This document shows, in pieces, positions 1 to 58,233 of a DNA stretch of 58,233 nt. A program made the translations under genes and the position numbers. Source of the stretch: Candidatus Fermentibacterota bacterium (lineage in GTDB: Bacteria; Fermentibacterota; Fermentibacteria; Fermentibacterales; JCC-6); the NCBI GenBank assembly GCA_014728175.1, contig WJMA01000006.1, positions 1 through 58,233 on the forward strand. Reading direction: 5' to 3'. The stretch's first letter is position 1. Every line of letters begins with the position of its first letter. The notes beneath the pieces are model-generated. The model had not been told where the DNA came from. It saw only the letters and a program-made list of their open reading frames with translations, and did not search any database.

Positions 1-438
1 CGGCCAGATTTCCAGAAAGGCGTGACCTTCGACGGTCAGAGTCACTATTTTCCCGCGCAACTCTATCGTCTTTCCGATGAACGGTTGGAGTACGTCTGTA
101 CTGCCCATGTAGATGTCGATGGTCTGGGTCTCCGGGCCGATCGGAGGCTCCGGCGGGGCCCAAGCGGCGGCTTGCGGGCCCAGGGGCTCTCTGTCCGCTT
201 CCAGTTTGTACGGGTTGAACCTCATTACGTACTCGGGAAGAGGGTCTTCCTCGACGTAACGGACGGTTCCCCGATAGGTGGATATCGAGTCGGGAGAAAT
301 CTCGTATCCCATGTCCAGCTCCACCCATTCCCCTCCATCACCAGGTTCTTCGGAGGAACGGGATTGGTTGCATGACGAGAACGGCATAATCAGCAGGATC
401 AACATGGATCCGGCGAGGCCCACCAACGATAAGCTCAT
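1..438 (-). CDS. Putative lipoprotein, C-terminus beyond the window
   Basis: The reading frame is open from an ATG at 438 to the left edge, so only the first 146 residues are seen. The start has a GAAGGGAG ribosome site. The N-terminus is a hydrophobic signal (LVGLAGSMLILLIMPFSSC) ending at Cys23, which looks like a lipobox with Phe at -3. The mature part is hydrophilic, with a Pro-rich stretch and then a segment (FIGKTIELRGKIVTL) that resembles a small OB-like beta domain. I do not recognise the family. It lies 24 bases downstream of the prolyl oligopeptidase gene on the same strand, so the two are probably co-transcribed. An envelope role is inferred only from the signal sequence. Confidence 0.68.
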   Translation of the reverse strand, partial: MSLSLVGLAGSMLILLIMPFSSCNQSRSSEEPGDGGEWVELDMGYEISPDSISTYRGTVRYVEEDPLPEYVMRFNPYKLEADREPLGPQAAAWAPPEPPIGPETQTIDIYMGSTDVLQPFIGKTIELRGKIVTLTVEGHAFLEIWP

Positions 439-462
439 GCTGGCTCCCTTCAGTATCATCTT

Positions 463-2556
463 CTAGTCGTACTCGGGAAGGGAAGGTTGTATTCCCAGCT
501 CCCTGATTAGGAACGCCCACTTGTCGGCGGCGGTGTCTATCTTTTTGGAGACCGGGGTAAGCCCACCGTGGCCTGCCCTTTTCTCCACCCTTATCAAAAC
601 GGGAGCACTCCCGCTGTGTGCATGCTGAAGGGCCGCCGCGAACTTGAAGCTGTGAGCCGGGAAGACCCGGTCATCATGGTCGGCGGTGGTCACCAGCGTG
701 GGTGGGTAAGAGGTGTCCTCTCTTACGTTGTGGTACGGGGAGTAGGATAGCAGGGCATCGAACTGCTCGGGATTCTCGGGATTTCCGTAGTCTGAGGTCC
801 AGGCCCAGCCTATGGTGAACTTGTGAAAGCGAAGCATGTCCAGAACTCCCACGTCCGGCAGGCATGCGCCGAACAGATCGGGTCTCTGGGTCATGCATGC
901 TCCCACCAGGAGGCCGCCATTGCTTGCACCCGCTATGGCCAGATGGTCCCTGTTGGTGTATCCCTCCTCGATGAGCCATTCGCCGGCGGAGATGAAGTCG
1001 TCGAATACGTTCTGCTTGTTCAGAAGCTTTCCCTGGTCGTGCCATTTCTTGCCGTACTCCGAGCCACCCCGAAGGTTGGGTCTGGCCAGTATTCCACCCA
1101 TCTCAATCCAGACCATGTTGGGTACGCTGAAGAAGGGCCTGATCGAGCATCCAAAGCCACCGTAGCCAGACAGCAAGACCGGTTGCTCACCCGTCCTTTT
1201 CAGATCCTTTCGGTGACAGAGGAACATGGGTACTCTGGTCCCGTCCTTGCTCCGGTAGAAGATCTGCTCGGTGGTGAAATCCTCCGGATCGAAGACTATG
1301 TCCGGTTCGCGGAAAACCTGGTAGTCGAGGGTGTCCGTGTTGATCCTGAAGATCGTCCCGGGAGTGGTGAAGCTGGTAAAGTAGAAGAAGGCCTCCGGAT
1401 CATCGTGCCTTCCCACCGGGTTCCGAACGGCTCCCATCGTAGGTAGCGGGATTTCGCCTGCGAGCTCACCTTCGGCGGTGTAGGCCGACAGCCTGCTCTT
1501 GGCATCATGGAGGTGTACGGCCAGGAGCTTCCCTCCCAGAAGGCCCACGGACTCGAGCTGGTCGGAACCCTCGGAAACAACCGTCCGAAGACCGCGGTTT
1601 TCGGTCTCGGTATCGACTGCTATGCACCGGCCAAACGGTGCATCCAGATCTGTTCTCAGGTAGAAAGTACCGCCTTTGTTTCCTACGAACGAATATTCGG
1701 CATCGAAGTCGGCGAAGAGCTCCTCCACCTTTGCTTCCGGGTCATCCAGATCCTTGTAGAAGATGGCGTTCTCCCTTTGGGTACCACTTTGAGCCGTTAC
1801 GATCAGGTACCTGCCGTCCTCCGTTACCTCGGCGAAGAAGAGCAGCTCCTTCCGGTCCTCGCGCTGGTAGGCGATCTCATCATGGTCCTGAGGTGTACCC
1901 AACCTGTGGTAGCGGAGCTTGTGGAAGTAATGGGCCCCCCTGTACTCCTGGTTCTTCTCCGGCTCCTCGTAACCGCTGTAGAAGAATCCCTGGCCGTCGC
2001 CGGTCCAGGCTAGAAGGGTGAACTTGGCCCATTTGAGATGGTCTTCGAGGTCCTTGCCGGTATCGACTTCCCGGACCCTTATCTCCACCCAGTCCGAACC
2101 GGCGGAGGATAATCCGTAGGCCACCAGCTTGCCGTCGTCGCTTACGGCGATCGTGGTGAGGGCGACCGTGCCGTCCTCGGACAGCTCGTTTGGATCTATC
2201 AGGACCTTCGGTTCTCCATCCAAGCCGTCGGCCCAGTACAGGACGCTCTGGTTCTGCAGCCCGTCGTTATGGAAGTAGAAGTAGCGGCCGGCCTTCTTGC
2301 GGGGTGGGCTGAACCGCTCGTAGTTCCAGAGCTGCCGCAACCTATCTCTGATCGGATCCCGTTCCGGTATGGAGCGCAGGTAGTCGAAGGTAATTTCGTT
2401 CTGCTTTTCTATCCACTGGCGGGTCTGCTCCGAATCGAGCTTCTCCATCCATCTGTACGGATCTTCCACCTTGGTTCCGTGGAAGTCCTCCCGTAAATCC
2501 ATACGTCTGGCGTGGGGATAACGAAACCGTTCAGAACCATTATCGGAAACGCCCAT
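463..2556 (-). CDS. Prolyl oligopeptidase (serine peptidase family S9A)
   Basis: 697 residues, full length for the family. The N-terminus (DPYRWMEKLDSEQTRQWI) is the usual S9A start, followed by the beta-propeller that gates the active site (about residues 70-410) and the C-terminal alpha/beta hydrolase domain. The nucleophile is Ser545 in GASNGG, the acid lies in ADHDDRV (about residues 626-629) and the base is His663 in KRAGHGG. Such enzymes cut short Pro-containing peptides on the carboxyl side of Pro. No signal peptide is visible, so it is probably cytosolic and recycles imported oligopeptides. It is divergent from the SGNH hydrolase gene and leads a two-gene unit with the lipoprotein at the window edge. 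Confidence 0.96.
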   Translation of the reverse strand: MGVSDNGSERFRYPHARRMDLREDFHGTKVEDPYRWMEKLDSEQTRQWIEKQNEITFDYLRSIPERDPIRDRLRQLWNYERFSPPRKKAGRYFYFHNDGLQNQSVLYWADGLDGEPKVLIDPNELSEDGTVALTTIAVSDDGKLVAYGLSSAGSDWVEIRVREVDTGKDLEDHLKWAKFTLLAWTGDGQGFFYSGYEEPEKNQEYRGAHYFHKLRYHRLGTPQDHDEIAYQREDRKELLFFAEVTEDGRYLIVTAQSGTQRENAIFYKDLDDPEAKVEELFADFDAEYSFVGNKGGTFYLRTDLDAPFGRCIAVDTETENRGLRTVVSEGSDQLESVGLLGGKLLAVHLHDAKSRLSAYTAEGELAGEIPLPTMGAVRNPVGRHDDPEAFFYFTSFTTPGTIFRINTDTLDYQVFREPDIVFDPEDFTTEQIFYRSKDGTRVPMFLCHRKDLKRTGEQPVLLSGYGGFGCSIRPFFSVPNMVWIEMGGILARPNLRGGSEYGKKWHDQGKLLNKQNVFDDFISAGEWLIEEGYTNRDHLAIAGASNGGLLVGACMTQRPDLFGACLPDVGVLDMLRFHKFTIGWAWTSDYGNPENPEQFDALLSYSPYHNVREDTSYPPTLVTTADHDDRVFPAHSFKFAAALQHAHSGSAPVLIRVEKRAGHGGLTPVSKKIDTAADKWAFLIRELGIQPSLPEYD

Positions 2557-2704
2557 TTTGCTGCTCCGTTCCTGATATCTTTTATGGCCTTATTCCAAGG
2601 AAGGCAGCATAAAGTCTGCGGCCGGCAAGGTCAAAGCGTCTGGCGATACCGGTTTGCTAGTGATAGAGTACAAGGTTGTCGACTGAAAGCGCGGGTGGCG
2701 GTCC

Positions 2705-4201
2705 ATGAGTGGTTTCAGGAATCTTCCGTTTCGTATCTGGCTTCTGGGGACAGGGCTGGGGCTGGCGGTATGTACGGTGAAGCTGGCCTCCGGGAGGAGT
2801 GTTGCCCCCGTAATCGGCCCTTACTCCCTGGAGCTTCTGGTTCTGATGCTGATGCTGGCGGTACCGGGCATGGGCGCTCTGTTGGCTGCGCTGATTCCCG
2901 GGAAGGGTCCGACCGGAGTGACGATCAGATTCTTCGGAAGGCTCTCTCGACGTTTTCCCACCCCCGAGTTGCTGTCGGTGGTGCCGGTTCCCCTACTGGC
3001 GGCGCTCTGGCTGCTCAGGCCCCTTCCGGTATTCGATGATCCCTATATCATGGCCGGGCTATTCTGGGCGCTGGTATGCCTGTCGGGCGCATGGCTCTCC
3101 GCTTTGGAACTGGATCGTAGACGCCTCGCCCTCGGCCGGATTGGTCTTGCCCTGGGAGCCATTGTGTTTGGGCTTCTGATGGGTGAGCTTCTGGCCAGGG
3201 CAATGATGCCCAAGCTGATTTTCGATCCCAGGTTCCGTCTGCGGCCCCACATGAGATACCGTATCGAGGTGGACCTTCCCGGTGTATCCAAGGGAGGCAT
3301 AGTCACCACCAACCGGTGGGGCCTTCGGGGCGACGAGCCTCCAGAGGACTGGGAGGAATGGACCACCATAATGGCCGTAGGAGGAAGCACCACGGTGAAC
3401 TTCTACCTCGCCGACTCCAAGCCGTGGCCTGCCGTTCTGCAGCGAGAGATTCGAAAGAGCCTTCCCAGGGTTTGGGTCGGCAATGGGGGAGTGCCGGCCC
3501 AGTCCACGTCCAGTCACGTCTTGTTCCTCCGGGAGGTTGTGGAGCCCATAAACCTTGATATCGTTTTATTTTTTGTGGGCGCCAACGACATAGAGATCAT
3601 CACTCCCCACGGCCCCGTAGGAGACGTGGAAAGGCTTCCGGATCTGGGCCCCAGAGCCTGGCTGTACCGCCAATCAAGGCTTTACCAGGCTCTGTACGTA
3701 CTCAAGAAGGTTGCTGTGGACAAGGCGGAGGTGGTTAGGGAGACTGTCGATCCGCCGTTCGACCCCCGTCCCATAGAGAACGAGATACCGCCACCGGATG
3801 ACTTTCATGAGCTTATGCCCGACCCCGACATCTACAGGGACCGAATCAGGCGCCTGATTAGAACCTGTAGGGAGATCGGGGTCCGCCCCGTCTTCGTCAC
3901 CCAGCCGACCCTGTACGAGGACACTCCCTACTGGAGGTCTGTCTCCGCTACCTCCCACTGGGATGCGATTGACGAGCCGACCTTCTCCGCGGCCACCTAC
4001 TGGTTGGCTCTGCAAACGCTGAACGCCGATCTGATCGAGGTCTGCACAGAGGAAGGCGTACCCTGTTTCGATCTGGCCTCGGTGATGCCCCATGACTCCC
4101 ATTACTTTTACGACGCCATCCACCTGACGGAGGAGGGGGCCGATATGATAGGCACCCTGGTTGCCGAGTTCATGCTGGAGGAAGTACTGCTGCCGGAGTA
4201 G
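2705..4201 (+). CDS. Membrane-anchored SGNH/GDSL-type hydrolase
   Basis: 498 residues. The first 170 hold about five hydrophobic segments (about 9-28, 38-62, 88-105, 112-131, 142-163). The rest is a soluble SGNH-fold domain. Block I is AVGGSTTVNF with the likely nucleophile Ser228. The Gly of block II is probably in GNGGVPAQSTS, block III is FFVGANDIE, and block V is YDAIHLTEEG with the Asp-x-x-His pair near the C-terminus. All four catalytic blocks are present. Enzymes of this shape remove or transfer acyl groups on envelope glycans or lipids; the substrate is unknown. It appears to be a single-gene unit, followed by the msrBA gene. Confidence 0.8.
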   Translation: MSGFRNLPFRIWLLGTGLGLAVCTVKLASGRSVAPVIGPYSLELLVLMLMLAVPGMGALLAALIPGKGPTGVTIRFFGRLSRRFPTPELLSVVPVPLLAALWLLRPLPVFDDPYIMAGLFWALVCLSGAWLSALELDRRRLALGRIGLALGAIVFGLLMGELLARAMMPKLIFDPRFRLRPHMRYRIEVDLPGVSKGGIVTTNRWGLRGDEPPEDWEEWTTIMAVGGSTTVNFYLADSKPWPAVLQREIRKSLPRVWVGNGGVPAQSTSSHVLFLREVVEPINLDIVLFFVGANDIEIITPHGPVGDVERLPDLGPRAWLYRQSRLYQALYVLKKVAVDKAEVVRETVDPPFDPRPIENEIPPPDDFHELMPDPDIYRDRIRRLIRTCREIGVRPVFVTQPTLYEDTPYWRSVSATSHWDAIDEPTFSAATYWLALQTLNADLIEVCTEEGVPCFDLASVMPHDSHYFYDAIHLTEEGADMIGTLVAEFMLEEVLLPE

Positions 4202-4312
4202 GGTTCGACTCTCGGGCCCGAAGACGGGGAACCCCAGCAGCCGGGACGGGATTATAGAACCAATGGTCTTGGCTGATGTACGCGCCTAACTGTCGAAAAG
4301 AGGGTTTTTGAG

Positions 4313-4331
4313 TTTTTTGAAAAACGTCCCG
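4313..4331 (-). repeat. REP-like GGGACG element, copy 1
   Basis: Read on the minus strand this is CGGGACG followed by an AT-rich tail. It matches the core of six other places in the window (8703, 46096, 47878, 50291, 50311, 57906). It lies just upstream of, and in frame with, the msrBA start, so a longer TTG-started frame from 4308 would translate it. Confidence 0.55.
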
Positions 4332-4343
4332 TTCTTGTTGGTT

Positions 4344-5180
4344 ATGCTGACGCCGTTGGAGGAATACGTGATGGTAGAAGGGGGAACCGAGGCACCGTTC
4401 TCCGGTGAGTATGTAGACCTTTTCGAGGATGGAACCTACCACTGCAAGCGGTGTGGGGCGGCCCTGTTCTCTTCGGACGCCAAGATCCACTCGAATACCG
4501 GCTGGCCGTCCTTCGATTACACCCTGAAGGACGCTGTCGAGCGCCGTCCCGACGAGGACGGATCCAGAACGGAGATAGTCTGTGCCAACTGCGGCGCCCA
4601 TCTGGGTCACGTGTTCGAGGGAGAGGGATTCACATCCGCGGACACCAGGCACTGCGTTAACTCCGTAGCGCTGGACTTCGAGCCGGAGGCGGATGACGAG
4701 AGAGCGATCTTCGCCGGAGGCTGCTTCTGGGGCGTCGAGTACCAGCTCGACCAGCTGGAAGGAGTGCTCCAAACCACAGCAGGTTATACGGGTGGGCATC
4801 TGGAGTCTCCCGGATACGAGGACGTGTGCTCGGGCGGTACGGGCCATGCCGAGGCGGTGGAGGTCGTCTTCGACCCCTCCGTGATAACCTTCGAGGAGCT
4901 GGCCAAGAGCTTCTTCGAGATACACGACCCCACCACTCCGAACAGGCAGGGAGCTGACGTAGGCTCGCAGTACCGATCGGCGGTCTTCTATACCAGTGAG
5001 GAGCAGAGGGTGGTGACGGAGGAGCTAATCGATCGGCTTGAAGGGTCGGGCTTCGACGTGGTCACCGAGGTTGCTCCCGCCGGCGAGTTCTGGCCTGCCG
5101 AGGACTACCACCAGGACTACTACGAGAAGAGCGGGGCCGGCTCACACTGTCATGTCAGGGTCGACAAGTTCGGAGACTAG
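4344..5180 (+). CDS. msrBA: Bifunctional peptide methionine sulfoxide reductase, MsrB-MsrA fusion
   Basis: 278 residues. The N-terminal half is MsrB: zinc Cys pairs C34/C37 and C80/C83, TGWPSF, and catalytic Cys104 in RHCVNS. The C-terminal half is MsrA: catalytic Cys127 in GCFWG, then the GTGHAE and DYHQDYY signatures and a late Cys (SHCHV) that may resolve the sulfenate. Together they reduce the R and S forms of methionine sulfoxide with thioredoxin-type electrons. The MsrB-first order is the less usual of the two fusion orders. I chose ATG 4344 because LTPLEEYVMVEGGTE is the normal MsrB start; a TTG at 4308 would add 12 residues encoded by a repeat. The FTR and glutaredoxin genes nearby could supply reducing power. 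Confidence 0.95.
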   Translation: MLTPLEEYVMVEGGTEAPFSGEYVDLFEDGTYHCKRCGAALFSSDAKIHSNTGWPSFDYTLKDAVERRPDEDGSRTEIVCANCGAHLGHVFEGEGFTSADTRHCVNSVALDFEPEADDERAIFAGGCFWGVEYQLDQLEGVLQTTAGYTGGHLESPGYEDVCSGGTGHAEAVEVVFDPSVITFEELAKSFFEIHDPTTPNRQGADVGSQYRSAVFYTSEEQRVVTEELIDRLEGSGFDVVTEVAPAGEFWPAEDYHQDYYEKSGAGSHCHVRVDKFGD

Positions 5181-5186
5181 AGTTTT

Positions 5187-5780
5187 TTACGACCTGGAGA
5201 GCGTTCTAGCCATATCACTCTCGGCCAGCATGTGGCGTACCGCGTTGTGAGTGGCCAGACGGATACCCGACACCAGATCGTTAGTACCCTCCGCTACCCC
5301 GCAACCGGAGTAAACGGCGCTCTTGACCACGTCGCCGGTTCTGGGGTCGGTTACGTCGAAACGGATCTTGATGGTGCAGTTGACCTTGTTGCCGCACGCA
5401 GGGGAATACGTGTGTATGTCGACCTCGGTTACCGCCCCGCTTACCACCAGGGACAACGTGTAGTCTTCGGCACCTTCCTCGTCCACTATGGACGCGCTAT
5501 AGCCGGCCCCTCGAAGCTCGGAGACCAGGATGTTGGAAAGCTGACTGGGGAAGGACGCGGACAATCCCCGCCCCAACACCCAGCTGTGCTGGACCATGGC
5601 GTGCTCTCCGGCGTGATGGTCGCCGACCTTTCCCACCAGCGAGCAGGAGAACGGTGCAACCCCCAGTCGGCCCGACCCCGTTCTGGTAATGGGAGTGTAC
5701 TCCTCGACCACAAGCTCCGAAGAAGTGCAGGCGAAGAGAAGTAGAACCGTGCTCAAAAGGGCGTACCGAACGTGCGCCAT
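5187..5780 (-). CDS. Putative lipoprotein of unknown family
   Basis: 197 residues with a clear lipoprotein signal: LLSTVLLLFAC with the lipid Cys at residue 18. The start has AGGAGGG just upstream. The mature part has alternating strands, a segment SFPSQLSNILVSELRGAGY, and four Cys residues that could pair. This layout (lipoprotein, then a helix for an oligomeric shell, then strands ending in a region with a basic tail) is reminiscent of YajG-like or transport-auxiliary lipoproteins, but I cannot assign it. It is convergent with msrBA, six bases apart. Likely location is the periplasmic face of a membrane. Confidence 0.7.
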   Translation of the reverse strand: MAHVRYALLSTVLLLFACTSSELVVEEYTPITRTGSGRLGVAPFSCSLVGKVGDHHAGEHAMVQHSWVLGRGLSASFPSQLSNILVSELRGAGYSASIVDEEGAEDYTLSLVVSGAVTEVDIHTYSPACGNKVNCTIKIRFDVTDPRTGDVVKSAVYSGCGVAEGTNDLVSGIRLATHNAVRHMLAESDMARTLSRS

Positions 5781-5912
5781 GCATCCCTCCTCTCTTTACG
5801 AATGACGAATTGTAAGCAAGGGCAATGAATAATTGGTTAATCTTTCCCGGTCAAAGCCGCCACTCGGGAAAGGAGGAACGATGATTGTTCTTCCGGACCG
5901 GAGAAACAGGGA

Positions 5913-6413
5913 TTACGCGAAGCGTTCGAACCTGTCCTTGGTTGCGCCGCAGATGGGGCACTTGCCCGGCGGCTCGTCCCTGGCGCAGAGGTAGCCGCAT
6001 ACCCGACAGCGATGAACCGGAAGGGGAAGCTCACCGGCTTCCAGCGGAGACCCGAGCGGCTCTCGGTACTGCGGTCTGTCCTCTTCGTCCGGTGGGCGCC
6101 GCTCCGGTACGGGCCGGATATCCTCTTCTCCCCGCTTGACCGACTCGGATACGTACAGACCGCAGTAGCAGGCTCGGTACTCCTGGAGATCGGCGTCCCG
6201 GTAGTCGCAGGGGCAGATTATATCCAGATCCCGTTTGCGGTTCCCTTCGGCCAGACGACATGGACAGGCCATGTATCCGTACCTGTCGATATTGGTCAGC
6301 AGGCCTTCCACCAGGTCCAGGGTGAACTCGGTGTCCGGATTGAGATGGTAACCGGCGTTCTCGGCCTGTCTGAAGAGCGTCTCGAACAGCTCCGTGGCTC
6401 TCTGGTCCCTCAT
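5913..6413 (-). CDS. Ferredoxin:thioredoxin reductase catalytic chain fused to a rubredoxin-like domain
   Basis: 166 residues in two domains. Residues 1-95 are the FTR catalytic chain, with its three Cys-x-Cys motifs CPC (50/52), CPC (67/69) and CYC (82/84) that hold the 4Fe-4S cluster and redox disulfide. Residues 132-166 are a rubredoxin-like knuckle pair, CRVC (136/139) and CPIC (152/155). FTR moves electrons from reduced ferredoxin to thioredoxin-type disulfides; the fused iron site may be an extra electron relay. The gene overlaps the upstream glutaredoxin gene by four bases (ATGA), so the products are translated together and are probably redox partners. Such fusions are known in anaerobes. 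Confidence 0.93.
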   Translation of the reverse strand: MRDQRATELFETLFRQAENAGYHLNPDTEFTLDLVEGLLTNIDRYGYMACPCRLAEGNRKRDLDIICPCDYRDADLQEYRACYCGLYVSESVKRGEEDIRPVPERRPPDEEDRPQYREPLGSPLEAGELPLPVHRCRVCGYLCARDEPPGKCPICGATKDRFERFA

Positions 6414-6706
6414 GGCTGCTGCTCAGTCCCCCCCAGACGCTGGCGTATCTTATCCACATCGTGTCCGGCTATCACCTCATTGCCATCTATCACCAGGGTG
6501 GGGAAGCTTCCCCGCGGATTGTGCACGCGCATCTGCCTTTTCGCCTCTTCCTTCTCCCGGTCGGAGAGCTTGTCTACGTCGACGTAGGAGTAGGCAACGC
6601 CCAGCTTGTCGAGCAGTTTTTTGGTCTTGCGGCACCATATGCAGGTGCTCAGGGCGTACATCTTTACGTCTCCTCGGTCCTCGCCCTCTACCTCGGCGAA
6701 ATCCAT
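6410..6706 (-). CDS. Glutaredoxin/NrdH-like thiol-disulfide protein
   Basis: 98 residues with a thioredoxin fold. The active site is CIWC (residues 22-25) after a beta strand (MYALST). The cis-Pro loop is SFPTLVID and the last helix follows GHDVDKIRQRL. The first 14 residues are an acidic extension. It starts at an ATG with GGAGGG upstream and overlaps the FTR gene by four bases. The inferred job is to carry reducing equivalents from FTR to target proteins, in place of a thioredoxin. Confidence 0.92.
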   Translation of the reverse strand: MDFAEVEGEDRGDVKMYALSTCIWCRKTKKLLDKLGVAYSYVDVDKLSDREKEEAKRQMRVHNPRGSFPTLVIDGNEVIAGHDVDKIRQRLGGTEQQP

Positions 6707-6813
6707 GATCCCTCCGATTCCCCGAAAAGAGTAGGGTTGCTGGGCGAAGTCGTAGTGGATAATCTAGGCCAAGAACGCTTCGCGCACACCCCCGCATCGA
6801 AGGGAAGTCGAGT

Positions 6814-7842
6814 ATGAAGGCCATGGTGCTGGACGGTGTTCGGGATCTCCGTGAGGAATCGGAGCCGCTGAGACTGGCCGATGTGGAAGTTCCCCATCCC
6901 GGAGAGGGCGAGGTCCTCTTGAAGGTTCATGCATGTGGCGTATGCCACACCGAGCTGGACGAGATAGAGGGAAGAACAGCTCCGCCGTCTTATCCGGTAA
7001 TACCGGGGCACGAGATCGTGGGAACGGTCGAGACCAGAGGAGAGGGCGTTTCCTCTCTGGAGGTAGGGGACAGGGTAGGAGTTGGATGGATCTTCTCCTC
7101 CTGCGGAAGCTGCGAGTACTGCAATAGTGGCAACCAGAACCTCTGTCTTGAGTTCAAAGCCACGGGCAGGGACGCCGATGGCGGCTACGCCGAGTACATG
7201 ACCGTACCCGAGATATCGGCACACAGGGTACCGGACGTATTTTCGGACGTGGAGGCGGCGCCCCTTATGTGCGCGGGAGCAATAGGCTACAGATCTCTGA
7301 GGTTGACCGGAATTCAAAACGGGCAGAATCTGGGACTGACCGGATTCGGAGGCAGCGGGCACCTGGTTCTGAAGATGGTCGGATACCGCTACCCGGATAC
7401 GGACGTGTACGTGTTCGCCCGCAACCCGTCGGAGCGGCAGTTCGCCCACGAGCTGGGCGCGGTTTGGGCTGGCGATACCGCGGACACCGCACCCGTCGGG
7501 CTGCATGCCATAATCGACACCACCCCGGCCTGGAAGCCTGTGGTGGAGGCGATGCGGAACCTCAGGCCGGGAGGCCGACTGGTGATAAACGCCATCCGCA
7601 AGGAGTCCCTGGACCAGGACTACCTGATGCGCCTGGACTACGCCGAGCATCTATGGATGGAGAGGGAGATCAAGAGCGTGGCCAACGTGGCCCACGGCGA
7701 CATATCGGGATTCCTGGAGCTGGCCGCCGAGATGGGCTCCAAGCCAGAGACCGGGGAGTACGCCCTGGAAGACGCCAACCGGGCCCTTCTGGAGCTTAAG
7801 GGCGGAAACGTAAGGGGGGCCAAGGTTCTCAGGATGTTCTGA
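6814..7842 (+). CDS. Zinc-dependent alcohol dehydrogenase (AdhP/AdhA-like, MDR family)
   Basis: 342 residues, standard for medium-chain dehydrogenases. The catalytic zinc site is visible as CGVCHTE and GHEIVG, and the structural zinc site as four Cys in CGSCEYCNSGNQNLC. The nucleotide-binding turn is GFGGSGHLV. The predicted reaction is NAD(P)-linked oxidation of an alcohol or reduction of an aldehyde in the cytosol. The start has GAAGGGAAG upstream. It is divergent from the glutaredoxin gene with 107 bases between. Substrate cannot be told from sequence. Confidence 0.95.
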   Translation: MKAMVLDGVRDLREESEPLRLADVEVPHPGEGEVLLKVHACGVCHTELDEIEGRTAPPSYPVIPGHEIVGTVETRGEGVSSLEVGDRVGVGWIFSSCGSCEYCNSGNQNLCLEFKATGRDADGGYAEYMTVPEISAHRVPDVFSDVEAAPLMCAGAIGYRSLRLTGIQNGQNLGLTGFGGSGHLVLKMVGYRYPDTDVYVFARNPSERQFAHELGAVWAGDTADTAPVGLHAIIDTTPAWKPVVEAMRNLRPGGRLVINAIRKESLDQDYLMRLDYAEHLWMEREIKSVANVAHGDISGFLELAAEMGSKPETGEYALEDANRALLELKGGNVRGAKVLRMF

Positions 7843-7931
7843 TCCTCGGATGGTCTTAACACCCATTTGATCGTACCGTAACATCGTCCGGATTGGTGTA
7901 GATGGCACTATTCCCGGAGGTTCGCCCCGTG

Positions 7932-8681
7932 ATGTTCGGTGACTGGCTACTCTGCGACTTCCATGTTCATACCCGTTACAGCGATGGTAGTCTTCGGCTT
8001 CCCGAGGTGGTTGACCTCTACGGCGGGAAGTGCTTCGACGTGGTGGCGGTCACCGACCACATATTCGACAGCAAGACCTCGGAGGGCTTCACCTCCTCGG
8101 GACGGGACCTGCCGGGACTTACTTCCAGATCCTTCGATGGTTATCTGAGGGCCGTCTGGAAGGAAGCGGAGAGGGCTTGGGAGCAGTACGAGATGCTGCT
8201 GATTCCCGGATGCGAAATCACTAACGATACCAGGCATTATCACGTGCTGGCCATAGATATAAAGGAATACATGGACCCCGATCTGGGCGTGGAGGAACTC
8301 ATAGATGCGATACACGGGCAGGGAGGCATAGCGGTCGCCTGCCATCCCTACTTCCGTAACCACATAGAGTCCCAACAGTCCAAGTATCTCTGGGAGAACC
8401 ACGAGCATTTCGCCACCATGTTCGACGCCTGGGAGGTCGCCAACCGGGACGATCTGTTCAACGTGGTGGGCCTTAAGAAATTCAACTACATAGCGAATTC
8501 CGACTTCCACCAGCTTCGGCACCTGTACTCCTGGAAAACGCTCCTGCGATGCCAGAAGAACCCCCAGGCCATCAAGAAAGCGGTCAGGGACAACAACGCG
8601 GTGTCCATATACCTCCTGCGCGAGGAGAAGCCCCTCGACGGCCGTCCCGTAGAACGGAAAACGCCGAAGGCGATCGAATAG
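7932..8681 (+). CDS. PHP-domain metal-dependent phosphoesterase
   Basis: 249 residues from the ATG at 7932. The PHP metal ligands are in order: DFHVHTRYSDG, VTDH, a Glu in GCEIT, HYHV, CHPYF and NSDFHQ. The domain begins directly after the start. I prefer 7932 (or GTG 7929) over an upstream ATG at 7902 because CCGGAGG lies at the right distance. Stand-alone PHP proteins hydrolyse phosphoesters such as nucleotides or histidinol phosphate; this one has no fused polymerase or other domain, so the substrate is open. The SbcD-like gene follows 67 bases later, separated by a repeat copy. Confidence 0.9.
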   Translation: MFGDWLLCDFHVHTRYSDGSLRLPEVVDLYGGKCFDVVAVTDHIFDSKTSEGFTSSGRDLPGLTSRSFDGYLRAVWKEAERAWEQYEMLLIPGCEITNDTRHYHVLAIDIKEYMDPDLGVEELIDAIHGQGGIAVACHPYFRNHIESQQSKYLWENHEHFATMFDAWEVANRDDLFNVVGLKKFNYIANSDFHQLRHLYSWKTLLRCQKNPQAIKKAVRDNNAVSIYLLREEKPLDGRPVERKTPKAIE

Positions 8682-8702
8682 GCGGACAGGCGGTCCGTTT
8701 TC

Positions 8703-8740
8703 GGCAGTTTATTTCTTATTTACAATTCCTCCGTCCCCGA
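8703..8740 (-). repeat. REP-like GGGACG element, copy 2
   Basis: This 38-base stretch matches 46150-46187 at 33 of 38 positions, in the same orientation. It is the half-site version of the palindrome there: I find no matching left arm in the preceding 60 bases. It fills most of the gap between the PHP gene and the SbcD-like gene and leaves the latter without an obvious ribosome site. Confidence 0.75.
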
Positions 8741-8748
8741 AGTAGTGT

Positions 8749-9825
8749 ATGCAGATGAAGATCGCTCTAACCGCCGACGTTCACCTTTCGGAGAAGGGCG
8801 AGCATCCCGAGAGGCTCTCGGGGCTTCGCAACGTCCTGCAGGACGCCAAGTCGCAGGGCTCCGAGTTGTGCGTAGTCTGCGGCGACCTGTTCGACGGTCA
8901 GACCCGGAGTTGCTCGCATCTGGACGAGCTCATGTCCTCTCCCGAGTTGGGTGGGATCGACCTCGTTGTTCTAAGGGGCAACCACGACTCTCGACTACGG
9001 TCGGCGGACGTGGTTTCTGACAACGTCAGGATCGTCACCGAGACCGTCCTGGAAAGACCCGACCCCCAGGGACTGCCGATTCTGATGGTTTCGTACGACT
9101 CCGGCAGTAACATGGGAGATGAGATGGCCCGGTTCCAATCCTCCCTGGGGCCCGATGGATGGATCCTTCTGGGCCACGGGGATTTCCTGGGCGGTACCCG
9201 GGAACCCAATCCCTACGAGCCCGGCACCTACATGCCTCTGACGGCGATGGACATCCGCCGCTTCCGGCCGCGCACGGTGGTTCTGGGCCACATCCATAGA
9301 CCACACGAGTCGGGGGGAGTGTGGTACCCGGGCTCACCCTGCGGTCTGGACGTCACCGAGACAGGAACCCGCCGCTACCTCCTGCTGGACGCCCGGTCCG
9401 GCCGTCTGGAGTCCCGCCCGGTGGACTCCGACGTCCTCTATTTCGTCGAGGATTTTCTGGTCGTTCCGGGGCCCGAGGAAGAGTCCCGGCTTCGGCGGCA
9501 GGTAAAGGAGAGGATCGATTCCTGGAACCTCCCCGAGGGCGAGGAGGAGAAGGTTCGGGTCAGGGTCATGGCGAACGGCTACTCCTCGGACAAGAGCAGG
9601 CTTAGGGAGGTCCTGGTCGAGGAGTTCGGCAGGTTCCGCTTCCACGACCCGGATGGTCCCGACCTGAGCCGGGTCTCGGGCGGCGGTGAGGAGAGGCTGG
9701 ACGAGATCGCGCGCATGGCAATCGAAAGGCTGGATTCCACGGAGCTGAGGCTGGGCCCGGACGACACCGATCTGGACCGGATCAGGAGGAAGATCCTCGA
9801 GGTGGTCTACGGGGAGACGGAATGA
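8749..9825 (+). CDS. SbcD/Mre11-like DNA exonuclease (calcineurin-type phosphoesterase)
   Basis: 358 residues. All metallophosphoesterase motifs are present near the N-terminus: TADVHL, GDLFDG, RGNHDSR, GHGDF and LGHIHRPH, followed by the GSPCGLDV strand typical of SbcD-like nucleases. The last 130 residues are a helical capping region that would dock on the ATPase partner. Its stop overlaps the next gene start (ATGA), so nuclease and ATPase are made as a pair. The role is processing of DNA ends or hairpins. No good ribosome site is seen; ATG 8755 is an alternative start. Confidence 0.88.
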   Translation: MQMKIALTADVHLSEKGEHPERLSGLRNVLQDAKSQGSELCVVCGDLFDGQTRSCSHLDELMSSPELGGIDLVVLRGNHDSRLRSADVVSDNVRIVTETVLERPDPQGLPILMVSYDSGSNMGDEMARFQSSLGPDGWILLGHGDFLGGTREPNPYEPGTYMPLTAMDIRRFRPRTVVLGHIHRPHESGGVWYPGSPCGLDVTETGTRRYLLLDARSGRLESRPVDSDVLYFVEDFLVVPGPEEESRLRRQVKERIDSWNLPEGEEEKVRVRVMANGYSSDKSRLREVLVEEFGRFRFHDPDGPDLSRVSGGGEERLDEIARMAIERLDSTELRLGPDDTDLDRIRRKILEVVYGETE

Positions 9826-11921
9826 GCCTGAGGATTGAGAAGATCCTGATGGGCGACGCTCCTCCCCTCTCCGGAAGGTTCGAGATGGAGCCAGCCTCCC
9901 TGAACCTGGTCTACGGCAGGAACGAGAAGGGCAAGACCCTGCTGGTGGAGGCCATGCTGAAGTGCCTCTTCCGGTCCTCGGCCAGGGAAAGCCTGTGGTC
10001 TCCCCGGGATTGGCAGGTCCACGCCGAGGTTCTGTTGTCCGGCCTGTCGGAGCGCCCGGTCCCGATGTCGCCCGACTCGGAGGAGAAGCTGGAGGATTAC
10101 TGGTCGGACCTGACCCCATCGATCCCCGGCATAGCGCAGAAGCTCATGGTGGTTAAGGGAGCGGAGGCCGGTCTGACCGAGGAGCCGGGGGGCGCGGGCC
10201 GGGGATTCGTAAGGAGAGTCCTGTCCAGCGAGGATCTGTTGGAGAAGCTGGACGGGCAGATCTCGTCCACTCTGAAAAACGCCTCGATAAGCGACGGGAT
10301 TATAGAGGCGTGGGACCGGGGAGTAGAGAGCAGGCGCCGGGAGAAGCTGGAGGAGCTCCGGGCCCTGGACGATCTTCTGGAGAAGATAGACACCGAGGGG
10401 GCCGGGGCGGAGCTGGCCGGTCTGGAGGGGCGTTTGTCCGAGGTGGAAGACGCCCTGCGGGAGCAGCTGATGGCCAGACGGCACCTGGCCTGGAAGAGGA
10501 CCATGGAGGTCGATGAGCTGAAGGCCCGGCTGGAAGAGCTGCCCGATGAGCAGGCGCTGGGGGAGGCGGCGGGTCTGTTGACCAGTTACTCCGAGAAGTC
10601 CTCCGATATCCGGGCCAGGACGGAAAGGCTGGAGAAGGCCCGAAAGGAAAGCGGCCAGCTTGAGTGGCTGCAGAACGCGGTGGACGCTTACGAGGGGGGC
10701 GCGGCCGAATCCCGGGTGGGAGGATCGCTGATTCCGCCCCTGTCCGCATTGGCCTTTTTCGCCTTGGCCACCGCCGTGCTGATGCTGGCGGTAGGGAAGG
10801 CGTTCTCTCTGCTCGGCCTCGGGGGCATGCTCGCCAGCGGGGTATGGCTTTACCTCCGCGGCTCCCGGAGCGTCTCCGGCGCTCTGGATGCGGCGGAGAT
10901 GGAGAAGCTGGGGGAGGATTTCCAGCGGCGGTTCGGCAGGGAAATGGGCGGCCTCACCGACCTGCGGACGCTTCTCGAACAGCAGAAGGGCAGGAAGGAC
11001 GAGGCGGTGATGTTGGAGGGCCTGGTGGACGAGGACTCCGGCAAGCTTCGAAGGCTGGCCCGGAAGATCCGGAGTACCCTGGGTGTGGATGCGGACGACC
11101 CGTCGGCCTGGAGGAAACGACTGGATGACCTCAGAAAAAAGAGATCCGAGCTTTCGGGCAGATTGCAGAAGGCCCGGAGGTCGCTGGACGTGCTGGGGGT
11201 GTCGGAGGAAGACCTGCTGGAGAAAGACCCGGGTACGACTTACGATGCCGAAAAGGAACAGAAGCTCGAGGAGAAAGCCCAGGAGCTCCGGCGCTCCATC
11301 CAGGAGGGGGAGGATGCCCTAACGGAGCGAAAGGCCAGGATAATGGAACGGACGGGGGAGGGATCGCTGAAGAACTGGGAGGAGCTTCTGGGTGCCCTCA
11401 GGGATATGAGGGAGCGCACGGCGGAGGATTACAGGGAGCTGCAGGCGGAGGTCGTAGCTAAGATCGTCCTGCACCAGGTCCTGCGGGAGCTTTCCGAGAG
11501 CGAGGACCAGCAGCTGCGGAAAGAGCTGGCCTCGAAGGAGATGTCCCGGGCGCTTCTGGGAATGACCGGACGCTACCGGAGGATAGCCCTGGAGGAAGGC
11601 GGCCTGAAAGTGTTCGACCAAAGTGGAGGGGGCTTCGACCTGGCTTCGGTGAGTACCGGAGCCAGAGAGCAGATACTGCTGGCCGTCAGGGTGGGTCTGC
11701 TGGAAAGGATCATGGGACGAAGGCGCTCCTTCCTGATCCTGGACGACGCCTTCCAGCACTCGGACTGGGAGCGGCGCCGGCTCTTGGTGGATTCGGTGAT
11801 GTCACTGGTGGAGGATGGCTGGCAAGTATTCTACCTGACCATGGATGACCATCTGGACGGGTTGCTCTCCGATGCCGGACGAAAGCTGGGAGACTCTTTC
11901 GTGCGGATGGAGCTTTCCTAG
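9822..11921 (+). CDS. YhaN/Rad50-like AAA ATPase with internal membrane segments
   Basis: 699 residues. Walker A is GRNEKGKT (about 32-39). The ABC-type signature region is SVSTGAREQILLAVRVGLL and Walker B is SFLILDDAFQHSD (about 634). Long charged coiled coils flank two hydrophobic segments (about 303-346) where Rad50/SbcC would have its zinc hook. This layout, with membrane helices replacing the hook, is that of the YhaN class that pairs with the YhaO/SbcD-type nuclease. The overlap with the upstream nuclease gene supports a complex. It is probably tethered to the inner membrane and acts on DNA ends there. Confidence 0.86.
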   Translation: MSLRIEKILMGDAPPLSGRFEMEPASLNLVYGRNEKGKTLLVEAMLKCLFRSSARESLWSPRDWQVHAEVLLSGLSERPVPMSPDSEEKLEDYWSDLTPSIPGIAQKLMVVKGAEAGLTEEPGGAGRGFVRRVLSSEDLLEKLDGQISSTLKNASISDGIIEAWDRGVESRRREKLEELRALDDLLEKIDTEGAGAELAGLEGRLSEVEDALREQLMARRHLAWKRTMEVDELKARLEELPDEQALGEAAGLLTSYSEKSSDIRARTERLEKARKESGQLEWLQNAVDAYEGGAAESRVGGSLIPPLSALAFFALATAVLMLAVGKAFSLLGLGGMLASGVWLYLRGSRSVSGALDAAEMEKLGEDFQRRFGREMGGLTDLRTLLEQQKGRKDEAVMLEGLVDEDSGKLRRLARKIRSTLGVDADDPSAWRKRLDDLRKKRSELSGRLQKARRSLDVLGVSEEDLLEKDPGTTYDAEKEQKLEEKAQELRRSIQEGEDALTERKARIMERTGEGSLKNWEELLGALRDMRERTAEDYRELQAEVVAKIVLHQVLRELSESEDQQLRKELASKEMSRALLGMTGRYRRIALEEGGLKVFDQSGGGFDLASVSTGAREQILLAVRVGLLERIMGRRRSFLILDDAFQHSDWERRRLLVDSVMSLVEDGWQVFYLTMDDHLDGLLSDAGRKLGDSFVRMELS

Positions 11922-11932
11922 GAGCTGGAAGA

Positions 11933-12748
11933 TCAGCCGGTGTTGGAGTACCACCAATTGCTCTCGAACCGGGGAAGCCTGCCGGTTACCACCCTGTAGC
12001 GGACGTCGGGTCCCTCGAAGCCCGGAACCCACCTGAACAGAACCACCACCACGTAACGGTCGCGGTAGGTTACGACGTCCCTGACCCCGTAGCCGTAGGC
12101 CAGCTCCCTCTCCTCCCCGCGAACGTCGTCGGCCAGAGTCAGGGTGTCCTGGCCCCAGATCAGGCTCAGCCGCAGCATCTTGGGAGGCGATATCCAGTAG
12201 AGGTCCTCCACGGTGTCGGCCTTCAGCTCCTCCAGCACCAGCCGGAAGCGGGGACCGGCCTCGAAGGCTGGGGACAGCATGCCGGTTACGAACTCGATCC
12301 GGTCGAAGTCGCTGAGGTCGGTAAGAGGATGGTGGACGCACAGCCTGCCCTCGTTGCCCGGTATAATCCCCAGGCTGTCCATCAGGGGCGAGGCCTTGCG
12401 GCGGGTATCGTCCCTGGCGTACTCCTCCCAGAAGCGGTACTCGTTCTCTCGTGGATTCAGGTAGCGGTCGAACTCCTCGATCTGCGGTCTGAAATCTTCC
12501 GGGTCGTAGTCTATCGGCTCGTCGTGCAGAACGTTGAACTTCCCCACGGTGGACGATTCCTCCAGGTCCACCAGATGTACGGTGCAGTAGGGGAAGCCCG
12601 AGCCGTCCTGGACCCCGTACTGCTCCCAGGCCAGGTAGCGGCCGTTCTCGGAGAAGCCTATCAGGTTGAATACCGCCAGGTCCGAGGAGAGAGCCACGCT
12701 GGCCGCTGCCATACAAAGCGCCGTACAGGCGGTACAGACTGCTCTCAT
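11933..12748 (-). CDS. Secreted DUF2259-family protein
   Basis: 271 residues with a signal peptide (CTACTALCMAAASVALSSDL) and GGAAAGGAAG before the start. The motif FNLIGFSENGRYLAWEQYG and the following DGSGFPYCTVHLVDLE are what I recall of DUF2259, a family of predicted secreted proteins best known from spirochetes. The sequence is beta-rich and acidic. No catalytic motif is apparent. It is convergent with the ATPase gene (11 bases) and divergent from the cupin gene. Function unknown. Confidence 0.75.
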   Translation of the reverse strand: MRAVCTACTALCMAAASVALSSDLAVFNLIGFSENGRYLAWEQYGVQDGSGFPYCTVHLVDLEESSTVGKFNVLHDEPIDYDPEDFRPQIEEFDRYLNPRENEYRFWEEYARDDTRRKASPLMDSLGIIPGNEGRLCVHHPLTDLSDFDRIEFVTGMLSPAFEAGPRFRLVLEELKADTVEDLYWISPPKMLRLSLIWGQDTLTLADDVRGEERELAYGYGVRDVVTYRDRYVVVVLFRWVPGFEGPDVRYRVVTGRLPRFESNWWYSNTG

Positions 12749-12846
12749 CCCGGCTTCCTTTCCGGAGGGGGTTACCGAGCCTCTTCCCGGGGTATATGGT
12801 CCCCCTAAGGCAATATAACCTTTATCCGATCCACGAGGGGTTAGGC

Positions 12847-13347
12847 ATGGGCATTGACGATGATGCGGGGGTAGGGGGAAGGGCCGGGGAGCTCATAGAG
12901 AGCCTGGGTCTGATTCCCCATCCGGAGGGCGGATACTATCTGGAGACGTTTCGCTCCAGGGACCAGGTCCGGTCGGAAAGGGGGCTACGCGAAGCCCTTA
13001 CGGACATCTACTTCCTGCTGGTGCGGGGAAGGCCAAACAGGTTCCACCGCCATCCCTCAGACGAGGTGTGGCACTACCTGGAGGGTGGGCCGCTGGAGAT
13101 TTTGGTGCTCGACCCGTCCGGTCTGGAGCTTACGGTTAGAAACCTGCGGGGAGACCGCTCCCCGAAGCAACGCAAGGCGGTGGTGCGGGGCGGCTGGTGG
13201 CAGGCGGCCAGAACCAGTGGAGACTTCACCTTGGTAAGCTGCACAGTGGGCCCCGGCTTCCAGTTCTCCGATCTGGAGATGCTGTCCGGCCTCCCGGAGG
13301 CCGAGGAAGTCCTGCGGAAGCACCCCGATCTATCGGCCCTGGTTTGA
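12847..13347 (+). CDS. Cupin-fold protein of the DUF985 family
   Basis: 166 residues from the ATG at 12847, which has GAGGGG upstream; an ATG at 12796 in the same frame lacks support from the family. The DUF985 pattern is clear: LIPHPEGGYYLETFRS, ALTDIYFLL, FHRHPSDEVWHYLEGGP and WWQAAR. The His residues in the FHRHPSDE segment could bind a metal or sugar. The family fold is known but its reaction is not well established. Its 3' end overlaps the convergent RND permease gene by 18 bases. Confidence 0.9.
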   Translation: MGIDDDAGVGGRAGELIESLGLIPHPEGGYYLETFRSRDQVRSERGLREALTDIYFLLVRGRPNRFHRHPSDEVWHYLEGGPLEILVLDPSGLELTVRNLRGDRSPKQRKAVVRGGWWQAARTSGDFTLVSCTVGPGFQFSDLEMLSGLPEAEEVLRKHPDLSALV

Positions 13348-16300
13348 TCTGGTAAGCCTGTCGAAGGCCACGTACATGACCGGAAGGACCACCAGGGTAA
13401 GGGGGGTGGCGACCACTATGCCCCCTATAACTGTGAGAGCCATGGGTGCCCACAGCACCGCGGTCGCTCCCTGACCCAGGGCCAGAGGCGTCAGGGCCAG
13501 GCTGGTGGTGAAGGCGGTCATAAGTATGGGCCTCATTCTGGCCCTGGCCGCCTCTACAATGGCCTTCCGGGCGCCACTCCGGCGATCCCGGCGTATCTGG
13601 TTGGTGAAATCCACCATCACTATGCCGTTGTTTACGACTATCCCCACCAGCATCAACACCCCCACCAGGGAGGTCATGCCCATGGTGGTCCCGGTGGCCA
13701 ACAGGATCCACACCACACCGGTAAGGGCGAAAGGAATCTCGAACAGGAGCAGGAACGGGTGCACCAATGACTCGAACTGGGAAGCCATGACCATGTACAC
13801 CAGGCAGACAGCGATCGCAATGGCTATGGTCATGTGTCGGAACGACTCTTCCTGTTTCTCCACGTCTCCACCTATCTGGTAGCGATTGCCCTCCAGGGAG
13901 AGGGTGTCCAGAACCGATTTGACCTCGCCGGCCACGTCACCCAAAGCCCTGTCCTCTATGTAGCACGAGACGGTTACCGACCGGCTTCGGTCCCTATGCT
14001 CTATTCCTCTGGGGATCACTTCGTCCTCGATGGTTCCCCAGGCGTCCAGTGGTCTTCCCAGCACGGGTACGGCGGCCAGCTGCTCCCGCGAGGATCTGTA
14101 GCCCTCGGCCAGTCTTACGTTCACGTCCACGTCGGTTCCCCGGTCCCGGAAGGTGGAGGCTTCCAGACCCTGCACGCCTATGGTCACCTCTCCGCCCACC
14201 CGGGCCGGAGACGCTCCCCTTAGAGCCAGAACCTCCTTGCTGGGCTCGAACTCCAGCTGTACGTCGAGGTCCTCCAGTGACGATTCCACGTCGGTTATCC
14301 CCTCGATGCCGGACAGCTGGTGCCGGAGGAGCTCGCCGGCTCTGCGGAGTGAGGCTATGTCCTGGCCGAACACCGTAACTTCGATGGGTGCCTCGGTGGT
14401 TACGGACAACGCCGAGTATATGCTGTAGCTAACCCCCGGCTCGGCGTCCAGGACCTCTCTGATTCTGGACACGTACTCCTCGGTTCCGACCGACAGATGC
14501 TCCGGCTCTCTGAGGTAGAGGATGATCTGGCTGCGGGAGGAAGCGTCCGCGCCGAACACCGCACCTATTCCCGACGCCTTGCCCACGTCCAGGTAGGAAT
14601 GCCTGAAATCCTCCGGCTCCAGCACGTCTATCAGCTTGCGCTCCACGGCGGAGGTCACGCTGTCGGTAAGCTCGACCCTGGATCCGGGGGCCAGGGAGAG
14701 GTTTATCTCGATCACCCCTTCCTCCAGCTCGGGAAGGAACGATTTGGGGACTGCGGAGAGGGCGAGCATGCTGAGTGCGAATACCACGGTGACCGGAAGG
14801 AGGACCGCCACCGGGTGCTCGACCACCCTGCCCACCATGGCGGCGTACCGGCTTTCCAGACGATCGAGCAGCTTCTGTATCCGTCCCAGCGGGGATAGAC
14901 GGCCGTGCCTTACAACCAGCTTCCTCGACTGCGAGCCGATAAGGGGCACCATGGTCTGGGAGATGAACAGGGAGATCAGCAGGGCCGAGGAGATGGTGAG
15001 GCTCAATCCCCTGAAGACGTCGCCGGTTATTCCGGGTACGAACAGCAGGGGAACGAACACCGATATGGTGGTCAGGGTGGAGGCGGCAACCGCCAGTCCG
15101 ACCTGGGTGGCTCCGTTACGGGCGGCGGGAATCGCTTCCTCACCGGTCTTTCTGCGGCGATGGATATTCTCCAGGACCACTATGGAGTTGTCCACTATCA
15201 TCCCCACCGAGATGGCCAGCCCGGCGAGGGTCAACAGGTCCAGATCCAGGCCCATCAGGTAGATGGCCCCGAAGGAGGACAGAAGCACCAGAGGCATCGA
15301 AAGGCTGACTATGCCCGAGTTGGAGTATGATCCCAGGAAGAGCAGCAGAACCAGAGCCGCCAGCACCACCGCCTGAAGCGCGGTCCAGAGAAGGCCCTGC
15401 ATGGAGTTGATGACGTAGTCCTTCTGGTTGTAGAGCACCTGTACGTCCAGAACCCCCGCGTAGGAGTCGGCCGTCTCCCGCAGCGCCTCGGAGATTGCGC
15501 TGCAGGTGTTCACGGTATTGGCGTCGGGAGACTTCCTGAAGGTACACAAAATGGCCGTCCCCTGGTCGAGGTGAGTCAGGTGCTGGGTATCCTCGAAACC
15601 ATCCTCCACGGTGGCCACTTCGCAGAGTCTTACCGGGTGGTTGCCTTTCTTGCCCACCACCAGCTGGCGCAGCTCCTCCAGGTCATCGAATCCGGTATCG
15701 AGGCTAATGGCGATCTCCAGGTAGCCGTCCTTCAGGCTGCCCCCGGGCTGGTTGCCGGTTACGCCGGCTACCGCCTCGTAGATCTGACCGAGAGTAATTC
15801 CGGTGGTAAGAAGCCTGGCGGAGTTGATCCTGACGTTTATCTGACGTCTGCGCCCCCCGTCCACCCGGACCGAGGCCACCCCCTCGGTCCGGGAGAGAAC
15901 CGGCGCGATCTCGTCCTCCATCAGCCTGCGCAGCTCCGAGCCGTTCAGCACGTCGCTTACGAACGCGGAGTAGACCACCGGGCGCATGCTGGACTCCAGG
16001 ACGGTAACCAGGGGTTGCCGGGCCTGATCCGGGAGCTGATCCTCCACGGCATCCACCGCTTCCTTCACCTCGTCCTCGGTCTCGTCGATGTCCGCTGAGT
16101 TGGAGAGGGACAGGGTGATGCCGCTGGTGGAGCTACTGCTACGGGACTCCACGGTGGTGACGCCCTCGATGCCGGAAACCGCATCCTCGATTACCTCGGT
16201 AACCAGGTTCTCCACCTCCTCCGGTCCGGCTCCAGGGAGGATTGTAACTATCACTATCTGACCTATATCGATGTTTGGTAAGTAATTGAGGCCCAACCTG

Positions 16301-16389
16301 CTGGCTCCGAAAACGCCCGTACCCGCCATCAGGACGAAGACCATGAGGAAGGTTACCCGTCGTTTAACCGCCAGTCCGGGAAGGTTCAT
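13330..16389 (-). CDS. RND efflux pump, inner-membrane permease (AcrB/CzcA family)
   Basis: 1019 residues, full length. The N-terminus has the usual first membrane helix (RVTFLMVFVLMAGTG) followed by a porter domain with GAGPEEVE, then helices 2-6 including GMIVDNSIVVLENI, a second porter domain, and the final helices (GVLMLVGIVVNNGIVMVDF). The LGQGATAVLWAPMALTVIGG tail is typical. It exchanges protons for exported drugs or other lipophilic compounds across the envelope. The start overlaps the adaptor stop by four bases. No outer-membrane TolC-like gene is present in the window, so that part must be encoded elsewhere. Confidence 0.96.
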   Translation of the reverse strand: MNLPGLAVKRRVTFLMVFVLMAGTGVFGASRLGLNYLPNIDIGQIVIVTILPGAGPEEVENLVTEVIEDAVSGIEGVTTVESRSSSSTSGITLSLSNSADIDETEDEVKEAVDAVEDQLPDQARQPLVTVLESSMRPVVYSAFVSDVLNGSELRRLMEDEIAPVLSRTEGVASVRVDGGRRRQINVRINSARLLTTGITLGQIYEAVAGVTGNQPGGSLKDGYLEIAISLDTGFDDLEELRQLVVGKKGNHPVRLCEVATVEDGFEDTQHLTHLDQGTAILCTFRKSPDANTVNTCSAISEALRETADSYAGVLDVQVLYNQKDYVINSMQGLLWTALQAVVLAALVLLLFLGSYSNSGIVSLSMPLVLLSSFGAIYLMGLDLDLLTLAGLAISVGMIVDNSIVVLENIHRRRKTGEEAIPAARNGATQVGLAVAASTLTTISVFVPLLFVPGITGDVFRGLSLTISSALLISLFISQTMVPLIGSQSRKLVVRHGRLSPLGRIQKLLDRLESRYAAMVGRVVEHPVAVLLPVTVVFALSMLALSAVPKSFLPELEEGVIEINLSLAPGSRVELTDSVTSAVERKLIDVLEPEDFRHSYLDVGKASGIGAVFGADASSRSQIILYLREPEHLSVGTEEYVSRIREVLDAEPGVSYSIYSALSVTTEAPIEVTVFGQDIASLRRAGELLRHQLSGIEGITDVESSLEDLDVQLEFEPSKEVLALRGASPARVGGEVTIGVQGLEASTFRDRGTDVDVNVRLAEGYRSSREQLAAVPVLGRPLDAWGTIEDEVIPRGIEHRDRSRSVTVSCYIEDRALGDVAGEVKSVLDTLSLEGNRYQIGGDVEKQEESFRHMTIAIAIAVCLVYMVMASQFESLVHPFLLLFEIPFALTGVVWILLATGTTMGMTSLVGVLMLVGIVVNNGIVMVDFTNQIRRDRRSGARKAIVEAARARMRPILMTAFTTSLALTPLALGQGATAVLWAPMALTVIGGIVVATPLTLVVLPVMYVAFDRLTRSNQGR

Positions 16390-17444
16390 CTTTCTACCGC
16401 CCGGACTCTGTCACCCTCGGCCAGAAGGTGTTGACCGGTCGAGATGACACTGTCGCCAGCCGAGACGCCGGAAAGTATCTGGTAGAGCGTTCCCTCCACG
16501 ATACCCACCTCCACCGGACGTATCGAGGCCCTGCCGTTCTCCACCACCGCTGCCTTCCAGCCTTCCTCGATGGTGGGAATGAGCGAGCTCTGGGGAAGTA
16601 CGACGTTCCGGTCATCGGTTCGGAGGACCACCGAGGCCATACCGGTCAGGCCGGGAGCGGCCCGTCCGGTGGTATCACAGAACTGCACGGTGAGAGGAAC
16701 CAGTCCGGACAGGGGATCGACGGCCCTGGCGCAGGATACGACGGTGCCCTCGAGAATCCATCCCGGGTAGGTCTCGGTGGTGAAGAAGACGGGCAGACCC
16801 TCCCGCAGAAGGGGCATATGGGTTTGGGAGAGGAGCAGCTCCGACCTGAATGCCTCGCCCGCGGTCATGGAGACCACCGGACCGGAGGCGATACCTCCCT
16901 CCGGTACGTAGATCCGGGTGACCGTCCCGTCGAAGGGAGCGGTGACGCCCGAGGAGATCAGGCCGGCCCTTTCGGCCTCCAGGGAGGAGACCGCTCTACG
17001 GTAGGAGGCCCGGGCTTGCTCGTGGGCGGTCTCGGCCTGGTCCAGGTCGGACCGGCTGGCCGCTCCGGATCGGAACAGCTCCCTGTACCGGTCCAGGCTG
17101 GAGGCGCGGTGCTCCAGCTCCGCCCTGGCCGCGGAGACCATCGCTTCCGAGCGCCTGACCTGTGACTCCGCCGCCCTGTCGGTGGCCAACCGGACCAGGA
17201 CCTGGCCCGCGGATACGACATCCCCCTCGGCAATCTCGACGCTGCTGACCCTTCCCGGGGCGGGTACCGAGAGCACCGCCTCCCTGGCGCCTTCCAAACG
17301 GCAGCCGGCCAACACTATACTGCTAATGGGGCTTTTTTCCGCCGTTCTTACCACCACCGGCGTAGGGCGCAGGGAAGGGTCCTCCCGATCCCGTGCGCAA
17401 CAGACCAGCAGAACGAGCAGAGCAAGGAAAGTCAGGCGGTTCAT
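16386..17444 (-). CDS. RND efflux periplasmic adaptor (membrane fusion protein)
   Basis: 352 residues. The N-terminus is a lipoprotein-like signal (LALLVLLVCCARD). Then come a split lipoyl/barrel-sandwich hybrid (GRVSSVEIAEGDVVSAGQ and later APFDGTVTRIYVPEGG) around an alpha-helical hairpin (about residues 85-155) and the beta-barrel and membrane-proximal domains. It bridges the inner-membrane permease to an outer-membrane channel. It overlaps tetR upstream and the permease downstream by ATGA junctions, so the three genes form one translationally coupled operon. Confidence 0.95.
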   Translation of the reverse strand: MNRLTFLALLVLLVCCARDREDPSLRPTPVVVRTAEKSPISSIVLAGCRLEGAREAVLSVPAPGRVSSVEIAEGDVVSAGQVLVRLATDRAAESQVRRSEAMVSAARAELEHRASSLDRYRELFRSGAASRSDLDQAETAHEQARASYRRAVSSLEAERAGLISSGVTAPFDGTVTRIYVPEGGIASGPVVSMTAGEAFRSELLLSQTHMPLLREGLPVFFTTETYPGWILEGTVVSCARAVDPLSGLVPLTVQFCDTTGRAAPGLTGMASVVLRTDDRNVVLPQSSLIPTIEEGWKAAVVENGRASIRPVEVGIVEGTLYQILSGVSAGDSVISTGQHLLAEGDRVRAVER

Positions 17445-18025
17445 CTCCGGGTTGCCCCGTCCAGGAGAATCTTGCTAAGAGCCTCCACGTATCCGTTCTC
17501 GACCTGCTCCAAGGGCTCGGAGAAAAGGGCCGATATCCGCTCCGCGGAGGAGAACCAGTGCTCGCAGGCACCCATGTAGATCACCATCAGCATTCTGGGG
17601 TCGATATCGTCCCTGATCACCCCCGTGGACTGAAGCTGGGCCAGCTTCTCCCGGGCCTTGTCCCTGAGACCGGTCTCCTCGTAGGGCAGCCTGCGTCTTT
17701 CGGCGTCCAGCCAGGAGAGCATCCTGGCAAAACCCGGATTGTTCCTCAGAAAGCCGAAATAGCTGGCCGGACCACAGGAGAACTCCATGAACCGGTCCGG
17801 GCTGAGGTTGTCTATGAACTCCGTAACCTTCTCCCTGAGGCCGTGGCGCTCGAAAACCCTGTGGACCACCTCCCGCCACAGGTCCCGCTTGGATGAGAAG
17901 TGATGGTAAAGAAGGCTCTTGGCGACTCCCGCCCGTTCGGCCACCTCCCGGATGGAGGAACCGTCGAATCCCTTTTCCTCGAACAGTTTTTCGGCTGCGT
18001 CGAGTATTCTCTCCCGGCCGTTCAT
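17441..18025 (-). CDS. TetR-family transcriptional regulator of the efflux operon
   Basis: 194 residues from the ATG at 18025. The helix-turn-helix is standard for the family (RILDAAEKLFEEKGFDGSS, then VAKSLLYHHFSSKRDLW). The C-terminal ligand domain is all helical. I chose 18025 because GGATGGAG lies about 7 bases upstream; an in-frame ATG at 18037 would abut the operator. A near-perfect palindrome of TetR type sits at 18044-18061, directly in front of the gene. The regulator probably represses its own operon until an effluxed compound binds. Confidence 0.94.
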   Translation of the reverse strand: MNGRERILDAAEKLFEEKGFDGSSIREVAERAGVAKSLLYHHFSSKRDLWREVVHRVFERHGLREKVTEFIDNLSPDRFMEFSCGPASYFGFLRNNPGFARMLSWLDAERRRLPYEETGLRDKAREKLAQLQSTGVIRDDIDPRMLMVIYMGACEHWFSSAERISALFSEPLEQVENGYVEALSKILLDGATRR

Positions 18026-18043
18026 ACGCGACTCCATCCATAC

Positions 18044-18061
18044 TGACTGAACGTTCGGTCA
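18044..18061. promoter_or_regulatory. Palindromic TetR operator
   Basis: TGACTGAACGTTCGGTCA is an 18-base palindrome with one mismatched pair. The GAACGTTC core and length match operators commonly bound by efflux-linked TetR proteins. It lies 19-36 bases upstream of the regulator start at 18025, where it would overlap the promoter or early leader of the tetR-adaptor-permease operon. Confidence 0.75.
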
Positions 18062-18110
18062 ATTATCGAGCCAAAGGTCTGCTTCCGTCAATGCGTCGTC
18101 CAGAATAGGG

Positions 18111-18866
18111 CTATGGGATCAGGTTCTGCAGGCTCTCCGGCAGGACCGGTGGGAGTTCCCCCAGATCCTCCATCCAGGGAGCCATCTCTCCCCTCTGGGC
18201 GAACCTGGCAGCCATATCGGCCCTTCGCAGTGGGTCGGGAAGCCGGTAGTTGCCCGGAAGTCCCAGCACGATCCCGGCCGCGGAAGCTATGCTGAGTAGA
18301 TGTCCGGGACTCACGTAGACGGGTTTGACACCCGTCCTGGTTCGAACCACCGAGCCCACTACCCGTCCGTCCGCCTTCAGGGGAACCAGGCTTCCTCTGG
18401 CGGGGTCTGGCGTGGTCGCGGATCGGAACAGGGGAGACTTGGCGCAACCCACGCTGGGCAGCCCCGTGGTCAGCCCGATCCAGGAGGCCAGCCCCATCCT
18501 TCTGGGGTGGGCTATTCCGTGCCCGTCGGTGACCAGCAGCGCCACCTGTCGGGGAAGTATTTCCCGAATCCCCTCCAGCAGAGCCGCCAGGAGCGGCCCC
18601 TCCCGAAAGCAGAGGAATCCGGACGCGTAGCCCAGATGGACCTCGGACCGGCATACGTAGGTGCATAGATGACCGCGCCCGTGCTCATGGACGTCCGCCG
18701 TCACCCAGGCCTTGTTGCCGGAGTATTGGGCGTCCATGCACACCAGCAGGTCGCCAGGTTCGGGTCCGTATCCATCCGATGATGGTATCCGGACCCGCTC
18801 CGCCAGCCGCCTCTGCAACCGGGCCAGCCTCTGCCGGACGGCAGGGTTCGAGATGCCGATCTCCAT
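18111..18866 (-). CDS. nfi: Endonuclease V (deoxyinosine-specific repair nuclease)
   Basis: 251 residues from ATG 18866. Endonuclease V motifs are present in order: CMDAQYSG (place of the usual GVDVSY strand), YASGFLCFREGPLL, LLVTDGHGIAHPRRMGLAS, SVGCAKSPLF, and VKPVYVSPGHLLSI. The family cuts the second phosphodiester bond 3' of deoxyinosine and starts repair of deaminated adenine. An ATG at 18947 gives a longer frame, but its first 27 residues do not belong to the family. The gene is upstream of tetR on the same strand and divergent from the SLOG gene. Confidence 0.9.
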   Translation of the reverse strand: MEIGISNPAVRQRLARLQRRLAERVRIPSSDGYGPEPGDLLVCMDAQYSGNKAWVTADVHEHGRGHLCTYVCRSEVHLGYASGFLCFREGPLLAALLEGIREILPRQVALLVTDGHGIAHPRRMGLASWIGLTTGLPSVGCAKSPLFRSATTPDPARGSLVPLKADGRVVGSVVRTRTGVKPVYVSPGHLLSIASAAGIVLGLPGNYRLPDPLRRADMAARFAQRGEMAPWMEDLGELPPVLPESLQNLIP

Positions 18867-18973
18867 TTCCGAGTGCAATCCCCCAATCCCAGCTCGGCCC
18901 TGCGGACTCCTCCCAGTGTTTCTATAATCCCAGGCGACGCATGTCATGTTGCCCTCTGGGGAAGGCGGCCCAA

Positions 18974-19333
18974 TTGAGGACCATAATCGCCGGTTCCAGA
19001 AGCGTGGATAACATACGGGCCGTGGAGGAAGCTGTGACCCGGTCCGGGTTCTCCGTCTCGGAGGTGGTCTCCGGTTGCGCCAGGGGCGCGGACCGGCTGG
19101 GCGAGATGTACGCCGGAAAGAATGGATTGCCCGTAAAGCGCTTTCCCGCGGATTGGAGGAGGCTCGGGCGCATGGCCGGCGTGGTCAGGAACCACGCCAT
19201 GGCCCGATACGCCGATGCCCTGATCGCGGTATGGGACGGCAGAAGCAGGGGAACCGGCCACATGATCACGACCGCAAGAAAGAGGGGCCTGAGGGTGTAC
19301 ATTTACCTGGTGGGGGAGGACGGCGTTGGATAG
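18974..19333 (+). CDS. SLOG-domain protein of the DUF2493 family
   Basis: 119 residues from a TTG start. The start is chosen because TTG-RTIIAGSR gives the normal family N-terminus and GGGGAAGG lies about eight bases upstream. The Rossmann-like SLOG motifs are present: IIAGSRS, VVSGCARGADRLGEMYA, FPADWRRLGRMAGVVRNHAM, and the late SRGTGHMI. These proteins are thought to bind nucleotides or nucleotide-derived ligands; the true ligand is not known. It overlaps the rubrerythrin-VIT1 gene by eight bases and is probably co-transcribed with it. Confidence 0.86.
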   Translation: MRTIIAGSRSVDNIRAVEEAVTRSGFSVSEVVSGCARGADRLGEMYAGKNGLPVKRFPADWRRLGRMAGVVRNHAMARYADALIAVWDGRSRGTGHMITTARKRGLRVYIYLVGEDGVG

Positions 19334-20195
19334 CGAACGACTGAGGGAGCGTCTCGTCGATTTCCAGCGAAACGAGATAACCGAGCACTACATATACCGA
19401 AGGCTCTCGGAGAGGGTTGCCTCGGAGCACAACAGCGAGGTTCTGGCCCGGATCGGCGAGGAGGAACTCGACCATTACAACCGAATCCGGGAGGTCACCG
19501 GGATCGAGGTTTCGCCCGTCCGGTGGAAGATCCGGTTCTACTGCGTTCTGAGCAGGCTTCTGGGTTTGACCTTCGTGCTCAAGCTTATGGAGAGGGGAGA
19601 GGAGTCCGCCCAGAGCGGGTACGACCAGCTCAGCGAGGCGTTTCCCGAATCGACGGAGATACTGCGGGAGGAGCGGGAGCACGAGGACGAGCTTCTGAAG
19701 ATGTTGGACGAGGAAAAGCTGCGTTACATCGGCTCCGTGGTTCTGGGGTTGAACGACGCCCTGGTGGAGCTTACCGGAGCCCTGGCCGGTTTTACCCTGG
19801 CCCTTCGCAACACCAGGCTCATCGCCCTGACCGGAATGGTTACCGGCATCGCCGCCGCGCTGTCCATGGCCGCGTCGGAGTACCTCTCCACCAAATCCGA
19901 GAGCGACGACGGCAACCCGGTGAAAGCCTCGCTGTACACCGGATCGGCTTACCTGGCAACGGTGGTGCTGCTGATTTTCCCCTATCTGGTCCTGGAAAGC
20001 TACTACCTGTGCCTGGGCGTGGCCCTCCTGGTGGGGATTCTCATTGTGGCCGGGTTCAACTTCTACCTCTCGGTGGCGCAGGATCTCCCCTTCGGGAAGA
20101 GGTTCCTGGAGATGGCCGGAATCAGCCTGGGAGTTGCGGCCCTTAGCTTCGGCATAGGTCTTCTGGTGAGGATATTCCTGGGGGTGGATGTCTAA
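19326..20195 (+). CDS. Rubrerythrin-like domain fused to a VIT1/CCC1 iron transporter
   Basis: 289 residues, TTG start with GGGGGAGG upstream. Residues 1-130 form a ferritin-like four-helix bundle with metal ligands in EITEHY, EEELDHY and EEREHEDE. Residues 135-289 are the VIT1 membrane domain with about five helices, including GLNDALVELTGALAGF and AASEYLSTKSES. Proteins of this fusion type (MbfA-like) export ferrous iron, with the di-iron domain sensing or oxidising it. It would protect the cell from iron-driven oxygen damage. It is convergent with plsC. Confidence 0.93.
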   Translation: MDSERLRERLVDFQRNEITEHYIYRRLSERVASEHNSEVLARIGEEELDHYNRIREVTGIEVSPVRWKIRFYCVLSRLLGLTFVLKLMERGEESAQSGYDQLSEAFPESTEILREEREHEDELLKMLDEEKLRYIGSVVLGLNDALVELTGALAGFTLALRNTRLIALTGMVTGIAAALSMAASEYLSTKSESDDGNPVKASLYTGSAYLATVVLLIFPYLVLESYYLCLGVALLVGILIVAGFNFYLSVAQDLPFGKRFLEMAGISLGVAALSFGIGLLVRIFLGVDV

Positions 20196-20201
20196 GCTTT
20201 T

Positions 20202-20816
20202 CTAGCCCATGGCCCGCGGCATGTCCCGCACGTTGCGGGTCAGCCGTTCGGTGAAAGCTCTCATGGCCTCCCCGATGCGCGAATCACCGGCGAAGTCCGC
20301 GAAGTAGATGGGAGGACCGATTCTCACCCTTACCGGCTTGGCCGGGTAGATCAGCCCGACCGTTCCCCTTATGGCCACCGGGAAGGTGGGAACGTCCAGG
20401 CTCTCCTCCGCGCTGAGATGGGTGAGAATTCTGGCCGTGCCTAGCTTGAACCTCATGGCCCGGTCCCTTTTGCGCAGCCTGCCCTCGGGGAAGATGCACA
20501 ACGGGTCGCCTTCCAGAAGGGCTCTGGTGGCCCCGCTGAGAAGATCGCCGTTGCGGTCGAAGAGGTTCCTGGAGGCGGCGAAGCGGACCGGTCTTCTGAA
20601 CAGAGATCCCACCGGGACGACGTCCAGCCAGCTGACATGGTTGGGTGCCAGCAGCGCGGGTCCGCAGTCCGGAACCAGCCGCCGGCCGACGCATCTCAGC
20701 CGGGCGGGAGAGAGCGCCTTGACCAGCAGCCTTCTCATGAAGTAGTAGAATCTTCCGTTGAGCCCCGGGGTCTTCCGAGCAGACAAGGGATTGGACGTTT
20801 TTGCCACCGTGGTCAT
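20202..20816 (-). CDS. plsC: 1-acyl-sn-glycerol-3-phosphate acyltransferase (PlsC family)
   Basis: 204 residues. The acyltransferase motifs are NHVSWLD (the HX4D catalytic pair), FPEGRLRKRD for phosphate binding, and VPTFPVAIRGT. A basic N-terminus and hydrophobic helix would seat it on the inner membrane. It adds the second acyl chain in phosphatidic acid synthesis, or acts on a related lysolipid. It appears monocistronic, convergent with the iron transporter gene and divergent from the nitroreductase operon. The family also includes lyso-ornithine-lipid acyltransferases, so the exact acceptor is not certain. Confidence 0.88.
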   Translation of the reverse strand: MTTVAKTSNPLSARKTPGLNGRFYYFMRRLLVKALSPARLRCVGRRLVPDCGPALLAPNHVSWLDVVPVGSLFRRPVRFAASRNLFDRNGDLLSGATRALLEGDPLCIFPEGRLRKRDRAMRFKLGTARILTHLSAEESLDVPTFPVAIRGTVGLIYPAKPVRVRIGPPIYFADFAGDSRIGEAMRAFTERLTRNVRDMPRAMG

Positions 20817-20911
20817 GGAAGCCTTTCGAGAAGGTGATTCCCGCTGTATCTCAAAATTGCGTATCTGTGTGAAGACAATTTGAACGGTAGAGCTTGCCGA
20901 AAGGAGGGAAC

Positions 20912-21445
20912 ATGCCCCAGAGCTTTCTCGATCTACTCCATAGCAGAAGGAGCATCAGGAAGTATCGACCCGAGAGGCTGGACCCGGAGACGGTTGATCT
21001 TCTTAGGGAGATAGCGCTCAGGTCTCCGTCGTCCAGAGGAATAAATCCGTGGAGGTTCGTGTTCGTTCAGAACCCCGAGACACTCCGAGAGCTGGCCCGA
21101 TCCAAGGGCCACGGGTCGGCGTTTCTAGCGGGGGCCGCTCTGGGAGTCGTGGTGTGCGCCGAGGAGGGCGAGTCCGACGTGTGGGTGGAGGACTGCTCCA
21201 TAGCCTCGACCCTGCTCCATCTGGGCGCTCACTCCCTGGGTCTGGGCAGCTGCTGGATCCAGATTAGAAACAGGCGGGCAGCCGATGGAACCTCCAGTGA
21301 GGCGAGAATCAGGGATGTCCTGGGACTGCCCGATACATTTCGGGTTGAATCCATCGTGGGGGTGGGCCGCCCGGCGGAGACCAAGGAGGGCGTGTCCGAG
21401 GAGGAGCTGCAGTTCGACAAGATGCGCGACGAAAGCTGGAGCTGA
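20912..21445 (+). CDS. Nitroreductase-family flavoprotein
   Basis: 177 residues from ATG 20912, placed by AAAGGAGGG a few bases upstream. The FMN-binding pattern is present: LHSRRSIRKYRPERL at the N-terminus, SPSSRGINPWRFVFV, and SLGLGSCWIQ with a late GVGRPAE. These enzymes are FMN-dependent NAD(P)H oxidoreductases acting on nitro compounds, quinones or enones. It is the first gene of a three-gene unit with Mth938-like and MIF-like genes, three bases before the next. Confidence 0.93.
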   Translation: MPQSFLDLLHSRRSIRKYRPERLDPETVDLLREIALRSPSSRGINPWRFVFVQNPETLRELARSKGHGSAFLAGAALGVVVCAEEGESDVWVEDCSIASTLLHLGAHSLGLGSCWIQIRNRRAADGTSSEARIRDVLGLPDTFRVESIVGVGRPAETKEGVSEEELQFDKMRDESWS

Positions 21446-21448
21446 CCG

Positions 21449-21811
21449 ATGAGACCCCGGATCGAGGCCACCGGATTCGGCTGGATGCAGATCGACGGCA
21501 AGAGGTACGCCAAAGACGTTCTGATACGTCCCTCCGGAGAGATAGAGAAGCGCCGCAAGAAGCTCTCCAAGAAGTTATTCGGAACCTCACACCGGATGTC
21601 CCTGGAGGAGGCGGAGCACGTTCTTCCCGGTCCGGCCGATCTTCTGGTGATCGGTACCGGGCAGTACGGAAGGCTTACCCTGACCGAGGAGGCCCGGGAC
21701 CACTTCCAGAGCCTGGACTGCGAGGTAAGGGTTCTGCCCACCCCGGAGGCCCTGGAGGAGTACAACCGGGCCCGGGGCGAGGTGGCGGGGCTTTTTCACC
21801 TGACCTGCTGA
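21449..21811 (+). CDS. Mth938-like domain protein (DUF498)
   Basis: 120 residues, the whole length of a single Mth938/NDUFAF3-type domain. Characteristic segments are ATGFGWMQIDGKRYAKDVLI near the start, a middle segment PADLLVIGTGQYGRLTL, and VRVLPTPEALEEYN near the end. The fold is known from structures, but the function of bacterial members is not established. It sits between the nitroreductase and MIF-like genes and is probably translated from the same message. Confidence 0.9.
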   Translation: MRPRIEATGFGWMQIDGKRYAKDVLIRPSGEIEKRRKKLSKKLFGTSHRMSLEEAEHVLPGPADLLVIGTGQYGRLTLTEEARDHFQSLDCEVRVLPTPEALEEYNRARGEVAGLFHLTC

Positions 21812-21852
21812 GGAAGCGAACGATTCATATCCAACGGAAAGGAACCCATCAC

Positions 21853-22200
21853 ATGCCACTGGCCCGCATAAGCACCAACGCCCCCCTGGACGAAACCGCT
21901 CAAGGAGAGATATGCAGGGGGCTTTCGGAGATTCTATCCAGGGAGATAGGCAAGCCCGAGCAGTACATCATGACTGTCCTGGAGAACTGCCGGATGCTCA
22001 TGTCCGCCCGGGACGGCAACGCTGCCTTCGTGGACGTCCGCAGCATCGGCGGGCTGAGCCCGGAGGTCAACACGGCCGTATCGTCTTCGGTTTGCGACTT
22101 GCTGAAGGCCAAGGCGGACGTGCCCCCGGAAAGGATCTACGTGGTCTTTACCGACGTACCCCGGGAAAGCTGGGCATGGAAGGGCAGTACGTTCGGCTGA
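21853..22200 (+). CDS. MIF/phenylpyruvate tautomerase-like protein
   Basis: 115 residues. The N-terminus is MPLARISTN, so Pro1 would be exposed after Met removal, as needed for tautomerase chemistry. Family segments include IGKPEQYIMTVLE and ERIYVVFTDVPRESWAWKGSTFG. The start has AAAGGAA upstream. The expected activity is keto-enol tautomerisation of phenylpyruvate-like acids by a homotrimer; the natural substrate is unknown. It ends the nitroreductase-Mth938 unit. Confidence 0.94.
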   Translation: MPLARISTNAPLDETAQGEICRGLSEILSREIGKPEQYIMTVLENCRMLMSARDGNAAFVDVRSIGGLSPEVNTAVSSSVCDLLKAKADVPPERIYVVFTDVPRESWAWKGSTFG

Positions 22201-22205
22201 TCGAC

Positions 22206-22248
22206 ACTGGTCAGGGAAGCCTCGATACTGGTCCCGTTTACACTGGTC
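22206..22248 (+). repeat. Three direct ACTGGTC repeats upstream of the asparagine synthetase gene
   Basis: ACTGGTC occurs at 22206-22212, 22227-22233 and 22242-22248, spaced 21 and 15 bases start to start, with similar flanks (CGAYACTGGTC twice and ACTGGTCCC twice). They lie in the 101-base gap before the AsnB-like gene. They could be an activator site, or degenerate REP-like units; the spacing is not a uniform helical repeat. Confidence 0.4.
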
Positions 22249-22301
22249 CCACATAATATCAATTAAGTTTGTAGGAATTTCTCCGGCATGGACGGGTACG
22301 C

Positions 22302-24182
22302 ATGTGTGGAGTACACGGAGCGGTTTGCCGAGCTCTTCCCGCAGAAGAGATCCGTCGGAGGCTGGAAACAATGTCCGAGCTCCAGAGGCACCGCGGTCCG
22401 GACGACCGGAGGGAGGAGGTGTTCGAGCTCTCGAGCTGCAGAGTCGGTCTGGGATTCGTAAGGCTGGCCATACTTGACCTGGAGACCGGCATGCAACCGA
22501 TCACCTGCCCGGTGGACGGATCGACCATAGCATGCAACGGCCAGGTTTACAACTACGTGGAGTTAAGGGACGAGGTGGCCGGTCAGCCCTTCCAAACCCA
22601 TGGCGACATGGAGGTCGCACTTCACCTCTATCGCAAGCTGGGTACCGGCTTCCTGAGCAAGCTCAACGGGATGTATGCCGGAGCGGTGCTGGACCGTCGC
22701 TCGGAGAGCCTGCTTCTGTTCAGGGACCGGTTCGGAATTAAGCCCCTGTACTACACCGAGTCGCCCGACGGCTTCTTCTTCTCCTCGGAGATCAGGCCCC
22801 TGCTTGCGGTTTCCCGAACCCCCGCTGAGCTGGATCGCCGGGCCCTTCCGCTCTACTTCACTTACAGGTTCGTTCCGGGGGAACGGACGGCGTTCAGAGG
22901 GATCCATCGCCTTCCTCCGGGAAGCTATCTCAGGATGGACTTGAGGTCGGGCGAGATACGCAGGGAGCGGTACTGGGAGTACGTTCCCTGTGGTGGGGAA
23001 GACCGCTCCGAGAGCGATCTCCGCCGGGAGTTCTGTAACCTCTTCCGGGACGCGGTCCGCATCAGGCTGCGCTCCGACGTGGAAGTGGGCAGCCTCCTCA
23101 GCGGGGGAGTGGACTCCTCGGCCGTATGCTCCGAGGTGGCCCGAGAGAAGCCGCTTCTGAAGCTCTTCACCATCGGCTTTGAAGAGAGGGAGTACGACGA
23201 GATGGCCGAAGTCGGGCGTTTCGTGTCCTCTCTACCCCGACTTCGGTCCGCCGAGATGATCAGCAGAACCTGCACCAGCAATCTCCTGGCCGGGCTACCC
23301 GGTCTGGTGGAGAGCGTGGAGGAACCCCTGTGCCTGGGAACCATGGTCCCTACGGATCAGGTATCCGATCTGGCCGCAGCTTCACTGAAGGTGGTTCTAT
23401 CCGGAGAGGGAGCGGACGAGATCCTCGCCGGTTACCGCAAGTTTCTGCTGGAGATGGCGGCGGTGGAGATGGAAGGGATGTCGGAGAAGGAGAGGAGCTC
23501 GCTCCTGGAAGACCTTCCCGAGCTTCCCGAATACGTCGGGATGAGGTCTCCGGATCCTTCCCGGAGGTACGTGCAGAGCGATTCGCTGTTCGATGCCGAA
23601 ACGCTACGCAGCCTTCTAGGTGAAGAGACCGGCGACCGGTCGATACCCCCCGAAGCCATGCCCTCGCTTCGGCCGGACTGCCATCCGGTGGACATGATGG
23701 TAGCCATGGAGTGTAGGGCCAGGCTGCCCGATTACGTGATACTCAGGTTGGACAAGCTCTCCATGAGGCACTCGCTGGAGGTTCGGACCCCATTCCTGGA
23801 CTACAGGATAGCCGAGTTGCTGGCGTCCACGCCTGCGAGGCTGAAGGTCGACCTGGCGGGCAGGATCGGCAAGTATATATCGCGCAAGGCAATGAGCGCA
23901 TGCGACGTACTGCCCGAAGAGGTCGCGTTCCGTCCGAAGATCCCCTTCACCATCCCCCTGGCCGACTGGCTGCAGGACCGCTCCTCCTTTCCCGAGCCGC
24001 TCCGGGAGGTGGTCGAGGGCACCGCGATAAGGAGGCACGGCGTACTCGATCCCGACACTGCCGCCGGCATTCTGGGCTCGGTCTCCTCCGAGGGCGTGGG
24101 GCCTTCGACCCTGGTATCTAACGCGGACCGGGCGTTCTCCCTATTGGTCTTCAGCCTGTGGTACGAGGAGTTCGTAGCATGA
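22302..24182 (+). CDS. asnB: Asparagine synthase (glutamine-hydrolysing) family protein
   Basis: 626 residues. Cys2 in MCGVHGA is the class II glutamine amidotransferase nucleophile, with RHRGPDD following. The N-terminal domain ends near residue 210. The synthetase domain has the ATP pyrophosphatase loop LLSGGVDSSAV (about 264-274) and later LSGEGADEILAGY. It would make an amide from a carboxylate by acyl-adenylate chemistry with ammonia from glutamine. It may be a true asparagine synthetase, but its four-base overlap with a GCS2-type ligase suggests a dedicated metabolite pathway; AsnB paralogues are often recruited for such roles. Confidence 0.92.
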   Translation: MCGVHGAVCRALPAEEIRRRLETMSELQRHRGPDDRREEVFELSSCRVGLGFVRLAILDLETGMQPITCPVDGSTIACNGQVYNYVELRDEVAGQPFQTHGDMEVALHLYRKLGTGFLSKLNGMYAGAVLDRRSESLLLFRDRFGIKPLYYTESPDGFFFSSEIRPLLAVSRTPAELDRRALPLYFTYRFVPGERTAFRGIHRLPPGSYLRMDLRSGEIRRERYWEYVPCGGEDRSESDLRREFCNLFRDAVRIRLRSDVEVGSLLSGGVDSSAVCSEVAREKPLLKLFTIGFEEREYDEMAEVGRFVSSLPRLRSAEMISRTCTSNLLAGLPGLVESVEEPLCLGTMVPTDQVSDLAAASLKVVLSGEGADEILAGYRKFLLEMAAVEMEGMSEKERSSLLEDLPELPEYVGMRSPDPSRRYVQSDSLFDAETLRSLLGEETGDRSIPPEAMPSLRPDCHPVDMMVAMECRARLPDYVILRLDKLSMRHSLEVRTPFLDYRIAELLASTPARLKVDLAGRIGKYISRKAMSACDVLPEEVAFRPKIPFTIPLADWLQDRSSFPEPLREVVEGTAIRRHGVLDPDTAAGILGSVSSEGVGPSTLVSNADRAFSLLVFSLWYEEFVA

Positions 24183-25132
24183 GCCGGGAATGCGGGGTCG
24201 GTATCCTGGGAGAAGCCACGGAGGTCGATCGGCTTGCCCGCAGGTACGCCGGTCGATTGCTGCAGGAAATCTCGAAAATCGATAGGGAGCCTCCCAGAAC
24301 CTTTGGTTTCGAGTACGAGTTCCTTCCGGCCGAGCCCTTGACCGCCAGGGACATGACCAGACTGCGGCGTCTGCTGAGGGACGAGGGTTTCACCGAGTCC
24401 GAAGGGCGATTCGTCTGCGATGAGCGGGCAGTCGTTTTCGAGCCCGGAGGACAGATCGAGTATCTGAGCCCCCCCATGGAGGGACACGACGAAAGCACTT
24501 TGCTGGAGACGATGGGGTGGATCTCGGGGATGAACGCCATCATCCGGAGCAGGCTGGGGATCCGCTACCTGGGAAGGCCCTTCCTGGCGGGAAGGGAGAC
24601 GTCGCCGCTTCTTCTGACGGCCGACAGGTACCGGAGCATGCACCGGAGGTTCGCCGTATGCGACGACAGGGGATTGCAGATGATGAAGGGCACGGCCGCG
24701 GTGCACCTCCATGCAGCGCTGATGCGGCCCGGGGAGCTGGCGCCGCTATGGCTTGCAATGACGGATCTCTCCTGCCGTACTCACTTCTCGATGTCCGAGC
24801 AGCGGAGAGACATCTGGAATAGAACCGACCCCCGCAGATGCGGCCTGCCCGCGATTCCCCGGGATGCGCTGGACCCGATGGACATCCTGGTACCCCTTTG
24901 CAGGCTCGCGGTGTCGGCCGTGGAGCTGTCGTCCGGGGTGCCCTTCTACGCTCTAGACGGGGTAGGCTTCCCTGATTTCCTGGAGCATCTGACCACCATA
25001 TTCACGGACGTAAGGCTGAACCTCAAGGGAATGACCGTGGAGCTCAGAACTCCGGACAGCCTTCCGCCCCACAGGTTCCCCACTCTGTGGCGAAGCTTCA
25101 TCGAGCAGATCGAGGAACGCCTCCCCCGTTGA
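24179..25132 (+). CDS. GCS2-family glutamate-cysteine ligase-like carboxylate-amine ligase
   Basis: 317 residues from ATG 24179, which overlaps the AsnB stop (ATGA) and has GAGGAG upstream. Metal and substrate motifs of the GCS2 fold are visible: FGFEYEF, EPGGQIEYLSPP, RYRSMHRRF, QMMKGTAAVHLH, and the late strand DVRLNLKG with VELRTPDSLPP. At 317 residues it is shorter than bacterial GshA or plant-type enzymes (about 430-520) and nearer to compact YbdK/EgtA-like amidoligases. It should join an amino acid side-chain carboxylate to an amine using ATP. The true substrates are unknown. Confidence 0.82.
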   Translation: MSRECGVGILGEATEVDRLARRYAGRLLQEISKIDREPPRTFGFEYEFLPAEPLTARDMTRLRRLLRDEGFTESEGRFVCDERAVVFEPGGQIEYLSPPMEGHDESTLLETMGWISGMNAIIRSRLGIRYLGRPFLAGRETSPLLLTADRYRSMHRRFAVCDDRGLQMMKGTAAVHLHAALMRPGELAPLWLAMTDLSCRTHFSMSEQRRDIWNRTDPRRCGLPAIPRDALDPMDILVPLCRLAVSAVELSSGVPFYALDGVGFPDFLEHLTTIFTDVRLNLKGMTVELRTPDSLPPHRFPTLWRSFIEQIEERLPR

Positions 25133-25143
25133 GAGGGCCGCCG

Positions 25144-25172
25144 GCCGGGGATGCTTGACCGGAGCCCCCGGC
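25144..25172 (+). terminator. Possible terminator hairpin after the AsnB-GCS2 pair
   Basis: GCCGGGG (25144-25150) and CCCCGGC (25166-25172) form a 7-pair GC stem with a 15-base loop, starting 11 bases after the GCS2 stop. Only a short T-poor tail follows, so it may attenuate rather than end transcription. Confidence 0.3.
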
Positions 25173-25234
25173 TTCATTCCGTTAGGCACGAGTAGTCGAA
25201 AGGCCGTTGCGGATGCAGGAAGGGACCGACCCGC

Positions 25235-25792
25235 ATGGCGCGGATAAGGGTGATCGAACCGGAGGACGCCCGGGGCAGGCTGCGGGAGATATACGAAGAG
25301 TTGGCAGGGAAGAGAGGTAAAATAGCCGCTATCCACAAGATCCAGAGCCTCAATCCCGAGTCCATCCGGAGCCACATGGACCTATACATGACCATAATGT
25401 ACGGAAAGTCCTCCCTGTCCCGCGCCCAGAGAGAACTGATCGGCGTGGTGGTCTCCCGGGCCAACGGCTGCGAATACTGCGTAAGGCATCACCTGGAGGC
25501 CCTGCGGCACTTCTGGAGGGATCCCTTGCTGCTCAAGTGCATAGAAGAGGACTTCGAGCAGGCCGGGCTGGACGACCGCAACGCTGCGCTCTGCGATTAC
25601 GCGTGGAAGCTGTCCCGCCGGCCGGCCGGAATAGATGACGACGACTTCCGGGCCATGCGAGAGACCGGCTTGGATGACCAGGCCATCCTGGACGCTACGC
25701 TTACCGTTGCCTACTTCAATTTCGTAAACAGGATAGTCACCGGCCTGGACGTGGAGCTGGAACCCGACCCCGGCGGTTACAAGTACGAATGA
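25235..25792 (+). CDS. AhpD-like peroxidase-related protein (carboxymuconolactone decarboxylase fold)
   Basis: 185 residues. The redox motif CEYCVRHH (Cys-x-x-Cys-x-x-x-His) with the Glu upstream (SRAQRELIGVVVSRANG) defines the AhpD-type active site. Such proteins reduce peroxides or pass electrons to peroxiredoxins, usually as oligomers. The ribosome site is GGAAGGGA. It follows the GCS2 gene after 102 bases and a hairpin, on the same strand, so it may belong to the same pathway or only to oxygen defence. It is convergent with the MutL-like gene. Confidence 0.9.
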   Translation: MARIRVIEPEDARGRLREIYEELAGKRGKIAAIHKIQSLNPESIRSHMDLYMTIMYGKSSLSRAQRELIGVVVSRANGCEYCVRHHLEALRHFWRDPLLLKCIEEDFEQAGLDDRNAALCDYAWKLSRRPAGIDDDDFRAMRETGLDDQAILDATLTVAYFNFVNRIVTGLDVELEPDPGGYKYE

Positions 25793-25801
25793 GGGGAGCG
25801 G

Positions 25802-28681
25802 TCAGCCCTCCGAGCCCACGACCTGAGGGCGGGTGACCCCCGCCCTGATCTGGGTTCTGGGGGACAGACCGACCGTTTTGCATTCCCAGCGCCGGAAGAA
25901 CTCGGTTGCGGACTCGCTGGCTGGAAGATCTCCAAATCCTTCGGTAAGGATGATACCGAACGGGATGTTCTCCTCTCCGGTAAGGGCTACTCCCAGCTCC
26001 CGGCCGGAGAAGCCCACCCAGTTGATGCAGTGCAGGGACGGTGCCACCAGGCCGGATACTCCGGCGGTCGAGGCCGCTTCCAGGAGTTCGGTATCCACCG
26101 GCCGAGTGCTGAATAGGATCGAACCCTCACCCGCATCCCCGGGCAGGTTTCCGTCCTGTAGGGAGACGGCCCGGCCGCAGCACTGGGGACCGAAGCCTAT
26201 CGCTCCGCTCAAAGTCTCTCCCCGGTAGGAGACCCAGGCGGAGTACCCTTTTTCGACCCTGGTCACGGTGCCGTTGACTATCGATGAGACCGCGACGGGC
26301 TCCAGATCGTACTGGACGGTGATAGTTCCTTTCTTGGTGTCAACCTTCTTGACCAGGCCGGCGCTGGGGGATCGCACGAACACCCCCTTGCCCACGTCCT
26401 TGGCCACCGCCTCGCCCCTCTCCACGAAGTCACCCTTCCTCTTTCGCAGATAACCTTTTATGGCCCTGGGTTTGATGCGAAGGGGGCCGGCCACGTCGAT
26501 GCGGTGGGGTTTTCCGTCGTAGTCCTGTATCTCCCTGGCTATGACCATTCCGTTTCGTGCGATGGATAGCACGAGTCCCCTGACCGGGCTCTCGTACAGG
26601 AACGTCTTGCCTCCGAACCCACCCTCGGACCACCGGAAGATTTCCTGGCCCACGCTGAGCGATTCTCCGGGCTCGATCTTGAAGCCCTTCATCAGATCAT
26701 CGAAGTCGATTTCCTGGTCGTACCCGATCTTCCCGTGTACGTCCAGGATGTACAGCCTGGGAGGGGCGAAGCGGTTCTGACCGATGGTGTCGCCCGCGGA
26801 TATCGCGTCGCCCTCCCCCACCACGATGTCTCCCTCGTACGGCAGACGTATCTCCAGCTCGAACTCGCCGCCGGTAATGCTGCAGCCCGGAGGGGGAGGT
26901 ACCACTGAGAAGCGTTCGCCGAGATCCTGGTCGTATATTTCCAGGTCTGAAGGCAGGATGGGGGCGTCTATCATTTCCTCGCCCCGACCCCGACAGTCGA
27001 TCAGCACCGGAAGCTCGGTGTCCAGATTAGCCTCTGAGGAGCCGTTCAGGTTGATCCAGCGGTGGGTCCGAAAGCTCAGTTTTCCACCCCGGGGAAGGAA
27101 GCGGATCTCGCCCCCTCTCATCGTTATGGGTTCGGACAAGGACTGCCCTTCCATATCCAGCGCCGGTTTGCCCCTGCGGATCCATCCGGTCGGGGCTACC
27201 ACGTATCCCACCTCCACCAGGCACTCCTTCCTGTACAGCTCCAACGCCGCCTGTGGCTCCCGTACGGAGAGCACCCCCAGGTGGGGGCTGCGGAAGGCCT
27301 TCTCCACGGCCAGCTTGGTCACTCCGTGTGGGATCGCACCCTCTGCCAGCATCCACAGAGCCTCCCTCGTACCGCCCGTATGGGTGAGGATGCCCCCGGT
27401 CCCTATTATCGTATCTATGTCCTTGAGGCCGAACTTCGCCTTCTCGGCGTCCAGGAAGGTGTACTCGAACTTGTCCCGGTGCAGAAGGAGCTTCTTCAGC
27501 CGGTCCAGGCAGCCCAGGTTGGCGGTCTTGAATGACATCTCTCTATGCTGTTTCCAGGCCGTTCTTATTCCCCTTACCGCGACCGCCTGCTCCAGGAGGC
27601 GTTCCTCCACCGAGTGGGGGATGTAGGTGGGATGGAGCATCTTCCCGGCCACATAATCACGCACCTCCCTCTCTCCGTAACCTTCGGGCAGGTATCGGAG
27701 TATTTTATCTATCCCACTGCTGGCCAATATGTTGCATATGGAATAGCTCATTCCCATGTTGGCCGATACGGTGCGGTTGTAGCCCCCGGCTATGCTCGAG
27801 AAAACGTCGGTGGTGGCCCCGCCCATGTCGATCATCACCGCGTTCTCGCCCATCTCCTCCTCGTACAGCCTGAGCATCCTCTCCACCCCCACCGGGGTGG
27901 GAAGAATGTCCTCGTCCGTCCAGTCCTTGACCTCCGAATAACCGGGCGCACGCTCCATGACGTTCTCCATGAACAGTCTGTGTATCTCCTTGGTCGCCGG
28001 TCGAGTCTCCAGCTCGGTAAGGGTGGGACGGATGTTGCGGACCACGTGAAGGTCGAAGTTCTCCTGCAGCACCCTCCTTACGAATGGCTGGGCCTCTTTG
28101 TTGCCGCAGAACACCAGCGGTATCTTCTCCCGCTGGGAGAATTTCGGCTGGGGGTCGGCCAGGGTGAGAACCTCGGCCAGATGAACCACCCCGCCTATGG
28201 CTCCTCCGTCCGTGCCGCCGGCCATGAGGATCAGGTCCGGATGAAGGTCCCGAATCAGCCTCATCTTCTCTACGGGGGGAATCTCCTCGTCTATGGTCAC
28301 CGTTCTGAGTATCACCCCTCCGGCTCCCTGCGCGGCCATGGATGCCGCATGGCCGGTGTCGACGCCGGTCAGACCGAAGACCAGAATCTGAAGCCCGCCC
28401 CCGGCCGAGCTGGTGGTCAGGTAGGTATGGGCCGGCTCGCCGCTGTCATCGAGGAGTTTCAGGCCGGTCGAGTCCTCCAGGGCCCTGAAAGCCTTGGTAA
28501 TACCTATCTTAACGTCTTCCAAGGGCTTCTCGACCGTGGTGGGGCTGGAGATCTCGTCTGCTATGGACAGGAAGTCCCCCGTCCTCTCCACGAGCATGGC
28601 CTTGGTGGTGGTGCTTCCGATGTCCGATAGAAGAATGTACCTGCCGTGCTCGGAGGATGTCCGGGGAGGATCGGTTACCAT
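25802..28681 (-). CDS. MutL/GlmL-family ATPase (glutamate-mutase-reactivase-like), long form
   Basis: 959 residues from ATG 28681, chosen for AAAGGAG nine bases upstream. The N-terminal 450 residues are an ASKHA ATPase of the MutL family: DIGSTTTKAMLVE for phosphate binding, FGLTGVDTGHAASM, LMAGGTDGGAIGG, and MIDMGGATTDVFS. GlmL is thought to reactivate coenzyme-B12-dependent glutamate mutase. The C-terminal half is a long beta-rich region with barrel-sandwich-like stretches (GDAISAGDTIGQNR, SPSAGLVKKVDTKKGTITVQ). Classic GlmL is about half this length. No B12 mutase gene is nearby, so its client is unknown. Divergent from osmC. Confidence 0.85.
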   Translation of the reverse strand: MVTDPPRTSSEHGRYILLSDIGSTTTKAMLVERTGDFLSIADEISSPTTVEKPLEDVKIGITKAFRALEDSTGLKLLDDSGEPAHTYLTTSSAGGGLQILVFGLTGVDTGHAASMAAQGAGGVILRTVTIDEEIPPVEKMRLIRDLHPDLILMAGGTDGGAIGGVVHLAEVLTLADPQPKFSQREKIPLVFCGNKEAQPFVRRVLQENFDLHVVRNIRPTLTELETRPATKEIHRLFMENVMERAPGYSEVKDWTDEDILPTPVGVERMLRLYEEEMGENAVMIDMGGATTDVFSSIAGGYNRTVSANMGMSYSICNILASSGIDKILRYLPEGYGEREVRDYVAGKMLHPTYIPHSVEERLLEQAVAVRGIRTAWKQHREMSFKTANLGCLDRLKKLLLHRDKFEYTFLDAEKAKFGLKDIDTIIGTGGILTHTGGTREALWMLAEGAIPHGVTKLAVEKAFRSPHLGVLSVREPQAALELYRKECLVEVGYVVAPTGWIRRGKPALDMEGQSLSEPITMRGGEIRFLPRGGKLSFRTHRWINLNGSSEANLDTELPVLIDCRGRGEEMIDAPILPSDLEIYDQDLGERFSVVPPPPGCSITGGEFELEIRLPYEGDIVVGEGDAISAGDTIGQNRFAPPRLYILDVHGKIGYDQEIDFDDLMKGFKIEPGESLSVGQEIFRWSEGGFGGKTFLYESPVRGLVLSIARNGMVIAREIQDYDGKPHRIDVAGPLRIKPRAIKGYLRKRKGDFVERGEAVAKDVGKGVFVRSPSAGLVKKVDTKKGTITVQYDLEPVAVSSIVNGTVTRVEKGYSAWVSYRGETLSGAIGFGPQCCGRAVSLQDGNLPGDAGEGSILFSTRPVDTELLEAASTAGVSGLVAPSLHCINWVGFSGRELGVALTGEENIPFGIILTEGFGDLPASESATEFFRRWECKTVGLSPRTQIRAGVTRPQVVGSEG

Positions 28682-28867
28682 TGAGTCGTGCTCCTTTACG
28701 TTTACAGAATCATGTGCCCACAAACTCGCCTTCCTTTCGGTCTGTCCGGGATGGATGGTGGCAAATTGTCATACTCATCTACTATAGTATTACCTGTCCA
28801 ACTTAATGGCGCGGGAGTTTCTTACCGTATGTAAAGTATATCCAATGTCGGATGCAAAGGAAAAAAG

Positions 28868-29293
28868 ATGGGGCCGATCGAGAAGACGGTGCGGGTAAGC
28901 TTTCCCGGGGGAGCCCGGGTCGCCGCGACCATGGACGGGACCACGATAGAGACCGACCAGGTACCGGAGAACGGTGGAGAAGGCTCCGCTCCGGAACCTT
29001 TTCAGCTCTTCCTGGCCTCGCTTGCGGCTTGCGGGGGTATATACGCGCACAGATTCCTGCAGCACAGGGGCATCGATTCGTCGGCCGTCCGTATGAGACT
29101 TATTTGTCTAAAACACAGCGAAAAAGGCCTTTACAAGCGCATGAGGTTCGTGCTGGAGCTGCCCCCCGATTTTCCCTCCGAGCTGAGGGCGCCCCTGGCC
29201 AGGGCGGTGCGGCAATGCCCCGTCAAGAAACACATGCAGAATCCTCCGGAGTTCATGGTGGAGATGGCGGGGGAAGTGTTCGCGGATTCCTAG
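28868..29293 (+). CDS. OsmC-family protein
   Basis: 141 residues. The two peroxidatic Cys of the OsmC/Ohr fold are in SLAACGGIYAHRFLQ and RAVRQCPVKKHM. PEPFQLFLASLAAC is the usual helix lead-in. The start has AAGGA upstream. Members reduce organic hydroperoxides as dimers, although many are uncharacterised. It overlaps the convergent antiporter gene by four bases. Confidence 0.93.
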   Translation: MGPIEKTVRVSFPGGARVAATMDGTTIETDQVPENGGEGSAPEPFQLFLASLAACGGIYAHRFLQHRGIDSSAVRMRLICLKHSEKGLYKRMRFVLELPPDFPSELRAPLARAVRQCPVKKHMQNPPEFMVEMAGEVFADS

Positions 29294-30507
29294 TCCTCCC
29301 TGGTCTCGCCCGCCTTCCGCAGAGCGATCTTGGCCATTATCGGTCCCAGGACCTCGAACACTATGCAGGTGGCGGCGATGGTGGTGACCACGATCGATGA
29401 TATTCCCAGGGCCTGCGGAGTGCCTATTCTCTCGAAGTCCTGCGCGGCAATCAGGGAGAGGCCTATGGCCACTCCGGCCTGGGAAAGAATGCCCATGCCC
29501 AGGTACCTCTTTATCCTGTTTTCGGCGCCTCCGGCCGCCGCGCCCAGGTAGGCGCCCCCCATCTTGCCGGCTATCCTTCCCAGGACGTAGACTCCGCCCA
29601 GAATACCCAGCGAAGGCAGGGCGCTGAGGTCGAGATGCGCCCCCGCCAGGAAGAAGAACAGCACGAAAAGCAAGGGCATGAGGGCCCTGTTCTGTCCGGA
29701 TATCCTATTTACGGTAACCCGGCGGGAGGTATTCGCCACCAGAAAGCCGAGGGTCATGTTCGCAAGTATCAGCGAGAGATGGTACTGCATCGCTATGCCG
29801 CACACCAGAGCCACGAAGCCGAACGTTAACGCAGGAATATCTGCAGCGCTTCTCAGCCTTTTTACCAGCATGGTGTAGGCGGTCCCGGCCAACACGCCCA
29901 GCAGAACCCCGGCGAAGATCTCCCATGCCGGCACGATTATGCTCCGAAGAAGACCGACGCTGGGTCCGCTGGAGACCAGTCCCTTGGCGGCGGCGGCCGC
30001 GAAGCCGTAGATCAATATCGCCAGACCGTCGTCGAAGCCCACGACCGCGTAAAGGGCTTGGGTGAGCTTTCCCTTGGCCTTGCAATCCTGGATTACAGCC
30101 ACCGTACCGGCGGGGGCGCTGGCCGGGGCAAGGGCCCCGAAAACAATGGCCAGGGGAAGATTTCCTCCCGTAATTCCAAGTACCGCAAGGAATACGATAA
30201 TAAAGGCTCCAAAAGACTCCAATAGGATGATAAGGACAATGCTTCTGCCCAGCTTGCGAAGGATCATGGCACTGAGTTCCAGCCCTATTCCGAAGGCCAC
30301 GAATCCCAGAGCAAGGTTGGTCACGAAGCCCATGGAGTCGACCAGATGGCCGGGGAAGAGGTTGAGGACCGATTCTCCCGCACATGCGCCCACCAGAAGG
30401 TAACCAATGACCGAGGGAAGACCTGCCAGGCGGGCCAGTTTGCCCGCGTATAGGCCGACGATTACCGCCAGCCCGGTTAACGCAAGCGAGGTTAACGCGT
30501 GGTTCAT
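29290..30507 (-). CDS. Cation:proton antiporter (CPA2/NhaP-KefB type membrane domain)
   Basis: 405 residues with about 12 membrane helices and no C-terminal Trk/RCK domain. The motif GYLLVGACAGESVLNLFPG and the helix FGALAPASAPAGTVAVIQDC (which has a conserved-region position but lacks the usual Asp pair seen in sodium exchangers) mark the family. It would exchange sodium or potassium for protons in pH and ion control. It is the last gene of an operon with an EIIA-type protein 57 bases upstream and a HAD protein before that, suggesting control by phosphorylation state. Confidence 0.9.
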   Translation of the reverse strand: MNHALTSLALTGLAVIVGLYAGKLARLAGLPSVIGYLLVGACAGESVLNLFPGHLVDSMGFVTNLALGFVAFGIGLELSAMILRKLGRSIVLIILLESFGAFIIVFLAVLGITGGNLPLAIVFGALAPASAPAGTVAVIQDCKAKGKLTQALYAVVGFDDGLAILIYGFAAAAAKGLVSSGPSVGLLRSIIVPAWEIFAGVLLGVLAGTAYTMLVKRLRSAADIPALTFGFVALVCGIAMQYHLSLILANMTLGFLVANTSRRVTVNRISGQNRALMPLLFVLFFFLAGAHLDLSALPSLGILGGVYVLGRIAGKMGGAYLGAAAGGAENRIKRYLGMGILSQAGVAIGLSLIAAQDFERIGTPQALGISSIVVTTIAATCIVFEVLGPIMAKIALRKAGETRED

Positions 30508-30564
30508 GTCCGCTGGCGGAGGCTCGTCGAGTTGCGATCCGGACGGGCCGGGGGCATCGGGAGG

Positions 30565-31383
30565 TCAGTCTCCCAGGGAGCCGGCAACGCGATCCAGGGG
30601 GGAAACGGTCACCATGACGTCCTCGCGGGAGGAGAGGTCTCCGCAGACGTACTCTATGTTGCGGAGAACGGCGTTAACCAGCTCGGGTCGAACCGTGGCC
30701 ATTATCAAACGGTTGAACGTTCGGATCTCCGTATCCCAGAAGCCAGCGAAGAGCGGAGAGTGGGTGAGGTAATCGGTCGATTCGTGGGCCTCGAGGACGA
30801 AGGTGGAGAAGGTCTCGCTGGCAACGAACACCTGAAGTATCTCCTCGAATACGGATTCGTCCTGCACGAACACGTGGAACATCTTCGTACCGGTGGTGCC
30901 GGCGAACGGTTGGAGGACGCGGGGCCTGGTTCGGTTCAAAATCGTGGAGGCGGCTTCCTCGGGGGAGTCTACCTCGACCAGGAAGCGCCGAAGATCTTCG
31001 CTTCGAAGGAGCTGAGCCATGCAGGAGAGAAGCCGAAGGTAGTGCTTGGTGTCGTTGGCGGGGCCCACCAGGAAGAAGAAGAGCCTTATCGGCTCGCCGT
31101 CGGGGGCGTCCATGTCCACCCCCCGGGAGGATTGGAGCAGCCCGGCTGCGAAGCCGTCCATGCCCTCCAGCCTGCAGTGGGGAATCGCGACGCCGTGACC
31201 GACGCCGGTGGAGCCGATATCCTCCCTTTCGGTCAGAGCCTTTTCGATCTCGGTCGGATCGATGCCGCTCAGGGAGGGATGATTGGCGGCCAGGCGCGAG
31301 ATCTCCCGCAACGCTTCGTTGCGGTCGGTTATGGGAACCGACGTGGCCACGCACCGCGAGTCGAGTACATCCTCCAGTCTCAT
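30565..31383 (-). CDS. PTS EIIA (fructose/nitrogen type) domain with C-terminal extension
   Basis: 272 residues. Residues 1-150 are a class 2 EIIA domain with the phosphorylated His69 in GVAIPHC and the EREDIGSTGVGHG lead-in. Residues 165-272 form a second domain beginning KMFHVFVQDESVFEEILQVF that looks like a ferredoxin-like regulatory fold. No sugar-specific EIIB or EIIC is nearby, so it is probably regulatory, acting on the antiporter encoded directly downstream. It overlaps the HAD gene by four bases (ATGA). Confidence 0.86.
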   Translation of the reverse strand: MRLEDVLDSRCVATSVPITDRNEALREISRLAANHPSLSGIDPTEIEKALTEREDIGSTGVGHGVAIPHCRLEGMDGFAAGLLQSSRGVDMDAPDGEPIRLFFFLVGPANDTKHYLRLLSCMAQLLRSEDLRRFLVEVDSPEEAASTILNRTRPRVLQPFAGTTGTKMFHVFVQDESVFEEILQVFVASETFSTFVLEAHESTDYLTHSPLFAGFWDTEIRTFNRLIMATVRPELVNAVLRNIEYVCGDLSSREDVMVTVSPLDRVAGSLGD

Positions 31384-32168
31384 CTCGTTTCTCCGACCTC
31401 CCTTCCCCGAGAGGATAAGAAACCTCCGCTCCCTTCGCCATAGGCCGATGAGTCGATCAGCTCCAGTGCATGGAGAACGCCGGGTAACTCGTCGAATCCG
31501 GATATCCTGTGCACCCTGTCGGGATGGATGTAATCCTCCATCTCGGCAGCCCAGGTGCCGGGCCGTTGCAGGTGAACTGCGTTAACGCCGACCGCCAGTG
31601 CCGGGTTTATATCCGATTTGGGGCTGTTGCCTACGAGCACCGTTCTGGAGGAAGACGCTTCATGGTGCATGAGCAGGCTTCTCAGCTCGTCTTCCGTCTT
31701 TCTGGGCGGGATGTGGCATTCACTGACCAGGTCGGTCAGCCCCGATCTCTGGAACTTACTGTGTTGGTGCTCGAACTCGCCCATGGTATAGACGATGAAG
31801 TTTACGCCGATTCGGTGAAGGCCCTTCAGAACCGAGAGAACAGAGGGCAGCAGTATTACCGGATGTTCCAGGAGGTTTCTCTCGATGCTGTCCATGGCCC
31901 TCAGCGCCCAGGAAGGCGGATCGTTATGCTCGGTCATGACCTCTCTGAGGGTTTGCATGTAGGGCACGGCACCGTAACCGGTGGAGGAAAGGCGCAAAAG
32001 ATCCATTCTGTGAATCCTGGGACGTACCTCGGACGCAGGGTGGCCCAGAGCCTCCATCAGGCGCAGAAAGTCGTTCTCCGCCCTCTGGAAGTATACCGCG
32101 CTCTCCCAAAGGGTATCGTCGCCGTCCAGAACCAGAAGTTCGATGCGGCAAGAAGGCTTATCGCTCAT
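31380..32168 (-). CDS. HAD-superfamily hydrolase
   Basis: 262 residues from ATG 32168. HAD motif I is LVLDGDDTLWES (Asp15 and Asp17), motif II is IVYTMGEF, and motif III/IV is TVLVGNSPKSDINPAL. A helical cap lies between motif I and II. It would be a phosphatase on a small metabolite. A much longer frame starts at 32468 but its first 100 residues run antisense through the glycosyltransferase gene and carry no family signal, so I reject that start. It heads the HAD-EIIA-antiporter operon. Confidence 0.88.
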   Translation of the reverse strand: MSDKPSCRIELLVLDGDDTLWESAVYFQRAENDFLRLMEALGHPASEVRPRIHRMDLLRLSSTGYGAVPYMQTLREVMTEHNDPPSWALRAMDSIERNLLEHPVILLPSVLSVLKGLHRIGVNFIVYTMGEFEHQHSKFQRSGLTDLVSECHIPPRKTEDELRSLLMHHEASSSRTVLVGNSPKSDINPALAVGVNAVHLQRPGTWAAEMEDYIHPDRVHRISGFDELPGVLHALELIDSSAYGEGSGGFLSSRGREVGETR

Positions 32169-32225
32169 AATCGGGAAGTATATTACATTCCCTAACCGGA
32201 GAGCCATACGCGGAAAGGATGCAGA

Positions 32226-33794
32226 GTGCAACCAGAACCATCGGCAGGCAAAGGTCGGAAGTATCTCTCTGAGCCTTACGAGGCCGTTTTGCTGCTGGTG
32301 GCGATCCTTTCGAGGGGCTTTCACTACCTCTACTACCTCCTGTCCGAGTCCAGCCGGATCTTCTACTGGCCGGTACTGGGAGCTTACAGGTTCGAGGCCG
32401 CGGCGGAGCTGATGCTCTCCGGTGGCGTTCCGAGGGGCCCTTTTGTTTACGCGGGCCCCCTTTTTCAATACGTGGTGTTGCCGTTCTACGCCACCGGCAT
32501 GGGAAGAGAACTGCTCTTCGCCTTCAACTCCCTCTGCGGGATCTTTTTGGCCTGGCTCATATACCGGTCCTGCCGTCTGTGCGGAACCGGCCGGGTATGG
32601 AGCCTCCTCATCGGTCTTGCCTGGGTCCTCTACGCCCCCGCGTTGTTCTATGAGTTAACACCACTGCCGGTAACGTTCCTTACCTTGACCGTGGCCCTTT
32701 TCGTATGGCTGGTCATGCGTCAGGGGGAAAAAGCCCCCGCAGGGACGAGGTCGTTTCTATACGGTCTTCTGGGGGGCGTGCTCGCTGGCTTGAGACCACC
32801 CTTCGCCGCAGTCGTTATGGTCCCGTTTTTAAGGCTTTTGAAGAGTAGAAGGCTCTTGCGGGCGGGGTTGCTGGTGGCCGGAGTCGCGGTGCCGGTTCTC
32901 TTTCTGTGCAGCGAGCAGAAAAGGAGGGGCAAAGACTTCTGGCCCTTTCCTCGCTCGGCCGGATTGAACCTTCTTCTGGGCCATAACAGCGACGCCACCG
33001 GATACGGACCTCCGGTGCCCTCGGAGGGGCTGGTGGAAAGCCCCGGGGAGGACATACACCAGGTTGCCCTGAGAGTGGCCAGGGAACGGGGATACGAAGG
33101 ACCCTCGGAAGCCGATAGGTACTGGATGGGTAGGGCCCTGGAGTGGATAGTGGAGCACCCTCAGAAGGAAGTAGAGTTAATACTGAGGAAGATGGGGGGG
33201 TTCTTCGGCGCGAAACCTTTTGATACGTATTACGATCAAAGCCGCGTAAACAGATTCGGGTCGCCGATGAGGCTGGCATTTATGCCGAGATGGGGCCTGA
33301 TGGGCATATTTCTGCTGGGATTGGTCCCGTTCTGCCTTGCGGGAAGAAGAAGGGTACTACTGCTACTGCCGGTAGGGTTAGCGCTGGCGGCTAACGTGGC
33401 GTTCGTCCATTCGGAGAGGTACTTTCTGCCGATATTGCCACAGATGCTGGTGGTGGGAGGAAGCGGGTTGGGTATCGTAGCGGGGAGGCTGAGAAAGGGA
33501 AGGTGGAAATGGCTGGGAGTGGCCCTTTCGGGGTTGGCACTCGCTGTACCGTCCGCTCTGTATCCGGTGCCTCAAATTGCCGAGGAGGCTTACCTCTACG
33601 GTCTGGCGGTGAGAGCGTACAACATGGGAAACCACAGGGAGGCGCTTAGTATTTACGAGAGGGCGGCAATGTCCGCCGAGGAAGGCACGGCGGTCTACTT
33701 CCAGGCCCATGGAGAGGCGGCGAGAATAGCCAGGGCCCTGGGAATGGACGAAAAGGCAAGGGAGCACGAACGGGCCTTGGGGGGGAACCTATAG
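32226..33794 (+). CDS. Membrane glycosyltransferase-like protein with a C-terminal TPR-like tail
   Basis: 522 residues, GTG start with GGAAAGGA upstream. About ten membrane helices spaced as in the GT-C/ArnT-PMT family, with an early extracytoplasmic loop that holds Glu-rich and Tyr-rich stretches and a central loop (LLGHNSDATGYGPPVP, then a YWMGRALEWI segment). The last 80 residues (YLYGLAVRAYNMGNHREALS onward) resemble a TPR pair. Members transfer sugars from lipid carriers to proteins, lipids or glycans. Motifs are weak, so the family call is partly from topology. It is divergent from the HAD gene. Confidence 0.72.
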   Translation: MQPEPSAGKGRKYLSEPYEAVLLLVAILSRGFHYLYYLLSESSRIFYWPVLGAYRFEAAAELMLSGGVPRGPFVYAGPLFQYVVLPFYATGMGRELLFAFNSLCGIFLAWLIYRSCRLCGTGRVWSLLIGLAWVLYAPALFYELTPLPVTFLTLTVALFVWLVMRQGEKAPAGTRSFLYGLLGGVLAGLRPPFAAVVMVPFLRLLKSRRLLRAGLLVAGVAVPVLFLCSEQKRRGKDFWPFPRSAGLNLLLGHNSDATGYGPPVPSEGLVESPGEDIHQVALRVARERGYEGPSEADRYWMGRALEWIVEHPQKEVELILRKMGGFFGAKPFDTYYDQSRVNRFGSPMRLAFMPRWGLMGIFLLGLVPFCLAGRRRVLLLLPVGLALAANVAFVHSERYFLPILPQMLVVGGSGLGIVAGRLRKGRWKWLGVALSGLALAVPSALYPVPQIAEEAYLYGLAVRAYNMGNHREALSIYERAAMSAEEGTAVYFQAHGEAARIARALGMDEKAREHERALGGNL

Positions 33795-33820
33795 GCGTTT
33801 TCCCAAGATAAGGCCGGGAA

Positions 33821-33848
33821 TTGACTTGGCAATGGTGCGAGGTAAGGT
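33821..33848 (+). promoter_or_regulatory. Candidate promoter of the ABC importer operon
   Basis: TTGACT (33821-33826) and TAAGGT (33843-33848) are separated by 16 bases, close to sigma-70 spacing. They start 26 bases after the preceding gene's stop. Start of transcription near 33855 would give a leader of about 120 bases. Confidence 0.4.
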
Positions 33849-33854
33849 TTGTGG

Positions 33855-33978
33855 TCACGGAAGCCGTAGAAGTGGAAACGGAAGAAAGGAGTGAGAGAAA
33901 TGTGATCCAGGGATCGTAAGGTTCACAGGTAGTGGATCAGGTAGGCCCCGGGGGGCCGGTATCGAAAGGAATACCGAA
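33855..33978 (+). promoter_or_regulatory. Structured leader of the ABC importer mRNA
   Basis: Three inverted repeats are visible in a row: TGATCC/GGATCA (33903-33908 and 33934-33939), the GC-rich GGCCCCGGGGGGCC (33944-33957), and CGGTAT/ATACCG (33957-33962 and 33971-33976). The last one puts the ribosome site GAAAGGA in its loop, three bases before the ATG at 33979. The GC stem shares sequence with the last stem, so the two compete. It could be a ligand-controlled leader; I match it to no known riboswitch. Confidence 0.42.
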
Positions 33979-35148
33979 ATGACAAGAATCCTATCCGTAC
34001 TCATCATGATGACCGCCCTTTTCCTCATCGGTTGCGGAGAGCAGCCACAACCCTCAGACGAAGGTACTCCGACGGATACGACTGATGTGTCCGAGCAGCC
34101 GGACGTCCATGCGGAGGCACCGCTTCTGAAGATAGGCCACTGCAGGCACGACCATCACTCCGCCGTGTTCATCTCCCGGCTCCGCGGCCCGGAGATGCGC
34201 GAGGAGTACGGCATTTACCTGGAACCCTTGGGAGAAGGGTTCTACGCCCTGATCGAGGACGGCCGGAAGGTTGCCGAGCTGGAGTTCATCCCTTCCCAGG
34301 GCGCGATGAATATTCCCAACAACATGGTCAGCGGGCAATTCGAGGTCGGTTTCGGAGGCGTTATTCCCTTCGCGGCCAGCGCCGACCAAGGAACTGGCGT
34401 CAAGATCGTAGCCCCGCTTCATTCCAGGGGAGATATGCTGGTGGTCGGGGCCGATTCGGACGTCGACAGCTGGGAGGATTTTATGGCCTGGGTCGAGGAG
34501 AGCCCCGAGCCGATAGTCGTGGGATACAAGAGCCCCAAAGCATGCGCGCTCATGATCTTCGAGGCGGCCCTCGACCACCTGGGCATTCCTTACAGCTTCC
34601 ACGGCAACCAGGAGCCCGGCTCGGAGATCGTTCTCTACAACTGCCAGGGTATGGGCAACCTGAACCCCTCGCTTCAGAACGAGACCATCCAGGCGTATAT
34701 TTCGAACAATCCCTCCTGCGTCCTGGCCGAGCACAACGGGATAGGCAAGTGCGTGGCTGAGCTGTGCAACCTCCCTCCGGGCGATTTCGCCAACCATCCC
34801 TGCTGCGGGATAGCCGCGACCAGCGGGCTGCTGCAGGAGAAGCCGGAGACCGTCGCCGTGGCTCTGCGGCTGTTCGCTGCGGCGACCGACTACATAAACG
34901 AAAATCCCACCGACGCCGCGGAGGCGGTTGCGGAAGCCCTGGGTAATCCGGTCGAGGTCGAGATAGCCTCCATGGCCACCAGCGGCTACGACATGCACGT
35001 CACCCAGGAGTGGTACGACGACATGGAGGCCATAGTATGCAACATGCGCGACCTCGGAACCTTCACCGGTCCTCTCTCGGAGGCTGACTGGGAGGCCAAC
35101 AGGGAAGTGTTGACCGACTTCTCCCTGCTGCCCGAGGAACTCCGCTAG
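33979..35148 (+). CDS. ABC importer substrate-binding lipoprotein (NMT1/SsuA-like), His/Cys-rich
   Basis: 389 residues. Lipoprotein signal MTALFLIGCGEQ with the lipid Cys at residue 19. The mature protein fits the NMT1/SsuA periplasmic-binding fold, which carries taurine, nitrate, bicarbonate or thiamine precursors. It is unusual in carrying IGHCRHDHHSAVF at the start of the ligand domain and many Cys (NCQGMGN, NPSCVLAEHNGIGKCVAELC, FANHPCCGIAA). These His and Cys could bind a metal or metal-containing cofactor, but that is inference. Permease and ATPase genes follow directly, forming one operon. Confidence 0.85.
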   Translation: MTRILSVLIMMTALFLIGCGEQPQPSDEGTPTDTTDVSEQPDVHAEAPLLKIGHCRHDHHSAVFISRLRGPEMREEYGIYLEPLGEGFYALIEDGRKVAELEFIPSQGAMNIPNNMVSGQFEVGFGGVIPFAASADQGTGVKIVAPLHSRGDMLVVGADSDVDSWEDFMAWVEESPEPIVVGYKSPKACALMIFEAALDHLGIPYSFHGNQEPGSEIVLYNCQGMGNLNPSLQNETIQAYISNNPSCVLAEHNGIGKCVAELCNLPPGDFANHPCCGIAATSGLLQEKPETVAVALRLFAAATDYINENPTDAAEAVAEALGNPVEVEIASMATSGYDMHVTQEWYDDMEAIVCNMRDLGTFTGPLSEADWEANREVLTDFSLLPEELR

Positions 35149-35156
35149 GGTACAGT

Positions 35157-36002
35157 TTGAAGCCGTTCGAATCCAGAGGGAATCTCGGCAAGCTGCTGGG
35201 ATTCCTCCTACCCCTCGCCCTGCTTCTCTGGTGGTACCTGGGCACCCGGGTTGGAGGCACGGTGCTGCCTTCCCCCGGAAGGGTTCTCGATGTGCTGCTG
35301 CATCCGGGGCGGGAGCTCCTGGCCAGCGGTTCCCTTCTGTGGGGAGTGTACGTAAGCATATCCCGGATAGTGCTGGGTTTCGGCTGCGCGGCGCTGGTGG
35401 GGATACCGGCCGGCCTGGTTATGGGAAGCTCCATCCTCTACAGAAGGCTTCTCTCGCTGACGGTGGAGATGGCCAGGCCTCTCTCCGCGATCGCACTACT
35501 GCCCCTTTCCATAATCGTATTCAAGGGCAGCTCCGTGGCCAGCCTGCTGGGGCTTTCCAGCCTTAGATACACCAGACACGTCCTGAACGAGCTGGGTCTG
35601 GGGATGATCTTCATCCTGTTCTGGGGGGGCGTGTTCCCCATAATCCTGGGGACCATGCAGGGGGTTCGAAGCGTCCGTAATCTCCATCTGGAAGCAGCGA
35701 GAACGCTGGGAGCGGGAAGGATGCTCACCTTCACCCACGTGATGGTCCCCTCCGCCCTCCCCGACATATTCCACGGCCTTAGGCTGGGCATAGGCCGGTG
35801 CTGGATGGTTATCATCGCCGCGGAGATGCTGCCGGGAACCAACTCCGGGATCGGCTACTTGTTGAGGTATTCCTACCAGCTCTCCAGGTACGACATCATG
35901 CTGGCCTGCGTCGTTGTGATCGCCCTGATCGGAGCCCTGTTCGCCAAGGGCCTGGAGGCCCTGGGAGAAACCTCGCTGGTTCTCCGGAGCAAGGAGAGGT
36001 AG
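35157..36002 (+). CDS. ABC importer permease (SsuC/TauC-like)
   Basis: 281 residues, TTG start eight bases after the binding-protein stop. About six membrane helices with the first at LGFLLPLALLLWWYLG. The EAA loop that docks the ATPase is LHLEAARTLGAGRMLTFTHVMVP. It is slightly longer than typical because of an extra loop near SSVASLLGLSSLRYTRH. It forms the transmembrane channel with the ATPase encoded downstream. Confidence 0.92.
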   Translation: MKPFESRGNLGKLLGFLLPLALLLWWYLGTRVGGTVLPSPGRVLDVLLHPGRELLASGSLLWGVYVSISRIVLGFGCAALVGIPAGLVMGSSILYRRLLSLTVEMARPLSAIALLPLSIIVFKGSSVASLLGLSSLRYTRHVLNELGLGMIFILFWGGVFPIILGTMQGVRSVRNLHLEAARTLGAGRMLTFTHVMVPSALPDIFHGLRLGIGRCWMVIIAAEMLPGTNSGIGYLLRYSYQLSRYDIMLACVVVIALIGALFAKGLEALGETSLVLRSKER

Positions 36003-36004
36003 TC

Positions 36005-36754
36005 GTGGAGATCGCCCTACAGGCAAGACGGTTGCGGAAGAGATACCGGAAGGAGGGGGCCGGTTTCGATGCCTTGGGGCCGGTGAGCCTGGATGTAAGA
36101 AAGGGCGAGATACTGGCCGTCCTGGGGCCCACCGGCTGTGGAAAGACCACCCTGCTCAGGCTGATAGCGGGTCTGGAGAAACCCGACGGGGGAGAGATAG
36201 CCATACCTCCCTCCCCCAGCGGGGAAGGGCCCAGCGTGGCCCTGGTCTTCCAACAGGGGGCCCTGTTCCCGTGGATGACCACCCTGCGGAACGTGGAGTT
36301 TCCCCTCAAGGCCCGAAGGGCGTCGTCCGGAAACAGACGAAAGAGGGCGATGGAGGTCCTGGAGATGGTCGGGATCTCGGAGTTCGCCCACTCCTACCCC
36401 TATCAGCTGTCCGGCGGCATGCAGCAGAGGGCCGCTCTGGCCAGGAGCTTGGTCTACGATCCGGGCCTCCTGCTCATGGACGAGCCGTTCGGATCTCTGG
36501 ACGCCAAGACCAGCCAGCACCTGCAGGAGAAGACCGCCGAGATACAGAGAAGAACAGGAGCCACCATAGTCTTCGTCACCCATGACATAGAGGAGGCCGT
36601 TTTTCTGGGGCACAGGGTGCTGGTGCTGGGGCACAGACCGGGCAGGATAGAGAGGGAGGAAGCCATAGACCTCAATCATCCCCGGGATAGGCTGTCGGAG
36701 GGCTTCACCCGTTGGCTGCTCTCTCTGCGCAGCACGTTCGAGCGGCTGGTCTAG
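36005..36754 (+). CDS. ABC importer ATP-binding protein (SsuB/TauB-like)
   Basis: 249 residues from a GTG at 36005, two bases after the permease stop, with GGAGAGG upstream. Walker A GPTGCGKTT, Q-loop FQQGALFPWMTT, signature LSGGMQQRAALAR, Walker B LLLMDEPFGSLDA and the switch His in FVTHDIEEA are all intact. A longer frame from 35798 reads antisense-like into the permease and is not used. It energises uptake by the operon. Confidence 0.94.
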   Translation: MEIALQARRLRKRYRKEGAGFDALGPVSLDVRKGEILAVLGPTGCGKTTLLRLIAGLEKPDGGEIAIPPSPSGEGPSVALVFQQGALFPWMTTLRNVEFPLKARRASSGNRRKRAMEVLEMVGISEFAHSYPYQLSGGMQQRAALARSLVYDPGLLLMDEPFGSLDAKTSQHLQEKTAEIQRRTGATIVFVTHDIEEAVFLGHRVLVLGHRPGRIEREEAIDLNHPRDRLSEGFTRWLLSLRSTFERLV

Positions 36755-36794
36755 AACGGGAACGGTTAGGGGCGGGTCGGAACCCCCAACCTCC

Positions 36795-37445
36795 TCAGTC
36801 GCCCAGGGTGAAGTTGTATATCACCGAGACCCACACCCCGACCGGTTGCCCGTTCGCTTTCTTTGCCGGCGTCCAGAACGTCTGCATCGACGCTTCCAGG
36901 GCCGCGGAGTTCATGGACTCCACGCCGGAGCTCTGGGCCAATACCGATTCAACGGGATGCCCGTTCTCGTCGATGTACAGCTGTATGGTGACCCTGCCTT
37001 CCACGCCAGCTTGACGGGCTATCTCGGGGTAGTCGGGAGCCGGCCGCCTGGTGCAAACTGGCTCCACCGATCTGGGGATGAACGTACCCGCCTCCGGAAT
37101 CCCGTCCGGATCCTCGGATGGCTCATCCACGTTGAAGTCGACTGTATCCACGACATCGAGAGCCGTATCCTGGTCCATGCTGATGACCTGGTCCTGCTGG
37201 TCGATATCCTGCAGCTCGCGGTCGATTACCTGGTCCACGTCTACGATGTCTTCGTCCTCCAGCTCCGGAGGAACCTCGTACAGCTCTCCCGGATCGTATC
37301 CGGTCATCTCCTGGGAGTTGGTGGGGCGTGAAAGCCGGCCGAGGCCGTAGGCCGGAATGGCCTCGAACAGCAACAGGACCAGAGCCAGAGCCGCCAAAAG
37401 GCCTATCTCCAGCGTATCCGGGCCCCGTTTCTTACTGGTAGGCAT
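36795..37445 (-). CDS. TonB-family energy-transducing protein
   Basis: 216 residues. One N-terminal membrane helix (LEIGLLAALALVLLLFEAIP), then an unusually Asp/Glu-rich periplasmic spacer (DVDQVIDRELQDIDQQDQ and on) in place of the common Pro-rich one, then a C-terminal TonB fold (RPAPDYPEIARQAGVEGRV, ASMQTFWTPAKKANGQPVGV). It passes proton-motive energy to outer-membrane transporters. No ExbB/ExbD gene is beside it. It starts with GGGAGGT upstream and is convergent with the ABC operon. Confidence 0.92.
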   Translation of the reverse strand: MPTSKKRGPDTLEIGLLAALALVLLLFEAIPAYGLGRLSRPTNSQEMTGYDPGELYEVPPELEDEDIVDVDQVIDRELQDIDQQDQVISMDQDTALDVVDTVDFNVDEPSEDPDGIPEAGTFIPRSVEPVCTRRPAPDYPEIARQAGVEGRVTIQLYIDENGHPVESVLAQSSGVESMNSAALEASMQTFWTPAKKANGQPVGVWVSVIYNFTLGD

Positions 37446-37571
37446 GTCGGACCTCCCTTCGTTGTTCCGCTTTCCCTTTCCGACCGTGGTACCGGCCGGC
37501 GGAAACTCTATTCCCTACGGCCTCTAGGGGCCGGCTTGCTCTCGGCGGAACAACGGGGAGGCTCTACGGGA

Positions 37572-37724
37572 TCAGGCTCCCTTCCTGCCCCTCATCTTCA
37601 GAAATATCAAGAATAGCACCAGGGCTATTGTGTCCAGGGAGATCAGGGTGGCGAACGTTTGAGCATCTCCGTAGAAGTTGTATCCGAACACGAACCTAAG
37701 GATCAGAAAGACTACCGTACCCAT
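37572..37724 (-). CDS. Small membrane protein, 50 residues
   Basis: The frame has a very strong ribosome site (AGGAGGTGG, five bases from ATG 37724) and the product is mostly hydrophobic: an N-terminal helix (GTVVFLILRFVFGYNFYG) and a second (LISLDTIALVLFLIFLK) with a basic tail (MRGRKGA). It lies upstream of the TonB gene on the same strand, 126 bases away. I do not know the family. The ribosome site and the two-helix hairpin layout are the reasons for calling it. Confidence 0.6.
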   Translation of the reverse strand: MGTVVFLILRFVFGYNFYGDAQTFATLISLDTIALVLFLIFLKMRGRKGA

Positions 37725-37791
37725 GGACCACCTCCTGAGACTAGAATAAGCCCGGTGGTGGGGTTTGACAAGCTTCGAGGAGTAGGATGGG

Positions 37792-38808
37792 ATGAACGGC
37801 TCGGTGCCGGGCGAAGGCAGTGGTGGATCGAATCTAAAAGCCAGGGTGGACCGCTTCGTACGGCTGGCCCGCAGAACCTACCCCCGGGGTGACCTTCATG
37901 TCACCAGGCTCTGTAACACTATGGTCGCGGTCAGGAAAGGCCGGGTGGTCCTGCAGGAGGCCCGGGCCCCTTCCTGGTGTCCGGTGTCCGCAAGGTTCTC
38001 CCACCTGGGCCTGACCGGGCATCTGGCGGAAAAGCGCAGGAGATGGGGCATGTTCGGGAAGGACAGGAAAGTGGACTCCCTCAGGACCGCCATTCCCTTC
38101 GGAGCGAGTGAGATACTGATGCGAGCCATCGAATCGGGGGCGATCGATGCCGCCATCGTAGTTTGCGAGGGCGCGGGCAGCGTTATCTGTACCTCGGCCC
38201 GTACCGTCCAGGGCATAGGGGCCAGGATGAACGGCGTCTTTTACACCCGTCCGATAACAGGGGTGATCGAGTCCTTAAGGGCGGAGGGCTGTCTGGTATC
38301 CTTCCCTTCCAGCTCGGAGATCGACCAGGCCGGAGCTCTGGAAACCGCCCTTGACGAGGACTTTGAGAGGGTCGCGGTAACGGTCGCCGGAAACCACAGC
38401 TCCCTGGTGAGTCAACTTCGCGACCTGGGCCGGAATGCGGGGGTCGAGGTAACTCTTTTATCGCTGTGCAACACCGGGGTGAGCACGGCGGAGGCGGGAA
38501 GGCTCTCCGGTGCCGACATGGTCTGGGCCTGTGCGGCTCGACCAGATATAATGAGGCTTGTCACTTCGGGCGCACCGGTCCAGCTGGGTGTGAGAAGCCC
38601 CGTGTTCTGCCGTACAGAGAGAGCGATGCGGTTGATCGAGCCCTCGCTTTCCGGCGGGGTCGAGCTCCGGGAGTCTTCTCCCGCCTCGTTGCTGATAGGT
38701 ACCCTCTCGGAGATGGAGCGTGGCCGGGAGGGGATGTTCGGCCCGGTGAGGATAAGGGCTCGCAGGCTGTCGAGCCTTCCCGTGTGCGAGCGAGGGGAAG
38801 GTACGTAG
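37792..38808 (+). CDS. DUF2099-family protein (methanogenesis marker 8-like)
   Basis: 338 residues with GGAGTAGGATGGG at the start. The pattern VVCEGAGSVICTSARTVQGI, then GARMNGVFYTRPI, SEIDQAGALETAL and VAVTVAGNHSS matches what I know of DUF2099, first noticed as methanogenesis marker protein 8. Its biochemical role is not known even in methanogens. Here it is first in a ten-gene run that includes an Mla-type transporter. The many Cys (CEGAGS, LCNTGVS, WCPVS) might bind a cofactor. The family call is from memory of motifs, so it is firm in type but not in detail. Confidence 0.75.
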   Translation: MNGSVPGEGSGGSNLKARVDRFVRLARRTYPRGDLHVTRLCNTMVAVRKGRVVLQEARAPSWCPVSARFSHLGLTGHLAEKRRRWGMFGKDRKVDSLRTAIPFGASEILMRAIESGAIDAAIVVCEGAGSVICTSARTVQGIGARMNGVFYTRPITGVIESLRAEGCLVSFPSSSEIDQAGALETALDEDFERVAVTVAGNHSSLVSQLRDLGRNAGVEVTLLSLCNTGVSTAEAGRLSGADMVWACAARPDIMRLVTSGAPVQLGVRSPVFCRTERAMRLIEPSLSGGVELRESSPASLLIGTLSEMERGREGMFGPVRIRARRLSSLPVCERGEGT

Positions 38809-38812
38809 AGAG

Positions 38813-39958
38813 ATGATGGAGAGGGGTGGAGTGCCGGTAAGACTGGAGTCGCAGGGCTCGAAGGTCGTTTTCGGGAAATCCCTCTCTTCGGATAACGAGA
38901 AGAGACTACGCGCCTTCTTCGACAGCGCCTTCGAGGTCCTCTCCAAAAGACGGGAGGTGGTCTTCGACTTCTCGTCCTGCAGAAGCATGGAGACCGCTCC
39001 CACCGCCATGGTCTACAACGTCTCCAGACGCTTGGAGAACATCGGTGTAGACGTGGAGTGGAGGAACCTGCCCGAGGAGGGCAGGGCCCTCCTGGCCTCC
39101 TTCGAGCGACAGACCGCCGTTCCCAAGAGGATCAGCCGGGCCTGGAGCGTAAGAGGTATTGTGGAGGATATCGGAGAGAGCGGCAGGACCGCCCTCGAAG
39201 TCGCCAAAGGGCTTTGGAAATTCTCCGGCCGAACTACGTTGGCGACTCTATCCGCCCTGCTGCGCCCGGCCACCGTAAGATGGAAGATGGTCCGCTTCTA
39301 TATGGAGCAGGGCGGAGTAGGTGCGGTTCCCATAATCGCGGTTCTGTGCTGGCTTTTGGGAACGGTGCTGGGATACATGATCGGCTACCAGCTGAAGTCG
39401 TTCGCGGCCGAGGCCTTCATGCCCGATCTTATCTCCTACGCCATGGTATGGGAGATATCCCCGCTGATCGCCGCGGTTCTGGTGGCCGGCAGGTCGGGGT
39501 CCGCCTTTGCCGCGGAGATAGGAACCATGAAGGTAAGGCAGGAGGTGGACGCTCTGGAAGTGATGGGGATCAACGTGTTCGGTTTTCTGGTTACCCCCAA
39601 GATGCTGGCGTTGATGTGCGTGATGCCTTTCCTTACCCTTCTGGCGGACATGGCGGGTCTACTGGGAGGGCTGCTGATAGGCGGATGGTACCTGGACATG
39701 CCGGCCAGCATCTTCATTAGAAGGGTCAATTTCGTCCTTCTGCCCATAGATTTCTGGTGGGGCATGCTGAAGAGCATAGTCTACGCGGTGATAATCGCTA
39801 ACGTCGGATGTTACATGGGAATGAAGGTCAGGGGAGGAGCCATGGAGGTGGGCAGGGCGACCACCTCCGCCGTGGTGACCGGTATCTTCATGGTCATACT
39901 CGCCGATGCTCTGATAGCGATAGCCTTCATGCACGTAAGACCGCCGTTGACGATCTAG
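38813..39958 (+). CDS. mlaE: MlaE-type ABC lipid transporter permease with N-terminal STAS domain
   Basis: 381 residues. Residues 1-115 resemble a STAS domain (FDFSSCRSMETAPTAMVYN), here fused to the permease; in E. coli the STAS protein MlaB is separate. Residues 150-381 are the MlaE membrane domain with about five helices and the segment SGSAFAAEIGTMKVRQEVDALEVMGIN. It would move phospholipids or related lipids between membranes. The gene is followed one base later by mlaF. Confidence 0.93.
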   Translation: MMERGGVPVRLESQGSKVVFGKSLSSDNEKRLRAFFDSAFEVLSKRREVVFDFSSCRSMETAPTAMVYNVSRRLENIGVDVEWRNLPEEGRALLASFERQTAVPKRISRAWSVRGIVEDIGESGRTALEVAKGLWKFSGRTTLATLSALLRPATVRWKMVRFYMEQGGVGAVPIIAVLCWLLGTVLGYMIGYQLKSFAAEAFMPDLISYAMVWEISPLIAAVLVAGRSGSAFAAEIGTMKVRQEVDALEVMGINVFGFLVTPKMLALMCVMPFLTLLADMAGLLGGLLIGGWYLDMPASIFIRRVNFVLLPIDFWWGMLKSIVYAVIIANVGCYMGMKVRGGAMEVGRATTSAVVTGIFMVILADALIAIAFMHVRPPLTI

Positions 39959-39959
39959 G

Positions 39960-40724
39960 ATGGACGACGGAAAGCTGATCAGGGTCGAAAATCTCCGCGG
40001 CGGGTACGGAGACGACCTGGTGCTCGACGACGTATCCCTGTCGGTCAAGGTGGGCGAGATAATGGTGATCGTGGGCAGGAGCGGATGCGGCAAGAGCACC
40101 CTGATGCGGTACCTGATCGGATTGGCCAGGCCCTGGTCGGGCCGGGTTGTCTTCTCCGGCCAGGATCTGTGGGCGGATCCGTCCGTCCTGGACCGGGCCA
40201 GGAAGCGCTGGGGGGTGCTGTTTCAATCTGGTGCTCTCCTGGCCAGCTTCAATCTTATGGAGAATGTAAGCCTACCCCTGGTGGAGCTTACCCGGATGTC
40301 GCAGGAGGAGATGGAGCTGGTGGCCCGCAGGAAGCTGGAGGTTGTCGGCCTGGCCCACGCGGCGGAGGACTATCCGCTGAGCGTTTCCGGAGGAATGCAG
40401 AAAAGGGCCGCCCTGGCCAGGGCGATGGCCCTGGATCCGGAGGTCTTGTTCTTCGACGAGCCGTCTTCGGGCCTGGATCCGATCACCTCCCACAGCCTGG
40501 ACCTGCTGATCAAGAGGATCAACAGGGAGCTGGGAACCACCATGGTCATAGTTACCCATGAGCTTCCAAGCGTATTTGCCATCTCCGACCGGGTGGTTAT
40601 GCTTGACGGTGAGGCCAAGGGAGTAATAGCCGAGGGTACCGCCGCTCAGCTCAGGGACCTATCGACTGACCCCCGGGTCAAGTCGTTCTTCAACCCTGAG
40701 AAATCCGAGCAGGAGGAGCAATAG
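39960..40724 (+). CDS. mlaF: MlaF-type ABC lipid transporter ATP-binding protein
   Basis: 254 residues. Walker A GRSGCGKST, signature VSGGMQKRAALAR, Walker B VLFFDEPSSGLDP and switch His in VTHELPSV are intact. The C-terminal tail (DLSTDPRVKSFFNPEKSEQ) is Mla-like. It starts one base after the mlaE stop and ends two bases before mlaD. It drives lipid movement by the MCE complex. Confidence 0.95.
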   Translation: MDDGKLIRVENLRGGYGDDLVLDDVSLSVKVGEIMVIVGRSGCGKSTLMRYLIGLARPWSGRVVFSGQDLWADPSVLDRARKRWGVLFQSGALLASFNLMENVSLPLVELTRMSQEEMELVARRKLEVVGLAHAAEDYPLSVSGGMQKRAALARAMALDPEVLFFDEPSSGLDPITSHSLDLLIKRINRELGTTMVIVTHELPSVFAISDRVVMLDGEAKGVIAEGTAAQLRDLSTDPRVKSFFNPEKSEQEEQ

Positions 40725-40726
40725 GC

Positions 40727-41608
40727 ATGTCATTGGAAGCGAATAACTTCAGGCTGGGCCTATTCTTCCTTTTGGCTATAGCGATCTTCGTTACGGTTCT
40801 CTCCTGGCTCGGTGGCTGGTTCGAGGGAGGCGACTTCGAGCGCTACGTATGCTACTTCCAATGGTCGGTTCAGGGTATCGAGGAGGGCAGCTCGGTACGC
40901 TACTATGGCGTTCCCGTAGGAAAGGTGAAGAGTATACACGTGGCTCCCGAAGGCCGGCTGGTTCAGATAATCCTGAGCATAGAGAACAAGGAGCTGGTGG
41001 AAGACTTCGACCCGAACGAGATGGTGGCCCGACTGGACTTCGTAGGCATAACGGGCCTCAAGGTAATCAACATCACCATAGACGAGAACGACGAGGGCTA
41101 CGTGCCCCAGCACTTCTTCCGGGACCCTTACCCGGTCATACCGGTGACCCGGGGCAGCATGGAGACGCTGGAGGAGGGTTTACGCCGGTTGAACGAGATA
41201 ATGACCCAGGTCGACTTCGAGCAGCTCAACGACCAGACGTTGCAGCTGATGGAGAATCTCAACACACTCCTGGACAGCGATAAGTTCGACCGGATTTCCG
41301 ACTCGGTGATTCGAACCACGAACAGGATCGACACCCTGGCCATGGTATACATCGACCTGGGAAGGGAGCTGACCGGGCTGGCAGAGGAGATTAGAGACGA
41401 GGCCCCGCACGTCGCAACAGAGCTCAAGAGCATGGCCGACGATGTAAGCACCCTCTCTGCGAGCCTGGATAGCCTGTCCGAAAGGGCGGATGGCGCTCTT
41501 CTGCAGGGCGAGCGCCTGGTGGGCGACCTCAGGGAGATGCTGAGGATTCTCAGGACCCATCCGGAGGACCTTATGCTCATACGAAGCACGGGAGAGGATC
41601 GATGGTAG
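40727..41608 (+). CDS. mlaD: MCE-family lipid-binding protein (MlaD-like)
   Basis: 293 residues. One N-terminal membrane helix (GLFFLLAIAIFVTVLSWLGG), one MCE domain (WSVQGIEEGSSVRYYGVPVG at its core, residues 40-130), then a long helical tail (about 145-280) that is predicted to form a coiled tube-like extension. MlaD of E. coli lacks such a long helix, so this resembles tunnel-forming relatives such as PqiB or Mce proteins in outline. It is a periplasmic lipid shuttle. Ribosome site GAGGAG. Confidence 0.94.
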   Translation: MSLEANNFRLGLFFLLAIAIFVTVLSWLGGWFEGGDFERYVCYFQWSVQGIEEGSSVRYYGVPVGKVKSIHVAPEGRLVQIILSIENKELVEDFDPNEMVARLDFVGITGLKVINITIDENDEGYVPQHFFRDPYPVIPVTRGSMETLEEGLRRLNEIMTQVDFEQLNDQTLQLMENLNTLLDSDKFDRISDSVIRTTNRIDTLAMVYIDLGRELTGLAEEIRDEAPHVATELKSMADDVSTLSASLDSLSERADGALLQGERLVGDLREMLRILRTHPEDLMLIRSTGEDRW

Positions 41609-42207
41609 GCAAAGTATTTCCCGCGGCGCTGCTGCTTCTTGTCTGCGCCTGCGTCACGTTCAAGCTGGCCCCGGAAACCTCGGAGATTACGGTCTGGGAG
41701 CTGGGCGGCGGCTCGGAGAGGGTCTCGGTCGGTACCATAGCCAAAAGCTTGCTGGTGAGAGATTTCGCCGTGGATCCCACTTACGATAGAACCGACATGG
41801 TGAGGAAGTGGGACGACGGCCGGATATCCATGTCGTCCGAAAACCGCTGGGTTTCCACCCCGGGGGAGCTTTTGCCCGACCTGCTGGCCACCGACCTCCT
41901 CCGGGACTCGACGTACCGGTACGTGCTTCGCGCGCCCGCTTCGGCGCTGGCCGACGTAACCGTCGACGGTAGAGTCCTCTCCGTAGGCGCCCTCAACTCA
42001 CAGGGATCCTGGACCGCCGTGCTGGAGGTGGGAGTAAGCGTGTACGGAACCGGCGGCTCACCGCTTCTGTTCCAGAGGCTTTACAGGTACACAGAGCCCA
42101 TTCCGACCGGCGGTTACTCCGAGATGGCCAGTGCTGTATCTTCGCTGGTCGGGAGATGGTCGGTGGAGGTCAGGAGCGATCTGTCTACCGTCTGCGGTGA
42201 CGACTAA
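41602..42207 (+). CDS. ABC-type transport auxiliary lipoprotein (PqiC/LbtU-like)
   Basis: 201 residues with a lipoprotein signal (LLLLVCACVTFKLAPE). The strand VWELGGGSERVSVGTIAKSLLVRDFAVDP and the middle segment SENRWVSTPGELLPDLLATDLL have the pattern of the auxiliary lipoprotein that accompanies MCE transporters and sits at the outer membrane. It overlaps mlaD by seven bases. It likely anchors the MCE tube to the outer membrane. Confidence 0.85.
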   Translation: MVGKVFPAALLLLVCACVTFKLAPETSEITVWELGGGSERVSVGTIAKSLLVRDFAVDPTYDRTDMVRKWDDGRISMSSENRWVSTPGELLPDLLATDLLRDSTYRYVLRAPASALADVTVDGRVLSVGALNSQGSWTAVLEVGVSVYGTGGSPLLFQRLYRYTEPIPTGGYSEMASAVSSLVGRWSVEVRSDLSTVCGDD

Positions 42208-42235
42208 GGACTCTTCGAACGGAGGTGCAACCTGA

Positions 42236-42589
42236 ATGACCGAATCGCGAGATCAACAACGACCGGTGAACGAGGACGAGGCCCTGGAGAGGCTGAACGG
42301 TGATCGGGAGTTCCTCAACGAGTTGCTGTCGGACTTCATCCAGATGGTCGACGAGGAGATGGAGAGCCTGCTAAACGCCCTTAGGGGGAACGATACCAGT
42401 GCGGCGGTCGTTTCCTCCCACGGAATGAAGGGGGCGGCGGCCAATCTGTCTGCGAACGCCTTCGCCGAGGAGGCGCGCAGGATAGAGATGCTGTGCAGGG
42501 AGTCCCGGCTGGAAGAGGCCCAGGAGAATTTGCAAGGTCTGCAGGCCCGTTTGGAAGAGCTTAGGAAGTACGTAAGTAGTTTGGGCTGA
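42236..42589 (+). CDS. Histidine phosphotransfer (Hpt) protein
   Basis: 117 residues, all helical. The phosphorylated His is His62 in SSHGMKGAAANL, a version of the HxLKGxxxxxG motif with Met in place of Leu. Ribosome site GGAGGTG. No kinase or receiver gene is present in the window, so the partner is not known. It is the sixth gene of the Mla-containing run, 28 bases from its neighbours, which hints at signalling that feeds into envelope maintenance or into the sulfatase-fold protein next door. Confidence 0.9.
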   Translation: MTESRDQQRPVNEDEALERLNGDREFLNELLSDFIQMVDEEMESLLNALRGNDTSAAVVSSHGMKGAAANLSANAFAEEARRIEMLCRESRLEEAQENLQGLQARLEELRKYVSSLG

Positions 42590-42617
42590 TTCGGCGGAGG
42601 AGGACCGAGAAACGACG

Positions 42618-43538
42618 ATGCTGTTCGGAAAGAAGAACAAAGACAAGGCGGATCTCTACCAAAGGCCGGTCCCCCCCTTCGACAACATGAACAACTACCT
42701 GATAGTGGTGCTGGACAGTTGCCGCTACGACACGTTCATGGAGGCGGATCCAAAGACCGTAATGAGTTTGGGCCAACCCGAGATGAGGTACAGCTACGCC
42801 TCCTGGACCAGCCCCTCCCACTACAACCTGCTCATAGGCCTGATGCCCCACAGCAGTCCCACCCACGTCTTTGCCTCCGAGTACTACAAGAAGGGGTTCG
42901 TCCGCTTCAACGAGAGGCTGGGCGCCGAGGGCATAGAGTTCAAGAGCCTGGTTCCCAGGCTGTACCTGCCCGATTACCTGCGAGATACGCTGGGATACGT
43001 GACCAGGGCCATGGTCTCGCTGCCCGTTCTGAACGGCTACACCCCCATTAACAGGGGTTTCGACTCCTACAAGCTGATGGACAAGCACAACGACATGGCC
43101 GCTATGCTGGACGAGATGACCTTCCGCGAGGACCGCCCAACCTTCTACCTGCTTAACGTCGGAGAGACCCACTACCCCTACGCCAAACCGGACGAGCCGG
43201 AGGACCAGTGGCCGCGCATAAGCGGCGTCCATGGGGTGTTCAAGCATCTCGACGACCACGTGGTGGGAGGCAAGCTGGTGGACGAGGGCGAGGGGGACAA
43301 GTTCTTCGACCAGGATCAACTGGACGTGCTGCGAGAGCGCCAGGTGGAGACGGTCCGCTATCTGGACGGCGTATTCGAGCGGCTGTTCGAGCTGGTTCCC
43401 CCCAATACGTACATCACCGTAACCTCCGACCACGGCGAGCTCTTTGGCGAGAACGGATACTTCGGTCACGGCCCCATCTACCATGAGAAGGTATTCGAGG
43501 TCCCCTTCCTGGAGGGGAAGGTTCTCAAGAGGAGGTGA
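42618..43538 (+). CDS. Sulfatase/alkaline-phosphatase-fold protein, cytoplasmic
   Basis: 306 residues without a signal peptide. The metal sites of the fold are recognisable: VVLDSCRYDTF near the start, the nucleophile region SWTSPSHYNLLIG, and TSDHGELFGENGYFGHGP near the end. The usual Cys/Ser-x-Pro-x-Arg formylglycine motif is not present, so it is probably not a true sulfatase but a phosphodiesterase, phosphomutase or phosphonate-type hydrolase. Its place between hpt and htpG is unexpected. Substrate unknown. Confidence 0.82.
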   Translation: MLFGKKNKDKADLYQRPVPPFDNMNNYLIVVLDSCRYDTFMEADPKTVMSLGQPEMRYSYASWTSPSHYNLLIGLMPHSSPTHVFASEYYKKGFVRFNERLGAEGIEFKSLVPRLYLPDYLRDTLGYVTRAMVSLPVLNGYTPINRGFDSYKLMDKHNDMAAMLDEMTFREDRPTFYLLNVGETHYPYAKPDEPEDQWPRISGVHGVFKHLDDHVVGGKLVDEGEGDKFFDQDQLDVLRERQVETVRYLDGVFERLFELVPPNTYITVTSDHGELFGENGYFGHGPIYHEKVFEVPFLEGKVLKRR

Positions 43539-43544
43539 TACCAC

Positions 43545-45410
43545 GTGTCTGACCGTCCCCGAAAGCTCAAGTTCAAGGCGGAGACCAAAAAGATACTCGA
43601 CATAGTCATAAACAGCCTCTACTCCCACCACGACATCTTCCTGCGGGAGCTGATCTCCAACGCTTCCGACGCCCTGGACAAGCTGCGGTTCGAGTCGCTT
43701 ACCGACCCGGACATTCTGGACGACGACTACGAGCCCCGGATCGAGATCATCCCCGACCAGGAAGCCAAAACCCTGACCGTAAGAGATAACGGCACGGGTA
43801 TGACCGAGGAGGAGATGGCCACCGAGCTGGGGACCATAGCCAGCTCGGGGTCCCGCAGTTTCCTGGAGATGCTGAAAGAGGGCAAGAGCAAGGACGTCCC
43901 CAAGCTGATCGGCCAGTTCGGGGTGGGATTCTACTCCTCCTTCATGGTGGCCGACGAGGTGGAGGTCCTGTCCCGCAAGGCGGGCTCGGACGAGCCCGGG
44001 CACAAATGGGTCTCCAAAGGTGAGGAGACCTTCACCCTGAGGGAGGCCCCCGATCTTCCCTTCGGCACCTCGGTGATCCTGCACCTGGAGGAGGACATGC
44101 TGGACTACCTGCAGGAGCACCGGATAAGGACCCTGGTATCCCGCTACAGCGACTTCATAGCCTACCCCATTGTCCTGGCCGTACCCGGCAGCGACGAGCG
44201 TCCCGTCTTGAACTCCCAGAAGCCCATCTGGACCAGGCCGGAGGAGGAGCTGACCGAGGGAGACTACAAGGAGTTCTACTCCCACCTGGCCTACGACACC
44301 GAGCAGCCTCTGGGGCGGATCGTTTTCCACGGCGAGGGAGTCACCGAGTTCTACGCTCTGCTGTTCATTCCCCGTAGCCGTCAGCCGCAGCTGATGCTGC
44401 CGGACTACAAGTGCGGGGTGAGTCTGTACGTGAAGAGGGTGATGATAAAGGAGGAGGCAGAGGAGCTGCTGCCGCGGTACCTGCGGTTCGTAAGGGGGGT
44501 GGTGGAATCCAGCGACCTTCCTCTCAACATCTCCCGGGAGCTCTTGCAGAGCAACGCCACAGTAAGGACCATCCACAAGGCTCTGACCCGAAAGGTGATC
44601 GATTACCTGGCCCAGATGCGGGAAGACCGGCCCGACGACTACGCCCGGTTCTTCGACCAGTTCGGAGACCTGATCAAGGAGGGCATCTACTCCGACTACG
44701 AGCGCCAGGACGAGCTGGCCGACCTGCTTCTGGTCTATACCAGCGAGTCGCCGGAGGAGCTCAAATCCCTGAAGGAGCTGGTGGAGGGTCTCCCCGAGGA
44801 TCAGGAAACCATCCCCTACGTCACCGGGGCGGACCGCAGGGAGCTGGCCGGAAGCCCCTATCTGGAGGCCGCCCGCAAGAAGGGCCGGGAGGCCCTGCTG
44901 TTCGACAGCCCCATGGACGAGATAATGCTGCAGGGCATGTCCGAGTACGGGGAGAAGAAGCTCGTATCTCTAGCCAAGGAGCCCGAGGAGGAGAAGCTCA
45001 CCGAGGAGCAGCAGAAGCACAGGGAGCTGGCCGAGGAGGCCTTCGGGGGACTGCTGGAGTTCCTCAAGGACCAGTTGGGAGACAAGGTCAGCGACGTCAG
45101 GTTCACCTCCCGCCTTCACGACAGCCCCTGCATGCTGGTATCCACCAGGGACGATCCCGGCGAGGCGATGAAGACCATCCTCAAGGCGATGAAGGAGAAG
45201 GTACCCGAATTCCCCAAGATACTGGAGCTCAACCCCGAGCACCCTCTGATCGGCAGGCTGCAGGAGTTCTACGAGGAGGACCGGTCCAGCGAGAAGATGA
45301 AGAGGTACGTAAACCTCCTGTACAACGTGGCGGTGGTGATGGCCGGAGGAAGGCCGGAGGACCCCGCCCGGTTCGGGAAGGCAGTGGCCGAGCTTATGGC
45401 GGAGGAGTGA
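43545..45410 (+). CDS. htpG: Molecular chaperone HtpG (Hsp90)
   Basis: 621 residues, GTG start with a strong AGGAGGTGA ribosome site. The N-terminal ATP domain has NASDALDKLRFESLTD, DNGTGM, GTIASSGS and GQFGVGFYSSFMVAD; the middle domain has SSDLPLNISRELLQ; the C-terminal dimer domain is complete. It folds client proteins in the cytosol. It lies within a run of ten genes without a heat-shock element that I can see. Confidence 0.98.
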   Translation: MSDRPRKLKFKAETKKILDIVINSLYSHHDIFLRELISNASDALDKLRFESLTDPDILDDDYEPRIEIIPDQEAKTLTVRDNGTGMTEEEMATELGTIASSGSRSFLEMLKEGKSKDVPKLIGQFGVGFYSSFMVADEVEVLSRKAGSDEPGHKWVSKGEETFTLREAPDLPFGTSVILHLEEDMLDYLQEHRIRTLVSRYSDFIAYPIVLAVPGSDERPVLNSQKPIWTRPEEELTEGDYKEFYSHLAYDTEQPLGRIVFHGEGVTEFYALLFIPRSRQPQLMLPDYKCGVSLYVKRVMIKEEAEELLPRYLRFVRGVVESSDLPLNISRELLQSNATVRTIHKALTRKVIDYLAQMREDRPDDYARFFDQFGDLIKEGIYSDYERQDELADLLLVYTSESPEELKSLKELVEGLPEDQETIPYVTGADRRELAGSPYLEAARKKGREALLFDSPMDEIMLQGMSEYGEKKLVSLAKEPEEEKLTEEQQKHRELAEEAFGGLLEFLKDQLGDKVSDVRFTSRLHDSPCMLVSTRDDPGEAMKTILKAMKEKVPEFPKILELNPEHPLIGRLQEFYEEDRSSEKMKRYVNLLYNVAVVMAGGRPEDPARFGKAVAELMAEE

Positions 45411-45415
45411 CCGGC

Positions 45416-45745
45416 ATGGAAGACAGGGATTGGGACGTCTCGGTCTGCGGCCTGAACTGCGCGAAGTGCGACCTCTTCCCGGCGAGGTGTGGCGGCTGCA
45501 GGGGCTCGCTGGACCATCACTGGAGCCCCGACTGCCCGTTTCTGCCCTGCGTGGCCGAGAAGAGGGTCGATTACTGCTTCCAGTGCGGCGAGTTCCCCTG
45601 CAGGACGATGCTGGAGTTCGCCGACGACGGCTATGAGCACCACAGGATCACCGTCGACAACCTGCGCAGGATGAGGAAGATCGGACTACAGGCCTGGTTG
45701 GAGGAGCAGGAAAAGGTAATGTTCTGCCCGGGCTGGATAAAATAA
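45416..45745 (+). CDS. DUF3795-family Cys-rich protein
   Basis: 109 residues starting five bases after the htpG stop. Cys pattern: CGLNCAKC, CGGCRG, CPFLPC, CFQCGEFPC and a late Cys in FCPGWIK. This is the DUF3795 arrangement, a family common in anaerobes and assumed to bind zinc or a metal cluster. The ORF has no signal peptide. The frame also runs antisense-free through htpG upstream but only this part carries a family signature. Confidence 0.85.
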   Translation: MEDRDWDVSVCGLNCAKCDLFPARCGGCRGSLDHHWSPDCPFLPCVAEKRVDYCFQCGEFPCRTMLEFADDGYEHHRITVDNLRRMRKIGLQAWLEEQEKVMFCPGWIK

Positions 45746-45782
45746 ATACAGCCCCGAATGGAAGCTGATCGGAGGACGGTTC

Positions 45783-46088
45783 ATGTCGTGTCCCGGATGC
45801 GGAAGGAAGCCACTGGGCTTTTGGCGGTACACCACGCTGTTCAGCCCCAAATCGCTGAAGTGCCAGCACTGTGGCCGGGCCCTCGTCCCCACCCGCAAGC
45901 ACGTCCGGCTGGTGGCGGTGGCCCAGGTGGGAGCCGTTCTGGGCGGGGTAAGCCTGGGCCTGCTGGCGGTCAAGCTAATCTACAACAGCCGAAGCAACCT
46001 GCTTCTCCTGGCCATCGTGGCCGTGGTCGCCTTCGCCGTCGGCCTGATATACGAGATCACCGCCTGGCGCACCGGCGGCTACAACTAA
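45783..46088 (+). CDS. Small zinc-ribbon membrane protein
   Basis: 101 residues. A zinc ribbon (CPGCGRK and CQHCGRA, residues 3-33) is followed by two membrane helices (VAQVGAVLGGVSLGLLAV and LLLLAIVAVVAFAVGLI). Ribosome site GGAGG. Family unknown, although similar TIGR-type small zinc-ribbon membrane proteins occur in bacteria. It is the last gene of the Mla-HtpG run, and the palindromic repeat that follows may end the operon. Confidence 0.8.
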   Translation: MSCPGCGRKPLGFWRYTTLFSPKSLKCQHCGRALVPTRKHVRLVAVAQVGAVLGGVSLGLLAVKLIYNSRSNLLLLAIVAVVAFAVGLIYEITAWRTGGYN

Positions 46089-46095
46089 CCCCTTT

Positions 46096-46185
46096 GGGGA
46101 CGGGGGAATGTTAAACGCTGACTAAACCGTAGTTACAATCATTCGTAATGGCGGTTTATTTATCATTTATAATTCCCCCGTCCCC
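46096..46185. repeat. REP/MITE-like palindrome, copy 3 (full-length)
   Basis: A 14-base perfect inverted repeat (46096-46109 and 46172-46185, GGGGACGGGGGAAT in the left arm) extends inward as an imperfect stem of about 40 bases per side with a loop of about eight bases near 46140. The element separates the convergent ends of the zinc-ribbon and propeller genes and could act as a two-way terminator. Its right arm encodes the last residues and stop of the propeller gene. No transposase or target duplication was seen. Confidence 0.8.
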
Positions 46186-47294
46186 GACATTTGCAGCACG
46201 TAGATCCTCTGGTAGTCGATTGGATTCTCGGAGTAGGCGAGGAAGCCGTGCTCGTCTATGTGGGTTACCCAGAACTGGCTCTCGTCGGATAATCCTTCCA
46301 CCGATGCGGTGAACAGCAGCTCCCCGTCCGGGCCGTAAACGTCGAAGAACGGCAGCAGCTCGGTTCCCCTCCTTACCCAGATCCTGCCTTCGCCGTCCAC
46401 TCCCAGCGAGGATACCATCCATCTGTACGGCTTGGGCGTGAAATTGATTACCACTCCGGAAGCCCCGATGCTTCGCAGCCAGCCCTCCATGTAGTCCTTC
46501 TCGGCTTGAATCTCCTCGGGCGTTCTCCTTACCCGATCGATGTCGTCCCTGGTTATGCAAAGTCTTTCCTCGCCGTCCTTATCCAAAACCTGGACGATGT
46601 AGTCCTCGGTGGAGTAAGGGGATACGTAAACGTTCGCCTGACGGTCTCCGGTCATCACGTAGCTGTAGTAGGTGTTCATCAACAAACCGGTAAGATCCTG
46701 GGGATCGAAGGGAATGCTGTTCTGGCGGTAGACGACCGAAGGCTCGTTGCTCTCCTCGTACCTTCCCACCAGAAAGTCGGTAACGGGCTCTTCTTCCCCG
46801 AAGTCTATGGTGAGTTTCATGGCCAGGAAGGCGTTGGAGTCCACTCCCACCATGTTCATGGGAGGGTTGTTGAAGAATTCCGCCGAAAGACCCAACCATT
46901 CCCCCTGGGCGGAGTAGGTGTGGATACCGTTCTGGTATGGAGCGCAGACCGCCACCCGTCCGTCGCCCAGAACGGTCATGTCCAGGGGATTCGAGATCTC
47001 TCCCGGGCCACTGCCCTTCTCGGCTATCTGCCTGAGGAACTCCCCTTCTGGAGTGTAGACCTTCACGCACGACGCGGACCTGTCCAGGACGTAGATGTTG
47101 CCGTCGGTACCGAAATCCACAGCTTCGATGGCCCCGAACACGTAGTTGCTGTCTCCCATCTCCACTCCGATGGAGTCCACTACCCGGAGGGTGACATCTT
47201 CCCCGCCCTCCGACGGTTCCTCCGGCCGCTCACCGGAGGGGCCACAGGAGATTGCCAGCAAAGCCAATCCCAGAGCAACAATGAGTTTTCTCAT
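46167..47294 (-). CDS. Beta-propeller lipoprotein
   Basis: 375 residues from ATG 47294 (GGAAGGAAGAG upstream). Lipoprotein signal LALLAISCGPSGE. Six blade-like repeats follow, with the pattern of the 6-bladed propeller family (VDFGTDGNIYVLD, EKGSGPGEISNPLDMTVLGD, VDGEGRIWVRRG). Such proteins are common in FCB bacteria as envelope proteins of unknown role. The last residues (SGTGEL) and TAA stop lie inside the palindromic repeat. It is divergent from sixA. Confidence 0.85.
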   Translation of the reverse strand: MRKLIVALGLALLAISCGPSGERPEEPSEGGEDVTLRVVDSIGVEMGDSNYVFGAIEAVDFGTDGNIYVLDRSASCVKVYTPEGEFLRQIAEKGSGPGEISNPLDMTVLGDGRVAVCAPYQNGIHTYSAQGEWLGLSAEFFNNPPMNMVGVDSNAFLAMKLTIDFGEEEPVTDFLVGRYEESNEPSVVYRQNSIPFDPQDLTGLLMNTYYSYVMTGDRQANVYVSPYSTEDYIVQVLDKDGEERLCITRDDIDRVRRTPEEIQAEKDYMEGWLRSIGASGVVINFTPKPYRWMVSSLGVDGEGRIWVRRGTELLPFFDVYGPDGELLFTASVEGLSDESQFWVTHIDEHGFLAYSENPIDYQRIYVLQMSGTGEL

Positions 47295-47420
47295 GCTCTT
47301 CCTTCCGCCCAAGCTCGTTTTCCTGGAAAGCATAGGAGCAATCACTATAATCGATGAAGTACCGAAACATGCGAGCCTTACACGAGCAAGACGGAATCAC
47401 CCCGGGAGGTGTTACAGATC

Positions 47421-47906
47421 ATGAGACTGTATCTGGTTCAACACGGAGACGCTCTTTCCAAGGATATCGATCCGGACAGGCCGCTCAGCGACAAGGGCAG
47501 GGCGGACGTGGGTAGCGTGGCCCAGCTAATGGCCAAGGCCGGCACCGAGGTATCCAATCTGCTTCACAGCGTTAAGAGCCGGGCCCGCCAGACCGCGGAG
47601 ATCATCTCGGCAGAGCTGGGCTGCGAAGGCGCCGTGAGTCAGCGGGAAGGCCTGAAGGCCATGGATCCGGTGGAGGATTGGGCCTCCAAGGCGTCCGGCT
47701 TAGACGGCGATACGATGCTGGTGGGTCACATGCCTTTCATGGACAAGCTGGCCTGCCGCCTGATAGGCCTGGACGAGTCGGCGGAAGCGTTTGGCTTTTT
47801 ACCCGGAACCGTCCTCTGCCTGGAAACGGACGGCGGCTCCTCCTGGCAGGTAGTCTGGATGCTCAGGCCGTCCCTTTCCGGGACGTTCTTAAAGGGATTA
47901 AAGTAA
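47421..47906 (+). CDS. sixA: SixA-type phosphohistidine phosphatase
   Basis: 161 residues from ATG 47421 (GGGAGGTG upstream). The catalytic His is in LYLVQHGDA, the phosphate-binding Arg lies in SVKSRARQTAEII, and the second His in LVGHMPFMD. SixA removes phosphate from Hpt-type histidines, and an Hpt gene lies only 5 kb upstream, so the two may act on each other. The last ten codons (SGTFLKGLK) are supplied by a repeat copy, longer than a normal SixA tail. Confidence 0.92.
   Translation: MRLYLVQHGDALSKDIDPDRPLSDKGRADVGSVAQLMAKAGTEVSNLLHSVKSRARQTAEIISAELGCEGAVSQREGLKAMDPVEDWASKASGLDGDTMLVGHMPFMDKLACRLIGLDESAEAFGFLPGTVLCLETDGGSSWQVVWMLRPSLSGTFLKGLK
47878..47894 (+). repeat. REP-like GGGACG element, copy 4
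   Basis: CCGGGACGTTCTTAAAG lies at the 3' end of sixA, coding for SGTFLK, and adjacent to the truncated end of the hydrolase remnant on the other strand. Reverse complement matches 50312-50328 over the core. Confidence 0.6.
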
Positions 47907-47907
47907 T

Positions 47908-48617
47908 CTACTTGAGATAGTCCGGGCCTGACCTAACCAGCAGACGGCTGTTCAGCGTTTCCTCCCACATCGCCTCCCGGACCTCTTCCCAGGGAGCGAT
48001 TGTATCTATGGTTCCGCAAAGCACGAGTTTGGGCAAATCCATTTTCGATGGATTAACCGGAGGTGTGGTTTGGGGGGAGCAGAAGTTGACGGCAACTCTA
48101 AGCTTGCCTCCTAGATCGAAAGTATCCGCGGCCAGGAAAGCGCAGCCTCCGCCCATGCTGTGACCGGCAAAACCCCAGTAGTCGGGATACAGGGAATCGT
48201 AGAAAAGATCTCCCGGAACGTCGTTTAACGAGGCCGTGAACTCCGCAGCGTCGATCATGCACTTGGCCCTGGTGTAGTGCTCGGGGACTATGAAGGGATT
48301 GGAAAAGGTGGCAGGACCACCACGTGCCCCCAGCTGGCCAGATGCTTGGCATAGCTGTAGTACCTGTCTATGCCCATCATGAAGCCGTGTCCCAGGACGA
48401 TTATGGGACAGGGAGCGGCCGAGGGAGGTATCGACCCCGAAGAGTCCGGGTAGTAGATGCGGGAGTCCGTCATGTTTTCGTACTCTCCGGTTATGTCCTC
48501 AATCCGGTAGCCGAAATCGAAAGATCAGGGATCTTCGTACCCGGGGTCGTCAGCCTGCGCCCCAGCGTTTAAAACGCATGCGATCGCCGCAAGGATGAAA
48601 AAGGAGGCGATTTTCAT
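47908..48617 (-). pseudogene. Decayed secreted alpha/beta hydrolase (PAF-acetylhydrolase/chlorophyllase-like)
   Basis: The frame starts at ATG 48617 with a signal peptide (KIASFFILAAIACVLNAGAQA). A TGA stop occurs at codon 31 (48525-48527), and the frame is interrupted again near 48303-48306 (a run of four T on the coding strand; adding one T restores the frame). The pieces still show IIVLGHGFMMGIDRYYSYAK, the nucleophile Ser in GFAGHSMGGG and the Asp in LCGTIDTIAPWE. The gene ends before the catalytic His, at a repeat copy. Three lesions make it a pseudogene; a one-base assembly error could explain only one. Confidence 0.8.
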
Positions 48618-48726
48618 CTTTGCGATGCCCGTCCTTTCCTAAACGGGAGCGTGATTCTTCTGCTGCGTCGTCGATATGGACGAGGATTCTGATGGTCAAC
48701 GAATCTGCCGGTAGGGAAAAAAGAAC

Positions 48727-50064
48727 CTACCTTACGTAGCCGAGGTCTCTCAGGGACCTTTCTATTGCCTCCCCGTAGTCGACCAATGGAGGATCTGCCC
48801 GGGGAGGTGTCGCCCAGTAGCCCGTAACGAGTTCCAGTAGTGGGCTGTCGGGTGGAAGAGGGTTCCTCTCTCCCGGATCATCCGCCAGGTCGTAGACTGA
48901 GCTGCTGTCGCTGTCGGGAAACCACACGATCTTCTGGGTTCCTCGAATAGTGGCGACCATCTCCTCTGCGGCCCAGGGAACGCCGCTGGAGGGAATCGCT
49001 CTTAACGGATCCATTTCCTCCGGGGTAAGGACCGATTTTCCTTCCATGGCAGGAGGAGGTTCCAACCCCGCCTTATCCAGTATGGTCGGCATTACGTCCA
49101 TTTGGGTCACCGGGGTGCTGACGGGCGCCGAAGGCTCGACGTCGTAGCCCGATATAACCATTGGCACGTGAAGGAGCTCCTGGTACAGGGTGTGCCCGTG
49201 CTCGACGCCTCCATGATCGAGGAACTCCTCGCCGTGATCGGCGGTGACTATGACCAGCAGACTATCGGTCAACCCTCGGGACTCGAGCTCATCCAGAAGC
49301 CTGCCTATCTGGCGGTCGGTGTAGACCAGCTCGCCGTCGTAAAGGCCTATCAGGTTCTCCAGGCCTTCGGAGGGAATCGTATCACCCTCCCTGTTGATGC
49401 TCATCAACTGGGGCACCGTGCCCCAGCTGCTGTCGTATGACCCGACGTAAGCGCTGTCGGTGAACATCGCATCGAAGGGTGACGGCGGATCGTAGGTTAT
49501 ATGGGGATCGTAGAAATGGATAGCGATGAAGTAGGGCCCCTTGCCGTCGGTTCCGTCCAGCCAGGCAAGGCAGTCGTCGACGGTCTGCCCGGCATCGCGA
49601 AGGCTCTTGCTGCCGGTGAATCCCTGACAGTCGAAGTGATCGAAACCTCTGTGAAACCCGAATTCCGCGCTCATGAACAGAACGTTGAAGAAGGCTGCGG
49701 TCCGGTATCCGTTCCGCTGCATTATCCCGGGAAGGTAAGGAAGGGAGGTGTCGATTCCGTAAAGACCTGCAGACCTTCTGCCGGCCAGATGCTCCCGGGG
49801 CGCAAGCCCGGTGAGAATCGTGGTCATCGCCGGAAGGGTCCAGGAGCTCTGGGACTGCATCCTCTCGTACAGGATGCCGCTTCGGGCAAGACTGTCCAGG
49901 GTGGGGGTGGTCGGTCTGGGGTATCCGTAGCATCCGGCATGGTCGGCCCGGAAGGTGTCTACCAATACGAGCAGGACGTCCGGTCTGGTCTCCGGGGCAG
50001 TTATGCAGGAGAGGGAAAGTAGGATTATCAGAGACAGGCCTACGATCCTGATCTCGTTGTAGCG
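48727..50064 (-). CDS. Sulfatase-family lipoprotein
   Basis: 445 residues from ATG 50064. Lipoprotein signal (GLSLIILLSLSCITA). Sulfatase-fold motifs: VLLVLVDTFRADHAGCYGY, TPTLDSLARSG, and VTADHGEEFLDHGGVEHG. The nucleophile region is QSSWTLPAMTTILTG with no Cys/Ser-x-Pro-x-Arg motif, so it is not a formylglycine sulfatase of the usual type. It is likely a periplasmic phosphodiesterase or transferase on envelope glycans or lipids. An in-frame ATG at 50127 is less likely. A candidate promoter lies at 50158-50186. Confidence 0.88.
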   Translation of the reverse strand, partial: RYNEIRIVGLSLIILLSLSCITAPETRPDVLLVLVDTFRADHAGCYGYPRPTTPTLDSLARSGILYERMQSQSSWTLPAMTTILTGLAPREHLAGRRSAGLYGIDTSLPYLPGIMQRNGYRTAAFFNVLFMSAEFGFHRGFDHFDCQGFTGSKSLRDAGQTVDDCLAWLDGTDGKGPYFIAIHFYDPHITYDPPSPFDAMFTDSAYVGSYDSSWGTVPQLMSINREGDTIPSEGLENLIGLYDGELVYTDRQIGRLLDELESRGLTDSLLVIVTADHGEEFLDHGGVEHGHTLYQELLHVPMVISGYDVEPSAPVSTPVTQMDVMPTILDKAGLEPPPAMEGKSVLTPEEMDPLRAIPSSGVPWAAEEMVATIRGTQKIVWFPDSDSSSVYDLADDPGERNPLPPDSPLLELVTGYWATPPRADPPLVDYGEAIERSLRDLGYVR

Positions 50065-50157
50065 CATCCAGCCGGCCCTTTCCTGCTGGTCTCTGTGAGA
50101 CGTTGATGGGTTCGTTTTGTTTAGCATCGCTCCGGTTTGCTGGAATACCTCTTGAGG

Positions 50158-50186
50158 ACGATATAGAAGACGTATTTCGCGGTCAA
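50158..50186 (-). promoter_or_regulatory. Candidate promoter of the sulfatase-fold gene
   Basis: On the minus strand TTGACC (50181-50186) and TATCGT (50158-50163) are separated by exactly 17 bases. This is about 90 bases upstream of the ATG at 50064. The -35 matches the consensus at five of six bases, the -10 at three. Confidence 0.38.
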
Positions 50187-50290
50187 CGAACCTGTATGTA
50201 CTGGGCGTTTTAGATAACTTGGAGCGTCTATAATAATGTAAAGAAACCCAATAAAATTGAATTGGCAGGGTAAAAAGTTTTCTTTACTTT

Positions 50291-50308
50291 CTTTAAAAAC
50301 GTCCCGAT
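50291..50308 (-). repeat. REP-like GGGACG element, copy 5
   Basis: The plus strand reads CTTTAAAAACGTCCCGAT. It lies 21 bases from copy 6, so the two are tandem. They sit in the AT-rich gap between the radical SAM and sulfatase genes. Confidence 0.6.
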
Positions 50309-50310
50309 CA

Positions 50311-50330
50311 AGTTTAAGAACGTCCCGGAG
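50311..50330 (-). repeat. REP-like GGGACG element, copy 6
   Basis: The plus strand reads AGTTTAAGAACGTCCCGGAG. Read on the minus strand, it encodes the last three residues and the TAA stop of the radical SAM gene. It is a tandem partner of copy 5. Confidence 0.6.
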
Positions 50331-51267
50331 GGAGAAGGCGGCAGGCACCGCCGCAGGAGGGGTAGCTTTCGCAGGCTAGACAGTCCGGCTTGAGGTTGTT
50401 CTGCCTGAATCTGCGGGCCGGATGGCTCTCGGAGAGTTCGGTGAAGCTGTTCTCCATTAGGTTGCCCAGGATCACCGGGCTCTGCTCGCAGGTTCTCAGG
50501 TTGCCCGAGGGATCGACCGCCCACTTCTCCCGGCCGCAGTGGCAGGGTCCGAAAGAGACATGGGGATACTGCCTGTGTGGTACGATGCAGTCCTCGACCG
50601 GGATTCCCGTGTAGACCGCCATGCCGGTCCTTCCCGCCACGGAGTCTGCCTGCTTCAGCATCTTCTCCAGGTGTTCGGTGGATAGCGACAACTGGGCTGC
50701 GTTCTTCCTGCCCCTTCCCGTGGGTACGAACCTGTTCAGGGCGGCTGCCCGGGCGCCCAGGGCAAACGCCAGCTCAATGGCTCTGCCGGTCTCTTCCAAA
50801 TTGGGTCTGCACACCATGATCGATGCGCTTGCCGGAACCGCGGTATCCGCAATGGCCACGATGGCGTCCCTGGCTCTTCTCAACCGGTTGTCGCCGCACA
50901 GCCGGGTGTAAGTTTCGGCCGTGGCGGCCGGTAGTGAAACCTCGAAGTGTGAGATGCCGGCGGAGACCAGCCTTCTCGCCGCCTTGCTATCCAGAAGGGT
51001 GCCGTTGGTAGTCAGCCCCACCTTGAGGGCCAGATTCCTGAGGGTCTCCGCCATCCGGGGAAGGTCGGCCCTCAGCAGGGGCTCCCCTCCGGTGATGGTT
51101 ACCCCCGTCGGGTGGGCGTCGTCGCGAATCCGTTTGAACAGCTCTTCGATATCGTCCAGGGAAAGCTCGGAAGGCTTGGAGTGCTTGCCCAGCCATACGT
51201 TGTAGCAAAAGACGCATTCCAGGTTGCATCTGGGTGTAGCTTCGAAAACCAGCCAGAGGTCGGGCAA
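50314..51267 (-). CDS. Radical SAM/SPASM-type protein
   Basis: 317 residues, TTG start with AGAGGAT upstream. The 4Fe-4S/SAM motif is CNLECVFC (Cys14, 18, 21), followed by GVTITGGEPLLR. A C-terminal Cys-rich region (CHCGREKW, NLRTCEQSP, CLACESYPSCGGAC) is the SPASM type that holds auxiliary clusters and marks peptide- or protein-modifying enzymes. It starts two bases after the stop of an unknown membrane protein gene, so the two are coupled. The substrate is unknown; the membrane protein or a peptide from elsewhere are candidates. Confidence 0.93.
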   Translation of the reverse strand: MPDLWLVFEATPRCNLECVFCYNVWLGKHSKPSELSLDDIEELFKRIRDDAHPTGVTITGGEPLLRADLPRMAETLRNLALKVGLTTNGTLLDSKAARRLVSAGISHFEVSLPAATAETYTRLCGDNRLRRARDAIVAIADTAVPASASIMVCRPNLEETGRAIELAFALGARAAALNRFVPTGRGRKNAAQLSLSTEHLEKMLKQADSVAGRTGMAVYTGIPVEDCIVPHRQYPHVSFGPCHCGREKWAVDPSGNLRTCEQSPVILGNLMENSFTELSESHPARRFRQNNLKPDCLACESYPSCGGACRLLPPGRS

Positions 51268-51269
51268 GC

Positions 51270-52229
51270 CTATCCTCTGAGAACCAGGTCTGACAGCAGC
51301 AGCCTGAGCTCGGGAAGCGCCTTCTGCAGGTCGCCCAGGCCGGCCTTGAACCGCTCGTACTGCTCCGGCTCGGAGGCTATCCAGTCCGGGGGCTGTTCGT
51401 TGCCGTACTTCTCCAGGCTGTCCAGCATGGCGTCATGGTGCTGCTCGACGGCCGCGATGACGGTTTCGACGGGGTCTTTCTCGGTCCCACCGGGCCTGGG
51501 ATAGCCGTATCGGAACGAGTAGAACCAGTTGTCGGCCATGTAGCTGGTATCTATCTCCTCCAGAACGGTCCACAGCACGGCCTTCTCGAATATGCCCTGC
51601 ATGCATCTGCTTACCTCTTCGGAGGAAACTGCGTCCGACCGATACAGGGCAAGAAGCGTATCTATCCTCAGCTCCAGCTCGTTGAGGCTGGATGACCTCT
51701 CCATGGCGGTCCAGGGTGGTGCCATCCTGGTCATCATCATCGGGTCCATCCGGGAGAGCCGCTCCACCCTGATGGCGGTCAAGTCCAGCACCAGCCGCAG
51801 CGCCTTGGTGGAGCATCCCAGCCGGTCGGCGGTCCGAATGAGCTCTTCCCGGTGCTCGACCAGCACGGCCTGCAGGGAGTCACCCTTGGTGTAATCGACT
51901 ATCGAGGTGTAGCCGTAGTAGCTGTTCATGCTGTCGGGAGGGCTGAGGTCGTCCAGATCCCGCCATAAAGATACGAGCTTGCCCCAGGTGGGAGTGGCCA
52001 TCAGGCTGCGCAGAGAGTTCTCGTTCTCCGTATCGCCCGATTCTATGGTTACGGCTTCCGGCCCGGGCCGGGCGTGGAGGGTGCCGGATATCAAGCACAG
52101 AGCGGAAACGACCGATACCATCCAGGTGGGCGCGGAGCTGCCGCCGCCTCTTCTTCTGAGCAGCCATAGTAACACGCATAGAGCAACTGCTGCGGCAGCT
52201 CCGACCGCATACTGCCAGACTTTTGACAT
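51270..52229 (-). CDS. Membrane-anchored protein of unknown family, partner of the radical SAM protein
   Basis: 319 residues from ATG 52229 (GGGGG five bases upstream); a GTG at 52235 is the alternative. One or two N-terminal hydrophobic helices (YAVGAAAAVALCVLLWLL and WMVSVVSALCLISGT) precede a helical soluble domain with few Cys (GCSTKALRL, SRCMQGIF). Late motifs: ADNWFYSFRYGYPRPGG. I know no family for it. It has no repeats or precursor-like leader, so it is less likely to be a ribosomal peptide and more likely a target, scaffold or transport partner. Confidence 0.7.
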   Translation of the reverse strand: MSKVWQYAVGAAAAVALCVLLWLLRRRGGGSSAPTWMVSVVSALCLISGTLHARPGPEAVTIESGDTENENSLRSLMATPTWGKLVSLWRDLDDLSPPDSMNSYYGYTSIVDYTKGDSLQAVLVEHREELIRTADRLGCSTKALRLVLDLTAIRVERLSRMDPMMMTRMAPPWTAMERSSSLNELELRIDTLLALYRSDAVSSEEVSRCMQGIFEKAVLWTVLEEIDTSYMADNWFYSFRYGYPRPGGTEKDPVETVIAAVEQHHDAMLDSLEKYGNEQPPDWIASEPEQYERFKAGLGDLQKALPELRLLLSDLVLRG

Positions 52230-52316
52230 ATCCACCCCCGTACGCCCGATACCCGTACTACGTCGCCTGGGTGCCCAAACGATCTACCTGGTCAGGGGTC
52301 GGAGGTTCCAGGGGCC

Positions 52317-55025
52317 CTAGCGGAGAACCATCACCTTACTGCACTCGTCGATGTCTCCCGCGGTTACCCTGACTATGTACAGGCCGGAGGCTACCGGCGT
52401 ACCGTCGGTGCCCCGCAGGTTCCACCGCAGCTGTTTCCGACCCTCGTCCAGCGATCCGTCGACCGGCATGGCCACCAGCCTTCCGGCCAGGTCGTAGACC
52501 CGCATCGTGACCCTTCCTCCGGATGACGGTACGAAGACGGGAAGGGACAGGGACTGAGCGGCCGGGTTGGGGAAGGGCGTTCCCAGCTCGAACCTCATGG
52601 GGCTCTGTTGGCCTGATCCTATGCCTGTTGCCGGTTCTACGGTCAGCCGGAAAGACCAGTCGCCGTAGGTTACGTAGGTCCAGCCGGAGCTGGCGTTGTG
52701 CCACCAACTGCGGAGAACCTTGGGGTCTTCCGTGTCCGTTCCCACTCCCAGGGCCTTGGCGTCGGGCCAGTGGGTGACGAACCACAGATCCTGGGCCTGC
52801 TCGATCCAAACATCGAACGGGACCTCCAGCCAGGCGGGTGCCGAGGAGACGCTCAGGCTGTCGAAGAGCTGGAAGGGATCGCTTATGTCGGGCAGCCCCG
52901 TTCCGTCGTCGGGGAACAGGCCTCCCCAGGAGAACATCTCCGTGCTGTTCACGTAGAGCCTGCCTTCGGTAACCTGGTAGGGAGCCTCGATCATGGGAGT
53001 GAACCTGACGGCGAACATGTCGTCGTCCAGGCTGCCCACCCAGTAGTAGGTCTCCCAGCTGCCGTCCTCGTATATGATTTCGTAGCTAACATGGAAGTTC
53101 TTGTCGGCGTTATCGTTACCGGGAACGTAATCGTCGGCGAGGTTCACCGTCAGCTCTGCATAGTAGCTGCCCGTGTCCGCCGGCGCCCAGGAGGGAAGCT
53201 CCAGCACCTCGGTCTCGGCCGGGCCGAGGACGGAGGTGGTCGCCTGCTCCTGGTACACCTGGGTTCCTCCCAGACTTATCGTGAGAGTGGCGTCGAACGA
53301 CTCGGAGTAGGTTCCGTTGTTCTTCACCTCCACCAAAGGAGGAAAACTCATTAGGACGGTGTTCTCGTCGTAGGGCCTTACCACCTCCTCGGCCGCCGCG
53401 TCGTGGTAGGCGCGAACGACCGTGCGCAGTGTGTCGTTCTCCGGGAACACGTCGCCGGAGAGGGTGGTGACGGCCTCGAAGGTCCACTCCCCGTAATCCG
53501 GCACGGTCCAGTCCTGGAAGTAAACTTGCTGCGACGAGCCGGGGGCCAGGTTGGAGACGGAGGAGGTGTCCGACCAAGCGTCGGGGCCGGACTCCGGGTA
53601 GATCCTGGAGATTACGTCGAAACTCTCGGTGCTCTGGCCCACGTTGGTCACGGTGACCTCGGGGCTTACCACGTTGCCTACCTGCTGGTTCTCCTGGGGA
53701 TGGGCCACCGCGGTTACGGCGACGTCGTGGTTGCCGGCCTCGACTATCCTCAGAGAGTAGACCTCGCCGCCGTTGCCCATCTGCCGGGCGTGTACTGCCT
53801 TGCCCGAGGCGGTTACGTAGGAGCCGTCTTCGCTCACGTCGACCGAGTAGATCGAACCCGGCTCGTCCACGTCGTCCAGAAGGTTGAAGATCACGTTTCC
53901 GTCGTAGTCGAACACGGTTACCACGTCGCCGAAGGTGCCTCCGTACTGGCCCCACGACCCGGCGGCGATTATCTGCCCGTCGTCGGACAGGTCGACCGAG
54001 GAGACCTCGTCGCCGTACTGCTGGTACTCCCACAGCATCGAAGGTGAGCCGGAAGCCGGCCAATCGACCGCTATGGCCTTTCCGGCGTAGGGGTTGAAGG
54101 CTAGAGTCCCGCAGGCCACCGTACGGCCGTCGTCGCTTATGCCCACCGAGGTTACCCAGCTGTCGCCGGTGGGTATTCTGGCCTCCTGGCTCCAGGAAGA
54201 GCCGTCGAACTCGTAGAGCGTGACGTATCCGTGAAAATCACCGGTTACCAATCTGCTGCCGTCGCCGGATATGTCGGCCTTGGTCTGGCTGTAGTTGCCG
54301 ATGGTGCTTCCGACCATGCTTCCGTCGGACATGTCGTAAACGTGGACCCCGTCGCTGGAGTCGTACACGGTTACCGCGACCCTGCTTCCGTCGGCGCAGA
54401 TCTCGACTCCGTACAAACCGTAACCGGTTGTCACTAGGTCGGATTCCCAGAGCTGGGATCCGGTCTGAACGTCCACGCACCTTACCTTGGCCGTGCCGTA
54501 GGGCACGTAGACCAGGTAGGAGCCGTCGTCGGATACGTCCTGAACGCTAGCCGGGCCGAAGCTGGCCGAGGGATTGGAGGACGGGGTGAGCCAGACCAGG
54601 CTACCCAGAGCAGAGGAAGATGCGGAAAAGATATCGCTGCCCGATCCGGCGGCCACGTCCATCTTGGGATTGTCCGAGGGAGCCGGATACTCCCACATGG
54701 GTTCCCCGGCACCCAGCGTAACGTACCTGGCAAGCCTTTCGTTGTTGAGGTACCAGGACGCGAATATCCCGGTGCCCGGGCCGTTCATAACCGCCTCGTT
54801 GGCTATTGCGTTGCGGTGGTTGCGGTCCACCCAGAGCTGTTCGGCCCTGTACAGGACGCTGGGACCTCCGGCCGTGGGAACGTCCACGGCCTCGAACGGC
54901 GTTTGCACCGCGGCTCCGTTGGTAAGGATTATCTCTCCCAGCAGACCGTCCTGAATGGGATTCTGCACGACCTGATGCCCCGTGGGCACCGAAAACGCAA
55001 TGGCCAGCGCAAGCAATGCGGACAT
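52317..55025 (-). CDS. Large secreted propeller protein with C-terminal FlgD/T9SS-like sorting domain
   Basis: 902 residues with a signal peptide (LLALAIAFSVPTG) and GAGGAGGAAG before the start. Residues about 90-440 are blade repeats of the WD40/PQQ type (DISGDGSRLVTGDF, VDLSDDGQIIAAGSWGQYGG). Then come two CARDB-like beta domains (about 430-620) and a jelly-roll-like part. The last 80 residues (SLPVFVPSSGGRVTMRVYDL, ASGLYIVRVTAG) are a FlgD-like Ig fold that serves as a type IX sorting or anchoring domain in FCB bacteria. It is probably exported to the cell surface or outside. Confidence 0.87.
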   Translation of the reverse strand: MSALLALAIAFSVPTGHQVVQNPIQDGLLGEIILTNGAAVQTPFEAVDVPTAGGPSVLYRAEQLWVDRNHRNAIANEAVMNGPGTGIFASWYLNNERLARYVTLGAGEPMWEYPAPSDNPKMDVAAGSGSDIFSASSSALGSLVWLTPSSNPSASFGPASVQDVSDDGSYLVYVPYGTAKVRCVDVQTGSQLWESDLVTTGYGLYGVEICADGSRVAVTVYDSSDGVHVYDMSDGSMVGSTIGNYSQTKADISGDGSRLVTGDFHGYVTLYEFDGSSWSQEARIPTGDSWVTSVGISDDGRTVACGTLAFNPYAGKAIAVDWPASGSPSMLWEYQQYGDEVSSVDLSDDGQIIAAGSWGQYGGTFGDVVTVFDYDGNVIFNLLDDVDEPGSIYSVDVSEDGSYVTASGKAVHARQMGNGGEVYSLRIVEAGNHDVAVTAVAHPQENQQVGNVVSPEVTVTNVGQSTESFDVISRIYPESGPDAWSDTSSVSNLAPGSSQQVYFQDWTVPDYGEWTFEAVTTLSGDVFPENDTLRTVVRAYHDAAAEEVVRPYDENTVLMSFPPLVEVKNNGTYSESFDATLTISLGGTQVYQEQATTSVLGPAETEVLELPSWAPADTGSYYAELTVNLADDYVPGNDNADKNFHVSYEIIYEDGSWETYYWVGSLDDDMFAVRFTPMIEAPYQVTEGRLYVNSTEMFSWGGLFPDDGTGLPDISDPFQLFDSLSVSSAPAWLEVPFDVWIEQAQDLWFVTHWPDAKALGVGTDTEDPKVLRSWWHNASSGWTYVTYGDWSFRLTVEPATGIGSGQQSPMRFELGTPFPNPAAQSLSLPVFVPSSGGRVTMRVYDLAGRLVAMPVDGSLDEGRKQLRWNLRGTDGTPVASGLYIVRVTAGDIDECSKVMVLR

Positions 55026-55172
55026 GATCGCTTCCTCCTCTCGAAACGTGTTTTCTTTAGGTCAGTATAGCTCTGAGGGACAGGAATATCAAGAAGTCCT
55101 TCCTCGAAAGTTTGGCCGATGCTTGCGGAAGACCTCGATCTCTGGTAGCTTCATGCACGTTCAACAGGCACC

Positions 55173-56063
55173 ATGGGCTCATCCGGGGAATACGTATTGA
55201 AACCACAGTCAGGTACCGAGGCTCCAACCTTGCCCGCTCTACGGGACGTAACGCGTAGAAGGAGGAAGGTGGAGCGGATCATCGGCGTCCGCTACGAGGA
55301 AGGGCTGGGTCACTGCGGCATACCCCGGGAGCGGCTGGAAAAGCTCGAGCATAGGAAAGAACTGTGCCTACTGGCCGCCCGGCTTCTTGGCAACGGGCGG
55401 TGGCGGTTGCGCAACGAGGGCGTCAAGCTGCTGGGCCTGTGCGGCTGTGAACGTTCGGCCGGGCTCCTTCTGCAGGTACTGACCGATCGTACTCCCGCGT
55501 CCCGGCTGCACCGATTCCTGGGCGGCGACTTCCGCAGAACTGGTTTCGAGCGCCGCAACGCGCTGACCGGCATTGCCCTGCTGGGGGCATGGAGCGAGGA
55601 CGTAATCGATGGGGTATGTACCACCCTGGAAGATCCTTACTACGAGGTCAGGGCTGCGGCCTGCATCTGGTTGAGAACCGTTCTCAGTGGTGTCTGCGAG
55701 ATGGCAGAACCTTCGGAAGACGACCTTGGCAGACTGACCGACCAGGTTCGGAAATTACTGAGCGACAAGAATACTGAGGCCAGGACCCAGGCCCTGCACA
55801 CCTGGGGCTGCCTGGCCTCTCCCGCCGAGGTGCTCGAGGCTTGCGAGCCACTCCTGCAGCACTCCGCGGTGAGAGTCAGGGAAGCTCTGCTCAAGGCTCT
55901 ACATGCCCTTCTGGATAGATTCCCCTCCGACCGGGAGCTGCACGCGGAGATGGGCCGTATGCTGAACGGCTTTCTTCTATCCTCGGTGGCCATGCATCCG
56001 CTGTACCCCTTGCGGGCCCGTTACGCCAAGATCCGTCAGAAGCTGGGAAGGAACAGCTCTTGA
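55173..56063 (+). CDS. HEAT-repeat protein
   Basis: 296 residues, mostly helices in pairs, with HEAT-like repeats (LLGNGRWRLRNEGVKLLGL, VEDPYYEVRAAACIWLRT-type, KNTEARTQALHTWGCLAS, SAVRVREALLKALHALLD). No signal peptide. HEAT proteins act as scaffolds. Its stop overlaps the mraY start, so the two are translated together; this coupling is its only functional clue. The start is not certain because no strong ribosome site is visible. Confidence 0.82.
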   Translation: MGSSGEYVLKPQSGTEAPTLPALRDVTRRRRKVERIIGVRYEEGLGHCGIPRERLEKLEHRKELCLLAARLLGNGRWRLRNEGVKLLGLCGCERSAGLLLQVLTDRTPASRLHRFLGGDFRRTGFERRNALTGIALLGAWSEDVIDGVCTTLEDPYYEVRAAACIWLRTVLSGVCEMAEPSEDDLGRLTDQVRKLLSDKNTEARTQALHTWGCLASPAEVLEACEPLLQHSAVRVREALLKALHALLDRFPSDRELHAEMGRMLNGFLLSSVAMHPLYPLRARYAKIRQKLGRNSS

Positions 56064-57181
56064 TATATCTGCTTGCCAGTTATCTGTCCGGTCTGGAAGG
56101 GTTGGAGTTCCTCCGGGTGCTCAACTACGTATCGGTGCGATCGATAGGGGCCGCCGTGACTACCCTGGCAGCCATGGTCCTGTTCTCCCCGCCTGTTATC
56201 AGAATGCTGCATCGAGCTGGGCAGAGGGATACCCAGAGAAGCTTCGACAGTCATCTGGGTAAATCGAAGTCAGGCACTCCCACCATGGGGGGGGCGATAA
56301 TCGTGGTGGTGGTCCTGGTTTCGCTTCTGCTGTGGAGCGATCCCATGTCTCCTTTCGTGTGGGTGGTCGCTGCCTCCCTGGTGGTGTTCGGCGGCCTGGG
56401 CATGGCTGATGACCTGACCAAGGTAAGGGGAGGTGGGGCCGACGCCGGCCTGAGCAGGAAAACCAAGATCACCGTTCAGGTTCTGTTCGGGCTGCTGGTG
56501 GGGGTTTTCCTGTACGTGGAGTCCCTGAGCCCGTTTCCTCCGGAGATAGCGGATACGATCGGAATACCCTTCATTAAACCCGCCGCCTACGGAGGTTTCG
56601 ATGTACACCTGGGTTGGGTGTACGTGCTGTTCGTAGCATTCGTGGTGGTGGCGATCTCCAACGCGGTTAACCTGATCGACGGCCTGGACGGCCTGGCCGC
56701 CGGAACCACCCTTCCCACCCTGCTGGTCTACGGGATTTTCGCCTACCTGCTGGGCAACGTCAGACTGAGCGAGTACCTGCTGTACCACTTCATCCCCGGG
56801 GTGCACGAGCTGGTGGTCTTCGCCGCCGCCATGACCGGAGCCCTGATAGGATTCCTGTGGTACAACTCTTACCCCGCCCAGATCTTCATGGGAGACACCG
56901 GAAGCCTCTCCCTGGGAGGAATTCTGGCGGCGATGGTGGTACTGACCAAGCAGGAGCTCCTTTTCCTCCTGGCGGGGGGGCTGTTTCTGTTCGTAAACCT
57001 CACCCACCTTATAGGAGACCGGATAGGCATACACATGCTGGGGCGGAGGATCTTCTATCGGACGCCCATCCACCACACGTTCGAGCACCTGGGCATAGCC
57101 GAGCCCAAGGTGGTTCTGCGGTTCACCGTGGTGGCCATGGTACTGGCCGTGCTGGCACTGGCCACCATAAAGCTGAGATGA
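56060..57181 (+). CDS. mraY: Phospho-N-acetylmuramoyl-pentapeptide-transferase
   Basis: 373 residues, TTG start overlapping the HEAT stop. About ten membrane helices. Active-site motifs are intact: GLGMADDLTK, ISNAVNLIDGLDGLAAG, and FYRTPIHHTFEHLG; KSGTPTMGGAIIV marks the first loop. It makes lipid I in peptidoglycan synthesis on the inner membrane. Normally it lies among mur genes; here none are near, so the gene is displaced or the mur cluster is split. A WecA-type role is possible but the HH motif favours MraY. Confidence 0.92.
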   Translation: MIYLLASYLSGLEGLEFLRVLNYVSVRSIGAAVTTLAAMVLFSPPVIRMLHRAGQRDTQRSFDSHLGKSKSGTPTMGGAIIVVVVLVSLLLWSDPMSPFVWVVAASLVVFGGLGMADDLTKVRGGGADAGLSRKTKITVQVLFGLLVGVFLYVESLSPFPPEIADTIGIPFIKPAAYGGFDVHLGWVYVLFVAFVVVAISNAVNLIDGLDGLAAGTTLPTLLVYGIFAYLLGNVRLSEYLLYHFIPGVHELVVFAAAMTGALIGFLWYNSYPAQIFMGDTGSLSLGGILAAMVVLTKQELLFLLAGGLFLFVNLTHLIGDRIGIHMLGRRIFYRTPIHHTFEHLGIAEPKVVLRFTVVAMVLAVLALATIKLR

Positions 57182-57209
57182 GAAACCCGAATAAGGAAAG
57201 GACCCTAAG

Positions 57210-57872
57210 ATGAGCATGAGCAACCTGATTTTGGGAAGGCTTGTAGCGGTGGCAGGCTTCGTGGTGCTCGTCCTGGGTGTGCTACTATGGGGATCCACGG
57301 CCGCCGAGGTGCTGGGTATAGCCGGCGTGGTGGGGGGAACGCTGCTGGCGCGCAATGGATCCCTGGAGAAGTCCAAAGAGGACTACAGGAGCAGGCGCAA
57401 GGTTCTTCTGGGAGCCCGCAGGATGATAGAGTCCGAGTCTCAGCTGGACGACACCCGGCTGGCAACCATTCTGCAGATGGACGTGGTGGAGGTCAGCAGG
57501 GGAGTGGACTTCGGAATGAACACCGGCTACCTGCCCACCGATCCTTCCCAGGGTGTCTTCCGCCAGAGCATGGGATACCTGTACGTGGATCTGATCAAGG
57601 GCCCACTGGACACCGGTTGGTTCAACAAGCCCACCCTGTGGGTCGGCTCGGAGATATACGGGCGCAGCTGGGGCAGCAAGCTGGCCATACTGAAGCCCGG
57701 ACCCTATCAGGTGGTGGTGGAGATGAAGTACAGGGTGCAGAACCACACGATTAAGAAAAGAACCGGAACCGGGGTCTACGTGGAGGAGAACAAGATAAAG
57801 GGAATCTACTTCCTCTCTCCTCCCGGGGGGATGTTCTTCGGGGGCAAGATCGCGGAGTTCGACTCGGAGTAG
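57210..57872 (+). CDS. Membrane protein of unknown family
   Basis: 220 residues. Two N-terminal hydrophobic segments (VAVAGFVVLVLGVLLWG and AAEVLGIAGVVGGTLLA) and a basic, mostly beta-rich soluble part (KSKEDYRSRRKVLL and on). Motifs such as SMGYLYVDLIKGPL and IKKRTGTGVYVEENKIKGI are not familiar. It follows mraY after 28 bases on the same strand and probably shares its message. No function is suggested. Confidence 0.72.
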   Translation: MSMSNLILGRLVAVAGFVVLVLGVLLWGSTAAEVLGIAGVVGGTLLARNGSLEKSKEDYRSRRKVLLGARRMIESESQLDDTRLATILQMDVVEVSRGVDFGMNTGYLPTDPSQGVFRQSMGYLYVDLIKGPLDTGWFNKPTLWVGSEIYGRSWGSKLAILKPGPYQVVVEMKYRVQNHTIKKRTGTGVYVEENKIKGIYFLSPPGGMFFGGKIAEFDSE

Positions 57873-57905
57873 CTAGATCAAATCTGGAAGTCCCGGCCCA
57901 TCTTT

Positions 57906-57927
57906 CCCGGGACGCTTTTCAAAAATT
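57906..57927 (+). repeat. REP-like GGGACG element, copy 7
   Basis: The plus strand reads CCCGGGACGCTTTTCAAAAA and on. Its reverse complement matches copy 1 (4313-4331) with one substitution in the AAAAACGTCCCG core. It follows the last complete gene by about 30 bases. Confidence 0.55.
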
Positions 57928-58037
57928 CGAATGACCTTTTGCCTTCGCCAATACCACGCGCGCCCGATGTGACGTCATTTACTACCGGCATCGGCGCGAT
58001 TCCTATGTCAACGGGCCGAGAGCGTGGCGGCATCGTC

Positions 58038-58068
58038 TTGACAATTCCCTCGACACAAGGCAGATAGA
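58038..58068 (+). promoter_or_regulatory. Weak candidate promoter of the edge gene
   Basis: TTGACA (58038-58043) is a perfect -35. The best -10 (GATAGA, 58063-58068) is 19 bases downstream, a longer gap than usual. The start codon at 58110 lies about 35 bases further on. Confidence 0.28.
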
Positions 58069-58109
58069 TAGCTGGTAGATTTGCGCTTTTTGCCCAGTAG
58101 GAGGTTGAT

Positions 58110-58233
58110 ATGTTTTCACCCCCCCCGCTGTCTGATACTACTTAGCCTGCTGGTCTCGGTACCCGCCGTTATCTGTACCGCCGACGGCCCGCCACCCAAC
58201 TGCATTCCGGTAATAGCCATGAACGCCTGCCAG
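58110..58233 (+). pseudogene. Secreted protein gene, out of frame at a C8 tract and cut by the window edge
   Basis: ATG 58110 has a strong AGGAGG eight bases upstream. A run of eight C (58119-58126) follows, and the frame then stops at a TAG (codon 12). Dropping one C gives an open frame with a convincing signal peptide (RCLILLSLLVSVPAVICTA) to the right edge. Either the tract is phase-variable, or it is a mutation or assembly error. The protein after the signal is Cys-rich (NCIPVIAMNACQ) as far as seen. It is typed as a pseudogene only because the given sequence is not open. Confidence 0.55.
58119..58126 (+). repeat. C8 homopolymer tract within the first codons of the edge gene
   Basis: Eight consecutive C directly after ATG-TTT-TCA. 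Slippage by one base would switch the reading frame of the signal peptide on or off. Seven C is the length that gives an open frame. Confidence 0.8.

Follow-up and report, generated by a model that had tools for sequence, protein, structure and literature searches.

An AsnB-GCS2 gene pair of Fermentibacterota and Desulfobacterota as a candidate route to an end-capped, glutathione-like thiol

The window (the whole stretch of 58,233 nucleotides analysed here) belongs to a Candidatus Fermentibacterota genome and carries, side by side, the genes for an AsnB-type amidotransferase and a compact GCS2 ligase, which raises the question of what the two enzymes make together. The open reading frames and the ATGA shared by stop and start codon bore out the original prediction of an AsnB-like protein and a compact, 317-residue GCS2 protein encoded with a four-base overlap (Table 1). 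For GCS2, an upstream GTG at 24158 offers an alternative to the ATG at 24179 and would extend the protein from 317 to 324 aa. The AsnB protein was matched by the domain profiles Asn_synthase (207 bits) and GATase_7 (121 bits).

Table 1. Position and annotation of the gene pair and other features of the window
Feature	Position	Strand	Remarks
Zn-dependent alcohol dehydrogenase	6814..7842	+	apparent homologue of the gene 5' of AsnB in nine Fermentibacterota loci
AsnB-type glutamine-dependent amidotransferase, discrete clade	22302..24182	+	626 aa; proposed amidation of the ligase product
ATGA stop/start overlap of AsnB and GCS2	24179..24182	+	translational coupling; -4 or similar in many relatives
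Compact GCS2 ligase, plant-type glutamate-cysteine ligase fold	24179..25132	+	317 aa; proposed gamma-glutamyl ligase
AhpD/CMD peroxidase-related protein	25235..25792	+	TIGR01926; neighbour of the pair in the window only, outside the conserved unit

Conservation and neighbourhood of the pair

The neighbourhood survey proposed with the original prediction demonstrated that the adjacency of the two genes is conserved in relatives. In a scan of named genomes, from which the window's own record was possibly left out, AsnB was located directly 5' of GCS2 in all 44 loci with upstream sequence, which came from Fermentibacterota and Desulfobacterota, two phyla rich in uncultured members. Loci whose GCS2 is 36-49% identical to that of the window came from MAGs labelled Candidatus Fermentibacteria, Aegiribacteria, Sabulitectum and Hyd24-12 and, within the same range, from Desulfobacterales, other Deltaproteobacteria, Tharpella and Thermodesulfobacteriota. 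In a sample of the window's phylum, GCS2 was present in 23 of 60 relatives, with AsnB directly 5' wherever upstream sequence sufficed; several of these relatives are the same contigs as named Fermentibacterota records of the scan. The genes either overlapped by between a few and ~30 bases or were separated by up to ~80 bases (start codons approximate), and the pairwise distances of AsnB and GCS2 were correlated with r = 0.96 (38 loci). The pairing across two phyla is far beyond chance. No match was obtained in a plasmid collection. On one contig (L089 and L048), AsnB starts with MGGVCG and has Gly in place of the nucleophile Cys2, with the GCS2 partner still present, and in Sabulitectum silens JCC-6 (L063/L038) AsnB is spread over several reading frames, reflecting frameshifts in the genome or the assembly.

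Among Desulfobacterota-type loci with downstream sequence, 20 of 26 carried a gene for glutaredoxin-3 (~85 aa) 3' of GCS2, which was directly adjacent in all of them except two with one intervening gene. For the reverse test, matches to TIGR02181 above the cut-off were sought in 192 genomes of one class, drawn regardless of the pair. Glutaredoxin-3 was detected in 22 of them and lay beside a GCS2-clade gene in 21, and the GCS2 profile, applied to the same genomes, returned the identical set of 22 (naive hypergeometric value ~2e-29, which is no true probability, since the genomes are related). Some sampled genomes, among them G107 and G158, have contigs of megabase size and may derive from isolates. 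No linked glutaredoxin-3 was found in Fermentibacterota, and the window genome contained none above the cut-off. The minus strand of the window at 6300-6800 encodes a Glutaredoxin/NrdH-like protein (TIGR02181, 30 bits, below the cut-off), adjoining a sequence that by eye resembles the ferredoxin-thioredoxin reductase catalytic subunit, and the translation of 4308-5180, likewise judged by eye, is an apparent MsrB-MsrA methionine sulfoxide reductase fusion. Pair-less genomes of the class used in the reverse test contain glutaredoxin-3-like domains in frames of ~400 aa (L184-L188), possibly as fusions to another domain.

Other neighbours were more local. The AhpD-like gene noted in the original prediction is genuine (TIGR01926, 150 bits, above the cut-off), but it lies outside the unit, and of the Fermentibacterota loci inspected, the window alone has it 3' of GCS2; AhpD/CMD, nitroreductase, DUF498 and MIF genes were all ruled out as members of the unit, as they do not lie beside the pair in relatives. 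One Fermentibacterota genus, together with a near relative, has a Zn-dependent alcohol dehydrogenase gene 5' of the pair, the apparent homologue in the window lying 14 kb from the pair, and a glutaminyl-tRNA synthetase gene is found 3' of the pair in several loci of another Fermentibacterota genus. A GloB-like (glyoxalase-II-like) MBL hydrolase, with a score of 137 bits against a cut-off of 201, is encoded directly 5' of the pair at three loci, with a fourth locus having it at a distance of a few genes. Tharpella-type loci (L071, L090, L093, L095) carry genes for a ThiS/MoaD-like protein and a ThiF-like adenylyltransferase 5' of the pair. A strong GshB match (PF02955) was confined to one of 26 pair genomes, and nine Fermentibacterota had none; the weaker matches in other pair genomes are probably other ATP-grasp proteins.

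Active sites of the two enzymes and the linked glutaredoxin

The window GCS2 was barely at the cut-off of PF04107 (21.3 versus 21 bits) and far below those of TIGR01436 (31 versus 463 bits) and NCBIfam EgtA (TIGR03444; 37 versus 371 bits); for any member of its clade, the best E-value against the curated GCL/EgtA models was 5e-16, with scores seen far under the cut-offs. Its predicted structure (pLDDT 95.1) was most similar to plant GCL (2gwc; TM 0.73, E 1e-14), followed by YbdK, and profile, model and aligned motifs agree in the fold and the ATP/Mg motifs of the GCS2 family. It has in common with plant/alphaproteobacterial GCL and EgtA the motifs EPGGQ(x)E, RY, RGxxMM, TDP.R.G, DHLTTIFTDVR and LExR..D, but comprises 317 instead of ~455 aa. 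Moreover, in a profile alignment with alphaproteobacterial-type GCL, MMKGTAAVHLH takes the place of MMxRTCTVQVN, so that three residues beside the MM motif are changed relative to canonical GCL and EgtA (R to G, Q to H and N to H). The canonical residues presumably have a role in substrate binding, and glutamate and cysteine are therefore not assured substrates.

The AsnB proteins of the pair formed a monophyletic clade among the AsnB-like proteins compared (support 1.0, stem 0.88), in a tree in which E. coli AsnB was the sole proven synthetase, and were ~28-32% identical to other AsnBs. Of 50 such proteins, 49 kept the glutaminase nucleophile Cys2 and 49-50 the glutamine-binding residues Arg49, Asn74, Gly75 and Asp98, whereas Glu76 was replaced by Gln in 48 and the position of E. 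coli Asp384 was Val in all 50. The synthetase residues Glu364, Asp367, Glu368, Arg403 and Lys466 (human ASNS numbering) were conserved throughout (50/50). The check on the aspartate-binding residues of the pocket, suggested with the original prediction, found them kept (SGEGADE, Arg482 and Lys546, corresponding to Asp/AMP-contacting residues of human ASNS) but not diagnostic: the synthetase residues are no guide to the substrate, because they are common to most AsnB-like proteins compared, including those of glycan clusters. The closest solved fold to the AsnB model was the hydroxyamidotransferase TsnB9, followed by AsnB, with beta-lactam synthetase and carbapenam synthetase also among the nearest, and the rank of TsnB9 makes a carboxylate other than that of aspartate a plausible substrate. 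With the AsnB asparagine synthetases and TsnB9, the enzyme shares an Ntn glutaminase, a PP-loop acyl-adenylate synthetase and the use of ammonia from glutamine; it differs from them in its separate clade, the changes at Glu76 and Asp384 and the constant company of GCS2. The other AsnB-like gene of genome G000, on contig C48 (L001), lies beside glycosyltransferase-like and amine-oxidoreductase-like genes and may encode a glycan amidotransferase.

The linked glutaredoxins (35 non-redundant sequences) keep CP[YF]C (CGYC in one case), T[VI]P and GGxD. At the site matching Arg40 of E. coli Grx3, all 35 have V, I, M, A, L or S and none has Arg, which in turn occupies this position in all ten glutathione-type glutaredoxins compared (E. 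coli, Synechocystis, 2klx, 2khp and six from genomes with an ordinary plant-type GCL). In published structures (PMC11724882), the Gly carboxylate of glutathione can be contacted by a helix-2 residue, which is Gln in class I and Arg/Lys in class II; by the numbering match made in this analysis, this residue would be equivalent to Arg40. The other Gly-contacting residue, Lys8, was rejected as a discriminator, because it varies in glutathione genomes too and only Arg40 separates the groups. The unlinked glutaredoxin of one pair genome (G158) has Val at the Arg40 position, and the loss of Arg40 in the linked proteins may have been a single ancestral event. Set aside from this comparison were the second, unlinked glutaredoxins of two genomes (L151 in G061 and L152 in G062), which have a CPYS site, Thr at position 40 and, on the gamma-Glu side, His where Asp would be expected.

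Proposed thiol pathway and alternatives

The original prediction had envisaged a small metabolite of gamma-glutamyl or modified-amino-acid type, or else an unusual thiol. The independent gene context, comprising the glutaredoxin-3 linkage, its perfect co-occurrence in one class, the glyoxalase-II-like neighbour and the absence of GshB from most pair genomes, supports a glutathione-like thiol. Judged from sequence, the chances are slightly in favour of the pair being a two-enzyme route to a low-molecular-weight thiol resembling glutathione, in place of the GshA/GshB route. Somewhat short of an even chance is given to the more specific reading that GCS2 and AsnB together produce gamma-Glu-Cys amide, an undescribed thiol, in Desulfobacterota and Fermentibacterota, by a pathway that replaces GshB and has a glutaredoxin of its own, adapted to the missing carboxylate. 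In this pathway, the compact GCS2 would use ATP to link cysteine, or a close analogue, to the gamma-carboxyl group of glutamate. AsnB would then adenylate the free Cys carboxylate of the product and amidate it with ammonia released from glutamine by the intact Ntn glutaminase, yielding gamma-Glu-Cys-NH2 or a similar end-capped thiol, which, to judge from Desulfobacterota, would be used by the dedicated glutaredoxin-3. The amide cap is suggested by the absence of the Gly-facing Arg from the glutaredoxin site in combination with the intact glutaminase. The identity of the thiol, as well as its role in Fermentibacterota, where no linked glutaredoxin is found, we infer.

The N-acetylglutaminylglutamine amide (NAGGN) pathway (AsnO and Ngg) follows the same logic, in that a ligase forms the peptide bond and an AsnB-like enzyme caps the carboxylate; its ligase, however, is of a different family, and its context is osmotic, whereas that of the pair is redox. 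A C-terminally amidated gamma-glutamyl thiol is known as the glutathione amide of purple sulfur bacteria (Marichromatium gracile). There, as in the linked glutaredoxins, a partner enzyme is altered where the carboxylate would be met, glutathione reductase having Glu in place of Arg21 (PMC8877833), and a Prx/Grx thiol peroxidase is, according to the title of Vergauwen et al. 2001 as listed in PMC4213376, fuelled by glutathione amide. Glutathione amide is built on glutathione and thus needs both GshA and GshB, while the pair genomes mostly lack GshB. The papers searched yielded no gene for its amidation step, and none of the open ones was relevant to a gene for a glutathione amide synthase or to a bacterial gamma-glutamylcysteine amide. 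In line with the original prediction, to which no named pathway with exactly this pair was known, neither the pair nor the pathway was described in the open papers searched.

It is unlikely that GCS2 produces plain gamma-Glu-Cys as the working thiol and AsnB is an ordinary asparagine synthetase, coupled to it by happenstance. AsnB does pass the asparagine synthetase model TIGR01536 (376 bits, cut-off 267) and retains the Asp/AMP contacts of human ASNS, and most Fermentibacterota possess AsnRS in the absence of AsnA; yet most AsnB-like proteins compared have the retained residues too, and the clade is monophyletic, with a long stem and low identity to other AsnBs. The window's own genome, furthermore, has AsnA together with AsnRS, which rules out the pair AsnB as its sole source of Asn. 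Nor did the presence of the pair track that of AsnRS in the genome sample: among genomes some of which are incomplete, five pair-less ones (G001, G008, G019, G037 and G039) possess AsnRS although no AsnB scores above the cut-off in them, and five others (G060, G071, G075, G076 and G118) have the pair without AsnRS above the cut-off. The original prediction had set against itself an AsnB clade that is the only asparagine synthetase of the genome and has no conserved GCS2 neighbour; AsnA is present and the neighbour is conserved.

An amidated gamma-glutamyl or dipeptide osmolyte similar to N-acetylglutaminylglutamine amide, with no thiol involved, could account for the score of AsnB against the NAGGN amidotransferase model (286 bits, albeit under the cut-off of 570), the glutaminyl-tRNA synthetase gene beside the pair in several Fermentibacterota and the altered pocket of GCS2, but we rate it as quite improbable, given that the link to glutaredoxin-3, with its perfect co-occurrence in 192 genomes, and the glyoxalase-II-like gene point to a thiol. 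There is also a small chance that the product is a gamma-glutamyl thiol on which AsnB acts differently, coupling the Cys carboxylate with another amine, or amidating the alpha-carboxylate of Glu or free Cys beforehand. The diverse acyl acceptors of AsnB-fold enzymes, with beta-lactam synthetase, carbapenam synthetase and TsnB9 near in structure, and the departure of the GCS2 pocket from canonical GCL would fit such a reaction, while the intact glutaminase (Cys2 in 49 of 50) favours ammonia, and the conservation of TVP and GGxD on the gamma-Glu side of the glutaredoxin site speaks for a gamma-Glu end that carries no modification.

Many strict anaerobes have a main thiol that is, to our knowledge, still to be identified. 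If the proposed gamma-Glu-Cys amide pathway is true, the two genes would serve as a marker that flags sulfate reducers and candidate-phylum bacteria with a glutathione analogue, and would provide an experimental handle on the redox and metal (including mercury) chemistry of the bacteria that carry them. The AsnB-type enzyme would, in addition, represent a candidate type of enzyme for the amidation that yields glutathione amide, a step with apparently no assigned enzyme.
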